Shown in pieces: positions 1 through 64,000 of a DNA stretch of 64,000 nt. The stretch spans positions 29,109-93,108 of the forward strand of contig NZ_LGDE01000125.1 in assembly GCF_001279725.1 (NCBI RefSeq), in the 5' to 3' direction. The number at the start of each line of letters is the position of its first letter. Within the stretch, counting starts at the first letter, position 1. Below the pieces are notes generated by a model. It did not search any database. It saw only the letters and a program-made list of their open reading frames with translations, and was not told the origin of the DNA. Origin of the DNA: Streptomyces sp. WM4235 (lineage in GTDB: Bacteria; Actinomycetota; Actinomycetes; Streptomycetales; Streptomycetaceae). A program made the translations under genes and the position numbers.

Positions 1-77
1 GGCCAGGCACGGCAGTAGCTGCGGACCTCGGACTCGACGGTCTCGAAAACACTCAGAAGCGGCTCGGTGATGGTCAA
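1..77 (-). CDS. ectB: EctB, diaminobutyrate-2-oxoglutarate transaminase (N-terminal fragment)
   Basis: Only the first 25 codons lie in the window; the gene continues past the left edge. Read on the minus strand they give MTITEPLLSVFETVESEVRS and then YCRAW, the characteristic N-terminus of actinobacterial EctB. EctB is the PLP-dependent enzyme that makes L-2,4-diaminobutyrate from aspartate semialdehyde, the first step of ectoine synthesis in the cytoplasm. The start is a TTG at 75-77, chosen because AAGGAG lies six bases upstream. It follows ectA on the same strand with a 132-base gap, the normal ectA-ectB order, so ectC and possibly ectD are expected just outside the window. Confidence 0.88.
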   Translation of the reverse strand, partial: MTITEPLLSVFETVESEVRSYCRAW

Positions 78-209
78 CGAAATCTCCTTGTGAATGTGCG
101 ACGTGCGGCGTGCGGAGGTGCGACGTGGCGCGACGCGGCGACGGATCGGCGGCGCGGCCGGCCACGTGGGGGTGTCGTGGGACGGGGGAAGAACCGGGCC
201 CGAGAAGGG

Positions 210-761
210 TCAGAAGGCCAGCGGCCCGATGCGGTGCAGGACCTCGGGAGCGTGCGCGTCGGCCTCGGGGAAGTCACCGGGCGCGAAGAGGACCTCGCGG
301 GTCAGCGGCGCGCCGTGGCGCGCGGCGTACGCGGCGAACAGTCGCTCCGAGGCGGCGTTGTCGGGCGTGATGGTCGTCTCGACGCAGCGCAGGGGCTGCT
401 TCCTCGCCTCGCGGACGGACAGGCCGTCGAGCAGCGCCCCGGCCACGCCCCGGCCCCGCAGGGACTCGTCGACGGCGACCTGCCACACGAACAGGGTGTC
501 GGGGGCCTCGGGCCGGCGGTATCCGCTGACGAACCCGACGGCCCGTCCGCTCTCGTCACGGGCGACCACCGAGGAGCCGGCGAAGTCACGGCACCACAGG
601 AGGTAGCTGTACGAGGAGTTCAGGTCCAAGGTCTTCGAGTCACGAGCGATACGCCAGAGGGAAGCTCCGTCTTCCACGTCCGGGCTGTCGAGGCGCAACT
701 CCCCGGGAAGTTCCAGGTAGCCGCTTCGGCTGCGGTCCAGGTCTGCATGTGCAGTGGTCAT
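210..761 (-). CDS. ectA: EctA, L-2,4-diaminobutyrate N-acetyltransferase
   Basis: A 183-residue GNAT-fold acetyltransferase that transfers acetyl from acetyl-CoA to diaminobutyrate, giving N-acetyl-diaminobutyrate, the substrate of ectoine synthase EctC. The acetyl-CoA loop RGRGVAGAL is at about residues 115-123, followed by the EctA-typical VETTITPDNAAS and SERLFAAYA segments. Length fits the family (about 170-190). The ATG at 759-761 is chosen because family similarity begins soon after it; upstream in-frame sequence has no coding look and the ribosome-binding site is weak. It heads an operon with ectB. A consensus-like minus-strand -10 (TATAAT, 925-930) about 160 bases upstream would give a long leader. 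Ectoine protects against salt and heat. Confidence 0.9.
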   Translation of the reverse strand: MTTAHADLDRSRSGYLELPGELRLDSPDVEDGASLWRIARDSKTLDLNSSYSYLLWCRDFAGSSVVARDESGRAVGFVSGYRRPEAPDTLFVWQVAVDESLRGRGVAGALLDGLSVREARKQPLRCVETTITPDNAASERLFAAYAARHGAPLTREVLFAPGDFPEADAHAPEVLHRIGPLAF

Positions 762-924
762 GCCGACGCAAGTTACCCAGCACGGGAAAAAAATGCATGG
801 GTCCACAAGCTTCCGGATGGAGGGTCGGCATGTTATTGGTGCGGGCGCGGAGAGACCCTCGAATGTACCTCTCCGGCGATCTTCATATCGTGCCGAATCA
901 TGACATGTCACCCCAGCCGCACCG

Positions 925-930
925 ATTATA
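925..930 (-). promoter_or_regulatory. Candidate -10 element driving ectAB
   Basis: On the minus strand this reads TATAAT inside TCGTTATAATC. It is unusually AT-rich for this genome and faces ectA with a predicted leader of about 157 bases. No convincing -35 hexamer is seen at 16-18 bases. A near-identical element in the opposite orientation lies at 976-986. Confidence 0.45.
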
Positions 931-979
931 ACGAGAATGTAACTTCTGAATTTCGCCTGCGCGTCGCGTGCGTGATCGT

Positions 980-985
980 TACAAT
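980..985 (+). promoter_or_regulatory. Candidate -10 element facing the alpha/beta hydrolase
   Basis: The plus-strand sequence TCGTTACAATC at 976-986 contains TACAAT and mirrors the minus-strand TCGTTATAATC at 924-934 (10 of 11 positions identical). If used, the hydrolase mRNA would have a leader of about 210 bases. Nothing else recognisable is seen between 986 and 1190. Confidence 0.3.
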
Positions 986-1204
986 CCCGCAAACCTGCGA
1001 CCGTTTCGGCCCCTGAGGGCTGGGCAAGACGGGCGGCGGAACGAACGTGGGGCACGGCGTGGGGCGGCACCGGCAGCGGTGCTGCGCGCACAGGCCAGAG
1101 GTCGGGCACTGACGGGGAAGAGGGCGCCGCCGGGCGCCCCTACCGTGCTGCTCGTCCCGCCGCGGCCCGCGCGGCCCTCCCCACCTCCCCCAGGAGACTC
1201 TTCC

Positions 1205-1951
1205 GTGAGCCCTCACACCCCGAACGCCCGGCCGACGACCCCGACCGTGGTCCTGGTCCACGGCGCGTTCGCCGACGCCGCCGGCTACGCGTCCGTCGTG
1301 CCCCTGTTGCTCGCCGACGGCCTGGACGTGGTGGTACCCGCGGTCCCCAACCGCAGCCTGATCGGGGACAGCGCGTACATCGCCTCGGTGGTACGCGCGA
1401 TAGCCGGCCCCGTCGTCCTGGTGGGGCATTCCTACGGCGGTGCGGTCATCACCGTCGCGGGGGTCGAGGACAACGTGAAGGCCCTCGTCTACCTGGCGGG
1501 TTACGCCCTGGAGGAGAACGAGAGCCTGGCCGAGCTGCAGGGCCGGTTCCCCGATTCCGAGCTCGCCTCCGCCCTCGTGTACACCCCCTTCCCCCTCGAC
1601 GGGTCGGACGGGACCGGAACCGACGTGTCGGTGGACGTCGACCGGTTCCCCCGGATCTTCGCCGACGACATCGACCCTGACCTGGCACGCGTCCTCGCCG
1701 TCTCACAGCGCCCGCTGGCCGCCCGGGCCTTCGCCGAGGCGGCTCCCGCGGCGGCCTGGAAGACCAGGCCCTCCTGGGGGCTGGTGGCGGGCGAGGACCG
1801 CACCATCAACCCCGACGTGGAACGTCACGGCTACGAGCGGGCCGGCATGACCACGGTCGAGATCCCCTCCTCGCACCTCGTGATGCTCGCCCATCCGCGC
1901 GAGGTCGCCTCGCTCATCCGCGAAGCCGTGGACGCCACCACCCGGGCGTGA
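1205..1951 (+). CDS. alpha/beta-fold hydrolase
   Basis: A 248-residue cytoplasmic hydrolase. VVLVHGAFAD near residue 15 is the oxyanion-hole strand and VGHSYGG near residue 75 carries the nucleophilic serine. GEDRTINP supplies the likely acid and SSHLVMLAHP the catalytic histidine. This layout is that of the salicylate/methyl-ketone-esterase-like family often annotated simply as alpha/beta hydrolase, and the true substrate cannot be told. The GTG at 1205 is preferred over the longer open frame (from 968) because AGGAGA lies eight bases before it and the family similarity starts right after it. It is transcribed divergently from ectA and convergently with the toxin-like gene that ends at 1962. 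Confidence 0.85.
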   Translation: MSPHTPNARPTTPTVVLVHGAFADAAGYASVVPLLLADGLDVVVPAVPNRSLIGDSAYIASVVRAIAGPVVLVGHSYGGAVITVAGVEDNVKALVYLAGYALEENESLAELQGRFPDSELASALVYTPFPLDGSDGTGTDVSVDVDRFPRIFADDIDPDLARVLAVSQRPLAARAFAEAAPAAAWKTRPSWGLVAGEDRTINPDVERHGYERAGMTTVEIPSSHLVMLAHPREVASLIREAVDATTRA

Positions 1952-1961
1952 GCCGGGGCGG

Positions 1962-2216
1962 TCAGCCGAGCCAGACGACGTCGATGACGTAGAGACGGCC
2001 GGCGGACCGGTTCACGAAGTACACCGCGGCCAGCTGCCCGATCGTCGCGGAGCGGACGTCCTCCCCCTCGGGGTCCCGGTTGTCGAAGGCCGGGAACGAC
2101 CAGGGGTCGCGGGAGGCGATGTCGAGGACGTCACGGACGATCTCCACCGCGTACTCGGGAAGTCCCGCGAGCGCCTTCGCCGCGTGGGGGGACAGTCGTA
2201 CCGGCCAACCGCTCAC
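1962..2216 (-). CDS. RelE/ParE-like small protein (putative toxin of a DUF6247 pair)
   Basis: An 84-residue protein beginning MSGWPVRLSPHAAKALAGLP and ending in a YFVNRSAGRLYVIDVVWL strand. This arrangement resembles RelE/ParE-type mRNA interferase or gyrase-toxin folds: an N-terminal helical pair with basic residues, then beta strands ending in an I-D-V-V-W strand. The start is a GTG at 2214-2216 that overlaps the stop of the upstream gene (GTGA), so translation is very likely coupled. Toxin activity is an inference from size, fold pattern and pairing. No catalytic residue set can be confirmed by eye. Confidence 0.6.
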   Translation of the reverse strand: MSGWPVRLSPHAAKALAGLPEYAVEIVRDVLDIASRDPWSFPAFDNRDPEGEDVRSATIGQLAAVYFVNRSAGRLYVIDVVWLG

Positions 2217-2518
2217 CGGCGGGGTCCGAAGAGGTCCTCGAGGGCGGTGCCGTCGGTGTCGTCCCTGTCCGAGGCCTGGAAGGCGTCGACGGCCGGGGCG
2301 GCGGTGAGGCGGACCTGCCAGGTGCGGACCACGTCGTGCAGCGGGGCGAGGCTGTAGCTGTGGCGGGCGTACTCCAGGGCCTGGGCCCAGTCCCGTTCGA
2401 AGGCGGGCTCCCAGCGCTCCGCGTTGCGGTCGGCTCGGATGCGGCCGAGCAGCTCGGCCGCCGCCGCGGGGGCGGGGGCCGGCGGCAGGGCGGGCGCGTA
2501 CTCGGGCCGTGCGCTCAT
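2213..2518 (-). CDS. DUF6247-like protein (putative antitoxin partner)
   Basis: A 101-residue protein with a low-complexity Ala/Pro N-terminus followed by FERDWAQALEYARHSYSLAP and LHDVVRTWQVRL. This is the pattern I associate with the Streptomyces DUF6247 family, whose members commonly sit immediately upstream of a small toxin-like gene. The ATG at 2516-2518 has CTGGAGG a suitable distance upstream. The stop overlaps the GTG of the next gene. Gene order (small protein first, RelE/ParE-like second) is that of a type II toxin-antitoxin operon. The antitoxin role is inferred, and no DNA-binding domain is evident. Confidence 0.6.
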   Translation of the reverse strand: MSARPEYAPALPPAPAPAAAAELLGRIRADRNAERWEPAFERDWAQALEYARHSYSLAPLHDVVRTWQVRLTAAPAVDAFQASDRDDTDGTALEDLFGPRR

Positions 2519-2971
2519 GCGTCCTCCAGAGGGTTCCGGCCGACACGCTAGCGAAGGCCTCCGCCCGCCGGTCTCCCTACCGTCGGACGTGGAGCGCCCG
2601 AGTACCGTCTGACGTGGGTGAACGCACCAGGGACGCACACGGCGGCCGATTCGGGGTACGTTCGTTGGTACGGGGTGCGGCCTTGGCCATCAGGGTCGCG
2701 ACGGGGGCCGCACCCCGACACTCGTGAAAGCCGCGCCGGACGCCCCCGAGGCCGTGCCCGGGCGTGCGCGGGGGCACCGTTCCATCGCGGTCCACATGGG
2801 GGGCCGGGGCGCCCTGGCACGTGCCGAGCGCAGCCACCCGGCGGCCGGCATGTGGGAGACGGTCGCCGCGGGGCTCGACGACGACCCGGTGGTCGTCTCC
2901 CTGACGCCTCGCGGTCCGCCGGCGCACGCCGAAGACGGCCCCCAGGGCCCCGTCGGCCCCTCGCAGGGCCG
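2519..2971. other. Non-coding or unassigned interval
   Basis: About 450 bases between two minus-strand genes. Open frames exist on both strands. The plus frame from the GTG at 2724 has coding-like third-position GC to about 2990, but it has no ribosome-binding site and no recognisable domain, and it runs antisense into the next gene. I assign no gene. Confidence 0.4.
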
Positions 2972-3286
2972 TCAGACCGGTTGTCGCCGCGTCCCGCCAC
3001 CGGGGGGCTGGGGTGCGGGATCGGCTCCGCGGAGGTGGAGGTCCCGGATCGTGGCGGCGATCTCGCGCTGGTGGTGGTCCCAGGAGACGAGCCGCTGCCA
3101 GAGGGGATCGGGTTCACCCGGTACGGTGGCGCCGCGCGCGGTCCACTCGTGGGCGAGTTCCTCGAACAGGGGCGCCCCTTCGGCGCCGGCACGGCTCGTC
3201 TGTCGGGGGACGAGGGTGGCCAGGACGCCGTCGTCCGCGCCGCGGTGCCGAGCCGTGCCGGTGGTCGTGGAGTGCTTCGGAGCCAT
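2972..3286 (-). CDS. hypothetical protein
   Basis: A 104-residue protein starting MAPKHSTTTGTARHRGADDG. Recognisable blocks are PLFEELAHEWTARGATVPGE and DPLWQRLVSWDHHQREIAA followed by TIRDLHLRG. It has no signal peptide or membrane segment and the C-terminus is Pro/Gly/Arg-rich. I do not recognise a named family. The helical W/H-rich middle and good codon bias argue that it is real. It lies 65 bases downstream of the BrkB-like gene on the same strand and may be co-transcribed. The start ATG has only a weak GGGTGG upstream. Confidence 0.55.
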   Translation of the reverse strand: MAPKHSTTTGTARHRGADDGVLATLVPRQTSRAGAEGAPLFEELAHEWTARGATVPGEPDPLWQRLVSWDHHQREIAATIRDLHLRGADPAPQPPGGGTRRQPV

Positions 3287-3351
3287 GTCCACCCAAACGA
3301 CGCGCCACCCGCACGGACACGACCGCGCCGGGCGCGGCGCGCCTCGGACGG

Positions 3352-4260
3352 TCAGGACGCGTCGGGATCCGGCCGCTGCCCGTCCCGGGCCAGGACCGCG
3401 TTGAACTGGGCGCCGGTGAGCAGCGCCAGGTTGGTGAACCAGAGCCAGATGAGGAAGACCACGATCCCGGCGAGCGAACCGTAGAGCCGGCTGTAGGTGC
3501 CGAACTCGGTGTAGAGCGTGAAGAGCGCCGAGGCGGCGAGCCAGAGGATGGCCGCCAGCGCGCCGCCCGGAAGGCCGCGGCGGGTTCCCCGGGCACGTGC
3601 CGGGCCGGTGCGGAAGAGGATGAGGATCAGCGAGACGGCGATGACGAGCAGGGTCGGCCAGCGCAGCACGGCCATGGTGTCCACGCCCTCGTATCCGGCG
3701 GCGGCCGCGACGCGGCGGGCGAAGGGGCCCGAGGCGACCAGACTGGCCGCGCCGGTCACCAGCAGGCCCAGCAGCAGCGCGGCGGTGAGGACGAGGACGT
3801 GGGCGGCGCGCAGGGGCGGTCGCGTGTCGGGGAGTCGGTACATCGCGTGCAGCGCGCGGCGGAAGACCGCGAGGTAACTGGAGGCCGACCACAGGGCGCT
3901 GACGATGCCACTGGCCAGCAGCAGCCACATGGAGGACGGGTTCGCGGTCAGGGAGTCGAGGACCTCGCGGAGCGTGGCCGCTGACTGGGGCGGGGCGTAG
4001 GAGGTGAGGTCGAGGATCAGGCGCTCGCGGGTGCCCGGGCCGGCCAGCCCCACCAGGGAGACCGAGACCAGCAGTGCGGGCACGAGGGCCAGTACCGCGT
4101 AGTAGGTGAGTGCGGCGGCGTAGTCGGCGACGTTGTCGTCCCACACGCGCACCGCGGTGTCGCGCAGGGCGGAGCGGGTGCGCACGGCGAGCGCGACGGC
4201 GCTGTTCCCCTGGATCGCGGGGGTGGTGCGGGGCGCGGTGGGGGAAGTGTTCGATGCCAC
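3352..4260 (-). CDS. YihY/BrkB family inner membrane protein
   Basis: A 302-residue polytopic membrane protein. After a cytoplasmic N-terminus, VWDDNVADYAAALTYYAVLA is the hallmark first segment of the YihY/virulence-factor-BrkB family. The further hydrophobic segments are consistent with about six spans (for example LVPALLVSVSLVGLAG, MWLLLASGIVSALWSASSY, VLVLTAALLLGLLVTGAAS and IVVFLIWLWFTNLALLTGAQ). The C-terminal segment ends with the family's TGAQFNAVLAR motif. The function of the family is poorly known and the old RNase BN assignment is not supported. Divergent from the ion-channel gene at 4436. Confidence 0.88.
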   Translation of the reverse strand: MASNTSPTAPRTTPAIQGNSAVALAVRTRSALRDTAVRVWDDNVADYAAALTYYAVLALVPALLVSVSLVGLAGPGTRERLILDLTSYAPPQSAATLREVLDSLTANPSSMWLLLASGIVSALWSASSYLAVFRRALHAMYRLPDTRPPLRAAHVLVLTAALLLGLLVTGAASLVASGPFARRVAAAAGYEGVDTMAVLRWPTLLVIAVSLILILFRTGPARARGTRRGLPGGALAAILWLAASALFTLYTEFGTYSRLYGSLAGIVVFLIWLWFTNLALLTGAQFNAVLARDGQRPDPDAS

Positions 4261-4395
4261 GGGGCGCTCATGCCCGTCGTGGCCGTTCCTACGCGCCCCC
4301 GGCCCCGGCTGAGCACCGGGCCCGAACTCGAGATCGACACGTCACGCGATGGGCGGATTCCGTGCCGGCGCTCCGTTCGCGTCGAGCGGGCGCAC

Positions 4396-4401
4396 TAGCC
4401 T
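4396..4401 (+). promoter_or_regulatory. Probable -10 element (TAGCCT) of the ion-channel gene
   Basis: TAGCCT matches the Streptomyces vegetative -10 pattern TANNNT and sits about 35 bases before the GTG at 4436, which favours that start over the upstream ATG at 4349. Confidence 0.45.
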
Positions 4402-4435
4402 GCATCCCGTACAAAACCACCGATGCCGGGCAGTC

Positions 4436-6487
4436 GTGAACGCGACGCGCACCCGGCACCGACAGCTGACCGAGGAACCCCGGTTGACAGGTCGCAGGAC
4501 GACGGAACAACGCGCCGACCCCACCTGGCCGCGTACCCGCTATTGGTTCGACACCATCGTGGCGCGCGGGACCGCGCTGCTCATCGGCTGGCTCACCCTG
4601 CTGTGTCTGGTCATCGTGATCCCGGCCAGCGTCGCGCTGGTCTGGGCCGACCAGGACGCGCCGACGACGTGGTCCGGGCAGCTCGCCGCGGTCTGGGTGA
4701 GCGTCGGTCAGACCCTGAAGATCGGGGGCGCCGTCGGCAGCCCCCTGTACGTCGTCATCTCGGTCCTGCTGGCCCTGGTGGCGTTGTTGTTCGTCTCCAC
4801 CCTCGTCAGCCTCATCACCACCGGCCTCAACGACAAGGTGCTGGCCCTGCGGCGCGGCCGGTCCACCGTCCTGGAGTCGGGGCACACCGTGCTGCTCGGT
4901 TGGTCGGACCAGGTCTTCCCGATCGTCTCCGAACTGACCGTCGCCAACTCCAATCAGCGCCGGGCCGTCATCGCCGTCCTGGGGCCGAAGGACAAGGCGG
5001 AGATGGAGGACGAGATCGACACCGCTCTCGGCCGCCTCGGTCACACCCGGCTGATCTGTCGCAACGGCGTGACCACCGATCCCGCGGTCGTCTCCCTGGT
5101 CAGCCCCGAGACGGCACGCGCCGTCCTCGTCCTGACCCACGAGGGCGAGGACGGAGACGCCCACGTGGTGAAGACGCTGCTGGCGCTGGAGGCGGCGGTG
5201 CGCGGGCGGGGCCGACCCTCCGTCGTCGCGGCGGTGCGCGACGGGCGCCACCAACGGGCGGCGGACCTGGCCGCGGGGGCCCACGGCCGGGTGCTGAACA
5301 TCGAGGACATCACCGCCCGCCTCATCGCCCAGACCTCGTGCCGGCCCGGTCTCTCCCTCGTCTACCAGGAGCTGCTGGACTTCGGCGGCGACGAGATCTA
5401 CATGATCGAGGAACCCGCCCTGGTCGGGCGCACCTTCGGTGACCTGCTGCTCGCCTACGACACCTCCAGCGTCATCGGCGTTCTGCGCGGGGCGGGCGGC
5501 GTCGAACTCAATCCGGCCTCCGACAGGGTGCTCGGGGCGGACGACCGGATCGTGTTGATCACCGAGGACGACGACACCGCGGCCAGGGCGGACCGGCCGC
5601 CCACCGTGGACGAGGAGGCGATCGTGGTGCCGCGCGCGCCGATGCCGCCCCCGGAGCGGTTCCTGCTGCTCGGGTGGAACCACCGTGCTCCGCTCGTCGT
5701 CGAGCAACTCGACCGGTGTGTCCCCGACGGTTCGGTCCTCGTGGTCGTGGCGGAGGGCGAGGGGCCGCTGGAGGACGCCGGTCGTTGCGCGCGGTCCCCG
5801 GGACGCCGCATGCGGGTGACCGTGCACAGCGGCGATGTCACGGACCCGCGGATCCTCGACGAGTCGGACGTGCTCTCGTTCGACAGGGTCATCGTCCTCG
5901 GGTACGACGACGTGTCCGCGGCGCCCGGGACCCTGGGCGGTGACGACAGGACCTTGGTGACCCTGCTCCACCTGCGCGCGCTGGAAGAGGCCTCCGGGCG
6001 TGAACTGGCCGTCGTGACCGAGATGACCGACGACCGCAACCGGTTGCTCGCTCCCGCCCGGGAGGGAGCCGACTTCATCGTCGGCGGCCGGCTCATCAGC
6101 CTGTTGATGACGCAGATCGCGGAGAACCCGGCCCTGGCCGACGTCTTCGACGACCTGTTCACGGTCGGCGGTGACACCCTCCATCTGAGGCCCGCGACGG
6201 GCTACGTGCTGCCCGACCGTTCGGTCACCTTCGCGACGGTGGTGGAGTCCGGCCTCAGGCAGGGGCACTGTGTCATCGGGTTCCGGCTCCACGAGGGCGG
6301 CGCGCGGGGCCCCTCGTACGGCGTCCGGATCAACCCGGACAAGCGGGAGCGGGTGCGGTTGGGTACGGAGGACTCGGTGATCGTGTTGGCACCGAAGCCG
6401 GTGGCCCCGAACACGGACGCCCTGTCGGGGAATCCGTTGCCCGAGAGTCGAAGCCGCGCCCCGTCCGAGGTGGAGGGTGTGGCGTGA
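4436..6487 (+). CDS. CASTOR/POLLUX-related putative ion channel
   Basis: About 683 residues. Two N-terminal membrane spans (roughly residues 38-65 and 105-130) flank a pore-like loop. Two regions with RCK/TrkA-N-like Rossmann character follow: SGHTVLLGWSDQVFPIVSEL near residue 150, and PERFLLLGWNHRAPLVVEQL near residue 407. This architecture is that of bacterial relatives of the plant CASTOR/POLLUX/DMI1 channels, which gate cation flux in response to cytoplasmic ligands. Substrate and gating ligand are unknown here. The GTG at 4436 fits the TAGCCT promoter at 4396; an in-frame ATG at 4349 would add 29 uncertain residues. A channel suits the osmotic-stress theme of the window. Confidence 0.82.
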   Translation: MNATRTRHRQLTEEPRLTGRRTTEQRADPTWPRTRYWFDTIVARGTALLIGWLTLLCLVIVIPASVALVWADQDAPTTWSGQLAAVWVSVGQTLKIGGAVGSPLYVVISVLLALVALLFVSTLVSLITTGLNDKVLALRRGRSTVLESGHTVLLGWSDQVFPIVSELTVANSNQRRAVIAVLGPKDKAEMEDEIDTALGRLGHTRLICRNGVTTDPAVVSLVSPETARAVLVLTHEGEDGDAHVVKTLLALEAAVRGRGRPSVVAAVRDGRHQRAADLAAGAHGRVLNIEDITARLIAQTSCRPGLSLVYQELLDFGGDEIYMIEEPALVGRTFGDLLLAYDTSSVIGVLRGAGGVELNPASDRVLGADDRIVLITEDDDTAARADRPPTVDEEAIVVPRAPMPPPERFLLLGWNHRAPLVVEQLDRCVPDGSVLVVVAEGEGPLEDAGRCARSPGRRMRVTVHSGDVTDPRILDESDVLSFDRVIVLGYDDVSAAPGTLGGDDRTLVTLLHLRALEEASGRELAVVTEMTDDRNRLLAPAREGADFIVGGRLISLLMTQIAENPALADVFDDLFTVGGDTLHLRPATGYVLPDRSVTFATVVESGLRQGHCVIGFRLHEGGARGPSYGVRINPDKRERVRLGTEDSVIVLAPKPVAPNTDALSGNPLPESRSRAPSEVEGVA

Positions 6488-6589
6488 CCGGAAGCCGGCC
6501 CGCCCGCGGGCGGTGGTGGGTTCGCACCGCGGTCGATTTCCCGCTTCCGTGCCGGGCGTCCGCGCGAAGTGCCCGCCCCGCCCGGGGAG

Positions 6590-6790
6590 TCAGCCCGTCA
6601 AGGCGCCCGCGTCATGATCCTGGGCCACCACGAGGAAGGCGTCCTGGTCCAGGTCCATCACGACGCGCACCGCCTCGCCGCAGGCGCGGCGCCGCGCCGC
6701 GGATTCCTCGGCGGGCCAGCTTCCGCGCGGACCACCGGCGGGGAAGAACTCGAGAACCCTCGCACCTGTCACCCTCAACACCTCCGCCAT
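6590..6790 (-). CDS. small hypothetical protein
   Basis: A 66-residue protein: MAEVLRVTGARVLEFFPAGG, then a basic Arg/Ala stretch, then AVRVVMDLDQDAFLVVAQDH near the C-terminus. No membrane segment or named domain is recognised. The ATG is preceded by CGGAG at good spacing. It is divergent from the MFS gene at 6894. Codon bias and ribosome-binding site support a real gene, but its small size limits certainty. Confidence 0.5.
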   Translation of the reverse strand: MAEVLRVTGARVLEFFPAGGPRGSWPAEESAARRRACGEAVRVVMDLDQDAFLVVAQDHDAGALTG

Positions 6791-6880
6791 GCGGCTCCGA
6801 AAGGCTGTGTTCCACCGCTTGCCCCCGCCGCCCGCCGACATGCGCCGACGGGGCCTTCCGGGCTTTCGGGCCCCGCGCTC

Positions 6881-6886
6881 TACTGT
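6881..6886 (+). promoter_or_regulatory. -10 element (TACTGT) of a leaderless MFS transcript
   Basis: TACTGT ends seven bases before the ATG at 6894 and no ribosome-binding site is present, so the transcript probably starts at the A of the start codon. Confidence 0.55.
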
Positions 6887-6893
6887 GTGCTCC

Positions 6894-8117
6894 ATGGCAG
6901 CGAAGATCAGCCGGGGCCGTGGGCACGACCGGCGACGGCTCGGATACCTGAGCGCGGCGGCGGTGTTCGCGATCGGCATGGCCGGCACGACGCTTCCCAC
7001 TCCCCTGTACGGGCTGTACAGGGAGGAACTCGGGTTCTCCGAGCTGATGGTGACGCTCGTCTTCGCCGCCTACGCCATCGGGGTCATCGTCACGCTGCTG
7101 GTCGCCGGCAACTATTCCGACGAGGCGGGCCGCCGGCCCGTACTGCTGTACGCGTTGGGGCTGTCGGCGCTGAGCGCGGGCTGCTTCCTGCTGGAGGGCG
7201 GTCTGCCCCTGCTGTTCGCGGGCCGCGTGCTGTCCGGGTTCTCGGCCGGGCTGCTCAGCGGCGTGGGTACGGTCACCGTCCTGGAACTGGCGCCCCCCGA
7301 GCGCAAGAGGCGCGCCGGACTGGCCGCGACCGCGGCCAACATGGGCGGCCTGGGCTGCGGTCCGCTGCTGGCCGGGATGTTGGCCGAGTACGCGCCGCTG
7401 CCGCTGATCCTGCCGTTCCTGGCCCACCTCGTCCTCCTGTGCTTCGCGTGCGCCATCGTGCTGCTGCTGCCCGAGACGGTCGAGCACCCTCGACGCCTAC
7501 CCCCGCTGAAGCCGCAGGGGCTGTCCGTTCCACCGGACATCCGCGGTGTCTTCGTGCCGTGCGCGCTCGCGGCGTTCGCCGGGTTCGCGCTGCTCGGACT
7601 GTTCACCTCGATCGCGCCGAGTTTCGTGTCCGAGACCCTGGGCGTGACCAACCACGCCACGGCCGGCCTGGTGGTCTTCACCGTGTTCCTCGGCTCGACG
7701 ATCGGTCAGGTCCTGGTGGGGCGCATGCCCGTACGGCGGGCGCTGCCGCTGGGCTGCCTCGTCCTGGTGGTCGGTCTCCTGCTGGTCGGTGCCTCGCTGT
7801 GGACCGAGTCGATGCCGCTGCTCGTGGCGGGAGCGGTGTGCGGGGGGCTGGGGCAGGGGATGGCCTTCCGCGCGGGGCTCACGGCCGTGAGCGACGCGGC
7901 GCCGCCCGCGCACCGGGGCGGCACGATCTCCTCGTTCTTCGTGGTGGCGTACACGGGCATCTCGCTCCCGGTGGTGGGCGTGGGCGCGTTGACGCTGTGG
8001 CTCGGACTGGTGGGTGCCGGGTTGACGTTCACCGTGTGCGCGACGGTGCTGGCCGCCGCGACGGGCCTGTACCTCCTGCGGCATCCGCCGACGGCGCCCT
8101 CCCCTTCCGCCTCCTGA
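6894..8117 (+). CDS. MFS transporter (drug/metabolite efflux type)
   Basis: A 407-residue major facilitator with twelve predicted hydrophobic segments, no large central insertion, and motif A between helices 2 and 3 (GNYSDEAGRRPVLL, about residues 73-86). The first helix carries GMAGTTLPTPLYGLY, common in actinobacterial efflux MFS proteins of the DHA1 type. The transported compound cannot be inferred. The start is set by the leaderless promoter at 6881. A 17-base-per-arm or larger terminator is not visible downstream, only a small CCCCG/CGGGG hairpin near 8119-8131, before the convergent DUF2071 gene. Confidence 0.85.
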   Translation: MAAKISRGRGHDRRRLGYLSAAAVFAIGMAGTTLPTPLYGLYREELGFSELMVTLVFAAYAIGVIVTLLVAGNYSDEAGRRPVLLYALGLSALSAGCFLLEGGLPLLFAGRVLSGFSAGLLSGVGTVTVLELAPPERKRRAGLAATAANMGGLGCGPLLAGMLAEYAPLPLILPFLAHLVLLCFACAIVLLLPETVEHPRRLPPLKPQGLSVPPDIRGVFVPCALAAFAGFALLGLFTSIAPSFVSETLGVTNHATAGLVVFTVFLGSTIGQVLVGRMPVRRALPLGCLVLVVGLLLVGASLWTESMPLLVAGAVCGGLGQGMAFRAGLTAVSDAAPPAHRGGTISSFFVVAYTGISLPVVGVGALTLWLGLVGAGLTFTVCATVLAAATGLYLLRHPPTAPSPSAS

Positions 8118-8166
8118 ACCCCGGCGCGGGGCGGTCACGACGCGGGTCGGATGCCGCGCCGGTCGG

Positions 8167-8928
8167 TCACCGGGGAGGGGGCGGGGCCGCCGCGAAGCGG
8201 CTGGGGCGCCCGAAACGGACCGCCACCCCGGGCGAGTACAGGACGCTGACCGGGTCCCCGGTCGGGGTGGGCAGACCGGCCGCGGCGATCAGGTCCTCCC
8301 GGCATTCGAGCAGTTCCGCTCGGTGCAGGGGCCAGCGGGGGTGGGTGTTCGGCAGGTGCAGCGGACCACCGGGGAAGTCGTTGTGCAGACACCAGCGGGC
8401 CGTGAGGAAGTCTTCCAACACCGTGGGCTCGTCGATGGGATCCCCGACGCGGACGGCGATCCGCGAGTGTGCGCCCCGAGGGCCGGGCCATCTGCGCACA
8501 CCCGTGTACGTGACGACGTCACCGGTGCGGTCGAGGGACATCCGCGACCACTGGTAGGGCAGCCGGAACACGGTCCGGGCGACCGCCACCGACACCAGGC
8601 GCGAGGCGTCCAGGGAGCGGAAGACGACCCCGCGTCGGCCCTGGGCGTCCACCGAGTACAGCCGCACGTTCGTCTCGGGGAAGGATCCGAGGTACGGGAC
8701 GCCCGGCAGCCCCAGCCAGCCGACGCGATCCATCCGGAAGGCGATGAGACCGACGTACGTGACGCCGTCGAGGGTGTCGGGGACGGTCCCGGGCGGCAGC
8801 AGTGGAGCCACGTCCGCCGGGTCGACCGGCCAGTGCAGGAAGGCGAGGTCGAGCCAGGACTGGGTCAGCAGGGCACGGGGCGGGGAGAAGGGCGGGTCGC
8901 TGCGGATCGGTTCACGGGAGAACGGCAC
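8167..8928 (-). CDS. DUF2071 (YqjF-like) family protein
   Basis: A 253-residue protein with QSWLDLAFLHWPVDPADVAP near the start and LPPGTVPDTLDGVTYVGLIA after it. VPYLGSFPETNVRLYSV follows. These blocks define the YqjF/DUF2071 family, cytoplasmic proteins related in fold to acetoacetate decarboxylase and without a settled activity. The C-terminal HLPNTHPRWPLHRAELL region is also family-like. The GTG at 8926-8928 is chosen as the nearest start before the conserved region; no strong ribosome-binding site is present. It is followed head-to-tail by nothing on this strand before the MFS gene it converges with. Confidence 0.82.
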   Translation of the reverse strand: MPFSREPIRSDPPFSPPRALLTQSWLDLAFLHWPVDPADVAPLLPPGTVPDTLDGVTYVGLIAFRMDRVGWLGLPGVPYLGSFPETNVRLYSVDAQGRRGVVFRSLDASRLVSVAVARTVFRLPYQWSRMSLDRTGDVVTYTGVRRWPGPRGAHSRIAVRVGDPIDEPTVLEDFLTARWCLHNDFPGGPLHLPNTHPRWPLHRAELLECREDLIAAAGLPTPTGDPVSVLYSPGVAVRFGRPSRFAAAPPPPR

Positions 8929-8966
8929 GGGCCCAGTGTCCCAGCCCGTCGCCGGGCCGGGAGCGG

Positions 8967-9935
8967 TCAGTGTTCGGGGTCCGGCGGGCGGAACGACGAC
9001 AGCATGGCGATGAAGGACGCGGACCCGGTGATCACCCCGGGGCGTCCGCTGCCGGCCGGGGCGGGCTCCACACCCACGGCCTCGATGCCGCCTTCGTGGA
9101 TCCACAGCACCTTCGGGGTCAGCCGCTGTTCGGGCGGAGCCTTCTCCCAGTTGTCGAGGGTGACGGTGGAGTAGCCGACGAGCTGGGAGTGCAGGTCGGG
9201 TCCGTCCACGGCCTGGAAGTACAGGAATCCCTCGTGCGGCACCATCGCGAGGATGCCCAGGGGGGCGGGACGGCCCAGGAGGTCGGCGGCCCGCAGCAGG
9301 TGGGTACAGGTGAAGCCGGTCTCGCAGGTCACGGAGACCATGGGGTTGGCCGATCCGCTGTCATCCCGTACGACGGGTTCGGCGGCGAGGTTCCGTTCGG
9401 CGAGCGCCCACACCTCGTCCCCGTCGACGTTCCACGTGCGGAACTGCGACGCCGGCACGGGGGACGAGCGGTCGCCGTCCACGCGAACCACCAGGACCAC
9501 GCCCAGGTCCTCGGTCAGGGGTCTGACCAGGGCGAAGTCCTCGGCGACGGTGCGCAGGGGCACGACCCGCGGCAGCAGCAGCGGGCCGACCTCCTCGTAG
9601 CCCGCCTGGTGCAGGGCCCTGCGGCGGTCGCCGAGCTCCAGCAGCCCGTTGAGGTGCCCAACGGCGGCTTCGCGCCACTGCGCCCGGGGCAGCGGCCGGA
9701 CCAGGAGGGCCAGCTCCGCCAGGTCCAGCGGGATCCCGCTGCCGATGCCGAGCTGCAGGTGCTGCTCGGCACCGAACCGCATCGGCTGGTCCGAGCCCTC
9801 GCCGTCGAGGAAGAGGTTGTTCAGGAGGGCCAGGAATTCCTGCCATTCGGCGGGCCCCAAGGGACACCACGGCGGGACGGGCAGCCCCGTGTCGGCGGGG
9901 ACCGCGGCCTTCTTCGCTCTGCGGAACAAGGGCAT
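8967..9935 (-). CDS. hypothetical protein, possibly DUF1444-like
   Basis: A 322-residue soluble protein. The middle section has GVVLVVRVDGDRSSPVPASQ, then FRTWNVDGDEVWALAERNL, reminiscent of DUF1444 (YtpQ)-like proteins: a beta-rich core in which a predicted-value strand is followed by a W-x-V-D-x-D-E-V helix. The assignment is tentative. The C-terminal third (FLYFQAVDGPDLHSQLVGYS) may be a separate beta domain. The ATG at 9933-9935 begins MPLFRRAKKAA. It lies 38 bases upstream of the DUF2071 gene on the same strand, so the two may form an operon. Confidence 0.6.
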   Translation of the reverse strand: MPLFRRAKKAAVPADTGLPVPPWCPLGPAEWQEFLALLNNLFLDGEGSDQPMRFGAEQHLQLGIGSGIPLDLAELALLVRPLPRAQWREAAVGHLNGLLELGDRRRALHQAGYEEVGPLLLPRVVPLRTVAEDFALVRPLTEDLGVVLVVRVDGDRSSPVPASQFRTWNVDGDEVWALAERNLAAEPVVRDDSGSANPMVSVTCETGFTCTHLLRAADLLGRPAPLGILAMVPHEGFLYFQAVDGPDLHSQLVGYSTVTLDNWEKAPPEQRLTPKVLWIHEGGIEAVGVEPAPAGSGRPGVITGSASFIAMLSSFRPPDPEH

Positions 9936-10088
9936 GCGCGACAGGTTAAGGCCGTGCGAATCCCGTTGTGAGCGCGTAAACAAGGCTGATGGACGGCGAG
10001 TTCAGGCCGGCGAGGGCCGGGCGGGCGCGGCGGCGGGCGGGCACCGGGAATGGCCGAAGGAATGAGGCCGGACGCCGCTCGGGGTTCC

Positions 10089-10094
10089 TAGCCT
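10089..10094 (+). promoter_or_regulatory. -10 element (TAGCCT) upstream of the deacetylase
   Basis: TAGCCT ends six bases before an in-frame GTG at 10101, the spacing seen at several leaderless genes in this window. The transcript would start at about that GTG. Confidence 0.5.
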
Positions 10095-10151
10095 GGGACG
10101 GTGCCCCTGGTCCCCCGGGGCACCGTCCCGTCACCAGTGAAGAGCGGTTTC

Positions 10152-10919
10152 ATGAGAATCAGCAGTTTGTCGGCCACCCGCCGCACGGCCGTCTTCGCCC
10201 TCACGGCGACGGCGCTCACCCTCGCCTCGCTGTGCTGTCCCGCGGTGGCCTCCGCGACCACACGGCCCACGACACCCGAGGCCCGGACGGCGCCCGCCGC
10301 GGCGACGGTGCCGCTCTCCATCGCCCGTGCGGCGGACGGCGGCGCACGGGACGTCGCGATCACGATCGACGACGGACCCGACCCCGTCTGGACGCCGAAG
10401 GTCCTGGACGTGCTGAAGGGGTACGGGGTCAAGGCCACGTTCTGCATGATCGGAACGAACGCCGGGAAGTACCCCGATCTCGTCAGGCGGGTGGTGGCGG
10501 ACGGACACCGGTTGTGCGACCACTCCGTCAGCCATGACATGACGATGGACAAGAAGCCCGTCGCCTACCAGGAGCGGCAGATCCTCGACGCCAAGAACAC
10601 GATCGAGAAGGCGGCCCCGGGAGCGACCGTCGACTACTACCGCGCACCGGGCGGCGCCTTCACCCCGGACAGCCGGCGGATCGCGGCGCGGCACGGGATG
10701 CGGCCCCTGGGGTGGAGCGTGGACCCCGAGGACTGGAGCCGCCCCGGCACATCCGCGATCGTGGCCGCGGTGGAGAGCGGGCTGCCCGCGGACCCGACCG
10801 TGCTGTTCCACGACGGGGGCGGCGACCGGGGCGAGACGGTGGAGGCCCTGCGCACGCTCCTGCCGTGGTTCGTGGAGCACGGGTACGCGTTCACCTTCCC
10901 GGTCCGCACCGCCGGCTGA
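10152..10919 (+). CDS. secreted polysaccharide deacetylase (NodB domain)
   Basis: A 255-residue exported carbohydrate esterase family 4 enzyme. A Sec-type signal peptide runs to about residue 36 (basic n-region, hydrophobic FALTATALTLASLCC, then AVASA). The NodB motifs follow: AITIDDGPDP (metal Asp and catalytic Asp), CDHSVSHD (the two metal His), YRAPGG, WSVDPEDW, and LFHDGGGDR as the final motif. Members remove acetyl groups from peptidoglycan, chitin or related glycans outside the cell. I start at the ATG 10152; the leaderless GTG at 10101 is in frame and would extend the n-region by 17 residues. Confidence 0.88.
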   Translation: MRISSLSATRRTAVFALTATALTLASLCCPAVASATTRPTTPEARTAPAAATVPLSIARAADGGARDVAITIDDGPDPVWTPKVLDVLKGYGVKATFCMIGTNAGKYPDLVRRVVADGHRLCDHSVSHDMTMDKKPVAYQERQILDAKNTIEKAAPGATVDYYRAPGGAFTPDSRRIAARHGMRPLGWSVDPEDWSRPGTSAIVAAVESGLPADPTVLFHDGGGDRGETVEALRTLLPWFVEHGYAFTFPVRTAG

Positions 10920-10991
10920 GACTCCGGTGCGGGGTCACTCGCCCAGCCCGGCTACCAGGCGGTAACGTCGGCCTCCGGGGATTGGAGTTCC

Positions 10992-11504
10992 ATGACCCGC
11001 CTGCTCAGCGTTTCCGACAGCGTCATCGTCGAGGCCAGCCCGTCAACGGTGTACCGGCACGTGTGCGACCCCTCGCTCATGGGCCGCTGGAGCCCCGAGA
11101 ACCTGGGTGCGACCCTCACCCGCGAGCCGGGTCCCGTTCCGGTCGGGACGGTCTTCGACGGGCACAACAAGCGTGGCGCCTTCCGCTGGACCACGCGCTG
11201 CACCGTGACGGCGGCGGACCAGGACGAGCTGTTCCGCTTCCGGGTCCACTCCATCGGACTGAAGCGGCCGCGCCTGCGCGGGCCCATCGCCACCTGGGAG
11301 TACCGGTTCGAGGCGGTCCCCGAGGGGACGAGGGTGACGGAGACGTGGACCGACGACCGCCGCTCGTGGCCGGATCTCGTCGCGAACACCTTCGACAAGA
11401 TCGCGACGGGCGGGCACACCTTCGCCGATTTCCAGCGTCGGAACATCCGCGTCACCCTGCGCAACCTCAAGGCCGCCCTGGAATCCGACGCCCGCACGCC
11501 GTGA
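10992..11504 (+). CDS. SRPBCC family protein (polyketide cyclase/START-like)
   Basis: A 170-residue single-domain helix-grip protein. VIVEASPSTVYRHVCDPSLM near residue 10 and MGRWSPENLG are typical of the SRPBCC entry helix. WEYRFEAVPEGTRVTETWTD and a long C-terminal helix complete the fold. Such proteins bind hydrophobic ligands and the ligand here is unknown. The ATG is preceded by GGAG eight bases upstream; TAACGT at 10963-10968 is a plausible -10. Confidence 0.8.
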   Translation: MTRLLSVSDSVIVEASPSTVYRHVCDPSLMGRWSPENLGATLTREPGPVPVGTVFDGHNKRGAFRWTTRCTVTAADQDELFRFRVHSIGLKRPRLRGPIATWEYRFEAVPEGTRVTETWTDDRRSWPDLVANTFDKIATGGHTFADFQRRNIRVTLRNLKAALESDARTP

Positions 11505-11736
11505 GGGAGGACGGAGCGGCGGCCTCGACGCACCTCGCGCCCGAGACCGCACCCGACGCCCCCGGGGAGTCCGCGTTTGGAGCGGAATAATCCGGCCACA
11601 CTAGTTGCTATATACATCGATCGAGGCGATGCGCCGCCCCTCCGCAGGCGGGGCGCGCCCGCCCGACGATCGCCGCAGATCCTCACGTCCGGCGACGGCA
11701 ACGCCCGGCCTGGCCTTTCCCCTCAGGAGTCACCGC

Positions 11737-13056
11737 ATGTCGAACCACCTCCCGGAGCAGCCCGCAGACACCGTCGAGCGCCTCCGCGCCGGCTTCGCCT
11801 CCGGTCGCACGAAGTCGCTCTCCTGGCGTACGACGCAGCTCCGGGCGGTACGCGCCCTGCTGAAGGAACGCGGGGACGAGCTGGCCGGCGCGCTCCACGC
11901 GGACCTCGGGAAGGGGCGCGAGGAGGCCTACCGCACCGAGATCGATTTCGTCGTGCGGGAGATCGACCACACGCTGGACCATCTCGCGCAGTGGCTCCGC
12001 CCCCAGCCGGTGGCGGTGCCCGAGCGGCTGAACCCGGCCACCGCCCACACCGTGCTGGACCCGCTGGGCGTGGTCCTGGTCATCGCCCCGTGGAACTACC
12101 CGTTGCAACTGCTGCTGGCCCCGGTCATCGGCGCGCTCGCGGCGGGCAACTGCGTCGTCGCCAAGCCCAGCGAGCTGGCCCCGGCCACGTCGAGGGCCGT
12201 GGCCGAGCTGCTGCCGCTGTACGTGGACACCGACGCGGTCGCCGTGGTGGAAGGCGGCGTCCCCGAGACGACGGAGCTGTTGGCCCAGCGCTTCGACCAC
12301 ATCTTCTACACCGGCAACGGGACGGTCGGCCGGATCGTGATGCGTGCCGCGGCCGAGCACCTCACACCGGTGACACTCGAACTCGGTGGCAAGTCACCCG
12401 CGTTCGTCGATCGTGGCACGGACCTGGCCGTCGTGGCCGCCCGGCTGGCGTCGACCAAGTTCATGAACGCGGGGCAGACGTGCGTCGCCCCCGACTACGT
12501 GCTCACCGACCCCGAGACGGCCCGGGAGCTGGAGAAGGCCCTCGCCGACGCCGTGCACTCGCTGTACGGGGACGACCCGGCCGCCTCCCCCGCGTACGGC
12601 CGGATCGTCAACGACCGTCACTTCGACCGCCTCACGGGCCTGCTGGCCTCGGGCCGTACGGTGGTCGGCGGTGACCACGACCGGGCGGCCCGCTACATCG
12701 CCCCCACGGTCCTGGCAGACGTGTCCCCGGACTCCCCCGTGATGGGCGAGGAGATCTTCGGTCCGATCCTGCCGGTGGTCGAGGTGGCCGGGCTGGACGA
12801 GGCCATCGCGTTCATCGGTGGCAGGGACAAGCCGTTGGCCCTGTACGCCTTCACCGAGTCGGAGACCACGCGGGAACGCCTCACCCACGAGACCTCCTCG
12901 GGTGGTCTCGCCTTCGGCCTCCCCGTGGCCCATCTGACCGTCTCCGACCTCCCGTTCGGCGGGGTCGGCGAGAGCGGCATGGGCAACTACCACGGTCACT
13001 GGTCGCTGGCCACGTTCAGCCACCTCAAGGCGGTCCTGGACAAGCCGCTGAGCTGA
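11737..13056 (+). CDS. aldehyde dehydrogenase family protein (ALDH3-like)
   Basis: A 439-residue NAD(P)-dependent aldehyde dehydrogenase. IAPWNYPLQLLLAPVIGALA is the cofactor-binding start and CVVAKPSELAP the lysine motif. TGNGTVGRIV is the glycine turn, LELGGKSPAF carries the catalytic glutamate, and NAGQTCVAPDY the catalytic cysteine. Length and lack of an N-terminal extension suit class 3-type enzymes that oxidise medium-chain or aromatic aldehydes. The ATG at 11737 follows CAGGAG. A strong terminator (13068-13111) ends the unit. An AT-rich patch at 11600-11615 (GCTATATACATCG) may hold the promoter. Confidence 0.9.
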   Translation: MSNHLPEQPADTVERLRAGFASGRTKSLSWRTTQLRAVRALLKERGDELAGALHADLGKGREEAYRTEIDFVVREIDHTLDHLAQWLRPQPVAVPERLNPATAHTVLDPLGVVLVIAPWNYPLQLLLAPVIGALAAGNCVVAKPSELAPATSRAVAELLPLYVDTDAVAVVEGGVPETTELLAQRFDHIFYTGNGTVGRIVMRAAAEHLTPVTLELGGKSPAFVDRGTDLAVVAARLASTKFMNAGQTCVAPDYVLTDPETARELEKALADAVHSLYGDDPAASPAYGRIVNDRHFDRLTGLLASGRTVVGGDHDRAARYIAPTVLADVSPDSPVMGEEIFGPILPVVEVAGLDEAIAFIGGRDKPLALYAFTESETTRERLTHETSSGGLAFGLPVAHLTVSDLPFGGVGESGMGNYHGHWSLATFSHLKAVLDKPLS

Positions 13057-13067
13057 CCCCACCGACG

Positions 13068-13111
13068 GTGCGGGGAGGGAACCGGCCACGGCGCCGGCTC
13101 CCTCCCCGCAC
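13068..13111 (+). terminator. Strong hairpin terminator after the aldehyde dehydrogenase
   Basis: GTGCGGGGAGGGAACCGGC pairs with the inverted copy GCCGGCTCCCTCCCCGCAC with one mismatch and a short loop, beginning 12 bases after the stop codon. It lacks a U-tract, as is normal for this genus. Confidence 0.8.
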
Positions 13112-13196
13112 GCGTGCCACGACACCTCACTCCCCCCACCACACCGCCCGCCCGGGGTGAGGTCGTGACGCCCCGGCTCCCTCACGACGCTCCGTG

Positions 13197-13202
13197 TACC
13201 TT
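13197..13202 (+). promoter_or_regulatory. -10 element (TACCTT) of a leaderless gene
   Basis: TACCTT ends eight bases before the ATG at 13211, and there is no Shine-Dalgarno sequence. Confidence 0.45.
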
Positions 13203-13210
13203 GGGCCTCC

Positions 13211-13516
13211 ATGGACACGACTGCGGAAGAGCCGAGGAACGACGTCAAGCCTCCTGCGGAGAAGCCGGGTTGGGACCTGGCGGTGCCGCTCGGCGGCGGC
13301 TTCCTCGCGTCGGTGCGGCTCGGGGGCACGGACGGCTGGTGGACGGCTCTGTGGCTGCCCCTGCTCGCCCTCGCGCTGCTCGCCTTGTCCCTTGAGTGGA
13401 CGCTGCTGGTCAAGGCCCGCTTCCGGATGCGCGCCGGGCAGTGGTTCTCCCTGGTGGGTGCGAACGTCAGCGTGCTCCTCGGGCTGGCCGTGCTGCTGGG
13501 GCCGGCCCGCTCCTGA
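13211..13516 (+). CDS. small membrane protein, unknown function
   Basis: A 101-residue protein. A charged cytoplasmic N-terminus (MDTTAEEPRNDVKPPAEKPG) is followed by two or three hydrophobic segments (LWLPLLALALLALSLEWTLL and FSLVGANVSVLLGLAVLLG). I do not recognise a family. The leaderless promoter, clean codon bias and following hairpin support it as a real single-gene unit. Confidence 0.6.
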   Translation: MDTTAEEPRNDVKPPAEKPGWDLAVPLGGGFLASVRLGGTDGWWTALWLPLLALALLALSLEWTLLVKARFRMRAGQWFSLVGANVSVLLGLAVLLGPARS

Positions 13517-13543
13517 CCGGCGGTTGCCCACGAGCTGACACGA

Positions 13544-13561
13544 GGCGCCCCCGGAGGCGCC
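13544..13561 (+). terminator. Small hairpin, possible terminator
   Basis: GGCGCC and GGCGCC are separated by CCCGGA, 28 bases after the stop of the small membrane protein. A six-base-pair stem is weak evidence. Confidence 0.35.
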
Positions 13562-13713
13562 ATCAGGGGCGTTCACCGCGACACCCGCACACGGGGCCGC
13601 CCGTTCACGGGCTTCGGGATCCATCATGGCGTTGCCGAACCGCCATCGATGGATCGTCCGCCGTCCCGCCCACGCACCCGCGGCGGCCGGCCCGAGCTGC
13701 AATGGAGAGCCGA

Positions 13714-14181
13714 ATGAACCGTGTGTGGATGCGCGCCCTCTCGCTGGTCGTTCTCGCGGGTCTCGCCGCCGGTGCGACGGGGTGTTCCGACGGAAGCACC
13801 CCGTCGGACGTCGCCTCGAAGGCGGCGTCCGCCGTGCAGTCGGTCGGGGCGGGCCTGGACTCCGCGGCCGCCGAGGCCAAGAAGAAGCTCGACAGTGTGA
13901 AGGACGGGGTCAGCGCGAAGAACGACGTGACCCTCGGCACCGTCGCCCAGGACGGCGACGGGCGCACCACCGTGCCCGTGACGGTGTCCAACACGGCCGA
14001 GGACAAGAAGTCCTTCGCCGTCCAGGTCAACTTCCGCGACAGCGGCGGCAACCTGCTCGACACCGTCGTGGTGACCCTCGCGGACGTGGCGGCCGGCGCG
14101 ACCGGCAAGGGCACGGCCCGTAGCACCCGGAACCTCTCCGGCGAGGTGAAGGCCGAGACCGGGACCGCCCTGCGCTACTGA
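13714..14181 (+). CDS. FxLYD-type lipoprotein
   Basis: A 155-residue exported lipoprotein. The signal peptide ends in the lipobox-like GATGC, with Cys at about residue 24. A linker rich in Ala/Lys (AAAEAKKKLDSVKD) leads to a beta-sandwich domain: VTLGTVAQDGDGRTTVPVTV, then SFAVQVNFRDSGGNLLDTVV. This is the alternating pattern of FxLYD domains found in surface lipoproteins. A ligand or partner is unknown. The ATG at 13714 follows TGGAGAG; another in-frame ATG at 13702 is less well placed. Confidence 0.75.
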   Translation: MNRVWMRALSLVVLAGLAAGATGCSDGSTPSDVASKAASAVQSVGAGLDSAAAEAKKKLDSVKDGVSAKNDVTLGTVAQDGDGRTTVPVTVSNTAEDKKSFAVQVNFRDSGGNLLDTVVVTLADVAAGATGKGTARSTRNLSGEVKAETGTALRY

Positions 14182-14219
14182 GACGCGCGCGTCGGTCCCG
14201 GCCCGGCCCGGCGGACGGC

Positions 14220-15545
14220 TCAGGCGGGGCCGTCGGCGGCGGCGGTCGGCCCCGGGTCGGCCGCGGACTGGGGGCCGGCCTCCGGCCCCGGCTGCGCCCC
14301 GGTCCGCGTACCGTCCTCGGCCGGGGGCTCGTCGCCCTCGTCCCCCGCGTAGGCGCGCAGGTGACCGATCACCGTGTTGGCGACGGCGACCAGCGGTACG
14401 GCGACGACGGCGCCGCCGATCCCCGCGACCAGTCCGCCGGTCGCGACGGCCAGGACCACGGCCAGGGGATGGACCCGAACGGCCCGTCCAAGGATGAAGG
14501 GCTGGAGGATGTGCCCTTCGATCTGCTGGACCGCGAGCACCACCAGCAGGGCCATGAGTGCGGTGAACACGCCCTGGGTGACGAGTGCGACGACCACCGC
14601 GAGGGCCCCGGACACCACCGCGCCGACCAGCGGCACGAACGACGCCAGGAAGATCACCACTCCGATGGGCACGGCGAGCGGGACACCCAGGAGGTAGATG
14701 CCGATGCCGATGAAGAGCGCGTCGATCAGGGCGACGATCATCGTCCCGCGCACGTACGCGGTGAGCGTGCGCCAGGCCCGCGGTCCGGCGCCGGCCACGC
14801 CCGGCCGGGCCACGGCCGGGACCAGCTTGAGCGTCCACTGCCAGATGCGCTTGCCGTCGTACAGCAGGAAGAGCGTGGAGAACATCGCCAGCAGCATGCC
14901 GGTGAGGATCTCCACGAGCACGGTCACGCCCTGGAGGCCCTTGGAGGTGATCTCGCTGGTGCTGGTGCCGATCGCGTCGCTCAGGTTGTTCGCGACGTCG
15001 TTGATCTGTTGCTCGGTCACATGGAACGGGCTGTCGAGGAGCCACTGTTTCAGTTCCTCGATGCCTTCCTGGAGGCGCCCCGAAAGGGTGTCGAGATTGT
15101 CGAGCACCTGCCAGACCACGAACCAGCCGACCAGGCCCAGCACGAGGAACCCGCAGATCGCGGTCACGGCGGTGGCCAGTCCCTGGGACAGACCGCTGCG
15201 GTGCAGGCGGGCGACCGTCGGCTGGAGCAGCGCGGTGACGAGGAGGGCCACGACGAAGGCGAGGACGACGAGTCGGACGGAGCCGATGACCCGCATCAGC
15301 ACCCACAGCGTGGCCGCGAGCACCAGGAACCGCCAGCCCGCCTCGGCCGCCACCCGAACGCTCCAGGGCACCGCCGCGGCCGGGTCGGGCGTACGGGGGC
15401 GGGCCCGTCGGGCCTCTGCCGCCCGCTCCTCCTCCGCGCTCTCCCCGTACTCCGCGTCGCGGCGCGCCTGGGCCTGCGCGCGGCGCTCGCCGAACGCGGT
15501 CGCGCCTTCTTTCACGCGGTCGAGCCATCTGTGGATTCCGGGCAT
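14220..15545 (-). CDS. AI-2E family transporter (PerM-like permease)
   Basis: A 441-residue membrane protein. The cytoplasmic N-terminus is charged (MPGIHRWLDRVKEGATAFGE). About eight hydrophobic spans follow, with a large loop between spans 3 and 4 (QEGIEELKQWLLDSPFHVTE). The C-terminal half has IYLLGVPLAVPIGVVIFLAS and the QQIEGHILQPFILGRAVRVH signature of the AI-2E/PerM family. Members have been proposed as quorum-signal exporters or Na+/H+ antiporters; the substrate here is unknown. The C-terminus is a disordered Pro/Gly/Ala tail. It converges with the lipoprotein gene ending at 14181. Confidence 0.88.
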   Translation of the reverse strand: MPGIHRWLDRVKEGATAFGERRAQAQARRDAEYGESAEEERAAEARRARPRTPDPAAAVPWSVRVAAEAGWRFLVLAATLWVLMRVIGSVRLVVLAFVVALLVTALLQPTVARLHRSGLSQGLATAVTAICGFLVLGLVGWFVVWQVLDNLDTLSGRLQEGIEELKQWLLDSPFHVTEQQINDVANNLSDAIGTSTSEITSKGLQGVTVLVEILTGMLLAMFSTLFLLYDGKRIWQWTLKLVPAVARPGVAGAGPRAWRTLTAYVRGTMIVALIDALFIGIGIYLLGVPLAVPIGVVIFLASFVPLVGAVVSGALAVVVALVTQGVFTALMALLVVLAVQQIEGHILQPFILGRAVRVHPLAVVLAVATGGLVAGIGGAVVAVPLVAVANTVIGHLRAYAGDEGDEPPAEDGTRTGAQPGPEAGPQSAADPGPTAAADGPA

Positions 15546-15653
15546 TCGGAACCTCCCTCCGTGTCGTTGCCCTTCTGCCCTCGATCCGCTCCGCCAGCCG
15601 GGTGCGGCCCGGTCGGTTCGGAAGTCGGTTCAGGAGTCGGTGTTCACACGGCG

Positions 15654-15689
15654 CGGGGCCCGGCGTCGTGTGTCCGACGCCGGGCCCCG
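15654..15689 (-). terminator. Strong hairpin terminator
   Basis: CGGGGCCCGGCGTCG and its exact inverted copy flank a six-base loop (TGTGTC), giving a perfect 15-base-pair stem. It lies about 175 bases downstream of the minus-strand gene ending at 15865 and upstream of the AI-2E gene. The remainder of 15546-15864 shows nothing else recognisable. Confidence 0.75.
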
Positions 15690-15864
15690 GGTGGTTCGGT
15701 CGCGCGGTCCACGACGGTTTCCTCCGCTGTCCGGTGAGGGGCGACTCGCCCCGGGAGGTCCAGCGTGGTTCATCCGGCCCGCTCCGGCATCCGCTCGTGT
15801 CGCGGCGACCGGCGGACGCGCGGCGGTCAGGGCCCCGGTGCGGGGGCCTGACCCGGTGCGCGCC

Positions 15865-16455
15865 TCAGGTGTTGAGGAGGCGGTTGAAGAAAGAGCGGTA
15901 GCGCTGCAGTGCGAGGCGCAGGTCCTCGGTGGCCACCTGTTCGCCGCGGTCCCACTGGCCCTCCAGGTCCTGCTTGTGCGCGGAGAACGTCCGGGCGAGT
16001 TCCTGCATCACCTCGGCCACCAGGGTGTCGGCGGATCGCACCGCCTCCTGCGGGTCGTCCACGAAGCGCCCCTGGATCTCGCTCCACTGCTTGCGCAGGC
16101 CGTCCGCGTCGGCTCCCCCGAGCAGCGGCTCGTCCGATTCGCCGGCGCCGACCTCGTCGGTGCGCACCTCGGTTCGCGCCGGCTCGTCCCGCAGGACGTC
16201 CCGGCCGAACGCCGTCGGGTCGTCCGCCGAGACCTCACGCGGGTCGTCCCGTACGCCGTCCAGGGGGTCGGCCGGCAGGCCGTCCCGGCCGAACCCGCGC
16301 GGGTCGTCGCGTATGACGTCGCCCTCGGTCCCGGCTGTGGTGTCGGCGCCACCGGGATACACCGAGGAGCCGCGCTCGGTACCCGGGTGGGCGAGGTTCT
16401 CCGTGGTCAGGCGGCCCTCGACGGGTCGGCCGGTCGTGTCTTCGTTCTCGCGCAT
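15865..16455 (-). CDS. hypothetical soluble protein, paralogue of the upstream gene
   Basis: A 196-residue protein. The first 120 residues are acidic, low complexity and carry degenerate repeats built on RDDPRxFGRDxL. The C-terminal 75 residues form a predicted helical bundle: WSEIQGRFVDDPQEAVRSAD, then DLRLALQRYRSFFNRLL. The same helical domain occurs at the end of the neighbouring membrane-anchored protein (16457-17005), so the two are tandem paralogues. The start ATG lies one base after the stop of that gene (TGACATG), indicating translational coupling. No function is recognised. It ends before a strong terminator. Confidence 0.7.
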   Translation of the reverse strand: MRENEDTTGRPVEGRLTTENLAHPGTERGSSVYPGGADTTAGTEGDVIRDDPRGFGRDGLPADPLDGVRDDPREVSADDPTAFGRDVLRDEPARTEVRTDEVGAGESDEPLLGGADADGLRKQWSEIQGRFVDDPQEAVRSADTLVAEVMQELARTFSAHKQDLEGQWDRGEQVATEDLRLALQRYRSFFNRLLNT

Positions 16456-16456
16456 G

Positions 16457-17005
16457 TCATCGGCTCCCTTGGTTCGTGTTCGTCAGCAGGTCGTCGAACA
16501 GGGCGCGGTAGTGCACCATCGCCCCGCGGAGTTCCTCGGTCGTCGTCTCGCCCTCGCCACTGCGCACGTTGACCTCGTGGGCCGCCCGGTAGTGCTCGAG
16601 GGTGCGTCCGTGTTCGACGGACAGGTCACGCAGTTGTCCGTCGAACCCGTCCGCCGGGTAGCCGCGCTCCCGCATCAGCCGGGACACGAGCTCGTCGGCC
16701 CGGGCGACCGACCCTTCCGGGCGGTCCACGAAGGCTTCCTGTACGCCCCGCCACTCCTCGGCGTACTCCGTCCGGCGTTCGGCCGGCAGGTCCTTGATCT
16801 CGAACGTGTCGTGGCGCTGCTGCCGCGCCCGCAGCTCGCGGTCGGCCGCCATTCGGCTGCCGGCGGCCTCGGCCGTCCGGTCGTATTCGGGGCCGAACTG
16901 CCGCTGGAGGTTCCTGCGGCGCGTGAACAACCACAGCCCCGCGGCGAGGGTGACGAGCACCAGCGCGGCGGGAATGATGATCGCGATGAGTGTGCTTGTG
17001 TTCAT
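16457..17005 (-). CDS. membrane-anchored hypothetical protein with the same helical domain
   Basis: A 182-residue protein. One N-terminal membrane span (TLIAIIIPAALVLVTLAAGL, about residues 4-26) is followed by basic RRRNLQRQFGPEYDRT, a typical inside-anchoring pattern, and a cytoplasmic helical domain: WRGVQEAFVDRPEGSVARAD, then LRGAMVHYRALFDDLL. That domain matches the C-terminus of the following gene. It resembles secreted/membrane hypothetical proteins frequent in Streptomyces, with no biochemical role known to me. It is the first gene of a two-gene operon. Confidence 0.75.
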   Translation of the reverse strand: MNTSTLIAIIIPAALVLVTLAAGLWLFTRRRNLQRQFGPEYDRTAEAAGSRMAADRELRARQQRHDTFEIKDLPAERRTEYAEEWRGVQEAFVDRPEGSVARADELVSRLMRERGYPADGFDGQLRDLSVEHGRTLEHYRAAHEVNVRSGEGETTTEELRGAMVHYRALFDDLLTNTNQGSR

Positions 17006-17193
17006 GCTGGCCTCCAGGCCGCGGCCTCGTCTCTTCGGTTGCTGAGGCGGCTGCCCGCAACCCCCGGGCACAAACCCGCCGGGGTGGAGTCGAGATGAGT
17101 GGGTGTCGGTGGGTGGGGTGGCAGGGGCCACCGGTTCGCGCGCCGTCCTCGGGAGTGGCGTGTCCACCCCTCGGCGGGTCGCGTGACGCTCTT

Positions 17194-17604
17194 TCAGTTC
17201 ATGTGCGGGTGCGGCGGACCGGCGGGGTGGAAACAGGCGGTGATCGCCTTGCCGCCGTGGCAGGCGTGCACGTCCCAGGTGTCGGCGAGCGTCGCCACGA
17301 TGCCCAGGCCGCGCCCGGAGGTCGCTCCGTCGCCGGCCTCGCGCGGCTCGGGCAGGCGGGGGTCGTCGTCGGCCACGCTGACGTGCAGGCAGCTGCCGTC
17401 CCAGGTCAGCACCAGATGTGCGGCGCCATCGGTGTGCAGGTGCGCGTTGGTGACCAACTCGGACACGGTGAGCAGGACGGAGTGCACGGTGTCCGGTGCT
17501 TCCCGTGCCCACGGAAGGGTGTCGAGGTGTTCGTCCGTCCAGCGGCGTGCCGCACGGACTCCTTGGGCGATGGGGAACGAGCGTGCCCATCCGACCGCTT
17601 TCAT
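17194..17604 (-). CDS. HATPase_c (RsbW-like) anti-sigma/regulatory ATP-binding protein
   Basis: A 136-residue single-domain GHKL ATPase. The N-box is VSELVTNAHLHT, the G1 region VSVADDDPRLPEP and the G2 loop GRGLGIVATLADTW. There is no histidine-kinase dimerisation domain. This is the form of the many small Streptomyces proteins that resemble RsbW/SpoIIAB, serine kinases that bind sigma factors or phosphorylate STAS-domain antagonists. Its partner is not obvious locally. The ATG at 17602-17604 is chosen because GGAG lies nine bases upstream; the open frame extends further without support. Confidence 0.8.
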   Translation of the reverse strand: MKAVGWARSFPIAQGVRAARRWTDEHLDTLPWAREAPDTVHSVLLTVSELVTNAHLHTDGAAHLVLTWDGSCLHVSVADDDPRLPEPREAGDGATSGRGLGIVATLADTWDVHACHGGKAITACFHPAGPPHPHMN

Positions 17605-17746
17605 GACCACTGGCTCCGCCTCCCGCCTGTTTCCGGACCGCACGGGCTCGTGTGCCCGTCACTCGTGTGGCCGGCTCTCGTGTGGCTGTCACCCGCGTAC
17701 CCGTCGCGGTGTCGGGCATGCACCGGGCCGGCCGGCGCCGGGCATC

Positions 17747-18166
17747 TCATTCGGCGGCGAACACCTCGGCGAGGAAGCCGTCCACGTCCTGGTTCTCCTC
17801 ACCCGCGGCCACCATGGCGTAGGTCTGTTCCAGGAACCGCGACACCGCGCCGGCGTCCGCGAGCAGCACCGCTCGCCCCTGACCCGACGAGGGGTCGCCC
17901 CGCAGCTCGAAGCGGACGGCGGCATCCGCGCCGTCGCGCTGCGGTCGCAGGGTGACGTCTCCCTCCCCCACGGGCCGGCGCAGCCCGTCGGCCAGCATCT
18001 GGCGGTCCAGGTACCACTGGGCCAGGAAGGTCTCGCCGTACACGAACCGTGCCCGGACCGCGTGCGGGTCGCTGCCTTCGTAGGTCATCCGGGCCTCGAC
18101 GACGAGCGGGAGTCCCGCCTCCTCTTCCAGACGCATCGAAATCGTGTCCGACACACAGGTCTTCAC
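17747..18166 (-). CDS. SsgA-like (SALP) sporulation/cell-division regulator
   Basis: A 139-residue member of the SsgA-like protein family, which occurs only in morphologically complex actinomycetes and controls septum-site selection, spore-wall synthesis and peptidoglycan maintenance. Family blocks visible are EARMTYEGSDPHAVRARFVY, the W-x-x-x-R element FLAQWYLDRQMLADGLRRPV, GEGDVTLRPQ, and FLEQTYAMVAAGEE with a C-terminal DVDGFLAEVF helix. The start is GTG (18164-18166), giving MKTCVSDTISMRLE. Which SALP subtype (A-G) it is cannot be decided by eye. Confidence 0.82.
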   Translation of the reverse strand: MKTCVSDTISMRLEEEAGLPLVVEARMTYEGSDPHAVRARFVYGETFLAQWYLDRQMLADGLRRPVGEGDVTLRPQRDGADAAVRFELRGDPSSGQGRAVLLADAGAVSRFLEQTYAMVAAGEENQDVDGFLAEVFAAE

Positions 18167-18238
18167 ATGGGCCTCCGGAACGCGGGCGGTGGATTCATCC
18201 GCCTGCCCTCGGAACGCCCCCTCATGCCTGGCCGGTTC

Positions 18239-18778
18239 TCAGTCCTCGGAGGTGTAGCGGAAGCGGGCCCACAGGGGCAGGAGGAACCAGCAGACGAGGA
18301 ACCAGAGGAACACGCCGGCCACGATCCAGGGCGCGAGCATGTTGTGGGTGGCGACCCGCAGGACGAGCAGCAGGGCGGTCACGAGGGTGGCCAGCAACAG
18401 GACGAGTCCCACGAAGGTGAGCCGGGAGGCCCAGGCCACGGCCTGTGGCTTGATGCGGCGGCCCGAGACGATGCGGTGGAAGGCGACCGGGGCGATCAGG
18501 GCACCGGTGGCGAGCGATCCCAGGACGACGGTGATGATGTAGATCGTCTTGTCGGTCGACGGGAGCCCGTGGAAGAGCGGGGTGAAGACCACGGTCAGGA
18601 GGAAGCCGAAGAGGATCTGCACTCCGGTCTGAGCCACGCGTATCTCTTGTACGAGCTCCTGCCATTGGCGGTCGGCGCGTTCCTCCGGGCTCTCACCTCT
18701 ACCGTCGTGCGCATGTCCCTGGCCGGCCACGGGGGTCTTGCCCCCGTCGTCGGACGCGGCCTGTGCGTGGTCCGCCAT
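18239..18778 (-). CDS. DUF6328 family membrane protein
   Basis: A 179-residue protein. After a charged N-terminus, RQWQELVQEIRVAQTGVQIL leads into FGFLLTVVFTPLFHGL. IYIITVVLGSLATGALIAPV, LVLLLATLVTALLLVLRV and WIVAGVFLWFLVCWFLLPLW follow, giving four predicted membrane spans. The ELxxEIRVxQTGVQILFGFL block is the signature I associate with DUF6328. The function is unknown. It is monocistronic, with a hairpin-rich interval on its upstream side. Confidence 0.8.
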   Translation of the reverse strand: MADHAQAASDDGGKTPVAGQGHAHDGRGESPEERADRQWQELVQEIRVAQTGVQILFGFLLTVVFTPLFHGLPSTDKTIYIITVVLGSLATGALIAPVAFHRIVSGRRIKPQAVAWASRLTFVGLVLLLATLVTALLLVLRVATHNMLAPWIVAGVFLWFLVCWFLLPLWARFRYTSED

Positions 18779-18976
18779 GATGATGTCCCTTCTGGCGGCC
18801 TTCCGGCCGCGCGGGCGTGGGTCCGCGGGGCGCGGTGGGGAGCCGACCTCCCGAAATCATCGAACGCATGCCCGGGCGAACGCGTCTCACACCCGGTCGG
18901 ATCCCGCGTGCGGCGCCCGCCCGCGGGCGCGGCGCCCGCCCGCGGGGGCCGCCGGAACGGCCGCACAGGCGGGTGG

Positions 18977-19004
18977 GGGTGGACACCGTGATCGGTGTCC
19001 ACCC
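18977..19004. terminator. Hairpin, probable terminator
   Basis: GGGTGGACACCG pairs perfectly with CGGTGTCCACCC across a TGAT loop (12-base-pair stem). It is between two minus-strand genes and could stop transcription in either direction. The rest of 18779-18976 is GC-rich with a repeated CGCCCGCCCGCGGG element and no gene. Confidence 0.6.
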
Positions 19005-19047
19005 CTCGTCTCCGTGTGTGGGCTCTCATCCGCGCGTGGAACGAACG

Positions 19048-19086
19048 ACCGGCCCGGTGCGTGTGGTTGCCACGTACCGGGCCGGT
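19048..19086 (-). terminator. Long hairpin terminator of the DUF6131 gene
   Basis: ACCGGCCCGGT and ACCGGGCCGGT pair and are extended by GCGTG/CACGT (one G-U pair), making a 16-base-pair stem. It lies about 39 bases downstream of the minus-strand stop at 19125. Confidence 0.7.
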
Positions 19087-19124
19087 GTGGGACGGCCGTG
19101 AAGGACACCGCCTACCGGCGCCGC

Positions 19125-19280
19125 CTAGTAGTAATGCTTGCGTCCGCCCAGCGCGTGCCCCATGGCGCCCAGAATCCACAGGATCAGGCCTACGACGATG
19201 AGGATGATCCCGATGGTGTACAGGATGCTGATGTGGGCCACGATCGCGACGATGAGCAGGATTACTCCGAGGATGATCAC
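19125..19280 (-). CDS. DUF6131 family small membrane protein
   Basis: A 51-residue membrane protein. It starts with a GTG and ILGVILLIVAIVAHISILYT, continues with a second hydrophobic stretch (IGIILIVVGLILWILGAMGH) and ends GGRKHYY. The paired hairpin-like spans and the GGR-HYY tail are typical of DUF6131 proteins of actinobacteria, thought to be small envelope/stress proteins. The GTG at 19278-19280 has GGAGGG seven bases upstream. It is followed by a strong terminator at 19048-19086. Confidence 0.85.
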   Translation of the reverse strand: MIILGVILLIVAIVAHISILYTIGIILIVVGLILWILGAMGHALGGRKHYY

Positions 19281-19355
19281 GGTGCCCTCCGATTTTCGCG
19301 TAATGATTCTTCACTGTGGACCCGGCGGCCACACGGCTCCGGGGTGGGGGACGGA

Positions 19356-19853
19356 TCAGTGTCCGAACAGGTGCCGCCTTCGAGGGACTCCTCCCGCGGG
19401 GCGGGACTCGTCGGTGGGCGGGGCTTGGTTGGTGGAGGCTGGGGTGGGGGCCGGATCGGCCGGGGACCGGGTGGGCGCGACCCCGGTCGCGGGGTCCCGG
19501 GCCGGTACGGCCCCGGTGTCCGCGGCCGCTTCCTCGCGGGCACTGATCAGCTGATCGCGTTCCGCTTTGGCGGCCGCCTCTTGTCGACGTGATTCGCCGA
19601 GTTCGGCACGCGCGGTCCGCCCCTGCCTGAAGGCACGGCGGGCACCCGCCAGCAAAAGGAGGAGACCGAACAGCACGACCGCGCCGACCACGATGCCGTA
19701 CAGGAACAGCGTCCCGGTCGAACCGGTGACGTGGTAGCCGAAGACGTCGAATCCCTGTCCGATCCCGTGGCCGACCCCGGCGTTGCCGAGGACACCGGCG
19801 ACCGCGACGACGACCGCGGCGATCAGAACGACCAGCCCGAGGATGATCAGCAT
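19356..19853 (-). CDS. two-span membrane protein with cytoplasmic helical tail
   Basis: A 165-residue protein. Two spans (LIILGLVVLIAAVVVAVAGV and TLFLYGIVVGAVVLFGLLLL) flank a short outside loop. They are followed by a basic, coiled-coil-prone segment (RRAFRQGRTARAELGESRRQ, then EAAAKAERDQLISAREEAA) and a disordered Pro/Thr-rich tail. Similar proteins are widespread in Streptomyces and usually hypothetical. It sits 75 bases upstream of the DUF6131 gene in the same direction and may share its role in envelope stress. Confidence 0.7.
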   Translation of the reverse strand: MLIILGLVVLIAAVVVAVAGVLGNAGVGHGIGQGFDVFGYHVTGSTGTLFLYGIVVGAVVLFGLLLLLAGARRAFRQGRTARAELGESRRQEAAAKAERDQLISAREEAAADTGAVPARDPATGVAPTRSPADPAPTPASTNQAPPTDESRPAGGVPRRRHLFGH

Positions 19854-20016
19854 GGTGACTCCCGGCGGATTCGTGCGCCGGAGGGGCGCACGGGGCAGCC
19901 TTCAACCCGGCTCCTGCCCGCTAATCCGCTTTCCATACCGAATGGTGTTCATTGCCCGGAAACCCCCCTGAAATGCGGCGAGCGGGAACCGGTGGCTCTC
20001 CGGGCGTGCCGGTGGG

Positions 20017-20412
20017 GTGCGGCCAGTCGTTGATGCTCCCGTGGAGCGCCGATTTCAGTTGAGTGACGAGGCCTGGACCGCGATCGAGACGCGGCTCGGC
20101 AGGCCCGCGGCCCGTGTGGAGCGCACGGCCGTCGAGGCCATCGTGTGGAAATTGTCGACGGGTGCCGCCTGGCGGGATCTACCCGCTCGGTACGGGCCCT
20201 GGCACAGCATGGCCGAGCGGTACCGGATCTGGGTCGGTGACGGCACCTGGGGCCGCGTCGAGGCGGCGCTGGTGTCCTCCCCCGCCGATCTGGTGGGCGA
20301 GGACGACTGGAGCACCCGGTGGCTCCCCCGGCAGGCCGACGCCGCACCCACGGACGAGGCCTCGGGCCTCGCCGCCCGGACGGGGCCGGCCGGGGAGGCC
20401 GCGGCGCCGTGA
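20017..20412 (+). CDS. IS5-type transposase N-terminal (DUF4096-like) relic
   Basis: A 131-residue ORF. Residues 9-70 (ERRFQLSDEAWTAIETRLGR, VERTAVEAIVWKLSTGAAW, DLPARYGPWHSMAERYRIW) closely follow the N-terminal helix-turn-helix region of IS5-family transposases. The rest (LVGEDDWSTRWLPRQADAAP, then an Ala/Gly/Pro tail) has no DDE catalytic domain. No inverted repeats or second ORF accompany it. It is either a decayed insertion sequence or a domesticated DNA-binding fragment. The start (GTG 20017 or 20041) is uncertain because neither has a ribosome-binding site. Confidence 0.55.
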   Translation: MRPVVDAPVERRFQLSDEAWTAIETRLGRPAARVERTAVEAIVWKLSTGAAWRDLPARYGPWHSMAERYRIWVGDGTWGRVEAALVSSPADLVGEDDWSTRWLPRQADAAPTDEASGLAARTGPAGEAAAP

Positions 20413-20634
20413 CCGGCCGGGGGCGGACACCACCTTCGCCCCGGCGACTTCCCGTCCACGCCGGTGACCGGCTCGCCGATCGGTCGTTGAACCCGACGCT
20501 CGGCGAAATGAACCCCACGAGGTCCCGGAGCCCCCGCATCCGGGACCTCGTGGTGTCTCGGGCACCGGGCGCGGCCGCCCTCGCCGACGGCGGTGGGAGG
20601 GACCTGCGACCGGGTACCCGCCTCGGGTCCAATG

Positions 20635-21753
20635 TCAGCTCAAGCCCCAGATCCGCATGACGTGGTCCGCCGGGGAGACGGTGTACCAGGTGCCGTCGCC
20701 GAGGGCGCGAACCGTTCCGGTGACGGGGTACGGATGGAGGAGCGGATCGACCGCCCCCTCCCGGGCCAGGTCGACGATCCAGTGCCGGCCCGCACCGGAC
20801 TCCTCGTCGCTCTCGACCGTCGCGGCGATGACGGTGTCCTCGTCGAGGAAGCCGGCCTCGTAGTCCCAGAAGACCTCGACGTCCTGGTCGTCCGGGTCCG
20901 CTTCCGGATGTCGGGGGATCACCGTGTCGGCGTGCAGTTCCGCTTCCGGTCCGGGTTCCGCGGATCCGTCCACGAGCCGGTGCACGGCGAGTGCCTCCTG
21001 TCCGTGCGCGACGGTCAGCAGGCGCGTGCCGGACGGGCTCACCGCCGACAGCACGAGGTCCTCGTCGGCGAAGGACTCGATGGAGAGCGTCGCACCGTCC
21101 CATCGCCCCCATCGCAGGGGGGCGCCGTCCTGCCCCTCACCGATCGACAGGCCCATCCGCCCCGGGTCGGCGGGCGGGACGTGGATCGACCCGGCCGCCG
21201 CCGACCCCGTGGCGGCGCGGGCGAGAACCCTTCCGTCCGCCGCGTCGAGAACCAGCCATTCCTCCATCCCCGCGGCCCTCTCCTGTCCGTCCTGCTCCAA
21301 CGGTCCCCGTACGTGGGCCCACACGAGGGCCCCGTCCGCCGAGAAGGCGGCCGAACCGCTGCTCGCGTACCGGTGATCACGGTCGTGCGCGTACTCCTCG
21401 TACGAGTCGTGGGACGCGCACCCCGCCCAGCAGCGGTGCCGTACCTCCCAGCGCACCGCTCCCGTCCGGTCCACGGCGGTCAGGGCGTGCGCCCCGGAGA
21501 ACACGGCCACATCCGCCGACGGCGCCACCGCGTACTGCCCGATCCCGCGCGGCCAGGGCGCCGGGATGCGGACGGGCCGCGCGGGCCGGCGGTCTCCGAC
21601 GGGAGCCTCCAGCTCCTGAACGAGCAGCTCGGCGTCGCCCCGTTGGACCAGAAGCCGGCTCGACGGGGACCAGGACTCCACGTGGGGAGCATCCGCCTCG
21701 GCCGGGGACAACACGGGGGCGATGGTGGTCAGGAGGCGCGCGAGAGAGGGCAC
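20635..21753 (-). CDS. hypothetical protein, predicted beta-propeller-like repeats
   Basis: A 372-residue soluble protein. Several segments read as repeated beta blades: ESWSPSSRLLVQRGDAELLV, YAVAPSADVAVFSGAHALTA, AAFSADGALVWAHVRGPLEQ and LSAVSPSGTRLLTVAHGQEA. These S-P-S-x-x-LLV and x-A-V-D-R-T-G patterns resemble PQQ/WD-type propellers. No signal peptide is present. The GTG at 21751-21753 has CGGAG eight bases upstream and is preferred to the longer frame. No specific function is recognised. Confidence 0.7.
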   Translation of the reverse strand: MPSLARLLTTIAPVLSPAEADAPHVESWSPSSRLLVQRGDAELLVQELEAPVGDRRPARPVRIPAPWPRGIGQYAVAPSADVAVFSGAHALTAVDRTGAVRWEVRHRCWAGCASHDSYEEYAHDRDHRYASSGSAAFSADGALVWAHVRGPLEQDGQERAAGMEEWLVLDAADGRVLARAATGSAAAGSIHVPPADPGRMGLSIGEGQDGAPLRWGRWDGATLSIESFADEDLVLSAVSPSGTRLLTVAHGQEALAVHRLVDGSAEPGPEAELHADTVIPRHPEADPDDQDVEVFWDYEAGFLDEDTVIAATVESDEESGAGRHWIVDLAREGAVDPLLHPYPVTGTVRALGDGTWYTVSPADHVMRIWGLS

Positions 21754-21885
21754 AGGTTCTCCGAAACGAGGTGGTCGGCTGACGGGCACCCTACGACGGA
21801 GCACCGACACCGGTGCCGCCGGCCACCGGCCGTACGCCGGCCCGGTCGCGGGCGAGCACCCTCCTCGAACGGAACACCGGGCGGG

Positions 21886-22173
21886 TCACACGGGTAGGCC
21901 GGCCGCCCGCCGGCGCTCGATCATCTCCCCGACCGACACCGTCGGGGTGTGCCCGGCCAGCGCGCCCGCGACCCGCGGGCCCTGGTCGGCGTCGGCGGCG
22001 AGCATCGCCCGGCCCCACCAACGCAGCAGTACGCCCTTCGCCTCGTCGGGCGCGGCGACCAGGAGTTCGGCGTGGAACTCCCGCCGGCACTCCCCCGACA
22101 GCGCCGCCGCGATGCCCTCGGCGTGCCTCGGGATCCGACGCGGTCCGTGCGGGTGGACCGGCTGCGCGCTCAT
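21886..22173 (-). CDS. small hypothetical protein
   Basis: A 95-residue protein starting MSAQPVHPHGPRRIPRHAEG. It then has a helical region (FHAELLVAAPDEAKGVLLRW, WGRAMLAADADQGPRVAGAL) and ends GEMIERRRAAGLPV. It resembles small Streptomyces proteins in which a helical hairpin is followed by an E-M-x-x-R-R tail, but I cannot name a family. A GAGGGAG ribosome-binding site supports the ATG. It lies 132 bases upstream of the propeller-like gene on the same strand. Confidence 0.62.
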   Translation of the reverse strand: MSAQPVHPHGPRRIPRHAEGIAAALSGECRREFHAELLVAAPDEAKGVLLRWWGRAMLAADADQGPRVAGALAGHTPTVSVGEMIERRRAAGLPV

Positions 22174-22946
22174 GGGACGCTCCCTCGATCGACTGCTGTC
22201 CCGAGTCTGCCCCCTGGCGGGCCGTGAGGTCGAGCGTTCGGGCGCAAAGCGGGTACGCGCACTCGTTCGTGTCGAGAGCGGTCGGCACCGGCCCCGGCAT
22301 CGGCATCCGGGTCCCGGGCCTCCGGGGATCGGGCACGCGAACAGCCGGACACGGTGGGCCGGTTCGCCACGGCCGGCGGCGTCGTCCTCCGGTGCCACAG
22401 GGCGTGGGGCACGGGGCGCGGGGCACTGCCGTGACGCGCAAGGGGGCGCGAGCACGCTGTCGGGCCGCGCCGCGCAGATCGACGCGAAGGGGTCGTCGCG
22501 AGGGCCGGGCGGCCGCCGCGTCCGCTCTCTCGGTCGGTCACCCACGGACGGGAAGCCGGCCCGGCCTCGTCCATCATTCGGAGCCGCCGCGGAAGGGGTT
22601 TGGCCCGCGGAGGGGGTTTGGCCCGCCGAAGGGCGGGGCGAGTCGGTCGGGGCGCGGAGACGCCGTTCGCCCGCGCACGCGCCCTCGCCGCCCCGGCCGG
22701 AAACCGCTCCGGCACTGTCGCCGCAGCACTTCCCCGCGCACCCTCGCCGCCCGGCCGGGAACCACGCCGCGCGTCCGGCGCCCCTGCGGCCCGCGCGCCG
22801 CGCGCACCCGCTCCGTCCGGCCCGGTCCTCGCGACCAGGCATTCATCCGTCGGCCACCAAATGTTTCTTACCGGCCAGTAGACATACCGACGACGCTCCC
22901 CAAGCATGGGCGCGTACATGCCAACGTGTGACGAGGAGCGTCCCCC
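22174..22946. other. Long GC-rich intergenic interval
   Basis: About 770 bases with no convincing gene. It contains a two-copy 18-base repeat (GGGGTTTGGCCCGC at 22595 and 22613). An AT-richer patch (CCACCAAATGTTTCTTACC, about 22854-22872) precedes the phosphatase and may hold its promoter. Confidence 0.5.
22595..22626. repeat. Short tandem repeat, 18-base unit, two copies
   Basis: GGGGTTTGGCCCGC recurs 18 bases apart (22595 and 22613) inside non-coding DNA. Confidence 0.6.
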
Positions 22947-23630
22947 ATGCGCAGCACCCGCCCCCGCACCACCCGCACCGCCACCGCCGCCGCGGTGGCC
23001 GCCGCGGCCACCGTCCTCACCCTGTTTCCGGCCACCGTCGCGGACGCGGCCGAACGATCCGCGCCCGCGTCCGTGCCCGCGGTCTCGGCCCCCGCCGCTT
23101 CCGCGCCCGGCGGCAACGCCGCCATCCTCGGCATCGACTACGCCACCTGGCAGCGTGACGTCGCCGACGTCATCGACGCGGCCCGCCCCGCCATCGAGCA
23201 GCGCATCGCCGCCTCGCCCGCCGGGGAGAAGCCCGCGCTCGTCCTGGACATCGACAACAGCTCGCTGGAGACCGACTTCCACTGGTTCTGGACCTTCCCC
23301 ACCCCCGCGATCGGCAAGGTCCGTGAGCTCACCCGGTACGCCAGTGAGCGTGGGGTCGCCGTCTTCTTCGTGACCGCGCGCCCGGGGATCGTGTACTCCC
23401 TCACCGAACGCAACCTGAAGGCCGTCGGCTACCCGGTCTCGGGCCTGTACGTCCGGGACCTGCCCGACCTGTTCCACGAGGTGAGCGCGTACAAGACGGG
23501 CAAGCGCGCCGAGATCGAGGCCCGCGGCTACACGATCATCGCCAACATCGGGAACAACACGAGCGACCTCGTCGGCGGCCATGCCGAACGCACCGTCAAG
23601 CTGCCCGACTACGGCGGCAAGCTGTCCTGA
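22947..23630 (+). CDS. secreted HAD-family acid phosphatase
   Basis: A 227-residue exported phosphatase. The signal peptide has an Arg-rich n-region (MRSTRPRTTR) and a hydrophobic core ending in ATVADAA. The mature part carries HAD motif I as LVLDIDNSSLETDFHWFW (nucleophile and acid/base Asp in D-I-D), motif II FFVTARPG, and a terminal GNNTSDL acidic motif. It belongs to the class of plant-type/class B acid phosphatases (HAD IIIB). It probably frees phosphate from extracellular monoesters. The ATG follows GAGGAG at good spacing. Regulation by phosphate is plausible but no clear PHO box is seen. Confidence 0.85.
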   Translation: MRSTRPRTTRTATAAAVAAAATVLTLFPATVADAAERSAPASVPAVSAPAASAPGGNAAILGIDYATWQRDVADVIDAARPAIEQRIAASPAGEKPALVLDIDNSSLETDFHWFWTFPTPAIGKVRELTRYASERGVAVFFVTARPGIVYSLTERNLKAVGYPVSGLYVRDLPDLFHEVSAYKTGKRAEIEARGYTIIANIGNNTSDLVGGHAERTVKLPDYGGKLS

Positions 23631-23685
23631 CGCCGGCGGGGGCGCGGGAGGCGTGGCCACCATCGGCCGAAACCGCGGTGAGCGC

Positions 23686-23691
23686 TACGGT
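23686..23691 (+). promoter_or_regulatory. -10 element (TACGGT) of a leaderless VOC gene
   Basis: TACGGT ends six bases before the ATG at 23698, with no ribosome-binding site. Confidence 0.55.
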
Positions 23692-23697
23692 CGGGCC

Positions 23698-24162
23698 ATG
23701 GCCACCCGAATCGATCTGACGCTTGACTGTGCCGATGCCCGGCCGCTGGCCGCCTTCTGGAAGACGGCACTGGGTTACGTAGACGAGCCGCCACCCGCTC
23801 CTTTCGCCACGCGCGAGGAGTGGGCCGCCCACTTCGATCCCCCGGAGGACGGCGCGGCCGCGCACAACCCGGACGCGGCCGACCCCGCGGGCGGCGGGGC
23901 ATGGCTCCACGATCCCGACGGCGTCGGCCCCCGCCTCTCCATCCTGAGGGTTCCGGAGCCCAAGCGGGCCAAGAACCGCCTCCACATGGACATCCGGGTG
24001 CCGGGGCACGGCGGTACGGACGAGCGGTGGGAACGGATCAGGGCGGAGGCCCGGCGTCTGGTGGCGGCGGGCGGAAAGGTCGTGGAGGAGTTCGAGGGTC
24101 ACCATGTGGTGATGGCGGACCCGGAGGGCAACGAGTTCTGTGTGGCCGCCGCCCCCGCGTGA
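23698..24162 (+). CDS. VOC (glyoxalase/bleomycin-resistance) family protein
   Basis: A 154-residue vicinal-oxygen-chelate protein. TRIDLTLDCADARPLAAFWK is the typical first beta-alpha-beta unit with a PLAAFW helix. KRAKNRLHMDIRVPG carries the mid-domain metal-side His strand and HHVVMADPEGNEFCV the final motif. This is the common actinobacterial variant of unknown substrate (often called glyoxalase-like or bleomycin-resistance-like). The leaderless promoter fixes the start. Confidence 0.85.
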   Translation: MATRIDLTLDCADARPLAAFWKTALGYVDEPPPAPFATREEWAAHFDPPEDGAAAHNPDAADPAGGGAWLHDPDGVGPRLSILRVPEPKRAKNRLHMDIRVPGHGGTDERWERIRAEARRLVAAGGKVVEEFEGHHVVMADPEGNEFCVAAAPA

Positions 24163-24583
24163 GACGGCGTGACCCCGCACCCTCGCGTACGGGCCGGCCC
24201 GCGACCCGGCGTCACGACGAACACGCTGCGTAGTGCGATGAATGGAACGGTACCGACGGGTACATGCCGTTTTGCGGAGCACCTGGGTGGCCCGCGGTCG
24301 GCCGGTGTCCGGGAACACGGTCTCGGAAGGCGGTGTCCCCGCAGCCGGACGGTCGTTGAGAAGAACGGTCAGCGAAGTGGACCACACCGAGTCCCGGGGC
24401 CCAGGCCCCGGGACTCGGTGCTGCCCGGCCGACCCGATGGAGGTGTACGGGGCGCACCCCGCGCGGTGGGCCTGTTGAGCGTCCCTTACGCCCCGCACGG
24501 AGGTCCCAGGCCGAGCGACCACCGGCGGCGGGACCGCGGCGGGACCGACCGAAAACCACCCCCGGGCCACGGTCACCCAAAGG
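24163..24583. other. Intergenic interval without a recognised gene
   Basis: About 420 bases between the VOC and TetR genes. The only clear structure is a perfect hairpin at 24385-24420. The stretch 24230-24380 is less GC-rich than its surroundings and has no ORF with a ribosome-binding site. Confidence 0.45.
24385..24420 (+). terminator. Perfect 16-base-pair hairpin terminator
   Basis: CACCGAGTCCCGGGGC and GCCCCGGGACTCGGTG are separated by CCAG. It lies 222 bases past the VOC stop, so a transcript of the intervening DNA may end here. Confidence 0.75.
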
Positions 24584-24589
24584 TACGGT
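24584..24589 (+). promoter_or_regulatory. -10 element (TACGGT) of a leaderless TetR gene
   Basis: TACGGT ends six bases before the ATG at 24596, identical in sequence and spacing to the element of the VOC gene. Confidence 0.55.
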
Positions 24590-24595
24590 TTGGCC

Positions 24596-25345
24596 ATGGA
24601 TACTTCCGGAACCCAAGGCAGCGACGAGGACACCGGCCGGCGGGCGGCCGTCAAGGCCACCGCACGCGAACTCCTGGTGAAGCTGGGAGCCGGAGGGCTT
24701 TCCCCGGAGGTCGTCGCCCGCGCCGGCGGTCTGTCCGCCCCCGACGTGGAGGCCTTCTTCCCGCACCGGGACGACCTGTTGACCGCGCTGATCATCGACG
24801 CGTACGACGAGTCCGCCGCGGCGATGGAGGAGGCCGATCAGGTCGCCCGGTCGGCCGGGGCGACGGCGGGAGCACGGCTCCTCGCCGTGACGCGGGCGCT
24901 GCGGGGCTGGTCCTTCGACAACTCCGCGGAGTTCACGCTGATCTACGGCTCGCCCGTGCCGGGCTACCACGCTCCGCAGGAGACCGTCCCTCATGCCTCC
25001 CGCACCCCCGCGGTACTGGCCGGCATCGTGCGGTCCGCGTTGGAGGCCGGTGAACTCACCCCGCCGCGGCGGGTGGTGCCCGGGCCGCCGCTGCTGCGCC
25101 CGGAGGCCGTGGCACTGTTCGGGGGCGCGCCCGAGGCCCCGTTCTCGGACCTGATCGAGCGCGGCATCGTGCTGTGGAGCAACCTGATCGGGCTCCTGGT
25201 GTTCCAGGTCTTCAGCCGGACCCACGACAGTGTTCGGGACGAGTCCGCGTACTTCGACTTCGCCATCGCCGTGGCGGCCGAGTCCATCGGGCTGGTGGTC
25301 CCGACGGCCGAGGAAGCGCAGGTCGGCGGGAACACGTCTCCTTGA
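24596..25345 (+). CDS. TetR-family transcriptional regulator (WHG C-terminal type)
   Basis: A 249-residue repressor-like protein. The N-terminal helix-turn-helix spans about residues 16-60 (AAVKATARELLVKLGAGGLS, PEVVARAGGLSAPDVEAFFP, HRDDLLTALI). The C-terminal ligand domain has ALRGWSFDNSAEFTLIYGSP and VPGYHAP, the signature of the TetR_C_13/WHG group. A weak HTH recognition helix (GGLSAPDVEAFFPHRDDLL instead of the usual S-x-x-x-x-Y-Y/H-F) is slightly atypical. The target is unknown; no divergent gene suggests one. The start follows a leaderless promoter. Confidence 0.82.
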   Translation: MDTSGTQGSDEDTGRRAAVKATARELLVKLGAGGLSPEVVARAGGLSAPDVEAFFPHRDDLLTALIIDAYDESAAAMEEADQVARSAGATAGARLLAVTRALRGWSFDNSAEFTLIYGSPVPGYHAPQETVPHASRTPAVLAGIVRSALEAGELTPPRRVVPGPPLLRPEAVALFGGAPEAPFSDLIERGIVLWSNLIGLLVFQVFSRTHDSVRDESAYFDFAIAVAAESIGLVVPTAEEAQVGGNTSP

Positions 25346-25726
25346 CGGACCGACCCACTGACCGGCGGGTCGACCGACCGGCCGGCTGCGCGGCTCGGCG
25401 CGGTCGCGCGGTGGATCCCGACGGTCACGCGCGTGCACGGCGTCGCGGCGCGTCCGCCCGCGCCCGGCCGATCTCCGCGCCTGCCCCCTCTCCCGATCCC
25501 GCGACCGCTCCCGTCCCGTCGCGACCGCCTTCCCCCGCGCACGCACGACCGGCAACCACGGCCCGAGCGGGCGTGGTCAGGCAACCCTGACCAACGCGAG
25601 GTGGCTTCGGACGCCACTCGGCGGCTTCGGCGGGCTGGGCCGCCGGCCGCCGCTCACCGGGGCCGGCCAGGACCCGTGTCCTGAAGGCGGTCCGAACCAC
25701 GGGCCCGACCGCGACGTGTGCTGCGT
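25346..25726. other. Intergenic interval
   Basis: About 380 bases, very GC-rich. CGACCC and GGGTCG (25351-25372) can form a small hairpin just after the TetR stop and may act as a terminator. No gene or clear promoter is seen. Confidence 0.4.
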
Positions 25727-26236
25727 GTGAACACGACATCCTCCGGGCCGCGATCCGCCGCCACGCGGCACGCGCTGCTGCCCCTGCGCCTCTTCCTCGG
25801 CATCACGTTCGTGTACGCCGGCGTCGACAAGCTCCTCGACCCGGCGTTCCTCTCCGCCACCGGCGACGGTTCGATCGGCCAACAGCTCGAAGGCGTGAAG
25901 GGGTCGGCCGCGATTCCGGCACTGGTGGCGGTCGCCCTGAACGACCCGGGTGGCTTCGGCCTCGCGATGGCCCTCGGCGAGACGGCCGTCGGGGTGGGGG
26001 TCCTGGCCGGCCTGCTGACCCGGATCGCCGCCCTCGGGGGCGCCCTGATCTCGCTCTCCCTCTGGCTGACCGTCAGTTGGCAGGCCACCCCGTACTACTA
26101 CGGCAACGACCTGGCCTATCTGATGGCCTGGACCCCTTTGGTCCTCGCGGGCGCACCGACCCTGTCCCTCGACGCGGCGCTGCGTCGGCGGCGCGCCACC
26201 CCCCGGGGCCGGCGGCGCGTCAACCGCCGAGGGTGA
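25727..26236 (+). CDS. DoxX family membrane protein
   Basis: About 169 residues with four membrane spans: LLPLRLFLGITFVYAGVDKL, FGLAMALGETAVGVGVLAGL, LGGALISLSLWLTVSWQATP and YLMAWTPLVLAGAPTLSLDA. RLFLGITFVYAGVDKLLDP is the DoxX/TQO entry helix. Such proteins act in redox homeostasis and detoxification at the membrane, but the exact role is unknown. Two GTG codons (25718, 25727) could start it and neither has a Shine-Dalgarno. The 3' end overlaps the convergent ligase gene by 17 bases. Confidence 0.78.
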   Translation: MNTTSSGPRSAATRHALLPLRLFLGITFVYAGVDKLLDPAFLSATGDGSIGQQLEGVKGSAAIPALVAVALNDPGGFGLAMALGETAVGVGVLAGLLTRIAALGGALISLSLWLTVSWQATPYYYGNDLAYLMAWTPLVLAGAPTLSLDAALRRRRATPRGRRRVNRRG

Positions 26237-27329
26237 GGCGCGCGCACCGGGTGACCACGGCGGCGAGGTCCCCCTCGTCGCGCAGGAGGGCGCGCTGCAC
26301 CCGGGCCCCGGTCCCGCGCTCCTGGAGTTCGACCAGGCCGGCCCGGACGCGTTCGGCGTCCCCGTTCTCCTCCAGGGCGTCCCGTACGTGTTCGTACAAC
26401 GCCCACACGACGTCCTCGGGAGGGGTCTGCGACAGGGTGGCCGGGTGGATCAGGGGGCCGTCGAGCCCGGATCGGGCGGCCCGCCACGCGGCCAGCCGGA
26501 GCAGGGCGGTGTCGACCCGGGAGGGGGGCTCTCCTGCCTGCCAGGCCCGGGAGGCCGTGTCCACCAGCCCGCGGGTCAGTGCCGCCAGCAGTACGGGCGT
26601 GGCCGCGTCCAGGCAGACGTCCGCCACCCGGATCTCCACCGTGGGGTAGGAGGCGGCCAGCCGGGCGTCGAAGTAGATCATGCCCTCGTCGCGGAGGGCT
26701 CCGGTCGCGAGCATGGCGCGGACCCGCTCGTGGTAGCGGTCGGCCGAGCCGAAGACGCTCACCGGTCCCGCGGAGGGCCACCGGTTCCAGACCCTGCTGC
26801 GATAGCTCCCGTAGCCGCTGTCCTCTCCCTGCCAGAAGGGCGAGTTCGCGCTCAGGGCGGTCAGGACGGACAGCCAGGGGCGGATCCGGTCGAGGACCGC
26901 CACGCCCTCCTCGTCGGAGTCCACCGAGACGTGCACGTGGCAGCCGCAGGTCAGCTGCTCCTGTGCCGTCAGGCCGAACTGCCGGCCGATCCACTGGTAC
27001 CGCTCCCCCAGGCTCAGCGAGGGCTCCACCCGTGTAGGGCAGGTGGCGAGGGCGGCGGCGACGACACCCGCGGCCTCCGCGTGCCGGGCGGCCTCGGCGC
27101 GCCACCGGAGGATCTCCTCCGCGAGCTCGCCCATCATCGTCACCGGTTTGGTGGCGAATTCGACCTGCTGCTTGTGGAGTTCCTTCTCCAGCGGGATCTC
27201 GCCGTCGGCTCCCGCCGCACGGCCCCCTGTCCTGATCGCGGAGGCCAGCACCGCGCCGGCCGATGCGGCGGGTTCACCGGTCCGCGGATCGACGAGCAGC
27301 AGTTCTTCCTCTACGCCGACACTGCGCAT
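26220..27329 (-). CDS. YbdK-family carboxylate-amine ligase (GCS2-like)
   Basis: A 369-residue ATP-dependent ligase. It starts MRSVGVEEELLLVDPRTGEP, the nucleotide/Mg-binding strand of the GCS2 fold. EKELHKQQVEFATKPV, CGCHVHVSVDSDEEGVAVLD and VEIRVADVC follow, the last two holding family-conserved acidic and basic residues. Relatives include E. coli YbdK, which has weak glutamate-cysteine ligase activity, and actinobacterial enzymes of unknown substrate. The length fits the family (360-380). The ATG is at 27327-27329. The end overlaps the DoxX gene in a convergent arrangement. Confidence 0.85.
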   Translation of the reverse strand: MRSVGVEEELLLVDPRTGEPAASAGAVLASAIRTGGRAAGADGEIPLEKELHKQQVEFATKPVTMMGELAEEILRWRAEAARHAEAAGVVAAALATCPTRVEPSLSLGERYQWIGRQFGLTAQEQLTCGCHVHVSVDSDEEGVAVLDRIRPWLSVLTALSANSPFWQGEDSGYGSYRSRVWNRWPSAGPVSVFGSADRYHERVRAMLATGALRDEGMIYFDARLAASYPTVEIRVADVCLDAATPVLLAALTRGLVDTASRAWQAGEPPSRVDTALLRLAAWRAARSGLDGPLIHPATLSQTPPEDVVWALYEHVRDALEENGDAERVRAGLVELQERGTGARVQRALLRDEGDLAAVVTRCARLTLGG

Positions 27330-27504
27330 ACGGGCCCTTTCGCTGGTTCCTCGTCCGACGTCTGCCCACTTCCCCGGTGAGCACGCTCCCCGGGCCGGCC
27401 CCCGGCCCTCGCCTTTCGCCGGGCATTTCGCCCGGGTTTGAATTCCTCCGAAGGGAGCATTCGGCGAACGTAGGAAATTCATCGGAGCCCGGAGAGGCAA
27501 CACC

Positions 27505-27771
27505 ATGGGAATCATCGCCTGGATCATCATCGGACTGCTTGCGGGAATGATCGCGAAGGCGCTCATGCCCGGCAGGGATCCCGGCGGCTTCTTCGTCACC
27601 ATCCTGATCGGCATCGCCGGTGGTCTGCTCGGCGGCTGGCTGGGGAAGGTGTTGTTCGGGGTCGACTCGATCGACGGCTTCTTCGACCTCTCGACCTGGA
27701 TCGCGGCCGTCGTCGGCTCGATGATCCTGCTGCTCGTCTACCGCCTTGTCACGGGCGGCCGACGACGCTGA
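27505..27771 (+). CDS. GlsB/YeaQ/YmgE family stress membrane protein
   Basis: An 88-residue membrane protein with MGIIAWIIIGLLAGMIAKAL at its start, then GGFFVTILIGIAGGLLGGWL and WIAAVVGSMILLLVYRLV. The repeated G-x-x-x-G helices and length match the transglycosylase-associated (GlsB/YeaQ/YmgE) family, small envelope proteins induced by general stress. GGAGAG precedes the ATG. It is followed 59 bases later by the hemerythrin gene and may share its promoter. Confidence 0.88.
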   Translation: MGIIAWIIIGLLAGMIAKALMPGRDPGGFFVTILIGIAGGLLGGWLGKVLFGVDSIDGFFDLSTWIAAVVGSMILLLVYRLVTGGRRR

Positions 27772-27830
27772 CCTGCGGCCCTGGGCCGCGAGAACCACGC
27801 CGGGCACGACAGAACAGGCAGGAGCACGCC

Positions 27831-28337
27831 ATGACGGCGAATCACGATGTAGTCGCGGTGATTCTGAAGGACCACCGCACCATGGAGGAACTGTTTCGCC
27901 GCATGCGGAGCGTGGAGGCCGACCGCGCCGAGGCGTTGAAGAAGTTCTCCGCACTGCTGATCGCGCACGCCGAGGCCGAGGAATCCGAGGTGTACGGGGC
28001 GCTGAAGCGGTTCAAGAACGTGGACGACGAGGAAGTGGAACACGGCGCCGAGGAGCACACCGAGGGCAACGAGGCGTTGCTGGCCCTCCTGGAGGTCGCC
28101 GACGTCGGATCCGAGGAATGGGACGAGCGCCTCGAGGACCTGTCGAAGGCGGTGTCGCACCACATCGACGAGGAGGAGCGGACGATCCTCAACGGTGCCA
28201 GGGAGAACGTCCCGGACGAACGCCGGGCCGAGCTGGGTGTCGCGTTCCTGCGCGAGCGGGAGAAGCAGCTGGCGGCGGACTGCGGCAGCATCGAGAACGT
28301 ACGGGCCGTCCTGCACGCCCACGGCGAGGCCGGATGA
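27831..28337 (+). CDS. hemerythrin-domain protein
   Basis: A 168-residue helical protein with a hemerythrin-like (HHE) iron-binding pattern. DHRTMEELFRRM carries the first His-x-x-x-Glu. LLIAHAEAEESEVYGALKRF supplies the second His-Glu set, EHTEGNEALLALLE the third and AVSHHIDEEERTIL the fourth. Such proteins bind a di-iron centre for oxygen, NO or peroxide sensing or iron buffering. A GCAGGAG ribosome-binding site supports the start. The stop overlaps the next gene's ATG (ATGA). Confidence 0.88.
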   Translation: MTANHDVVAVILKDHRTMEELFRRMRSVEADRAEALKKFSALLIAHAEAEESEVYGALKRFKNVDDEEVEHGAEEHTEGNEALLALLEVADVGSEEWDERLEDLSKAVSHHIDEEERTILNGARENVPDERRAELGVAFLREREKQLAADCGSIENVRAVLHAHGEAG

Positions 28338-28810
28338 CCGGCGGCCGCATACCGGGCGGGGCGTCGGGCAGGCGCGGCCCCATGGACGATTCCACACAGC
28401 ACACCACCGAGTACCGCGTCACCGTCGACGGTGAGCGCTTCACCTGCGAGGACGCGCAGGGGCTGGGTCCCCAGGGGGACGGCGGCCTGCCGGGGCAGGA
28501 GCTGACCGTGACGCTCACCGGCTGCGTCCTGACCGACACCCCGAAGGCCCTCGCCTGGGCGCTCGGCCGGGAGCCGGACGGGCAGCGCTCCGTCCGGATC
28601 GACGCCACGACGGCGAACGGCCGCGACGTGGTCACCGCCTGGGAGCTCACGGACGCTGCCCCGACCGGGACCGACGATTCCAGCGGCACGGCGTCGAACC
28701 ACGAGACGCGCATCCAGCGGCTGACGCTGCACGCCGCGAAGATCACCCCGGTGTTGCGCGACGAGGACCGGTACCAGGACGCCGGAGGCACTCCCCCTCA
28801 CCGAGGCTGA
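28334..28810 (+). CDS. hypothetical protein coupled to hemerythrin gene
   Basis: A 159-residue protein whose ATG overlaps the hemerythrin stop. The folded part seems to start near residue 25 (TEYRVTVDGERFTCEDAQGL) and continues with ELTVTLTGCVLTDTPKALAW and SVRIDATTANGRDVVTAWEL, a beta-rich pattern. No signal peptide or domain is recognised. An internal ATG at 28382 (MDDSTQHTT) is a possible alternative start. A strong terminator follows at 28826-28873. Confidence 0.65.
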   Translation: MTGGRIPGGASGRRGPMDDSTQHTTEYRVTVDGERFTCEDAQGLGPQGDGGLPGQELTVTLTGCVLTDTPKALAWALGREPDGQRSVRIDATTANGRDVVTAWELTDAAPTGTDDSSGTASNHETRIQRLTLHAAKITPVLRDEDRYQDAGGTPPHRG

Positions 28811-28825
28811 ACCGCCCGACCCCCC

Positions 28826-28873
28826 GGGGCGGCTGTCGGCACCGACCACACGGCCGGCGCCGACAGCCGCCCC
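28826..28873 (+). terminator. Perfect 15-base-pair hairpin terminator
   Basis: GGGGCGGCTGTCGGC and GCCGACAGCCGCCCC flank an 18-base loop, starting 15 bases after the stop of the previous gene. It should separate the stress operon from the downstream transporter. Confidence 0.8.
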
Positions 28874-29008
28874 GTCGTCGTGGTGCGCGAGCCGCGGCCC
28901 GTCCCGTCACACGGTCGGACCTGCCGACATGCCGAGTGTCGCGCCGGCCCGAAGAATCAGAGGCCGCTGTGGTTCGGCACGGCGCACCCGGGCAGAGAGG
29001 TCGACACG

Positions 29009-30574
29009 ATGGCAGGACCGTCCCGCCGCCCGCAGCCCCCACGCAGCGGTCACGCGTCGACCGATCGGCTGCTCCGTACCCTGCTCCGGCGCCGTAAGAA
29101 GGCCCTGACCAGCGAGGACGTATCGGTCGCCGACCAGCCGCAGGTACGTCGGGCCGTCACCGCGGCCGCCCTGGGCAACACCATGGAGTGGTTCGACTTC
29201 GGCGTCTACGCCTACCTGGCCGGAACCATGGGCAAGGTCTTCTTCCCGTCGAGTTCCCCGGGCGCCCAAGTCGTCTCGACGTTCGCGACCTTCGCCGCCG
29301 CCTTCCTGGTCCGACCCCTCGGCGGCCTGGTGTTCGGCCCGCTCGGCGACCGGATCGGCCGGCAGAAGGTGCTCGCGGCGACGATGATCATGATGGCGGC
29401 CAGTACGTTCGCCGTCGGATTCCTCCCGACGTACGCGTCCGTCGGGTTCGTCGCCCCCCTGCTGCTCCTGGTCTGCCGGCTGGTCCAGGGCTTCTCCACG
29501 GGCGGCGAGTACGCCGGCGCGACCACCTACATCGCCGAGTACGCGCCGGACAGACGCCGGGGATTCCTGGGCAGCTGGCTCGACTTCGGCACGTTCGTCG
29601 GCTACGCCATGGGCTCCGGCCTGGTCACGATCCTCACCCTCGTCATGGGCTCGGACGGCCTGGAGGACTGGGGCTGGCGCATCCCCTTCTTCATCGCGGG
29701 CCCCCTGGGTCTGATCGGCCTGTACATGCGTCTGAAGCTGGAGGAGACCCCGGCCTTCAAGAAGGAGGCGGCCTACGCGGCGGCCGAAGGGGAGGCGGTC
29801 GCGGAGGCCCCCGCGACCGGCAGGGGAAACCTCAAGGAGATCTTCACGCGTCACTGGCACGCGGTGCTCATCTGCATGGGGCTGGTCCTGCTCTACAACG
29901 TCACGAACTACATGGTGACGTCGTACCTGCCCACGTACATGACCGTCACCCTGGGCGAGAACGACACCACGGCCCAATTGCTGGTCCTCGGGACGATGCT
30001 GCTCGTGGTCCTGACGATCACGACCGTGGGCCACACCTCGGACCGCTGGGGCCGCAGACCGGTGTTCCTCGCGGGCAGCGTCGCCCTCGTGGCCCTGGCC
30101 ATTCCGGCGTTCCTGCTGATCCGGGAGGGCGGGATCCTGTTGCCGGCCGTGGGCTGCGCGATCCTCGGATTGCTGCTCGTCTGCTTCGCGGGGACGGCCG
30201 CGTCCACGCTGCCGGCGCTGTTCCCCACCCGCCTGCGCTACGCGGCGCTGTCCATCGCCTTCAACATCTCGGTGTCACTGTTCGGCGGTACGACGCCGCT
30301 GTTCACCTCGGCACTCGTGGAGGCCACCGGCAACGACATGGTCCCGGCGTACTACCTGATGGTGGCGGGCGTCATCGGTTTCGTGTCGACGCTGTTCCTC
30401 CACGAGACGGCGGGAAAGCCGCTGCGCGGCTCCGGTCCCATGGTCGAGACGCCCGACGAGGCGGACGCGCTGGTGGCCCGCAGCCGCACGGCGGCCGGCC
30501 GGCAGGCCAGGGACATCTGGATCCGACTGCGTCATCCCTGGGCCCGCCACACACCGCGCGACCGGGACACGTGA
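29009..30574 (+). CDS. MHS-family MFS transporter (ProP-like osmolyte/carboxylate symporter)
   Basis: A 521-residue major facilitator of the metabolite:H+ symporter subfamily. ALGNTMEWFDFGVYAYLAG is the classic MHS helix-1 motif and GPLGDRIGRQKVL is motif A. CRLVQGFSTGGEYAGATTYI is the ProP/ShiA-type helix-4 block and AEYAPDRRRGFLGSWLDFG the helix 4-5 loop. DRWGRRPVFL is the second motif A in the C-terminal half. ProP-type members import glycine betaine or proline, others citrate or ketoglutarate. The presence of ectoine genes nearby makes an osmolyte role attractive but unproven. Unusually long N- and C-terminal cytoplasmic tails are present. Confidence 0.85.
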   Translation: MAGPSRRPQPPRSGHASTDRLLRTLLRRRKKALTSEDVSVADQPQVRRAVTAAALGNTMEWFDFGVYAYLAGTMGKVFFPSSSPGAQVVSTFATFAAAFLVRPLGGLVFGPLGDRIGRQKVLAATMIMMAASTFAVGFLPTYASVGFVAPLLLLVCRLVQGFSTGGEYAGATTYIAEYAPDRRRGFLGSWLDFGTFVGYAMGSGLVTILTLVMGSDGLEDWGWRIPFFIAGPLGLIGLYMRLKLEETPAFKKEAAYAAAEGEAVAEAPATGRGNLKEIFTRHWHAVLICMGLVLLYNVTNYMVTSYLPTYMTVTLGENDTTAQLLVLGTMLLVVLTITTVGHTSDRWGRRPVFLAGSVALVALAIPAFLLIREGGILLPAVGCAILGLLLVCFAGTAASTLPALFPTRLRYAALSIAFNISVSLFGGTTPLFTSALVEATGNDMVPAYYLMVAGVIGFVSTLFLHETAGKPLRGSGPMVETPDEADALVARSRTAAGRQARDIWIRLRHPWARHTPRDRDT

Positions 30575-30611
30575 CCCCTCAAGGCCGCCGTGTCCGGTGC
30601 GCGATCGTGGT

Positions 30612-31163
30612 TCAGCCGTGCGTGTCCGCCTGGAGGGGAACGCCGTCGAGGAGGGCGGCGGCGGGGGCCGACGCGGTCGGCAGCGTGCTCGGCGCCGGAG
30701 CGGGGGCGGGCAGCCCGGTCGTCAGGCGCACCACGTCGACCTCCGCCCAGACCACCTTGCCGTGGGCGTGGGCCTGGGCGTCCCAACGGTCCGAGAGGCG
30801 CCGCACTATGTACAGGCCGTGGCCTCCCGGTGTCGCCCCCTGCTGCCTGGGACGAGGGCGCGGCAGTTCGGTCTCCCCGTCGAAGACCTCGATGCGCAGG
30901 ACGTCGCCCGCGGCCGCGATCACGAACTCCTGGCACCCGCCGGCGTGCATGACGGCATTGGTCAGCAGCTCGGACACGATGAGCAGGACGTCCTCGGCGG
31001 TCTCGTGACCGTCCCATCCCCAGTCACGCAGGGCTTCCCGGGTGAAATCTCGTCCCTTGGCGACCTGGCCGCGGGTCCCGCTCAGCGCGAGGCGCCGGCG
31101 CTGGGTCACGGCCTTGGTGTCCGCGCGCAGCGGATCGCCGGTCTCCGGTCCGATGGGCGTCAC
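30612..31163 (-). CDS. RsbW-like ATP-binding regulatory protein
   Basis: A 183-residue GHKL ATPase. VLLIVSELLTNAVMHAGGCQ is the N-box, VFDGETELPRPRPRQQG the G1 region and GGHGLYIVRRLSDRW the G2 loop. A disordered Pro/Ala tail follows. There is no dimerisation/phosphotransfer domain, so this is an anti-sigma-type serine kinase rather than a two-component kinase. The GTG at 31161-31163 has GGGGGTGAGA upstream. It lies just downstream of a STAS gene on the same strand, the usual partner of such kinases. Confidence 0.8.
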   Translation of the reverse strand: MTPIGPETGDPLRADTKAVTQRRRLALSGTRGQVAKGRDFTREALRDWGWDGHETAEDVLLIVSELLTNAVMHAGGCQEFVIAAAGDVLRIEVFDGETELPRPRPRQQGATPGGHGLYIVRRLSDRWDAQAHAHGKVVWAEVDVVRLTTGLPAPAPAPSTLPTASAPAAALLDGVPLQADTHG

Positions 31164-31315
31164 TGTGGTCTCACCCCCTGGGGCACTCGTCTTGTCGTTG
31201 ATGTCGTACTCCTGCCGTCCTGGCCCGGTAAAAGTCCGGATCGACCGTTTCGGTGTCCCAGACCCCGCGCATACCCGCCCTGTCCTCTTGAACACCTCGG
31301 ATGCGGGTGCCGGTC

Positions 31316-31331
31316 CCCCTCCTGGGAGGGG
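31316..31331. terminator. Small hairpin between the STAS and HATPase genes
   Basis: CCCCTCC and GGAGGGG almost touch, so the loop is tight; flanking CCGGT/ACGG may add weak pairing. It could reduce read-through from the STAS gene into the HATPase gene. Confidence 0.35.
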
Positions 31332-31360
31332 TCACGGCAGGTGCGAGGCGGTGACGGGGT

Positions 31361-31780
31361 TCATCCCGTGGCGAGGGCTTCCGGCACGGTGCGGCTGATG
31401 GTGAAGACGCCGTCCGCGCCGGTGAGCTGGAGCAGTCTCGACAACTGGTCGGTGGGCGCCGCCAGTCGCAGCGCGATGCCCTCCCGTTCGGTGTCCAGCC
31501 GCAGGCTCAGCAGCAGGTTGAGGCCCGAGGAGTCGCAGAAGCCGACCCCCGAGAGGTCGATCACCAGCCGGGACGGGCCCGACCCGATCGCCTCGTCCAG
31601 GACGGGCTGGACGGATCCCAGGCTGTCGAGGTCGAGGTCTCCGGAGAGCGCGCACACCACGGCGTCCGGCTCGCTGTGCCGGAGTTCGGCCCGCCGCGGC
31701 TCGACCGTCTCGTTGTCGGCGCGGGGCGGCACGTCACTGTCCCCTAGGTCGCGAGTTCCCACGTCAGCCTTCCGATGCAC
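31361..31780 (-). CDS. STAS-domain anti-sigma factor antagonist (RsbV-like)
   Basis: A 139-residue protein. A 30-residue unstructured N-terminus precedes a STAS domain: VVCALSGDLDLDSLGSVQPV, then SRLVIDLSGVGFCDSSGLNL. The serine in the CDSSGL loop is the position phosphorylated by RsbW-type kinases in SpoIIAA/RsbV. Unphosphorylated protein would sequester an anti-sigma kinase. The neighbouring HATPase genes on both sides (30612, 31845) and the sigma gene at 33190 are its logical partners. Confidence 0.85.
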   Translation of the reverse strand: MHRKADVGTRDLGDSDVPPRADNETVEPRRAELRHSEPDAVVCALSGDLDLDSLGSVQPVLDEAIGSGPSRLVIDLSGVGFCDSSGLNLLLSLRLDTEREGIALRLAAPTDQLSRLLQLTGADGVFTISRTVPEALATG

Positions 31781-31844
31781 TGTCTTTTCCGTTGCGCGTG
31801 TTCGCGTCTGAACTCTACAGCCGGTTCGTCACTCTTGGTCGTGC

Positions 31845-32807
31845 TCATGACTGTCGGTTGATCGTCATGTGGAGGCGCAGGACGAGTCCGGTGTCGAGGG
31901 CCCTGACCTCGACGAGGTCGCACAGCTGGTGGATCATCCACAGGCCGCGCCCCCCGTTGCCGGAGGACAGGGCGGGGCGGGAGCGACCGGCGAGCGGGTC
32001 GCGGAGCCGGCCGCCGTCGCCGACCTCCGCGACCACGTCTCCCCCGGGTGTGGTCCACAGGCGCAGCCGTCCCTTCCCGCCACCGTGGGCGACCGAGTTG
32101 GCGGCCGCCTCGCTGATGGCGAGGATCAGGTCGTCGCGCCGCTCCGCGTCGAGCGCGGTCCGCCGGGCCCAGGCCTGCGCGTGTTCGCGTACGTCGGCGA
32201 GCCGGCCCGCCGTGTAGTCGACGAGGACGGCCTCCGCGGGGGGTTCGGGCAGCGGGAGGTCGCAGTCGGCGCAGACGACGGCGGCGTCGGTGTAGGCGGG
32301 GCTGGCGGACTCCCGGCCGGACTCGATCAGGGTGGGGTGGGTGCGCCGGGCGTCGGCGACCACCTCGGGGGCCAGCGCGCTCGTGTCGTACGGGCAGAGG
32401 ATGGTCGCGGACCGGTGCGCGAAGGCGGTGTTGATGAGCGCCTCGTGGCGGGTGGCCTCCAGGACCTCGGCCCGGGAACGGCCCGGCCAGATCGGCTCGC
32501 CCACGATCCGCGCGGTGCGCCCCGGGTGCCGGTCGGCGAACCCCTGGAGGGCGGCGAGGATGCGTCCGGGGTTGCGGCCCAGCTCCGTCATGTCCACGCC
32601 GTCGATGTGGTCGGCGTCGGAGCCCAGGTACCGGCGCAGCCCGTCCAGGCTCGGGCCCGGCACGGCGACGAGGACCGGCTCGTCGGCGGCGAGTGCCGTG
32701 CGGACGAAGTCGCCCACGCCGGCCGTGTATTCCTCGGGGCCCCGGTAGAAGAGGGCGGGGTGGACGAAGGCTCCGGGGGTGGCCGTCGGGGAGGTCGTGG
32801 CGGTCAT
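31845..32807 (-). CDS. MEDS-HATPase anti-sigma/sensor protein
   Basis: A 320-residue two-domain protein. The N-terminal MEDS (DcmR-type sensory) domain spans about residues 14-170 (HPALFYRGPEEYTAGVGDFV, VPGPSLDGLRRYLG, ARIVGEPIWPGRSRAEVLE, INTAFAHRSATILCPYD). The C-terminal GHKL ATPase has DDLILAISEAAANSVAHGGG as N-box and GGRGLWMIHQLCDLVEVRAL as G2. This fusion is common in Streptomyces and is thought to be a ligand-responsive anti-sigma kinase. Its ATG overlaps the stop of the small upstream ORF (ATGA). Confidence 0.85.
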   Translation of the reverse strand: MTATTSPTATPGAFVHPALFYRGPEEYTAGVGDFVRTALAADEPVLVAVPGPSLDGLRRYLGSDADHIDGVDMTELGRNPGRILAALQGFADRHPGRTARIVGEPIWPGRSRAEVLEATRHEALINTAFAHRSATILCPYDTSALAPEVVADARRTHPTLIESGRESASPAYTDAAVVCADCDLPLPEPPAEAVLVDYTAGRLADVREHAQAWARRTALDAERRDDLILAISEAAANSVAHGGGKGRLRLWTTPGGDVVAEVGDGGRLRDPLAGRSRPALSSGNGGRGLWMIHQLCDLVEVRALDTGLVLRLHMTINRQS

Positions 32808-33058
32808 GAGATGACCTCACGGGCGTCGAGGTCTCCGCCGCCGGCGAATCGTATGCCCGGTCGGTCGCGCGGGGGTGCGGCGCCCAGCGGCGTTCCCGAC
32901 GTTCGCGGCCGGCCCACGCGGCGCACCACGGCCTCGGCCCACGCCGCGTCGTCCTCGTGGGAGAGGAGCGCGTGCTCGCCGGCAGCGCCGGGTGAGCAGG
33001 GCCGGCGGTGGTGGGGTGAAGGCACGCGCTTCCCTCGTAGGCGGGACGGAATCGACAT
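32804..33058 (-). CDS. small hypothetical protein overlapping the MEDS gene start
   Basis: An 84-residue basic protein (MSIPSRLRGKRVPSPHHRRP, then EHALLSHEDDAAWAEAVVRR, ending DLDAREVIS). Its stop overlaps the ATG of the MEDS-HATPase gene, which suggests translational coupling or a leader-like role. No domain is recognised, and the Arg/Pro-rich start lowers confidence. It could instead be untranslated leader. Confidence 0.4.
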   Translation of the reverse strand: MSIPSRLRGKRVPSPHHRRPCSPGAAGEHALLSHEDDAAWAEAVVRRVGRPRTSGTPLGAAPPRDRPGIRFAGGGDLDAREVIS

Positions 33059-33142
33059 CGACTGACGCAAGGATTCTACCGGCGCCGTGGACTCCTCGAC
33101 GTGGGTCCGTCGAACACGGCCGGGCCGGCCGGACACACGGAA

Positions 33143-33178
33143 GGGCGGCACCGCCGGAAGGGTCCGGGGGTGCCGCCC
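33143..33178 (-). terminator. Hairpin terminator downstream of the sigma gene
   Basis: GGGCGGCACC and GGTGCCGCCC are separated by 16 bases. The structure begins 11 bases after the minus-strand stop at 33190 and separates the sigma gene from the MEDS operon. Confidence 0.7.
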
Positions 33179-33189
33179 GCAAGGCGGGT

Positions 33190-34107
33190 TCAGGCGGCGA
33201 GCATGCCGCTCCGCAGCTGGGTGAGGATCCGCGACAGGAGGCGGGAGACCTGCATCTGGGAGATGCCGAGTTCGGCGCCGATCTCGGCCTGGGTCTTCTC
33301 CTGGCCGAAGCGCATCCGCAGGATCAGCCGGTCGCGCTCCTGGAGCCGGCCGAGCAGCGGGGCCAACGTGTGCATCTCCTCGAAGAGCTCCACGGCCGGG
33401 TCCGCCTCGCCCATGCTCTCGGCCAGCGGTCGGGTCCTGCGCCCGCTCGTCGCCTGGTCGTCGGAGTCGGCTGAGGCGTCGAGGGAGCCGCTGGTGTAGC
33501 CGTTGGCGGCCACCAGACCCTCGATGACCTCCTCCTCGCCGAGTTCCAGGTGTTCGGCGATCTCCTTGACCGTCGGCGCCCGGCCGAGCACGTCCGTCAG
33601 CTCTTCCTGGCTCTTCGCGAGTTCCGTCCGCAGTTCCTGGAGCCGGCGGGGGACGTGCACGGCCCACGTCGTGTCACGGAAGTAGCGCTTGATCTCGCCG
33701 GTGATGTAGGGGAGGGCGAGGGTGGAGAACTCGACCTCCCGCTCCGGGTCGAAGCGGTCGATCGCCTTGATGAGGCCGATCGTGCCCACCTGGACGATGT
33801 CCTCCATCTCCACACCGCCGCCGCTCGCCCGCCCGCGGAAGCGTCGGGCGGCGAAGTGGACGAGGGAGATGTTCATCTCGATGAGGGTGTTGCGCGCGTA
33901 CTGGTACTCGCGCGTCCCCTCCTCCAGGGACCGCAGCCGGGTCAGGAACAGGCGCGACAGTTCTCGCGCGTCGCCGGGTGCGACCTCGCGGGCGTTCCCC
34001 ACGGGGGGCAGTTCCGTGAAGGACTCCCCCGCCGGGATTCCGCTCGGGGGAACGACCTCGGCGGCTGTCTCACGTACGGGGCTGACGACTGCGACAGAGC
34101 GAGGCAT
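33190..34107 (-). CDS. SigB/SigF/SigG-family RNA polymerase sigma factor
   Basis: A 305-residue group 3 sigma factor. Region 2 covers about residues 78-145 (NTLIEMNISLVHFAARRFRG, then MEDIVQVGTIGLIKAIDRFD and TGEIKRYFRDTTWAVHVPRR). Region 3 follows (VKEIAEHLELGEEEVIEGL). Region 4 is RDRLILRMRFGQEKTQAEIG plus AELGISQMQVSRLLSRI. The family controls general/osmotic stress and late sporulation genes in Streptomyces and is regulated by partner switching, fitting the adjacent HATPase and STAS genes. A GGAGGG ribosome-binding site supports the ATG. The upstream interval holds the near-palindrome ACCGATTAATTTCGGT (34183-34198). Confidence 0.9.
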   Translation of the reverse strand: MPRSVAVVSPVRETAAEVVPPSGIPAGESFTELPPVGNAREVAPGDARELSRLFLTRLRSLEEGTREYQYARNTLIEMNISLVHFAARRFRGRASGGGVEMEDIVQVGTIGLIKAIDRFDPEREVEFSTLALPYITGEIKRYFRDTTWAVHVPRRLQELRTELAKSQEELTDVLGRAPTVKEIAEHLELGEEEVIEGLVAANGYTSGSLDASADSDDQATSGRRTRPLAESMGEADPAVELFEEMHTLAPLLGRLQERDRLILRMRFGQEKTQAEIGAELGISQMQVSRLLSRILTQLRSGMLAA

Positions 34108-34182
34108 GGCGACGTTCCCTCCCTGGTGCGGATGGCTTCGTTGCCGCTCTTGCCCCCGCTTTCGGGCGCTACACGGTCAATC

Positions 34183-34198
34183 ACCGATTAATTTCGGT
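34183..34198. promoter_or_regulatory. Candidate operator between the sigma and histidine kinase genes
   Basis: ACCGATTAATTTCGGT has inverted ACCGA/TCGGT arms around an AT-rich centre, rare for this GC level, in the 340-base divergent interval. Within the same interval TAGTCT at 34331-34336 is a plausible -10 for the kinase gene. Confidence 0.4.
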
Positions 34199-34448
34199 CA
34201 CTCTTGGCTCGATCTGGTGGGTTCGAGTCCGGCCGGTGTCCGCATGTCGGAGCGGGGGCCCCGCGATGTCGCGGTCGCGGGCTCCCTGCCGGCCTCCGGA
34301 GAACGAAGCGGGACCGGGGACCTCGCCGGATAGTCTTCACCTTGTTCGCCGACCGACCGGGACCCGCGGGGCTTCGGCGGCCGGACGATGCAGTGCCGCA
34401 CCGCCCGTCAACGGCACCGCGGGAATCCGGGAACTGAGCGGGGGACAG

Positions 34449-39023
<4,575 letters not shown>

Positions 39024-39068
39024 TTCCCCGCCGTCCCCCACGCCCTCGCCCAGGAGCCCGGACTCACC

Positions 39069-41528
39069 GTGAACAGCCCTCGACACGAAAACGGACCGCG
39101 GGGTGAGCTGTCGGCCCCGAAGGCGGACGACGTCACCGTTCCCGCCGCCCGCGGCCCCCGGCCGGGTGGGCCCGGTCCGGCCGAGCGGCCGGATGCCGGC
39201 GGCGACGTCGGCCCGCTGGCCGCCACCGTGGAACGCCTGCGCCGGGAGGTGCGCGAGGCACAGTCGGCCTCGGACGGGCGGGCCCTGATCGAGATGGCCA
39301 AGGGTGTCCTCGTCGGCAAACTGGGCTGCGGTCCCGCCGAGGCGGCGCGGCAGTTGGCGATCCTGGCCGAGCAGTCGGGCACGACCGTGCTCGGACTCTC
39401 GGTGGAGATCATCAACGAGGCGTCCCGCGACCGGGTCAGTGAGCTCGCGGCCGAGTTCCTGGATCGCGCCGCGGCCGACGGCGACGACACGGACGGCTCG
39501 GCCGCGGTGCGGCTGCGGGCGGCCGAGAGCGGCCTGTTGTCCGCCTCGGACGCCCAGGCCGTGGCGACCGCGCTGTTGGAGAACGCGTTGGCCCCGCTCG
39601 GGGCGCACGGAGTGGTCATCTGGCTCGCGGGCGCCGACTCCTCGCTGACGCTCGCCGGCCAGGCCGGGTTCACCGAGGACGAGGCGCTGCGCTGGCGGTA
39701 CGTCCCGCCCGAGGTGGCCACCTGCGCGCGTCTCGCGCTCGTCGAGCGGGGGCCCGCCTTCGTCTCCCGGCTCTCCGACTCCGGCATGCCCTCGATCGGG
39801 CGTCGCCGGCACCCGCACGGGGGACGCATAGCGGTACCCGCCGGGACGGGCGGCCGCATCCACGGCGTGCTGGAGGTGTGCTGGCCGCAGCCGCTGGCCC
39901 CGCAGCCGCCGCGGATCATCCGCCAGATCGAGGCGTTGGCGGAGCTGTGCGCCCACACGCTGGAGGACCCGACGGGCGCGGGCACGCCCTCGGTGCCGGG
40001 CCGGACCCCGCACGCGGCCGTGGCCGAACTGACGTCCCTCGCGGACCACTTGCACGATCCGGCGCTCGTCCTCACACCGATCCTCGGCCCCGCCGGCGGC
40101 CTGACGGACTTCCGGGTCCACCACGCCAACGACCATTTCACCGACCCCGCCGGTCGACCCCGCAGCGCCGTGGGCGGCTCCACGTTCCTGGAGGCCTATC
40201 CCCTGGCGGCCGAGGACAACGGGCTCTTCGAGAAGCTGGAGCGCGTCTACGCCACCGGGGAGTCCTTCCAGACCCGGCGGATGACGCTGACCGCCTTCAT
40301 CGACGACGTCCCGCTCACCGCCGTGGCCGACGCCAGCATCACGCGGCACGGCACGGCGCTCCTGTTGATCTGGCGGATCGAGGACGAGACCGCGCGGCTG
40401 GCCAGTCTGCTGCAACACGCGCAGCGGCTCGGCCGGATCGGCGGCTTCGAGGAGAACTTCACCACGGGTGAGATCACCTGGAACGGGCAGCTCTTCTCCC
40501 TGTACGGGCTGCCGGCGGGGGCCTCGCCGGTGCCGCTGGAGGCGCTCCCCGCCCATGCCCACCCCGATGACATCACGTCGATCAGTCGGTTCCTGCGCAC
40601 GCTGATGCACTACCGGCGCGAGGCCTCCGTGGCCTTCCGCCTCCAGCGTCCGGACGGCGTCACCCGACACATCCGCATCGTCGCGGAGCCCGTCCAGGAT
40701 GCGGACGGGTCGCTGTTCGCCGTGCGGGGCGCCTACCAGGACATCTCCGCGCAGCATTGGACCGAGGTGGCTCTGGCCGCCACCCGGGACCAACTGGCCT
40801 ACACCGAGGCGGAGTCGGCGGAGCGCAGCCGTCTCGCGTTGCAGTTGCAGCACGCGATCATGCCGCCCGCGCCCGCGCCGCTCGACGCGCCGGGGATCCG
40901 CATCGGGGTGCGGTACCGGCCCGCCGAGTCGCAGGCCCTGATCGGCGGGGACTGGTACGACTCGGTGGTCCTGCCGAACGGGCAGGTGCTCCTGTGCGTC
41001 GGGGACGTCGCCGGTCACGGCATCGAGGCGGCCACCGGCATGGTGGTCCTGCGCAACGCCCTGCGCGGCCTCGCGGTGACCGGGGCCGGACCCGCGCAGT
41101 TGCTCACCTGGCTGAACGCGGTCGCCCACCACCTGACCAGCGACCTGACCGCGACCGCCGTGTGCGGGATCTTCGATCCGGAGCGGCGGGTGTTGCGTTG
41201 GGCGCGCGCGGGACACCTGCCGCCCATCCTCGTGCGGGGCGCGCGGGCCACGGCCTTCCCGCTGACCAAGGGCCTGCTGCTCGGTGCGGTGCCGAACGCG
41301 GAGTACGAGGAGGAAGAGGTGCAGCTCGAACCGGAGGACACCGTGCTGATGTACACCGACGGGCTCGTGGAGCGCCGGGACACCTCCATGATGGATTCCC
41401 TGACGCAGCTCCTCGGTCTCGCGCAACGGGAGTCCCCGTCGCTGGAGAGCCGGCTCGACCGTCTGCTGACCCACAGCCGGTCCGACACGGACGACGACAC
41501 CTGCCTCGTCGGGGTCCAGGTGCGCTGA
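39069..41528 (+). CDS. ANTAR-GAF-PAS-SpoIIE serine phosphatase
   Basis: An 819-residue protein. An ANTAR-like helical module lies at about residues 60-120 (DGRALIEMAKGVLVGKLGCG, PAEAARQLAILAEQSGTTVL). A GAF domain follows (about 150-300), then two PAS-like domains (about 310-430 and 440-560; GRIGGFEENFTTGEITWNGQ). The C-terminal SpoIIE/PP2C phosphatase (about 600-815) has IGGDWYDSVVLPNGQVLLCV, GDVAGHGIEAAT and VLMYTDGLVERR. SpoIIE-type phosphatases dephosphorylate STAS antagonists and free sigma factors. The phosphatase is the natural output partner of the upstream kinase gene. The start GTG has AGGAG 12 bases before it. Confidence 0.87.
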   Translation: MNSPRHENGPRGELSAPKADDVTVPAARGPRPGGPGPAERPDAGGDVGPLAATVERLRREVREAQSASDGRALIEMAKGVLVGKLGCGPAEAARQLAILAEQSGTTVLGLSVEIINEASRDRVSELAAEFLDRAAADGDDTDGSAAVRLRAAESGLLSASDAQAVATALLENALAPLGAHGVVIWLAGADSSLTLAGQAGFTEDEALRWRYVPPEVATCARLALVERGPAFVSRLSDSGMPSIGRRRHPHGGRIAVPAGTGGRIHGVLEVCWPQPLAPQPPRIIRQIEALAELCAHTLEDPTGAGTPSVPGRTPHAAVAELTSLADHLHDPALVLTPILGPAGGLTDFRVHHANDHFTDPAGRPRSAVGGSTFLEAYPLAAEDNGLFEKLERVYATGESFQTRRMTLTAFIDDVPLTAVADASITRHGTALLLIWRIEDETARLASLLQHAQRLGRIGGFEENFTTGEITWNGQLFSLYGLPAGASPVPLEALPAHAHPDDITSISRFLRTLMHYRREASVAFRLQRPDGVTRHIRIVAEPVQDADGSLFAVRGAYQDISAQHWTEVALAATRDQLAYTEAESAERSRLALQLQHAIMPPAPAPLDAPGIRIGVRYRPAESQALIGGDWYDSVVLPNGQVLLCVGDVAGHGIEAATGMVVLRNALRGLAVTGAGPAQLLTWLNAVAHHLTSDLTATAVCGIFDPERRVLRWARAGHLPPILVRGARATAFPLTKGLLLGAVPNAEYEEEEVQLEPEDTVLMYTDGLVERRDTSMMDSLTQLLGLAQRESPSLESRLDRLLTHSRSDTDDDTCLVGVQVR

Positions 41529-41543
41529 GCGGGCCCGACCGTC

Positions 41544-41555
41544 CGGGAATTCCCG
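41544..41555. promoter_or_regulatory. 12-base perfect palindrome upstream of the chaplin gene
   Basis: CGGGAATTCCCG lies 15 bases after the phosphatase stop and 167 bases before the chaplin ATG. It may be an operator or a short terminator. Confidence 0.35.
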
Positions 41556-41721
41556 AGGCGGGGCGCGCACTTGGCCCAGGGAGTCACTCGTGCGAGGGAA
41601 TGACCGGGGCAGGGCCAAGCCGGACCGGCGGTACGGAACGAAACACTTGCGTGGGTCCCGACGGGGCCCCGGGGCACGCCCCTTCACGGGGCGGGTCCGT
41701 CACCGCCTTTGAAGGAGACCC

Positions 41722-41961
41722 ATGTCGCGTGTTCTGAAGACCGCCGCTCTCGCCCTCGCCACCGGAGCCGTCGTGATCGGTGGAGCCTCCATGGCCTCCG
41801 CCGACGCCGGTGCGCAGGGTGCGGCGATCGGTTCTCCCGGTGTCCTGTCCGGCAACGTCATCCAGGTGCCCATCCACATCCCGATCAACGCCTGCGGCAA
41901 CTCCGTCAGCGTCATCGGTCTGCTCAACCCGGCGTTCGGCAACACCTGCATCAACGCCTGA
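41722..41961 (+). CDS. short chaplin
   Basis: A 79-residue secreted protein. The signal peptide (MSRVLKTAALALATGAVVIG, then GASMASA) is followed by one chaplin domain ending VSVIGLLNPAFGNTCINA, with the conserved cysteine pair (ACGNS and NTCIN). Short chaplins (ChpD-H type) assemble into amphipathic fibrils on aerial hyphae and spores and lower surface tension. No sorting signal is present, as expected for short forms. AAGGAG is seven bases before the ATG. A GGAAC at 41636-41640 could belong to an ECF-type promoter, but no matching -10 is clear. Confidence 0.92.
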   Translation: MSRVLKTAALALATGAVVIGGASMASADAGAQGAAIGSPGVLSGNVIQVPIHIPINACGNSVSVIGLLNPAFGNTCINA

Positions 41962-42020
41962 CCGCTCGACGGGCACCGTGTTCCCGCCCTGCCGCCTCTG
42001 ACGGGGCGGCGGGGTGACGG

Positions 42021-43463
42021 TCACGGCGTCGGAAGGGTTCCGGTCGTCCTCGGGGGCGACCGGCGTCCCGCCCGGATCAGCGGGAGGAGCGCGGCGGCGC
42101 CCACGAGCGACAGGAGCGCCGCGACCCGCAGCACCTCCTCGATGGCCGGTCCGTCGGAGGCGGCCCGCTCCGCGGATCCGCTGAGGACCTCCAGGACGGT
42201 CGTCGCGACGGCCACCGCCACGGCGCCGAGCAGGACCAGTGAGGTGAGGACCAGCCCGGAGGCGGCGGCCAGGCGGTTCTCGGGGACGTACGACTGGGTG
42301 GCCACGTTCGTCAGGGCCCAGCCGAACCCGAGTCCGACGCCCACGACAGCGAAGACCGCGGTGTAGAGGGCGAGCGGGTTCGTCCACGTCAGCAGCAGGA
42401 GGCCGAGTCCGCTCAGGACCAGGCCGCCGGCCATCAGCGTCTCGGGCCGCCACCGGTGGGCGAGGTGCCCGGACCAGTAGCTGGCCGATCCCGCGCCGAC
42501 GGACAGCGCGAGGAAGATCAGCCCGGCGTCCAGCGGGGAGATCCCGCGGGCCTGCTGGAGGTACAGCGCGGACAGGACCGCCACCAGGCAGTACACGATG
42601 TTCGACACGGAGCCGGCCAGGGTGACGGTGACGAACGGCGCGTTCCGCAGCAGGGACAGGTCGAGCAGCGGCTCGGCGGTCCGCCGTTCGATCACCACGA
42701 ACAGGACGAGCAGCAGGGCTCCCGCGACCAGACAGCCGAGGGTGGCCGGCGAGGCCCAGCCCCAGCGACCGCCCTGGTCGACGGCGATCATGATCGCGGT
42801 GAGACCGGCGGCCACGGTCACCGCGCCGGGCAGGTCCAGTCCGTGTCCGGCCTCCTCGTCGCGGGTGTCGGTGACGAAGCGCAGCATGAGGAAGGCCGCG
42901 ACGGCACAGAAGGGCACGTTCAGCAGGAACACGGCCCGCCAGCTGACGTGCTCGGCGAAGGCTCCGCCCACGAACGGTCCGAGCGCGGTGCCGATCGCGC
43001 TGAAGGCCAGGACGGTGCCCACGGCGCGGCCTTGTCGGTCGTCGCGGAAGTGGGCGGTGACGACCGCGACGGCGACGGGGAAGATCAGTGCCGCCGTGGC
43101 CCCCTGTACCACTCGCCCGATGACCAGCCAGAGCTCGTTCTGCGCGGCGGCGCACACCACGGACACCAGGGCGAAGCCGGTCAGCCCCCAGACGATGACG
43201 GTCCGGCGGCCGTGCACGTCGGCGGCTCGCCCCCCGGTGATCATCAAGGCCCCCAGGGTCAGCATGTAGCCGCTGACCAGCCACTGGAGGTCGGTGGTCG
43301 GGGTGGAGAAGTCCCGGGCGATCACCGGCAGCATCAGGTTGAGGGCGAACCAGTCCATCTGGACCAGGAGCATCGACAGCGAGGCCGCCGCGATGACGGC
43401 GCGGTCCCGGCCGGAGAACAGCCGGCGCCCGCGCGATCCGGTGGCCACCTCGTCCACGCCCAT
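42021..43463 (-). CDS. DHA2-type MFS drug/metabolite efflux transporter
   Basis: A 480-residue, 14-span major facilitator. LVQMDWFALNLMLPVIARDF is the DHA2 helix-1 region, although the usual D-x-T-I-V is altered to D-W-F-A-L. GGRAADVHGRRTVIVWGLTG is motif A and GRVVQGATAALIFPVAVAVV motif C-like. DLPGAVTVAAGLTAIMIAVD and LLDLSLLRNAPFVTVTLAG follow. It likely exports a toxic or signalling small molecule. The ATG at 43461-43463 (MGVDEVATGSRG) is preferred; an in-frame ATG at 43508 would add 15 residues. It is adjacent to ramR but transcribed away from it. Confidence 0.85.
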   Translation of the reverse strand: MGVDEVATGSRGRRLFSGRDRAVIAAASLSMLLVQMDWFALNLMLPVIARDFSTPTTDLQWLVSGYMLTLGALMITGGRAADVHGRRTVIVWGLTGFALVSVVCAAAQNELWLVIGRVVQGATAALIFPVAVAVVTAHFRDDRQGRAVGTVLAFSAIGTALGPFVGGAFAEHVSWRAVFLLNVPFCAVAAFLMLRFVTDTRDEEAGHGLDLPGAVTVAAGLTAIMIAVDQGGRWGWASPATLGCLVAGALLLVLFVVIERRTAEPLLDLSLLRNAPFVTVTLAGSVSNIVYCLVAVLSALYLQQARGISPLDAGLIFLALSVGAGSASYWSGHLAHRWRPETLMAGGLVLSGLGLLLLTWTNPLALYTAVFAVVGVGLGFGWALTNVATQSYVPENRLAAASGLVLTSLVLLGAVAVAVATTVLEVLSGSAERAASDGPAIEEVLRVAALLSLVGAAALLPLIRAGRRSPPRTTGTLPTP

Positions 43464-43769
43464 CGACACGTCCTGTCCGCAGCCCCCGCCAACCGCCTCC
43501 ACCAGCATGCGCCGGTGCCTGGCCGGCGGCACGCCGACCCGATCGAACCCGTTCGAATCGGACGGACGTGTGTACGAGGACGCAAGGGGGCGGACGTGGT
43601 GCGGCGCCACACTCAAGTACGTTCCCCGCCAAAGGCGGAAGGCAATCCCCGAGGGATCTCGGCCAACGTTCTCGAACACCCCAGAGCGCCCCCACAGTGA
43701 CGTTCCAGCAGACCGGTGCGGGGGCAGCCGCTTCATGCCGTTGTCGCTTACCGAAGGAGCAGTTTCGCC

Positions 43770-44381
43770 ATGACGAAGGTCCTGGTCGTGCACAGCGTTC
43801 GCCTCGTCCGCTCCGCCCTCGCGGCACTGCTGAGATCCGAGGGCCCCTTCGAAGTCACCGCCGTGGGCTGGCGGACCGCGGTGCGCGAGACGGAGTCCTT
43901 ACGCCCCGACGTCACGGTCGTCGACCTCGACTGTCCGGGCGCCGCTCCGCTCCTGGCGGGGGCGGGCCGCAGGGATCGGCACGCCTCCTCCCCCGCGTCC
44001 TCGCCGATACTGGTTCTGGCCTCGGCGGGTACGCCCGGATCGCTGCGGAGGGCGTTCCGGGCACCGGTGCTGGGGTGTGTGGACAAGGACGGCTCGCCGG
44101 GCCGCCTGGTACGGGCCGTGCGCCGGGTCGCGGCCGGTGAACGTTTCGTCGACGCCTCGCTCGCGTCCGCCTACATGGAGGCGGACCCGGTACCGCTGAG
44201 TCCGCGCGAACTCAGTGTGTTGGCCCGTGCGGCGGAGGGCGATTCGATAGCCGAGATAGCCAGCGCCCTGCACCTGGCCAGCGGCACCGTCCGCAACTAC
44301 ATGGCCGCCGCCACGCGCAAGGCCGGCGCACGCAATCGCATCGACGCCATCCGCATTTCGCGCAGGGAAGGCTGGGTCTGA
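43770..44381 (+). CDS. ramR: RamR/AmfR-like LuxR-type response regulator
   Basis: A 203-residue protein. The N-terminal receiver (1-125) has VTVVDLDCPG with the usual acceptor-position Asp, but the acidic pair near residues 8-9 is replaced (VLVVHSVRLVRS). The C-terminal LuxR/GerE domain has LSPRELSVLARAAEGDSIAE and IASALHLASGTVRNYMAAA. Leucine codon 44 is TTA (43899-43901). Its position at the far end of the ram genes, convergent with ramB, matches ramR/amfR, the activator of the ramC promoter. GAAGGAG precedes the ATG. Confidence 0.88.
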   Translation: MTKVLVVHSVRLVRSALAALLRSEGPFEVTAVGWRTAVRETESLRPDVTVVDLDCPGAAPLLAGAGRRDRHASSPASSPILVLASAGTPGSLRRAFRAPVLGCVDKDGSPGRLVRAVRRVAAGERFVDASLASAYMEADPVPLSPRELSVLARAAEGDSIAEIASALHLASGTVRNYMAAATRKAGARNRIDAIRISRREGWV

Positions 44382-44420
44382 GACCGCGGCCGACGGCGAG
44401 CCGAGGCCGGGGCCGAGAGC

Positions 44421-44440
44421 GCCCCGCCCGGAGGCGGGGC
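44421..44440. terminator. Bidirectional terminator between ramR and ramB
   Basis: GCCCCGCC and GGCGGGGC around CGGA form an eight-base-pair stem between two convergent genes. Confidence 0.55.
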
Positions 44441-44445
44441 CCGTC

Positions 44446-46224
44446 TCAGTCCTCCCCCGCGGCGTTCCAGAGCCCCACCAGGTCCCGGTACAAGGGCGAT
44501 CGGCCGGGGAGTTCCTCGTGCGTGCCGCACACCGCCCGGGTCCCGTCCAGTACGAGGACCCGGTCGGCCCGCGCCGCCGACGAGATCCGGTGGGCCACCA
44601 CGACCAGCGTGCCCGGACGGGCGGCGAGGGCCCGCTCGGCACGCGCCTCGGTGTGCGGGTCCAGGTGACAGGTGGCCTCGTCGAGCAGCAGCAGCGGAGC
44701 GGGTGAGAGGTGGGCCGCGGCCAGAGCGAGCTGCTGGCACTCGCCCTGGGACAGTCGCTGCGGCACGACGGCCCCGTCCAGGCCGCCGAGCCGCTCGACG
44801 AGGGCGCCCACGCCCAGGGCGACGACCGCCTCGCGCACCCGGGCGTCGTCGGGTGGACGCGCTCCGGGGCACAGGTGGGTCAGGTTCTCCCGGACGGTGC
44901 CGGTGAAGACGTAGGCCTGCTGGGGCAGCAGGGTGCGTCGAGGATCCGGCTCCGAGGCGTCCCGCTCTCCGCGTGCGGCCGCCCCTGCGACCAGGACCGT
45001 GCCCCGGTCGGGGCTGAGCAGCCCGGCGAGCAGCGCGGTGAGCGTCGACTTGCCGATGCCGCTCGGGCCGACGACGGCGAGGTGCTCGCCCGGGCGGACG
45101 ACCAGGTCGAGGTCCTCCAGCACGGGGGCCGCCCGGGGGCCGTAGGCGAAGGTCACGCCGCGCAGCTCCGCGGCGGACGGCGGGACGGGCGGCGTCGCGG
45201 GCGACGGTACGGGCGACGGGCGCGCCGGGGGCAACGGGGAATGCGAGGGGTTCGGGGCGGGCTCGGGCTCGTGGAAGCGCTCCAGTACCACCAACAGCCG
45301 GGTGCCGGCGGATCCGAGGGCCGTCATCAGGGAGTGCAGGGCGGGCAGCAGCGCCTGTACGAGGTAAGTGAGCGCGCCCACCAGGGTCCCGGCGGTGACC
45401 CCCCGGTCCAGCAGCCACGGGGTCGCCACCAGCAGGGAGATCACCGGCAGCCGGCCCGCCGCGCCGAGGGCGACGGTACGCACGGCCGCCCACCGGGCGA
45501 GGCGGCGGGTCAGCCGCTCCTGCGCCCCGATCAGGGTCTCCACCCCGGAGGTCGTGCTCGCTCCCCCGCCGCAGGCCACGATGTCGCGCAGTCCCTCACC
45601 GACCGCGCCCACCCGGCGCGACAGCGCCTCGTCGGTGTCGAGGGAGTCGCGTTGCACGCCGGCCATGGGGCGCAGCGTGGCGAGAAAGAGGCCGAGGCCC
45701 AGGAGCAGCGGGGGCAGTACGACGAGGAGCAGCACGGGGGCGAGGGCCGCCATGCCGGCCAGCGCGCCCGCGGCCGTGAACACGAACGAACGGGCGGTGA
45801 GGACGATGCCCGCGAAGGAGTCCCGGGCCATCTCCGTCTGCTGGGTGAGCCGGGAGACGGCGCCGGCGTCCGCGGCGCGGGACGGGTCGGCGACGGCCCG
45901 GTCGAGGGCGTGCCGCACGGCCCTGCGCACGAGGCCGTCGCGCAGCGGTTCCACCAGGTCGGCGAGGGCGGCGAAGACCCCGCGCAGCGCGAGGGCGCCG
46001 AGCAGGGCGCCGAGTCCGGCGACCACGAGCCAGCCCAGGCCGACCGCGGTGCGCCCGGCGAGGAAGCCGTCGTCGAGGGCGCGGGCCACGCCGTAGCCGG
46101 TGAGGAAGGTGTGGGCGGACTCCAGGAGCGACCAGCCCCCGAGTCGTGCCAGGGCGGGGCTGCGCCCTCGCAGGAACCGGCGCGCGTCGGGGCTCACGCG
46201 CCGCCAGGTGTCGTGCTCGTTCAC
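44446..46224 (-). CDS. ramB: RamB, SapB-exporter ABC transporter half
   Basis: A 592-residue half-transporter. Six membrane spans lie in the first 320 residues (GLGWLVVAGLGALLGALALR, VLLLVVLPPLLLGLGLFLAT and others), followed by an ATPase domain. The Walker A is VVGPSGIGKSTLT and the Walker B PLLLLDEATCHLD has the catalytic Glu. The signature is the divergent LSQGECQQLAL instead of LSGGQ. The H-loop is VVVAHRISS. It starts at GTG 46222-46224, overlapping the ramA stop (GTGA). With RamA it should form the heterodimer that exports the lanthipeptide. Confidence 0.88.
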   Translation of the reverse strand: MNEHDTWRRVSPDARRFLRGRSPALARLGGWSLLESAHTFLTGYGVARALDDGFLAGRTAVGLGWLVVAGLGALLGALALRGVFAALADLVEPLRDGLVRRAVRHALDRAVADPSRAADAGAVSRLTQQTEMARDSFAGIVLTARSFVFTAAGALAGMAALAPVLLLVVLPPLLLGLGLFLATLRPMAGVQRDSLDTDEALSRRVGAVGEGLRDIVACGGGASTTSGVETLIGAQERLTRRLARWAAVRTVALGAAGRLPVISLLVATPWLLDRGVTAGTLVGALTYLVQALLPALHSLMTALGSAGTRLLVVLERFHEPEPAPNPSHSPLPPARPSPVPSPATPPVPPSAAELRGVTFAYGPRAAPVLEDLDLVVRPGEHLAVVGPSGIGKSTLTALLAGLLSPDRGTVLVAGAAARGERDASEPDPRRTLLPQQAYVFTGTVRENLTHLCPGARPPDDARVREAVVALGVGALVERLGGLDGAVVPQRLSQGECQQLALAAAHLSPAPLLLLDEATCHLDPHTEARAERALAARPGTLVVVAHRISSAARADRVLVLDGTRAVCGTHEELPGRSPLYRDLVGLWNAAGED

Positions 46225-48137
46225 CGGGCCGCCCCCTGACCGCTCGGGCCGATCGGGTCGGCCGTGCGGGCCGGCCCGGGATCGGGCCCGGGCGCCGGCG
46301 CGGGCTCCGGACCGGGCGCGGGCGCGGGCTCCGGACCGGGCGCGGGCGCGGGCTCCGGTCGCGCCCCCGCGGCGAACACGGCCCGGTAGTACGGATCGCG
46401 CCACAACTCGACGTGCGTGCCGGTGGCCCGAACTCGTCCCTCTTCCAGCCACACGACGAGGTCGGCCCGGGCGGCCGAGGAGATCCGGTGCGCGACGACG
46501 ATCCGGGTGCCGGCCCGGACCTGTTCCGCGACGGCCCGCTCGACCTCGCGGGCGGTGACCGTGTCGAGGCTGGAGGTGGCGTCGTCGAGGATCAGCAGTC
46601 GGCCGGCGCGGCAGAACGCCCTTGCCAGGCCGAGGCGTTGGGCTTCCCCGCCGGACATGGGGGCGTCGGCCACCGGCGTGTCGTACCCCCGGGGCAGGCG
46701 GCGTACGAACAGGTCCGCACCGGCCGCCCGGGCGGCCCCGCGCACCGCTTCGGGGTCCGGCGGTGGGCCCGATCCGAACGCGATGGCGTCGCCCACGCTG
46801 TCGCCGAGCAGGGCGGGCCGGTGGAAGGCGTGGCCGACGTCGCGGCGCAGGGCTTCGGCGGTCAGGTCCCGCAACGGGACACCGTCCAGCAGCACCTGCC
46901 CGCTGTCGGGGTCCGCGAGTCGTCCGGCGACGGCGGCGAGCAGCGTCTTGCCGGAGCCCGAGCCGCCCACGACGGCCGCCGTGGTCCCGCCGGGGACGAG
47001 CAGGTCGATGTCGCGCAGTACCGCGGTTCCGTCGCGGGTCACGCGTACGCCGCGCAGTTCCAGGGTGCCGGGGCCGCCGTCGGGCAGCCGCCGGTCGCCG
47101 TGTTCCAGCGCGGGCAGGTCGAACAGTTCGGCGGTGCGGCGGGCGGCGGCCCGGCCCCGCACCGCGGCGCTGAGTTTGCCGGTGACGGCCCCGATGCCGG
47201 CGGCGAGGCCGGCGTAGCGCACGGCGGCGAGGAGTTCGCCGACGTCGAGCGCGCCGGAGGACAGGCGGATGCCGCCCACGCCGAGGACGACGTACAGCAG
47301 GAGCGGCATGAGGGCGGTGGTGCGGGCCATCGTCGCGCCGTACACCTGCCACATCCGGCGACCCTCGGTGTCGAGGTCGGGCAGCCGGGCGAGGATCCTG
47401 GCGCGTTCCCTGGCGGCGGTGCCGGCGGCGGCGATGGTGCGCGCCCCGGCCAGGGCCTCGACGAGTCGGCCCGCGGTCGCGAGTTGCGCCCGCTGGTAAC
47501 GGGAGACGATGGCGGAGGAGTCGCGGGCGAAGGCCCTCAGCAGGAGGACGAGCGGGGGCAGTCCCGCGACGAAGGCCAGTGCGGTCCAGGGATCGATGAC
47601 GAACAGCGCGACGAGTCCCCCGATCGGGGGCAGCAGCGCGGCGATCCCGGTCGCGAGGGTGGCCGGCACGGTTCCGGCCTCGGTGGCGTGCGCGGTCAGT
47701 CGCGCGGCGATCTCGCCGGGGGCGAGCCGGGCCGCGTGGTGCGGCGCGGTGCGCAGCAGTCGGGAGAGTCCCAGCCGGCGCAGCCAGGCCGTGGAGCGGG
47801 CGTCCACCGCGCCGGTGAGCCGGGTCGTGGCGGCGTCCAGGAACACCTCGGCCACGATGACGGCGGCGCACAGCAGGGTCCAGTACGGGGCGGCCGGATC
47901 GCGGCGGAGCAGGAGGTCGAGGGTGAGGCCGAGCAGCGCCGGTTCGGCGAGGGCGGCGACGGAGGCGGCGGTCGCGCATCCGAGCACGGCGCCGGCCCGT
48001 CCGGTGCTGTGCCGGGCGGCTTCGCGGAGTGCGCGATCGGCGGAGCGGTGGGCCTCGGGGCCCGTGGGGGTCGCGGTACCCCGGGAGCGTTCGTGGGCGA
48101 GGACGGCCGGTTCCGGCGGGTCGTCGTGCGGGGTCAT
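46221..48137 (-). CDS. ramA: RamA, SapB-exporter ABC transporter half
   Basis: A 638-residue half-transporter. It has N-terminal membrane spans (about residues 45-330) and an ATPase domain. Walker A VVGGSGSGKTLLA has Lys397, the signature is the canonical MSGGEAQRLGLA, and Walker B is RLLILDDATSSLD. Residue 519, normally the catalytic Glu, is Asp, which suggests a degenerate site as in other heterodimeric exporters. The C-terminal 50 residues are PEPAPAPG repeats encoded by a 24-base DNA repeat. CAGGAG precedes the ATG. It follows ramS after a hairpin. Confidence 0.88.
   Translation of the reverse strand: MTPHDDPPEPAVLAHERSRGTATPTGPEAHRSADRALREAARHSTGRAGAVLGCATAASVAALAEPALLGLTLDLLLRRDPAAPYWTLLCAAVIVAEVFLDAATTRLTGAVDARSTAWLRRLGLSRLLRTAPHHAARLAPGEIAARLTAHATEAGTVPATLATGIAALLPPIGGLVALFVIDPWTALAFVAGLPPLVLLLRAFARDSSAIVSRYQRAQLATAGRLVEALAGARTIAAAGTAARERARILARLPDLDTEGRRMWQVYGATMARTTALMPLLLYVVLGVGGIRLSSGALDVGELLAAVRYAGLAAGIGAVTGKLSAAVRGRAAARRTAELFDLPALEHGDRRLPDGGPGTLELRGVRVTRDGTAVLRDIDLLVPGGTTAAVVGGSGSGKTLLAAVAGRLADPDSGQVLLDGVPLRDLTAEALRRDVGHAFHRPALLGDSVGDAIAFGSGPPPDPEAVRGAARAAGADLFVRRLPRGYDTPVADAPMSGGEAQRLGLARAFCRAGRLLILDDATSSLDTVTAREVERAVAEQVRAGTRIVVAHRISSAARADLVVWLEEGRVRATGTHVELWRDPYYRAVFAAGARPEPAPAPGPEPAPAPGPEPAPAPGPDPGPARTADPIGPSGQGAAR
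46303..46358 (-). repeat. 24-base tandem repeat inside ramA
   Basis: The unit beginning GGCTCCGG recurs at 46303, 46327 and 46351 and encodes the PEPAPAPG tail of RamA. Copy number is likely to vary between strains. Confidence 0.8.
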
Positions 48138-48163
48138 CCGCGGCGGCTCCTGAGAGGTGGGTC

Positions 48164-48193
48164 GGGGCCCGGACGGCGAACCGTCCGGGCCCC
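48164..48193 (-). terminator. Intra-operon hairpin between ramS and ramA
   Basis: GGGGCCCGGACGG and CCGTCCGGGCCCC flank the tetraloop CGAA, a perfect 13-base-pair stem, starting 20 bases after the ramS stop. It should terminate many transcripts and leave ramS (and ramC) more abundant than ramAB. Confidence 0.8.
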
Positions 48194-48213
48194 GTACAGG
48201 CCTGACGACCTGG

Positions 48214-48348
48214 TTAGTTACAGGTCGTGATGCTCAGGCTGCTGTCTCCGCAGAGCAGCAGGCTCGCGCGGCTTCCGCCGCCCGTCATCGCGGCCTCGGT
48301 GATCTCTTCCTTGGGGGTTTCCATCGACTGCAGGTCAAGAAGCGTCAT
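48214..48348 (-). CDS. ramS: RamS/AmfS, SapB precursor peptide
   Basis: A 44-residue precursor. The leader is MTLLDLQSMETPKEEITEAA and the C-terminal core includes SRASLLLCGDSSLSITTCN, essentially identical to the SapB core. Two Ser-x-x-x-Cys-like segments (ASLLLC and SSLSITTC) supply the residues dehydrated and cyclised by RamC. SapB is the surfactant that lets aerial hyphae leave the aqueous medium. Relative to the SapB start TGSRAS known from S. coelicolor, this peptide has two extra Gly (TGGGSRAS). The ATG overlaps the ramC stop (ATGA). Confidence 0.93.
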   Translation of the reverse strand: MTLLDLQSMETPKEEITEAAMTGGGSRASLLLCGDSSLSITTCN

Positions 48349-50981
48349 GTCAGTTCCTCTTCTTCTCCGGGGATGTACCGATGGGTCACGGCCCCTTGCG
48401 GGACCGGCTTGGGGGCCGCTGCGGCGTCGCGCAGCGGCGGGAGGAACGGCAGGTGCGCGCGCCCGCCGGGCGCGGCGCTGCCGAGGGCGAGGAGAGCGCC
48501 GGCCGTGCCCGTGGACAGGTCCATGGACAGGCGCATCATCTGCTCGCCGGGGAAGGCCAGTTGGCCTTGGTAGGGGACGGCGTGCCGGGCGAGGGCGTCG
48601 ATCTGCCGCGCGATGTCGTCGGGCCGCGTCCCGGGTCCGGGGGTCGTGGTCCGTGCGAGGTGCAGGATCATGCCGGCCGCGCCGCGGAACAGTCCGGGTT
48701 GGGCGTAGAAGGTGGCCTGGGCGGCCGCCACGATGCCGCGCCGGGCCTCCTCGAAGCGCGGGTCGGCGCCGTGCTCCAGCCAGTCGTCGAGCACCATGCC
48801 GATGCCGGCGCTGCCCTCGCCCAGATAGGGCATGGTCCGCCAGCCCTCGTTGACCTGGAGAGTGCCGAACGCGCTGGTCACGCAGTGGTCGAGGTCGCGG
48901 TGCAGGGCTTGTCCGGCTCGCGCCAGGAGTTCCGCGTCGCCGGTGCGTTCGTACAGGCGCAGGAAGAGCAGGGCGGGACCGGCGTTGCCGTACAGGAGTC
49001 CCGCCCGGGTGAGGTCGGGGGCGGAGCGGGCGACGAGTTCGGCGCAGCGCAGGGCGGCGTCGTGCAGGGCGCTCTCCCCGGTCGTGGTGCCCAGGGCGTC
49101 CAGGGCGAGGCCGACTCCGGCGAGGCCGCTGTGCAGGTCGGGGCCGACGGTCTGCCACGGTTGGCGCAGCAGTTGCTCGGCGAGGGCGAGGGCGCGTTCA
49201 CGGTGCCCGAGCCGGTCGAGGGTCCAGGCGGTGCCGGCGAGGCCGTCGTAGAAGCCGAGGGGTGTGCCGGAGGCCGGCTCCTCGGTCCGTTTGAGCAGCC
49301 ACTTCTCGGCCTCGGGCCAGGGTTCGGCGCCGGTCTCGGCGAGGGCGTAGAGGACGCCCGCGGCGCCGTGTCCGAAGCCGGTTCCGCCGCCCGCCGTGGC
49401 GAATTGGGCGATGTCGCCGGGGAAGAGCCTGTCGTCGCGGTCCAGGGTGGCGGAGGCGCGCAGGGCGGCCGTCATGGAGGCGCGGGCGCGGGGCCAGTCC
49501 CCCGGTTCGACGGGCAGGTACGGGCCGGTGGGTACGGTCGGGCGATGGCCGGGCTCGCCGGGCGGCGGGTCGTAGAGGATCTCCTCCACGGCCTCGTCGA
49601 GGAAGGCCCTCGGTACGGGGAACTGTTCGGCGGCGATGTCGGCCAGATGTGTGGCCTTCGCCCGGTCCAGTACGAACAGGCTGGTCAGTGGCAGGAACAG
49701 GGCGAGTCTGAGGCAGGCGAGGGCGTAGCGGTCGACGGAGAAGCCGCGTCGTCCGGCGGGGGCGACGAACGCCGGGTTGGCGACGGTCTGCCGCAGCCCT
49801 TCGTCGACGTGGGCGGCGGCCTCGAAGTCCAGGAGCGCCACGGAGGGTTCGCCGTTCTCGTCCTCCGTCACCATGATGTTGAACAGGTGCAGGTCGTTGA
49901 AGACGACCCCGCGGGCGTGCACGGCCTCCACGGCCTCCGTCACCCGCCGGTGGATCGTCAGCGCCCACCGCGTGTAGGAGGCGAGTTCCTCCGGGTCGGG
50001 TTCCGCCTCGATCAGGGGGTGGCGGCGGGCGAAGTACGTGTTGAGCGGCTTGCCCTCCAGGTACTGCAGGACGAGGAAGTGGTGGTCGCCGACGGTGAAG
50101 GTGCCGCGGACGGACGGGACGCAGTCCAGGCCCTCCAGTCGTTCCAGGGCGGTCCGCTCGCGGTGCAGCCGGGCCACGGCGTCGGCTCCGTCGGCGGCGA
50201 GTCCCGCGTGGGGGCGGGCCTCCTTCAGCACCACCGGTTCGCCGGTGCGGCTGTCCGTGCCGGCGTAGACGCCGCCTCCGTTGGAGAAGTGGAGCGCGCG
50301 CTCGATCGTGTAGGGCACGTCGGTGAGCGTCACGGCCGAGCGGGCGTCGAGGTGCGGCTTGAGGAAGGCCGGGAGGTCGACCCACTCGGGCGGTTGGAAC
50401 ACCGGCCCGCGGGGGTCCGGGACGAGGGTGCCGTCGGGGGTCTCGATCGCCGGCACTAGTTCGCCCCGCGCGTCGTAGCAGTGCCGCAGGGTAAAGCTGC
50501 CGTAGCGCAGGTGGACCGGTCCGGCGCCCCAGCGCAGATCGCTCAGGATGTACGGTCCGGGCTCGCCGGTCAGCAGGGCGTCGAGGTCCTCGGCGATGCG
50601 CCGGCACTGTTCCTGGTCGGCCGGGTAGACGGTGATGAACTTCCCGCCGGCCGCGCGGTCGGCGTACTTGGCGTTGCGTATGTGCAGCAGGTGGCGGCTC
50701 GGCACGAACTTGAAGGCGATGCGCCGGGGCACGCAGTAGGCGTGGACGCGGTCGAGGATCGACTCGGCGTTGTCCAGACAGGCGGAGACGTGGATCTTCC
50801 AGCCCTGGGCGGGGAGTTCGACGCCGACGGGGCGCAGCGCGTACCAGTCGCCGGTGCGGTGCGAACGCCACCCGGTCGGTACGGGAGCGAGGGCCGGGCC
50901 GTAGTTCTCGTCGGCCCGTCGGTACGGGGCGTCGTAGAACCAACGGTCGGCGTCGCAGAACGCGGCGTACCCCTTGTTCAC
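48345..50981 (-). CDS. ramC: RamC/AmfT, class III lanthipeptide synthetase
   Basis: An 878-residue trifunctional enzyme. The N-terminal 220 residues are the lyase-like region (MNKGYAAFCDADRWFYDAP at the start). The kinase domain (about 225-480) has VVLKEAR with Lys253, VFNDLHLFNIMV with Asp363, and LLDFEAA with Asp385 (DFE in place of DFG). The C-terminal LanC-like cyclase domain (about 530-870) lacks the Cys-Cys-His zinc ligands (GLLYGNAGPALLF, GWRTMPYLGEGSAGIG), as in class III enzymes. It phosphorylates Ser in RamS, eliminates phosphate and forms the rings. The GTG at 50981 gives VNKGY, matching the known RamC start. Confidence 0.92.
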   Translation of the reverse strand: MNKGYAAFCDADRWFYDAPYRRADENYGPALAPVPTGWRSHRTGDWYALRPVGVELPAQGWKIHVSACLDNAESILDRVHAYCVPRRIAFKFVPSRHLLHIRNAKYADRAAGGKFITVYPADQEQCRRIAEDLDALLTGEPGPYILSDLRWGAGPVHLRYGSFTLRHCYDARGELVPAIETPDGTLVPDPRGPVFQPPEWVDLPAFLKPHLDARSAVTLTDVPYTIERALHFSNGGGVYAGTDSRTGEPVVLKEARPHAGLAADGADAVARLHRERTALERLEGLDCVPSVRGTFTVGDHHFLVLQYLEGKPLNTYFARRHPLIEAEPDPEELASYTRWALTIHRRVTEAVEAVHARGVVFNDLHLFNIMVTEDENGEPSVALLDFEAAAHVDEGLRQTVANPAFVAPAGRRGFSVDRYALACLRLALFLPLTSLFVLDRAKATHLADIAAEQFPVPRAFLDEAVEEILYDPPPGEPGHRPTVPTGPYLPVEPGDWPRARASMTAALRASATLDRDDRLFPGDIAQFATAGGGTGFGHGAAGVLYALAETGAEPWPEAEKWLLKRTEEPASGTPLGFYDGLAGTAWTLDRLGHRERALALAEQLLRQPWQTVGPDLHSGLAGVGLALDALGTTTGESALHDAALRCAELVARSAPDLTRAGLLYGNAGPALLFLRLYERTGDAELLARAGQALHRDLDHCVTSAFGTLQVNEGWRTMPYLGEGSAGIGMVLDDWLEHGADPRFEEARRGIVAAAQATFYAQPGLFRGAAGMILHLARTTTPGPGTRPDDIARQIDALARHAVPYQGQLAFPGEQMMRLSMDLSTGTAGALLALGSAAPGGRAHLPFLPPLRDAAAAPKPVPQGAVTHRYIPGEEEELT

Positions 50982-51015
50982 TCCTGCTCCCTCGGTCGGT
51001 GACAGGGACGAAGGT

Positions 51016-51083
51016 GTCACGCGGGGCGTTGGCCCCGACAGTCGCCGCTGTCACCGATCGGATGTGCAGTACGCACGAGTCAC
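51016..51083. promoter_or_regulatory. Candidate RamR-type direct repeats upstream of ramC
   Basis: GTCAC occurs three times in the same orientation (51016, 51050, 51079) within the ramC promoter interval, spaced about three helical turns apart. Further up, a minus-strand GATAAT (revcomp of ATTATC near 51147-51152) could be a -10. Binding by RamR is an inference. Confidence 0.35.
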
Positions 51084-51255
51084 TTGGCGGGTCGGGATGG
51101 GCCGTCGGGGTGAAGCCGCGGCACGCACCGCGCCGCCTCCCATCCGATTATCTGACTGACCGTAGATTCCTTGCGTCCGGGGAGCACCGGCCGTCAGACC
51201 GGTCCCCTTCGCTGCGACCGTCGGCGTACGGTCCGGTCCCGCCCGGGAGAGTGCC

Positions 51256-51798
51256 ATGCGTTCTCGTGTCGTCGCCGCCGCCCTGCTCCTCGCCCTGGGC
51301 CTGTCGCTGACGGGCTGCTCGTCCGACGGGGCCGACCCCGCCACCCGAGGTGCCGCCGGCGCGCCGGCCGCAGGCCGCCAGACGGCCCCCTCCCACCTGC
51401 GCTTCACCGCCAAGACCCTGGACGGCGCGGTGTTCGACGGTGCGGCGCTCGCGGGTAAGCCCGTGCTGTTCTGGTTCTACGGGGCCGCGTGCGCCGAGTG
51501 CCCTGCCCAGGCCTTCGAGACCGCGGCCAAGGCCGACCGCTACGTCGGGCGCGTACACGTGGTGGCCGTCGCGGAACCGGGGGCGGGCAACGGCCTGCAG
51601 GGCTTCGCCGCCCCGGCCGGGGCGGGCCGGCTCCCGCACCTCTCCGACGTCGGCCACGCCCTGCGGGACCGCTTCCACGCCGAGGGCATCAACACCTATG
51701 TGCTGCTCGACGAGGACGGCGAGGTCCTCTACAAGGGCGCCGGCGCGGAGGGCGACAAACTCGACGGGGAGCTCGCCGCCCTCGCCTCCGGCGTCTGA
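51256..51798 (+). CDS. thioredoxin-fold (TlpA/ResA-like) lipoprotein
   Basis: A 180-residue exported lipoprotein. The signal peptide ends in LSLTGCSS (lipobox Cys about residue 21). A linker is followed by a TlpA-like fold: FTAKTLDGAVFDGAALAGKP, then VLFWFYGAACAECPAQAFET with a C-A-E-C active site, and TYVLLDEDGEVLYKGAGAEG as the cis-Pro-less strand region. Such proteins reduce or oxidise disulfides outside the membrane. It is divergent from ramC. GGGAGAG precedes the ATG and TAGATT at 51164-51169 is a plausible -10. Confidence 0.82.
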   Translation: MRSRVVAAALLLALGLSLTGCSSDGADPATRGAAGAPAAGRQTAPSHLRFTAKTLDGAVFDGAALAGKPVLFWFYGAACAECPAQAFETAAKADRYVGRVHVVAVAEPGAGNGLQGFAAPAGAGRLPHLSDVGHALRDRFHAEGINTYVLLDEDGEVLYKGAGAEGDKLDGELAALASGV

Positions 51799-52122
51799 CG
51801 GGGGCGGGTCGATCGCACACCGGAGGACCGGGAGCCGGTGCCGGGCCGCGCGGGCGGCACCGTCGGCCCCCGGCAGGTCCGGTTCGACCGATCGACCCGG
51901 GCGCGGGTGCCTGACCGCGGGAGATGGCCGCGGTCACTCAATGCGCCCGTGCCGCGACGGGGTGTCACGCGATGCCCGACGGGGCGCCGGGCGACCGTCT
52001 CCGGCGCCTTCCGGACGGGCCCCGCGCCCTGCTCGACCGGCGCCGCCCCGGCCCCGCGAACCGCCCCGTCGGCCGAGAGAAGAGCGCGAATCACGACCCC
52101 GACGGCCATGCGGTGCTACAAA
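51799..52122. other. Intergenic interval
   Basis: About 325 bases, GC-rich, with no gene recognised. It ends at the TAGTCT promoter of the phosphatase-kinase gene. Confidence 0.4.
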
Positions 52123-52128
52123 TAGTCT
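52123..52128 (+). promoter_or_regulatory. -10 element (TAGTCT) of the sensor phosphatase gene
   Basis: TAGTCT lies 36 bases before the GTG at 52164, giving a leader of about 30 bases that includes GGGGAC as ribosome-binding site. Confidence 0.5.
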
Positions 52129-52163
52129 GTGACCCATCCTTGCAACCCGTACCGGGGACGTCG

Positions 52164-54806
52164 GTGCGGTCACTGAGCCGGAATCGCCCGCGAAGCGTCG
52201 CCCGACAGGTATTCGTCCTTCAGGTGGCGATCGTGGTGCTGCTCGCGGCCGGAGCGGTCCTGGCACTGGTGCTCCAGTCCCGCCACGACGTCGACCGGGA
52301 GGCCCGCACCCGTTCGGTCTCGGTCGCGCAGACGGTCGCCCATTCGACCGGGATGTGCGCGGCCCTGCGTTCACCCGACCCCGCGAAGACCCTCCAGCCG
52401 CTCGCCGAGTCCACGCGCAAGGACGCCGGGGTGGACTTCATCGTCGTGATGGACACCGAGGGGATCCGCTACAGCCATCCGCTGCCCGACCGCATCGGCA
52501 AGCGGTTCGTGGGCACCATCGAGCCCTCCCTCGCCGGCCAGGTGCACACCGAGAGCGTGCAGGGCCCGCTCGGCAAGGAGATCCAGGCCATCGTGCCGGT
52601 CTACTGCGACGGCAAGGTCGCGGGACTGGTGTCGGCCGGGCTCACCGTGAAGAACGTCTCCGGCGTGGTCGACCGCCAGCTCCCCGTCATCCTCGGGGCC
52701 AGCGCGGCCGGACTCGCCCTCGCCACCGTGGGCGCGTGGCTCATCAGCAGGCGACTGCGCCGCCAGACCCACGGGCTCGGCCCCGAGGAAATGACCCGTA
52801 TGTACGAGCACCACGACGCGGTGCTCCACTCGGTCCGCGAGGGGGTGCTCATCACCGACGGCGGCGGACGGTTGCTCCTCGCGAACGACGAGGCGAAACG
52901 CCTGCTGAAACTGCCGGCCGACGCCGAGGGCCAGTACATCGGGAATCTCACCGGACTCGACCGGACCGTGTGCGACCTGCTGCTGTCCGGCCGGGTCGCC
53001 ACCGACGAGGTGCACGAGGCCGGGGAACGACTCCTGGTGATCAACCAACGGCCGACGCGTCCCGGCGGCGGGCCCGAGGGGGCCGCGGTCACCATCCGGG
53101 ACTCCACCGAGATGCGCGTCCTCAGCACCCGCGCCGACGCGGCCCGGCGACGGCTGAGGCTGCTGTACGACGCCGGGGTCGGCGTCGGCACCACCCTCGA
53201 CGTCGGGCGGACGGCCCAGGAACTGGCCGACGTGGCCGTTCCGCGGTTCGCGGACTTCGCGACCGTCGAGCTGGCGGAAGCCGTGCTGCACGGGGACGAG
53301 CCGAACAGTACGGCGCCCGACCTGCTCCGCACCGGTTTCAGCGGCATCGCGGACGACGTGCCGCTCTACCCGCGCGGCAGGCTGATCGACTTCCGACCGT
53401 CCACCCCCCAGGCTCGCGGCCTCACCACCGGCCGGGCCGAACTGATCCCCGATCTCGCCGACGCGCCGGGCTGGTACGCGCAGGACCCGGAGCGGGCGCA
53501 GGCCATCCTCGACTACGGCGTGCACTCCCTGATCACAGCCCCCCTCAAGGCGCGGGGCGCGGTGCTGGGCCTGGTCAACTTCTGGCGGTCGCGGAAGGAC
53601 GAGCCCTTCGACGAGGAGGACCTGTCCCTCGCCGAGGAACTCGTGGCCCGGGCCGGTGTCACCATCGACAACGCCCGCCGCTACACCCGCGAGCACGCCT
53701 TGGCCGTGACCCTCCAGCGCAGTCTGCTGCCGCGCGACCTGCCCGAGCAGAGCGGCGTCGAGGTGGCCCATTTCTACCTGCCGGCCCAGTCCGGGGTGGG
53801 TGGCGACTGGTTCGACGTGATCCCGCTGCCCGGCAGCAGGGTCGCGCTCGTCGTCGGCGACGTCGTCGGCCACGGGTTGCACGCGGCGGCGGCCATGGGA
53901 CGACTGCGTACGGCCGTGCTCAACTTCTCCTCGCTGGACCTGCCCCCCGACGAACTCCTCACCCGACTCGACGACCTCGTCCAGTACATCGACCAGGGCG
54001 GGGACGGCGGATCCGACGGCGGCCTGCTCGGGGCGACCTGCCTCTACGCCGTCTACGACGCGGTGACGCAGCGCTGCACGGTGGCACGCGCCGGGCACGT
54101 GCCCCCGGCGATCGTGCGGCCCGACGGCAGTGTGGAGATCCCCGAGCTCCCCGCCGGCGCGCCCCTGGGCCTGGGCGGCTTCCCGTTCGAGTCGACGGAG
54201 TTGGAGCTGCCGGAAGGCTCCCAGCTGGTGCTGTACACCGACGGGCTGATCGAGGACCGCGCCCGCGACATCGACGAGGGTCTCGATCTGCTGCGGGCGG
54301 CGCTCGCCCACGCGGACCGCAAGCCCGAGGACACCTGCCGGGCCGTTCTCGCGCAACTGCTGCCCGTGCGCTCCCGCGACGACGTGGCGCTGTTGGTCGC
54401 GCGGACGTCGGCGCTGCCGACGGACCGGATCGCCGAGTGGGACGTGCCCTTCGAACCGAGTTCGGTGGGCGTCATGAGGGCTCACGCCATGCGGAAGCTG
54501 GAGGAATGGGGCCTGTCCGAGCTCGCGTTCGGCACCGAGCTGGTACTGAGTGAACTCATCACGAACGCGATCCGCCACGGCTCCGCGCCGGTGCGCGTCC
54601 GTCTGCTGTTCGACCGGATGCTGACCTGCGAGGTCTTCGACGGCAGCAGCAGTTCACCCCGTCTGCACTACGCCACCACCACGGACGAGGGTGGCCGCGG
54701 ACTCTTCCTCGTGGCCCAGATCAGCCGGCGTTGGGGAGCCCGGTACACGCCCGAGGGCAAGGTTCTCTGGTCCGAACAGGCGTTGCCGGACCCCGAGGAC
54801 GTCTAG
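52164..54806 (+). CDS. membrane sensor with PAS, GAF, SpoIIE phosphatase and HATPase domains
   Basis: An 880-residue protein. Membrane span 1 is at about residues 16-38 (VFVLQVAIVVLLAAGAVLAL) and an extracellular CitA/DcuS-like sensor follows (KDAGVDFIVVMDTEGIRYSH, then VPVYCDGKVAGLVSAGLTV). After span 2 (about 176-198) come a PAS domain (HHDAVLHSVREGVLITDGGG), a GAF domain (about 340-510) and a SpoIIE phosphatase (GGDWFDVIPLPGSRVALVVG, DVVGHGLHAAA). The protein ends in a GHKL ATPase (LVLSELITNAIRHG, GGRGLFLVAQISRRW). It joins both arms of a partner switch, an anti-sigma-type kinase and its opposing phosphatase, under an extracellular signal. Confidence 0.85.
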   Translation: MRSLSRNRPRSVARQVFVLQVAIVVLLAAGAVLALVLQSRHDVDREARTRSVSVAQTVAHSTGMCAALRSPDPAKTLQPLAESTRKDAGVDFIVVMDTEGIRYSHPLPDRIGKRFVGTIEPSLAGQVHTESVQGPLGKEIQAIVPVYCDGKVAGLVSAGLTVKNVSGVVDRQLPVILGASAAGLALATVGAWLISRRLRRQTHGLGPEEMTRMYEHHDAVLHSVREGVLITDGGGRLLLANDEAKRLLKLPADAEGQYIGNLTGLDRTVCDLLLSGRVATDEVHEAGERLLVINQRPTRPGGGPEGAAVTIRDSTEMRVLSTRADAARRRLRLLYDAGVGVGTTLDVGRTAQELADVAVPRFADFATVELAEAVLHGDEPNSTAPDLLRTGFSGIADDVPLYPRGRLIDFRPSTPQARGLTTGRAELIPDLADAPGWYAQDPERAQAILDYGVHSLITAPLKARGAVLGLVNFWRSRKDEPFDEEDLSLAEELVARAGVTIDNARRYTREHALAVTLQRSLLPRDLPEQSGVEVAHFYLPAQSGVGGDWFDVIPLPGSRVALVVGDVVGHGLHAAAAMGRLRTAVLNFSSLDLPPDELLTRLDDLVQYIDQGGDGGSDGGLLGATCLYAVYDAVTQRCTVARAGHVPPAIVRPDGSVEIPELPAGAPLGLGGFPFESTELELPEGSQLVLYTDGLIEDRARDIDEGLDLLRAALAHADRKPEDTCRAVLAQLLPVRSRDDVALLVARTSALPTDRIAEWDVPFEPSSVGVMRAHAMRKLEEWGLSELAFGTELVLSELITNAIRHGSAPVRVRLLFDRMLTCEVFDGSSSSPRLHYATTTDEGGRGLFLVAQISRRWGARYTPEGKVLWSEQALPDPEDV

Positions 54807-54817
54807 CGGGTCGCTGA

Positions 54818-54841
54818 AGTGCTCCCCCTCGGGGGGTCACT
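54818..54841 (+). terminator. Hairpin terminator
   Basis: AGTG-CCCCC and GGGGG-CACT pair around a TC loop, beginning 12 bases after the stop of the sensor phosphatase gene. Confidence 0.5.
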
Positions 54842-55006
54842 CAGGCGTCTGCGGCCCTCCCGGAGGGACCTGCGGCAATCACGGTTTCGCCATGGACGCA
54901 TCACAACTCGGCATCCGATCTCCGAGGTTGCCTCGACGCCTGAATTGCCGTTTTCGCGGCCTGTAACGTTCACGCGTTCGAAGAAGTTCCCTTGGAAGGA
55001 CCCACC

Positions 55007-55402
55007 ATGTCGACTCCGCCGTCGCCTCAGGGCGAGCACACCGCTCCCCCGGCCCCTGGCACGCCCGCTCCCGAGGCCGCGAAGCCCAAGGGTTCCAAAG
55101 CGAAGAAGTTCCTGAGGTTCGTCGCCCTCGTCGTCGTCGCCCTCGTGGTGAAGTTCGGCATCTCGTACTTCTTCAACTCGCCGGTGCGCGCCGAGGCGGG
55201 CGACTGCGTCAAGGTGACGGGCAGCGAGAACAGCCCGGAGGTGGAGACGAAGGGCTGCGACGACAAGGACGCCAACTACAAGGTGCTGAAGGTCGTGGAG
55301 AACACCTTCGACACCAGCGCGTGCACCGTGGGCGAGGCCGCCCTGGCGCAGCAGTGGGAGCAGGAGAAGTTCGTCCTCTGCCTGGAGCCGGTCAAGCACT
55401 GA
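55007..55402 (+). CDS. LppU/SCO3897-like membrane-anchored protein
   Basis: A 131-residue protein. A Pro/Ala-rich cytoplasmic N-terminus ends in KPKGSKAKKFLRF, followed by one membrane span (VALVVVALVVKFGISYFF) and an extracellular domain with four cysteines (AGDCVKVTG, TKGCDDKDA, TSACTVGE, FVLCLEPV), probably two disulfides. The C-x(n)-C arrangement and the V-x-G-D-C start match actinobacterial LppU-type proteins. The function is unknown. GGAAGGA precedes the ATG. Confidence 0.78.
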   Translation: MSTPPSPQGEHTAPPAPGTPAPEAAKPKGSKAKKFLRFVALVVVALVVKFGISYFFNSPVRAEAGDCVKVTGSENSPEVETKGCDDKDANYKVLKVVENTFDTSACTVGEAALAQQWEQEKFVLCLEPVKH

Positions 55403-55500
55403 CCCCGCTCCCGCCGGTGACGCCCGCTCACCCGGCGCGTCCGTACCGGCGACCGCGACATTCCGCTGCCCCCTCCCCACGGAGGGGGCAGTTCGGCGTT

Positions 55501-55533
55501 CGCGGACGGGTACGGGTACGGGTACGGTCCGCG
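55501..55533. repeat. TACGGG tandem repeat inside a small inverted repeat
   Basis: Three TACGGG units (about 55506-55527) are flanked by CGCGGAC and GTCCGCG, giving a short hairpin whose loop is the repeat array. Confidence 0.55.
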
Positions 55534-55543
55534 GCAAGGGGAA

Positions 55544-55577
55544 GCCCCGGCCGGTCTGGGGGGTGACCGGCCGGGGC
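55544..55577. terminator. Hairpin terminator between convergent genes
   Basis: GCCCCGGCCGGTC and GACCGGCCGGGGC flank TGGGGGGT, a perfect 13-base-pair stem between the LppU-like and DUF7144 genes. The remainder of 55403-55793 has no gene; an AT-rich ACATCTATATGAAC sits at about 55621-55634. Confidence 0.7.
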
Positions 55578-55793
55578 GGCTCGGGGGGTGTGGCCGGGGG
55601 GGCGAGCCCCTCTGCGGTCACATCTATATGAACGCTCAACCAGTCGGCCGCGTTCCCTCGCCCCGACGTGACCCCCGTCACCCCCGCCAACGCCGATCGC
55701 GTCGGCTCCGCACGCGGGGATGCCACCCCCGGCGCGAAGGCCGGGGGCGGCTGCCACCACCGCGGGTCGGACCGCGGGTGCGGTCGATCCAGG

Positions 55794-56243
55794 TCACGCC
55801 GGGGCGTGCGGGGTCCGCTCCTTCAGCAGGGCCCAGATGATGAAGATGTCGATGGCGATGATGATGATCGCCCACAGGGGCTGGTACGGCAGCCACAGGA
55901 AGTTCATCACGATACTGAGGGCCGCGAGCACCACACCGAGGATGCGCGCCCATGCCGCGCCCTTGAGGATCCCCACACCGGCGACGAGCAGGATCACACC
56001 GAGGATCAGGTGGATCCAGCCCCACGCCGTGAGGTCGAAGCGGTAGATGTAGCTGCCCACCCGTGCGAAGACCTCGTCGTTGGCGAGGGCCCCGATGCCG
56101 TTCAGGACGGCGAGCACGCCGTCGACGAAGAGCAGGACACCGGCGAACATGACGCCCGAGCCCGTGTAGCCGGCGCCGCCCCGCTCACTCCAGCGGGAAG
56201 GTTCCGGTGTCGGCGCCCCGGACGGGGTCGCGGTCTGGGCCAT
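55794..56243 (-). CDS. DUF7144 family membrane protein
   Basis: A 149-residue protein with four membrane spans. GSGVMFAGVLLFVDGVLAVL begins the domain, AWGWIHLILGVILLVAGVGI is the second repeat and AARILGV-like (AWARILGVVLAALSIVMNFL) the third. WAIIIIAIDIFIIWALL is the last span. This W-G-W-I-H-L-I-L-G block is the hallmark of DUF7144, a membrane family close to DoxX-like proteins with no known activity. AAGGAGG at optimal spacing supports the ATG. Confidence 0.85.
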   Translation of the reverse strand: MAQTATPSGAPTPEPSRWSERGGAGYTGSGVMFAGVLLFVDGVLAVLNGIGALANDEVFARVGSYIYRFDLTAWGWIHLILGVILLVAGVGILKGAAWARILGVVLAALSIVMNFLWLPYQPLWAIIIIAIDIFIIWALLKERTPHAPA

Positions 56244-56411
56244 GACAGCCTCCTTGGCCGAACACCCCGAGCAGTTGGACACGCCGGCGATTGCGACGTG
56301 AGGCCGACGATCCGCCGCCGCGCCCGCCACCACCACCCGGGCAGGGCCATTCGAGTGAACGCCCCGGAGTGCGGCGGGTACGCACGGGCACGACGGGCGC
56401 CACCCTGTCGC

Positions 56412-56462
56412 GCAACCGACCGGTTGCACCTGGAACCCATACGTGCAACCCTTGAGTTGCAC
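56412..56462. promoter_or_regulatory. Palindromic operator of the AHSA1-ArsR operon
   Basis: Two inverted repeats occur: GCAACCG-AC-CGGTTGC (56412-56427) and GTGCAAC-CCTTGA-GTTGCAC (56443-56462). The second is a typical dyad for an ArsR-type dimer. They lie just upstream of the AHSA1 gene and in the promoter interval shared with the DUF7144 gene, so the ArsR protein encoded at 56934 probably binds here. Confidence 0.65.
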
Positions 56463-56490
56463 TTACTGGAAGCGACGCAAGGAGGCCCTC

Positions 56491-56937
56491 ATGAGCGAGG
56501 ACCGAATCGAACGCGAGATCCTCATCGAGGCGCCGGTGGAGCGGGTGTGGTCCCTGGTGGCCGACCCCGGGTTCTGGGTGTCCGACACGGCCGGCCCGAC
56601 CGGCGCCGTGGCGGAGGCGGGAGCCTCCGTGGTGGCGAAGAGCGCCGAGTACGGTGACTTCCCCGTACGGGTGGAGGAGGTCGAGCCGCACACCCGTGTC
56701 TCGTACCGCTGGGCGAGCGCCTTCCCCGGGGAAGAACCGCGCGAGGACAACAGCACGCTCGTCGAGTTCACGTTGCCCCCCGAAGGCGACGCGACGCGGC
56801 TCCGGGTGGTCGAGAGCGGGTTCTCCGCGCTGGCCGGGTCGGAGGAACTGCGCCGCAAGGCGGTGGCGGACAACACCGGCGGCTGGCCCCAGGTGTTCGA
56901 CGCGCTCAAGAACCGCGCCGAACAGTCGTCCCCGTGA
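56491..56937 (+). CDS. AHSA1/SRPBCC family protein
   Basis: A 148-residue helix-grip protein. IEREILIEAPVERVWSLVAD is the AHSA1 start and VEEVEPHTRVSYRWASAFPG the mid-sheet. ALAGSEELRRKAVADNTGGW forms the long C-terminal helix ending in the conserved GW. Proteins of this group are typically paired with ArsR regulators and bind unknown hydrophobic molecules. CAAGGAGG precedes the ATG. Its stop overlaps the ArsR GTG (GTGA). Confidence 0.85.
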   Translation: MSEDRIEREILIEAPVERVWSLVADPGFWVSDTAGPTGAVAEAGASVVAKSAEYGDFPVRVEEVEPHTRVSYRWASAFPGEEPREDNSTLVEFTLPPEGDATRLRVVESGFSALAGSEELRRKAVADNTGGWPQVFDALKNRAEQSSP

Positions 56938-57287
56938 CGGAGGAACACCCGAGCGACGGCGTCGACGACGTCCTCGCCGCGCTCGCCGACCCGACCAGGC
57001 GCCGGCTGCTCGACCTCCTCGCCGAACAGGGCGAGGTCACCGCGACGACGCTCGCGGCAGGGCTTCCCGTGTCACGACAGGCCGTGGTCAAGCACCTCGC
57101 CGTCCTGGACGCGGCCGGACTCGTCTCCGGCCGCCGGGTCGGGCGTGAGGTGAGGTACGAGGTCCGGTCGACGGCGCTGAACGCGACGGCGCGCCGGCTG
57201 GCCGCGCTCGCGGCCGACTGGGATCGACGGCTGGCGATCGTCAAGCGCGTCGCCGAGGCGGCGGAGCGCGATCCGGACGGAGGGTAG
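56934..57287 (+). CDS. ArsR-family transcriptional regulator
   Basis: A 117-residue winged-helix repressor. VDDVLAALADPTRRRLLDLL is the classic entry helix, VTATTLAAGLPVSRQAVVKH the helix-turn-helix and LDAAGLVSGRRVGREVRYEV the wing. No metal-binding ELCVCDL-like site is present, so it is the non-metal type linked with AHSA1 proteins. It starts at GTG 56934, overlapping the AHSA1 stop, so the two are translationally coupled. It probably autoregulates through the dyads at 56412-56462. Confidence 0.87.
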   Translation: MTEEHPSDGVDDVLAALADPTRRRLLDLLAEQGEVTATTLAAGLPVSRQAVVKHLAVLDAAGLVSGRRVGREVRYEVRSTALNATARRLAALAADWDRRLAIVKRVAEAAERDPDGG

Positions 57288-57301
57288 TTCCCCCGCCGAC
57301 C

Positions 57302-57353
57302 GGGCCGGGTCGGATGGGTCGAGCTCGACACCGCGACCAATCCGATCCGGCCC
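57302..57353 (+). terminator. Hairpin terminator after the ArsR gene
   Basis: GGGCCGGGTCGGAT and ATCCGATCCGGCCC pair with one G-U; the 24-base loop contains the smaller palindrome GTCGAGCTCGAC. Confidence 0.6.
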
Positions 57354-57449
57354 CGGCTGCGAAGTGCCTGTGTACGCCCGCTTCGGCGGCGCGGCCGTGT
57401 CCTCGTGCCCGAACCGTGCACGAGGGTCCCTCTGGCGGAAGGAGCCTCG

Positions 57450-58739
57450 ATGAGGCCCGTGGCAGACAGACTGGCCGAACTCCTCGGGCATTTCCTCGCC
57501 GGACCTCCACCGGTACGCCTGCGCGCCTGGGACGGCAGCGAGTCCGGCCCCGAGGACGCCCCCGTGGTCGTGCTCCGCTCCCCCGACGCACTGCGCCGCC
57601 TGCTGTGGCAGCCCGGCGAGCTCGGCCTCGCCGAGGCCTACATCGCCGGCGACCTGGACATCGAGGGTGACCTGGCCGACGGCCTCGGCCGCGCCTGGCA
57701 GTCCGTGCGCGAGCACGGCACTTCGACGCCGAGCCCGACGGGATGGGCCCGGGCCGCGGCGCTCGCCGTGGGGCTGGGCGTGGCCGGCATACCGCCGCAC
57801 GCCCCGGACGCCCCCAGGGCCCGCCTCGGCGGCAGGCTGCACAGTTCCACCCGTGACCGGGCCGCCATCAGCCACCACTACGACCTGTCCAACGAGTTCT
57901 ACGCCCTGCTGTTGGACCCGTCCATGGCCTACTCCTGCGGCTACTGGTCCCGCCCCGACGACCCCGACTACACACCGGCCGACGCCCAGTACGACAAGTT
58001 GGAACTGATCTGCCGCAAGGTCGGTCTGCGGGCCGGCTCCCGCCTCCTCGACGTCGGTTGCGGCTGGGGTTCGCTCGCCGTCCACGCCGCCCGCGCCCAC
58101 AAGGCCCAGGTCACTGCCGTGACCCTGTCCCGGGCACAGCGGGACTTCGTGACCGACCGGGTCGCGCGGGAGGGCCTGTCCGATCTGGTCGAGGTGCAGT
58201 TGCGGCACTGGCGTCACATCGACGGCGGGGGCTACGACGCGGTCAGCGCCGTCGAGATGGGCGAGCACGTGGGGGACGTCGAGTACCCCGAGTTCACGTC
58301 CCTGCTCCACGGAGTGCTGCGCCCCGGTGGACGGCTGCTGATCCAGCAGATGTCCCGTGGTCTGAACGCTCCCGGCGGCGGCGCCTTCATCGAGACCTAC
58401 ATCGCGCCCGACATGCACATGCGGCCCGTCGGTCGCACCGTCGACCTCATCGAGGACGCGGGATTCGAGGTGCGTTCCGTCGAGGCCCTGCGCGAGCACT
58501 ACGCCTGGACCATCGACGCCTGGCGCCGCACCCTGGAGGAACGGTGGGTGGACTTCGAGGCGCTGGTCGGCCAGGCCACGGCCCGTGTGTGGCGTCTGTA
58601 CCTCGCCGGCAGTTCGCTCGCGTTCACCGAGCGCCGCATGGGCGTCGACCAGATCCTCGCCGTCCGGCCGTCCCGGGAGGGGCGCAGCGACATGCCGGCC
58701 ACACCGGTGAGCTGGTACGAGTCGCAAGCACGGGCGTGA
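57450..58739 (+). CDS. cyclopropane-fatty-acyl-phospholipid synthase family methyltransferase
   Basis: A 429-residue SAM-dependent enzyme. The N-terminal domain (1-140) has LGLAEAYIAGDLDIEGDLAD, the lipid-binding domain typical of CFA synthases. The catalytic domain begins HHYDLSNEFYALLLDPSMAY and carries LDVGCGWGSLAVHAA (SAM motif I). AVSAVEMGEHVGDVEYPEFT (bicarbonate/active-site Glu region) and GGGAFIETYIAPDMHMRPVG follow. Such enzymes methylenate unsaturated acyl chains in membrane phospholipids, protecting against stress. GGAAGGAG precedes the ATG. The hydrolase gene starts 21 bases downstream. Confidence 0.9.
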   Translation: MRPVADRLAELLGHFLAGPPPVRLRAWDGSESGPEDAPVVVLRSPDALRRLLWQPGELGLAEAYIAGDLDIEGDLADGLGRAWQSVREHGTSTPSPTGWARAAALAVGLGVAGIPPHAPDAPRARLGGRLHSSTRDRAAISHHYDLSNEFYALLLDPSMAYSCGYWSRPDDPDYTPADAQYDKLELICRKVGLRAGSRLLDVGCGWGSLAVHAARAHKAQVTAVTLSRAQRDFVTDRVAREGLSDLVEVQLRHWRHIDGGGYDAVSAVEMGEHVGDVEYPEFTSLLHGVLRPGGRLLIQQMSRGLNAPGGGAFIETYIAPDMHMRPVGRTVDLIEDAGFEVRSVEALREHYAWTIDAWRRTLEERWVDFEALVGQATARVWRLYLAGSSLAFTERRMGVDQILAVRPSREGRSDMPATPVSWYESQARA

Positions 58740-58759
58740 GCGGCGGGAGGAGGTCCTCG

Positions 58760-59530
58760 ATGGGCCCCGGGTCGCTCCACGTTCCCGCAGCTCCCGGCCG
58801 GGAGCTGCCTTCGGCGCTGTCCCTGCGGCGCAATCCCGCGCATCCGACGGCGGCGATCCTGGTGCTGCACGGGGGCCGCGCCGACGGGCTGACCGCGCCC
58901 CCCGCCCTCAACCTGCCCCTCGTGCGCATGAGGGCGTTCACCCGCGCGCTCGCGCGGGCCACCGGGCCGGACCGGGTGGTCGTCGCGGAGGTGCGCTACC
59001 GCCACCGGGGCTGGAACGGCGCCCGGGAGGATCCGGTGCGGGACGCCATACGCGCACTGGACGAACTGCGCCGCACGGCCGGATCCGTCCCCGTGGTCCT
59101 CGTGGGGCACTCCATGGGTGGTAGGGCCGCGTTGCGCGCGGCGATCGACCCCTCGGTACGGGCGGTGATCGGGCTCGCCCCGTGGTGCCCGCCCGGTGAG
59201 CCGGTGACACAGCTCGCGGGCAAGTCGGTGGTGCTCCTGCACGACGAGGCGGACCGGGTCACCGATGCCCGGGCGAGTTGGGACCACGTGCGGCGGGCCC
59301 GCGCCGGCGGGGCGCGTGCCGCGGGCGTCGTCATGCCCGAGGGCGGGCACGCGATGCTCCGTCAGTCCGCGCGCTGGCACGAGGCCACCGTCGCCGCCAC
59401 GCTGGGGTTCCTGGGGTCCCGCGAACTCCCCGAGGGCCTCTTCACCGGGCCGGTCCCGATGCCCTGGCCCCGGCCGGACGCTGTCGACGCCCCCCGCGGA
59501 GCCGGCCGCCGGTCGCGGGACGGCGGCTGA
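58760..59530 (+). CDS. alpha/beta hydrolase (dienelactone hydrolase-like)
   Basis: A 256-residue hydrolase. AAILVLHGGRADG is the oxyanion strand and VVLVGHSMGGRAALRAA the nucleophile elbow. VVLLHDEADRVTD supplies the acid and MPEGGHAMLRQS the histidine. It follows the CFA synthase gene at 21 bases with GGGAGGAGG as ribosome-binding site, so the two form an operon. The substrate is unknown; a lipid-related acyl ester is conceivable from context. Confidence 0.85.
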   Translation: MGPGSLHVPAAPGRELPSALSLRRNPAHPTAAILVLHGGRADGLTAPPALNLPLVRMRAFTRALARATGPDRVVVAEVRYRHRGWNGAREDPVRDAIRALDELRRTAGSVPVVLVGHSMGGRAALRAAIDPSVRAVIGLAPWCPPGEPVTQLAGKSVVLLHDEADRVTDARASWDHVRRARAGGARAAGVVMPEGGHAMLRQSARWHEATVAATLGFLGSRELPEGLFTGPVPMPWPRPDAVDAPRGAGRRSRDGG

Positions 59531-59531
59531 C

Positions 59532-59563
59532 GGTCGGGGGGTCGGTCGGGGGGTCGGTCGGGG
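59532..59563. repeat. GGTCGGTCGGGG tandem repeat
   Basis: A 12-base unit recurs about two and a half times just after the hydrolase stop codon, in non-coding DNA. Confidence 0.5.
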
Positions 59564-59622
59564 CCGGCGTCGCCCTGGCCCCGGACCGGTGACGGGCCGC
59601 CCGGGGACAAGCCGGATGCCGA

Positions 59623-59673
59623 CACACCGGGATGCCACCTCGCGGTTCGGTCGCGAGGTGGCATCCCGGTGTG
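59623..59673. terminator. Perfect 22-base-pair hairpin, bidirectional terminator
   Basis: The arms at 59623-59644 and 59652-59673 (beginning CACACCGGGATGCC and ending GGCATCCCGGTGTG) are exact inverted copies around a GTTCGGT loop. It separates the convergent hydrolase and SHOCT genes and is the strongest hairpin in the window. Confidence 0.85.
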
Positions 59674-59725
59674 CGCGCGATCGGCTCCGGCGTCCGTTCC
59701 GGGGGCGGTTCGGGGCCGGGATCGG

Positions 59726-60124
59726 TCACGCCAGGAGTTTCGCCTTCGCCCGCTCGAACTCCTCCTGGGTGATGTCGCCCTTGTCCTTGAGCGTGGAGAG
59801 CTTGTGGAGCTCGTCCGCCGCGCCGCCCGGGGAACCGGTCGTCCCGGCCGCCTTCTGGACGTACTGCCGGAAAGCCTGCTCCTGCTCCTCGGCCTGCTTC
59901 ACGTCCCGTTTGCCCATGCCCCGGCCTCGGACGATGAGGTAGATGAAGACGCCGATGTACGGCAGCAGGAGGACCAGGATGAGCCAGCCCGCCTTGCCCC
60001 ACCCGTGCAGTTCGTGGTCGCGGAAGATGTCCGTGATCACCTTGAAGAGCAGGAAGAACCACATGACCCAGATGAAGATCCAGAGCATGGTCCAGAACAG
60101 ATTGAGCAGTGGGTAGTCGTCCAC
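59726..60124 (-). CDS. PLD nuclease N-terminal/SHOCT membrane protein
   Basis: A 132-residue protein. The N-terminal half has two membrane spans (LFWTMLWIFIWVMWFFLLFK and AGWLILVLLLPYIGVFIYLI) separated by DIFRDHELHGWGK, the PLDc_N-type arrangement. The C-terminal 35 residues (LSTLKDKGDITQEEFERAKA) are a SHOCT motif, a short oligomerisation domain. Members are abundant in Streptomyces and probably form small membrane scaffolds. The start is GTG (60122-60124). Confidence 0.85.
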   Translation of the reverse strand: MDDYPLLNLFWTMLWIFIWVMWFFLLFKVITDIFRDHELHGWGKAGWLILVLLLPYIGVFIYLIVRGRGMGKRDVKQAEEQEQAFRQYVQKAAGTTGSPGGAADELHKLSTLKDKGDITQEEFERAKAKLLA

Positions 60125-60282
60125 GAGTCACTCCGATCACATATGCGACGAAACCATTCATACCGCCGCCCGGACCGCTCCGCATGCGGAGTGGTCCGCC
60201 CGTGGGGCGACGTCGCCGCGCCAGGTCCTTACGGATCCGTGACGTGCGGCCCGGCGGGCGCCCCGGTGGAGCGCACGGCGCA

Positions 60283-60288
60283 TAGCGT
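60283..60288 (+). promoter_or_regulatory. -10 element (TAGCGT) of the leaderless epimerase gene
   Basis: TAGCGT ends six bases before the ATG at 60295; no ribosome-binding site is present. Confidence 0.55.
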
Positions 60289-60294
60289 CGGGGC

Positions 60295-61287
60295 ATGCGC
60301 GTACTTGTGACTGGAGGAGCGGGCTTCATCGGCTCGCACGTCGTTTCCGCACTGGCCGACCGGGGGCACGACCCGGTGGTCTTCGACCTGACGGAGGAGA
60401 ACGGACGGGACGTACGGGACTCCGCGCAGGTGCGCGAGGCCCTCGCCGGGGTGGACGCGGTCTGCCACCAGGCCGCCAAGGTGGGGCTGGGCAAGGACTT
60501 CGGCGACGCCCCGGACTACGTGTCGGTCAACGAGCTCGGCACCGCCGTCCTGTTGGCCCGGATGGCGGAGAGCGGGGTGCGGCGGCTGCTGCTCGCCGGG
60601 TCGATGGTCGTGTACGGCGAGGGGCGGTACGAGTGCCCGGCCCACGGAGTCGTCCGCCCGGGCCCGCGTGCCGAGGCGGACCTGCGGGCGGGCAGGTTCG
60701 AGCCGCGCTGCCCCACCTGTGGCGCCGACCTGGCGCCCGGGCTGGTGGCCGAGGACGCCCCGATGGATCCCCGCAACGTCTACGCCACCACCAAGCTGGC
60801 CCAGGAACACCTCGCGTCGTCGTGGGCGCGGGCCACCGGCGGGCGGGTGGTCTCGCTGCGCTACCACAACGTCTACGGGCCCGGAATGCCGCGCGACACG
60901 CCGTACGCGGGAGTCGCCGCGCTCTTCCGTTCCGCACTCGCGCGGGGGGAGGCCCCGCGCGTCTTCGAGGACGGCGGGCAGCGGCGGGACTTCGTGCACG
61001 TGCGGGACGTCGCGGTGGCCAACGCGGTGGCCTTGGAGGCGGTGGCGGACACCCCCGGTTTCGTCGCCTACAACGTGGGCAGCGGCGATCCCCGTACCGT
61101 CGGCGACATGGCCAAGGCGCTGTCGGCGGCGTGCGCGGGCCCCGATCCCGTCGTCACCGGCGAGTACCGGCTGGGCGACGTCCGGCACATCACCGCCGAC
61201 TCCGCGCGGCTGCGCGGGGACCTGGGCTGGCGTCCGGCGGTCACGTTCGAGGCGGGCATGGCCGAACCGGGCGACGGGGTCGCGTAG
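60295..61287 (+). CDS. NAD-dependent epimerase/dehydratase (extended SDR) with zinc-ribbon-like insertion
   Basis: A 330-residue sugar-nucleotide-type SDR. The Rossmann motif is VTGGAGFIGSH (residues 5-15). The catalytic triad includes Ser103 (LLAGSMVVYG) and Tyr163/Lys167 (NVYATTKLA). Between them lies an insertion with CPAH (Cys114-His117) and CPTC (Cys139, Cys142), a spacing that could bind zinc. The substrate is unknown; family members act on NDP-sugars in cell-wall or exopolysaccharide synthesis. A leaderless promoter sets the start. Confidence 0.85.
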   Translation: MRVLVTGGAGFIGSHVVSALADRGHDPVVFDLTEENGRDVRDSAQVREALAGVDAVCHQAAKVGLGKDFGDAPDYVSVNELGTAVLLARMAESGVRRLLLAGSMVVYGEGRYECPAHGVVRPGPRAEADLRAGRFEPRCPTCGADLAPGLVAEDAPMDPRNVYATTKLAQEHLASSWARATGGRVVSLRYHNVYGPGMPRDTPYAGVAALFRSALARGEAPRVFEDGGQRRDFVHVRDVAVANAVALEAVADTPGFVAYNVGSGDPRTVGDMAKALSAACAGPDPVVTGEYRLGDVRHITADSARLRGDLGWRPAVTFEAGMAEPGDGVA

Positions 61288-61307
61288 GTCGCTTCCCCGC
61301 GCCGGGC

Positions 61308-61586
61308 TCAGTTCTCGGCGATCTGGGCCACCCACCCGTAGGGGAGCTCCGAGCCGTCGAGGGTGACCGCCTCGACCGTGCGGGTCTCGGGGTCGATGTC
61401 GGCCTGTACGCCCTCGCCCGCGTAGCGCGGGTAACCGGACGTGCCCAGTTCACCGGTGAAGTCCACGGCGGCCGTGCGCAGGATGCCCTCGCGCCCGGTA
61501 CCGCCCTCCGGGCGGGGTCCCGGGCGCAGCACGACGGTGTAGCGACGGGGAGCGGAGGCGGGATCGTTCCCGGCGGAGGCGGTCAT
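61308..61586 (-). CDS. DUF6296 family protein
   Basis: A 92-residue protein. A disordered start (MTASAGNDPASAPRRYTVVL) precedes a small beta domain (ILRTAAVDFTGELGTSGYPR, then EAVTLDGSELPYGWVAQIAE). The pattern and size fit Streptomyces DUF6296. A minus-strand TAGCCT (61594-61599) ends seven bases before the ATG, indicating a leaderless transcript. The same reading frame continues upstream without a stop into a DUF6207-like sequence. Confidence 0.65.
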   Translation of the reverse strand: MTASAGNDPASAPRRYTVVLRPGPRPEGGTGREGILRTAAVDFTGELGTSGYPRYAGEGVQADIDPETRTVEAVTLDGSELPYGWVAQIAEN

Positions 61587-61871
61587 GCCGCCCAGGCTAG
61601 CGACCGGACGATCTCCTCGCCGGGACCCTTCGGCCCCGACTTTCCGCGGGGCGGCCGAGTGGCGCGCCCCGCCCGGGCGCAGCAGGTCCGCGTACACGCG
61701 TGCCGTCACGCCCGGCCGGCCGGGTCCGCAGGTGACGCGGCCCATTCCCGATGTCGCGCACAGTCGGCCCGGCGCGACCACCGCCGCGCGGACCGTGTCC
61801 TCGTCGCCGCCCGTCACGTCGAAGACGACGAGGCCGGGTTCCGCGACGTACCGCTCATCAATGTCGTTCAC
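61587..61871 (-). CDS. DUF6207-like segment, in frame with the DUF6296 gene
   Basis: From the GTG at 61869-61871 the minus strand encodes MNDIDERYVAEPGLVVFDVT, then a CATSGMGRVTCGPGRPGVTA and RVYADLL section. This follows the DUF6207 pattern (I-N-E-x-H-V-x-E-P-G-L-x-V-x-D... G-Q-P-G-V-R-x-R-x-Y-x-D-L). It has no stop codon before the DUF6296 ATG; the frame runs through to 61308, giving a 188-residue fusion. Either the two are one protein or the DUF6207 gene lost its stop. The feature end given here is the boundary, not a stop. Confidence 0.5.
61594..61599 (-). promoter_or_regulatory. -10 element (TAGCCT on minus strand) of DUF6296 gene
   Basis: AGGCTA on the plus strand reads TAGCCT on the minus strand, seven bases before the ATG at 61584-61586. 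Confidence 0.5.
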
Positions 61872-62043
61872 ATCCGTCCCGACGAACTCCGGCCGGCCGC
61901 CGGTTCGCCGGCGCCGGGCGGCACATCCGTACGGGCCGACACCCACCCGGGAGGTGCCCCGACCGGCCGTGGTCGGGGGCGGCCCGGGGCGCCGCCTCGG
62001 ACGAGGGGTGGCTCGTGTGAACGCGCCCCCGGGGCGGCCGTGT

Positions 62044-64000
62044 TCATCCGGCGTGCCACAGGGTCTTGTCCCCCTGGACGATGACCACGTCGCCGGAGGG
62101 GCGGATCAGCAGGCGGGCGCCCCGGTGGCCGGTGGTCTTGGAGGACCACAGGGGCCGGCCGGCCGCCGTGAGGACGGCGAGTTCGCCGTCGGCGGTGAAC
62201 CGCGCCTCGGCTCCGGTGCCCGAGGTGCCGGCGCTCCACACGGAACGGCCGTCGCCGTCGTACAGGACCAGGTCACCGCTGCTCTCCATGCTCAGGCGGA
62301 CGGCGCCGGCGTCCAGGGTGTCGCCGGAGCGCAGCACGGTGCCGGCGTGCACCTCGATGGAGTCGTCGAGTCTGCCGGCGGCCAGGGCGCGCAGGGTCGG
62401 GAGGGAGGGGGTGAAGGCGTAGACGGCGCCCTCGGTGCGGATGAACCGCTGGAAGGAGAGCGTGGTGGCGCGGCTGCCGCTCTCGGAGGGGCATTCGAAC
62501 GCGGCCTGGGAGCCGGGGCCGATGACCGGGTCGGCGCCCGGGACGGGGTGGCGGGCCGGCGGGAAGTCCACCTCGTTGACCCAGCGTTTGGCGATGAACT
62601 CGAACTGCTCGACCAGGTCGGCCTGATGGCTGACGAAGAGGAGCCCGCGCGTGGTGTCGTCGCCGCCCTCCGCGCGGGATCCGGTCTCCGGGCGGTGCGG
62701 TGGGCCGAAGGGGATCCCGCGCCGGATGATGCGGCGGGAGTCGAGTTGGGCGATGGGCAGCGGCGGACGTCCCGGGGCCGGGGTGAGACCTCCGCGCGGG
62801 TTGCTCTTGCGGATGTGCGAGAACAGCGGTGTGGTCCAGCCCTGCGGGTCGTCGTGGAAGTCGAGCGCGCCGTCGACGTCCTCGCCGGGCAGGGGGACGC
62901 GTTCGGCGACGGGGCAGGTGGCGACCGGTGCGCCACCGGGCCAGCGGCCGATCATGCGGGCGGCGAGCCACTTCGGGTCGGCGTCGGCCGGCGCGGCACC
63001 GGAGCGTTTCAGTTCGGCGAGGCATTCGGCGGCCTGGTTCCACCACCCGGGCACGTCCTGCGCGAGCCGTCGTACGACGTGGAACGATCCGCCGGTGGCC
63101 CATGCGGGGAGCCCGGCGGGGCGCGCCCCGACGCGTTCGTGCCCGATCAGGAACTCGCCGGCGGGCACCAGCCGGGTGCCGGACTTGCCCTGGACGGTCG
63201 CGGGGTTCGCGGCGTCGGACGGGTCGAAGCCGCGTACGCCGGGTTGGCTGATGGCGTCGAGGAAGCCGAAGTGCTCGTGGCCGCGCAGTGCGCCGGGGAG
63301 CGTGGCGCCGTCCTGGCCGAAGAGGACCGTGGCGGCGGCTGCGTCCAGCGAGCGGCGGTGGCGGTCGACGGCTTCGGCGAGTCGTCCGGAGTCGTCGGCG
63401 GCCAGGGTGAGGACGGCGTGCACGTCGTCCTCGGACGCGCCGAACAACCAGGAGTCGGGGGCGCTGGGTCCCGTGTCGCCCAGTGCCTCGGCGCGGGCGG
63501 CGGCCCCGTCGCGGAAGGCCTCGGCGGTGCCGCCGGCGGGGACGGCGGGGAAGGGGTCCTTGCCGGCGAGCAGGCTCAGCCCGGGGTGGGTGAGGCTCAG
63601 CCCGGTCCACAGGGTGGCCATGCCGGCCGGGTCCACGCCGCCCCGCAGAGTGCGCGCCCGGCTGAACTCGGCGTTGAACCAGGTGACCTGATCGGTCGTG
63701 GAGAGGTCGGGCAGCAGTGCGCCGAGCCATCGCCGGGCCTTGCCCGCGTGGTGGAAGTGGACGAGGAGCAGACGGACGTGGTCCTTGCGGAAGCCCGCGA
63801 GGATGTCGCCCTGGGTGGTGGTGTCGGTGCGCAGGGGCAGGGCCTGCGCCGCGGCCCGGGACGCCGGGGGTGCGACGGGTGTACCGGGGGCTCCGACACG
63901 GGGCGCGGCGCCGGCCGCGGTGCCGGGGATCCCGACGGCGAGAGCGGCGGCGCAGGCGCCCGCCCGTACGACGGTGCGGCGGGTGGGGTGGTGCGGGGAG
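62044..64000 (-). CDS. Tat-exported DyP-type peroxidase with C-terminal bulb-lectin-like domain (5' partial)
   Basis: The gene runs off the right edge; 652 codons are visible. The first visible residues are SPHHPTRRTVVRAGACAAAL, a twin-arginine signal peptide. The DyP core has HEHFGFLDAISQPGVRG (the GxxDG region with Ala for the last Gly), FSHIRKSNPRG with the likely proximal heme His, and RRIIRRGIPFGPP. After about 390 residues of peroxidase, the last 110 residues (VHAGTVLRSGDTLDAGAVRL, SGDLVLYDGDGRSVWSAGTS, DGELAVLTAAGRPLWSSK, SGDVVIVQGDKTLWHAG) form three strands-and-turn repeats typical of bulb-type mannose-binding lectin domains. It is a secreted heme peroxidase possibly tethered to glycans. 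Confidence 0.85.
   Translation of the reverse strand, partial: SPHHPTRRTVVRAGACAAALAVGIPGTAAGAAPRVGAPGTPVAPPASRAAAQALPLRTDTTTQGDILAGFRKDHVRLLLVHFHHAGKARRWLGALLPDLSTTDQVTWFNAEFSRARTLRGGVDPAGMATLWTGLSLTHPGLSLLAGKDPFPAVPAGGTAEAFRDGAAARAEALGDTGPSAPDSWLFGASEDDVHAVLTLAADDSGRLAEAVDRHRRSLDAAAATVLFGQDGATLPGALRGHEHFGFLDAISQPGVRGFDPSDAANPATVQGKSGTRLVPAGEFLIGHERVGARPAGLPAWATGGSFHVVRRLAQDVPGWWNQAAECLAELKRSGAAPADADPKWLAARMIGRWPGGAPVATCPVAERVPLPGEDVDGALDFHDDPQGWTTPLFSHIRKSNPRGGLTPAPGRPPLPIAQLDSRRIIRRGIPFGPPHRPETGSRAEGGDDTTRGLLFVSHQADLVEQFEFIAKRWVNEVDFPPARHPVPGADPVIGPGSQAAFECPSESGSRATTLSFQRFIRTEGAVYAFTPSLPTLRALAAGRLDDSIEVHAGTVLRSGDTLDAGAVRLSMESSGDLVLYDGDGRSVWSAGTSGTGAEARFTADGELAVLTAAGRPLWSSKTTGHRGARLLIRPSGDVVIVQGDKTLWHAG

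Follow-up and report, generated by a model that had tools for sequence, protein, structure and literature searches.

The window (the whole 64-kb stretch of DNA that we analysed) contains a complete operon, ramC-ramS-ramA-ramB, on the minus strand and a convergent ramR on the plus strand (Table 1). Judged from its genes, from which its product is predicted, this is an ordinary Streptomyces SapB-type class III lanthipeptide operon of an already known kind. SapB is a surfactant peptide that aids aerial growth of colonies. Base-level reading of the genes bore out the order and orientations given in an earlier note on this DNA, and none of the reading frames of ramC, ramS, ramA, ramB and ramR has an internal stop.

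Table 1. Features of the SapB-type operon and its surroundings in the window
Feature	Position	Strand	Details or basis
ramR, LuxR/GerE-type response regulator, convergent	43770..44381	+	203 aa
TTA codon 44 of ramR	43899..43901	+	sequence
8-bp GC hairpin, candidate two-way terminator between convergent ramB and ramR	44421..44440	.	sequence + fold
ramB, ABC exporter half	44446..46224	-	GTG start 46224, 592 aa; ABC_tran
ramA, ABC exporter half	46221..48137	-	638 aa; ABC_tran, ABC_membrane
GC-rich 13-bp hairpin, UUCG loop, between ramS and ramA	48164..48193	-	sequence + fold
ramS, SapB precursor peptide	48214..48348	-	44 aa
ramC, class III lanthionine synthetase LanKC	48345..50981	-	GTG 50981 to TGA 48345, 878 aa
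TGAC-type boxes 5' of ramC, candidate RamR sites	51014..51086	-	alignment

The SapB-type identity given in that note was also supported, by family matches of the precursor, the LanKC and the exporters together with the convergent ramR. The ramC product matched the profile NF038151 with 1165.5 bits (cut-off 575) and has RamC_N (PF25816), Pkinase and LANC_like domains; the class IV model NF038150 gave 407.4 bits, under its cut-off of 650. RamS matched PF19402 (RamS; 68.2 bits, cut-off 24.3) and NF033212 (69.4 bits, cut-off 25) over its full length, and it was the only match of the RamS type in a search of the genome. The locus has the features of the SapB/AmfS family (NF033212, PF19402): a precursor over the cut-off, an adjoining LanKC, two ABC exporter genes and a convergent RamR. 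The domains listed for the ramA product in the profile search did not include a C39 peptidase. With no peptidase domain seen in the exporters, the leader would be cut off by a protease encoded elsewhere.

RamR has a GerE domain (48.8 bits); its Response_reg match (26.1 bits) was below the cut-off of 30.2. In 72 of 79 long relatives a ramR match lay downstream in convergent orientation. TTA is a rare leucine codon that is read by the bldA tRNA, and the TTA in ramR had been overlooked in the earlier note; the codon was present in ramR in 52 of 70 relatives, and near codon 44 in 29. RamR may bind at the TGAC-type boxes upstream of ramC. When the window was aligned with 22 relatives, one TGAC box was invariant and the remaining boxes were nearly so.

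As previously noted, two gene pairs overlap by 4 bases: ramC and ramS by ATGA (48348-48345), and ramA and ramB by GTGA (46224-46221). The proposal that synthetase and peptide are translated near-equally was not supported. A Shine-Dalgarno-like GAGGA of its own precedes the ATG of ramS by 6 nt, and the ramC/ramS overlap was found in 46 of 123 SapB-like operons, with a gap of more than 25 nt in 60 of the 123. Given both findings, equal translation of RamC and RamS is not something to be read from the overlap. For ramB, a 4-base-overlap start codon was present in 66 of the 77 named relatives in which both genes were found (80 examined).

The C-terminal part of RamS in the window is ...TGGGSRASLLLCGDSSLSITTCN, with three glycines ahead of SRAS. 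Relatives, for example L076 and L082, have ...TGSRASLLLCGDSSLSITTCN, with one glycine, and we take the S. coelicolor sequence to be the same as this form. The two extra glycines that had been pointed out are thus real by comparison with L076 and L082, but they do not distinguish this peptide. In the 82 distinct peptides that share this core, the run was of one glycine in 40, two in 4, three in 25, four in 2, five in 4, six in 5 and seven in 2. That is, three is the second commonest run length before SRAS in a range of 1 to 7, and we ruled out the extra glycines as a novelty. For a secreted peptide with four dehydrations, the computed [M+H]+ would be 2141.01 with a start at TGGGSRAS, 2039.96 at GGGSRAS, 1982.94 at GGSRAS, 1925.92 at GSRAS and 1868.90 at SRAS, compared with 2026.97 for the TGSRAS form with one glycine.

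By itself the cluster adds little; the noteworthy feature is a strong hairpin between the peptide and exporter genes. The perfect 13-bp hairpin described in the earlier note was confirmed at base level. It has 13 pairs, or 14 counting C48194-G48163, with UUCG as the loop on the transcribed strand, and it lies 20 nt from the ramS stop and 26 nt from the ramA ATG. The Shine-Dalgarno-like AGGAG of ramA is located 3' of it. The fold (51 nt) had an energy of -35.4 kcal/mol, and none of 200 shuffles was as good (z -5.2). Perfect stems of at least 13 bp occur at 6 sites in the real 64-kb window, this one included, compared with 3 counted over 20 dinucleotide shuffles of the window; there are 7 perfect-hairpin sites of at least 11 bp. 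Since long perfect hairpins are common in the window, what is unusual about this one is its place inside an operon. We ruled against a known RNA family, as Rfam gave no match at gathering score within the 64-kb window.

It is conceivable that the inverted repeat functions as DNA, for instance as a binding site for a regulator or as a mobile repeat. The repeat is perfect, and a related stem start, CGGGGCCCGG, occurs again at 15654-15689. However, an exact search found the 28-base core once in the genome, which ruled against a repeat element, and in relatives the sequence, offset and loop vary while pairing is kept, unlike a conserved binding site. A function in DNA therefore seems very improbable to us.

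The hairpin is conserved at one junction. Of 123 non-identical SapB-like operons, 118 had a stem at least as strong as -20 kcal/mol 3' of ramS, and three of the five operons missed (L064, L084, L154) had a long imperfect stem on whole folding. Stems this strong were found at ramC/ramS in 18 of 123, at ramA/ramB in 12 of 66, and inside ramC in 0 of 97. GC-rich DNA folds readily, and such a hairpin could be a functionless result of high GC content; indeed, 32% of shuffles of the SapB-like regions were better than -15 kcal/mol. In contrast, 97% of the actual regions were better than -15 kcal/mol, compared with 24% for a control region lying 600-750 nt farther along. Together with the difference between the region after ramS and the inside of ramC, this makes a mere by-product of base composition scarcely credible. 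Hairpins better than -15 kcal/mol also followed the precursor in 15 of 18 AmfS-like loci and in 75% of 59 other precursors.

Substitutions in the stem were paired: GC/UA/UG/CG at one pair, and CG/GC and GC/AU at two others. The covariation score was 0.172 versus 0.060 for shuffled sequences in one alignment and 0.154 versus 0.082 in another, the alignments having been selected by stem motif. Paired cells were far fewer once partners were slid, and their percentage is inflated because the search took the best stem per 150 nt. Double-change pairs were no more numerous than in shuffles (119/500 and 140/500 shuffles as high). The ramA genes of relatives were located by tblastn frames; picking the longest open frame is unreliable in GC-rich DNA. 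The start picks are rough, since 13 of 105 precede the end of the hairpin. Given its conservation at the ramS/ramA junction, the hairpin likely functions as an internal 3' end.

The earlier note called the hairpin an internal terminator. The location stands: the hairpin is conserved and placed to separate ramCS from ramAB. The strict sense of the word does not. The hairpin has the GC-rich stem-loop of a canonical intrinsic terminator but not the U tract directly 3' of the stem (the 8 bases that follow the 14-pair stem include one T), and a terminator scan did not list it. We therefore rejected a canonical intrinsic terminator. Similarly, 107 of the 118 SapB-like hairpins, the window's included, had 0 to 2 T in the next 8 nt. 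In the available text of a study of S. clavuligerus, HS-U-lack ends are those with a stem below -23 kcal/mol and no more than 2 U in 8 nt (PMC8269248). By these limits the window hairpin (-33.8 kcal/mol, 1 U) falls in this class, also called I-shaped, as a predicted 3' end. According to the same text, U-poor structured ends in S. clavuligerus are leakier than U-rich ones, and read-through of HS-U-lack ends is intermediate between that of U-rich terminators and unstructured ends. Intra-operon ends there have a larger unstructured share and a smaller structured share than terminal ends, by which the ramS-ramA hairpin would be a less usual sort of internal end (PMC8269248). Among the titles and abstracts listed by literature searches, none dealt with a ramS-ramA hairpin, which is no proof of absence; the Term-seq papers on S. 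lividans and S. avermitilis do not use the terms ramS, ramC or SapB in their main text, nor does the S. griseus paper use amfS or AmfR there.

It is also possible that termination does not occur at the hairpin, which would instead be an RNase III site or a stop to 3' trimming that stabilises ramCS. A long GC-rich stem suits an exonuclease barrier and the U tract is absent, but for cleavage by RNase III a stem of 13 to 20 bp is short. Parts of two Term-seq studies raise the possibility that U-poor structured ends mark Rho-terminated transcripts (PMC8914203, PMC8269248), which would fit. On the other side, the available text of an RNase III study has ramR mRNA uncut, a result about ramR and not ramCSAB (PMC2936110). 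We regard a purely nucleolytic role as unlikely.

Based on these results we infer, with a probability of roughly 0.6, that a RamR-driven ramCSAB transcript with a SapB-type product and a leaky hairpin, giving abundant ramCS and less ramAB, is the best explanation. RamR, gated by its own TTA codon, would turn on a single ramCSAB transcript. RamC would dehydrate and cyclise RamS, and RamAB would export the modified peptide. The hairpin would be a U-poor (I-shaped) terminator that leaks, an obstacle to 3' exonucleases, or both. Acting as a partial terminator, or as a barrier at the 3' end, it probably holds exporter mRNA below ramCS mRNA. In S. coelicolor, ramC comes first in time, followed by ramS, ramA and ramB, which indicates read-through and, in the text available, is no measure of a drop (PMC5650626).

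More tentatively, and with rather less than even confidence, we suggest that class III lanthipeptide operons with SapB, AmfS and other precursors share a conserved, sequence-variable, U-poor RNA valve directly after the precursor gene, with pairing under selection, that sets the ratio of synthetase and precursor to exporter. Such a valve, if it exists, would explain how one transcript gives much precursor and little exporter, and would be a simple adjustable element for producing these peptides in other hosts. The hairpin is a clean test case for the efficiency of termination at U-poor hairpins in Streptomyces.

Compared with known systems, the window has three glycines before SRAS where the S. 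coelicolor-type precursor has one, a comparison made through the relatives L076 and L082. Genes, order and predicted product are shared with ramCSAB/ramR of S. coelicolor and S. lividans, as far as the available text of the sources goes (PMC4255298, PMC5650626). The Streptomyces HS-U-lack or I-shaped 3' ends, as described in parts of two papers, combine a strong GC stem with a U count below 3 over the next 8 nt, like the window hairpin (PMC8269248, PMC8914203). In the Bacillus ars1 operon, whose genes are unrelated, an intra-operon inverted repeat diminishes expression of the full operon, according to the text available, and would work alike (PMC4562236). The ars1 effect was measured, whereas for the window hairpin both a 3' end and an effect on expression are predicted. 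The amf operon of S. griseus likewise makes a class III morphogen, AmfS, with a different core sequence, and AmfS-like loci share the hairpin after the precursor (15 of 18, better than -15 kcal/mol).

The locus is an ordinary SapB operon, and the earlier note described it well; its gene coordinates proved correct when read from the window sequence. A genome search gave a single match each for RamS and for the N-terminal domain of RamC. The closest named relative is Streptomyces sp. H27-H5 (RamC, 98%) among the best 80 loci, from which very near genomes may be absent.

Features of the ram locus and its surroundings
Feature	Coordinates	Strand	Remarks
ramC	50981-48345	minus	scores 1165.5 bits with NF038151, a class III synthetase model, above the cut-off of 575
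ramS	48348-48214	minus	passes PF19402 and NF033212
ramA	48137-46221	minus	
ramB	46224-44446	minus	
ramR	43770-44381	plus	faces ramCSAB
ramR TTA codon	43899-43901		codon 44, the only TTA
TGAC-type boxes	51014-51086		upstream of ramC
ramS-ramA hairpin	48164-48193		13 pairs, UUCG loop
Redoxin-like protein	51256-51798		far side of ramC
Large sCache/GAF/SpoIIE phosphatase	51924-54806		far side of ramC
Other long perfect hairpins	15654-15689, 18976-19005, 24385-24420, 55466-55491, 55544-55577, 59623-59673		stem at 59623 is 22 bp; stem at 15654 opens like the ramS-ramA stem

The hairpin between ramS and ramA, reported in the same note, is real. It folds at -35.4 kcal/mol over 51 nt, a value that none of 200 shuffles equaled, and lies 20 nt from the ramS stop and 26 nt from the ramA ATG. 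The 8 nt 3' of it contain one T.

We found that this hairpin occurs in nearly every SapB-like operon examined. We collected 228 loci in addition to the window: 148, with the window's own among them, came from the listed matches in genomes of the genus (206 of 392 contained the family), and 80 were the best named loci. All 229 encoded a RamS-like peptide, and 201 regions were left once identical ones were dropped. We scanned 150 nt 3' of the precursor stop, permitting one mismatch and G-U pairs. A stem better than -15 kcal/mol was present in 97% of SapB-like regions (n=124; 32% in shuffles and 24% in a control segment 600-750 nt farther along), 83% of AmfS-like regions (n=18; 32% and 17%) and 75% of those with other precursors (n=59; 21% and 15%). 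At -20 kcal/mol, with a slightly different SapB-like pattern (n=123), 118 of 123 operons had a stem 3' of ramS. Such stems were found at 18 of 123 ramC/ramS and 12 of 66 ramA/ramB junctions (scanned over the 100 nt preceding and the 50 nt following the downstream start), and in 0 of 97 stretches inside ramC. Among the five operons missing the stem, folding of this region gave a long imperfect stem in three (loci L064, L084 and L154) and no clear one in the other two (L013 and L135). The 8 nt past the 118 stems contained no T in 29, one in 53, two in 25 and three in 11.

Excluding the window, there were 104 distinct SapB-like hairpins: 39 with the motif CCCGG(G/A)CGG, 19 with GGCG(C/T)CCCGG, and 46 that were left out of alignments. 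Alignment A1 (39 rows) comprised the first group minus L011 and L058, plus the window and its close relative L028; A2 (19 rows) comprised the second. In A1, both sides were changed in 37 cells, against an average of 15.1 in shuffles and with none of 500 shuffles reaching 37; the count includes changes common to related species, such that cells are not independent events. Covariation was 0.172 in A1 versus 0.060 shuffled, and 0.154 in A2 versus 0.082. Pairs changed on both sides were no more numerous than in shuffles, 119 of 500 (A1) and 140 of 500 (A2) having at least as many; for additional pair types the excess over shuffles was only weak (62 and 20 of 500). When partners were slid, paired cells fell from 94.9% to 30-56% in A1 and from 91.7% to 42-48% in A2, the percentage paired being inflated because rows were selected as hairpins. 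At columns 11/46, 12/45 and 21/36, three of the four A1 pairs with double changes, both window bases differ from those of the most frequent pair and remain paired; columns 11/46 are without pairing in 18 of 39 rows. L028 has U-G at columns 17/40. The hairpin is probably functional.

The gene junctions differ in how widely they are shared. In the window, ramC and ramS share ATGA, and ramA and ramB share GTGA. The 4-base ramC/ramS overlap was present in 46 of 123 non-identical SapB-like operons; the others had different overlaps (9), gaps of 0-25 nt (7) or more than 25 nt (60), or were undetermined (1). A ramA/ramB start codon allowing the overlap, a permissive test, was found in 66 of 80 named loci; 3 had a different start close by, 8 had none nearby and 3 gave no usable match. 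Based on these counts, the ramA/ramB overlap resembles a trait of the family, and that of ramC/ramS is lineage-dependent. Near-equal translation of RamC and RamS, predicted from the overlap, does not follow, since ramS carries its own GAGGA 6 nt 5' of its ATG.

Two extra glycines before the core had been proposed as a distinguishing mark, an idea that falls away: across 150 loci that carry this core, the glycine run before the core Ser was 1 in 91, 2 in 4, 3 in 39, 4 in 2, 5 in 5, 6 in 7 and 7 in 2. The codons were mostly GGC or GGT in runs of at least 4, the window and L028. A domain search found no C39 peptidase in RamA or RamB, and therefore the leader is probably cleaved by another protease. 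PMC9011353 cites a study of Zn-dependent proteases acting on class III leaders.

The TTA codon implies bldA control of ramR. TTA was present in ramR of 52 of 70 relatives (3 partial matches set aside), near the same codon in 29 by ungapped position count. PMC4255298 already states that most such clusters have TTA in ramR or ramC. In 72 of 79 long relatives ramR was convergent and downstream; in 6 it was not in the fetched stretch, and in 1 (L086:3503-4099, the best RamR match) it lay on the ramC strand, upstream of that gene. The TGAC-type boxes recur in a 23-sequence alignment, one of them invariant, and are candidate RamR sites. An 8-bp hairpin lies in the convergent ramB/ramR gap.

How might the ramS-ramA hairpin act? 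PMC8269248 classes 3' ends of S. clavuligerus using thresholds of -23 kcal/mol for folding energy and 3 U in 8 nt. By these criteria the window hairpin belongs to the U-poor structured class, as do, by U count, 107 of 118 SapB-like hairpins. Read-through of that class was intermediate between U-rich terminators and unstructured ends. In that study, unstructured sites were commoner among ends within operons than among terminal ones, which makes a strong intra-operon stem the less usual kind. For such ends, PMC8914203 suggests either I-shaped terminators or enriched ends of Rho-terminated transcripts. Based on this class and these accounts, we favor a leaky terminator or a 3' barrier, either of which would leave ramCS in excess of ramAB. 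For S. coelicolor, PMC5650626 gives a similar time course for all four ram genes, which points to read-through.
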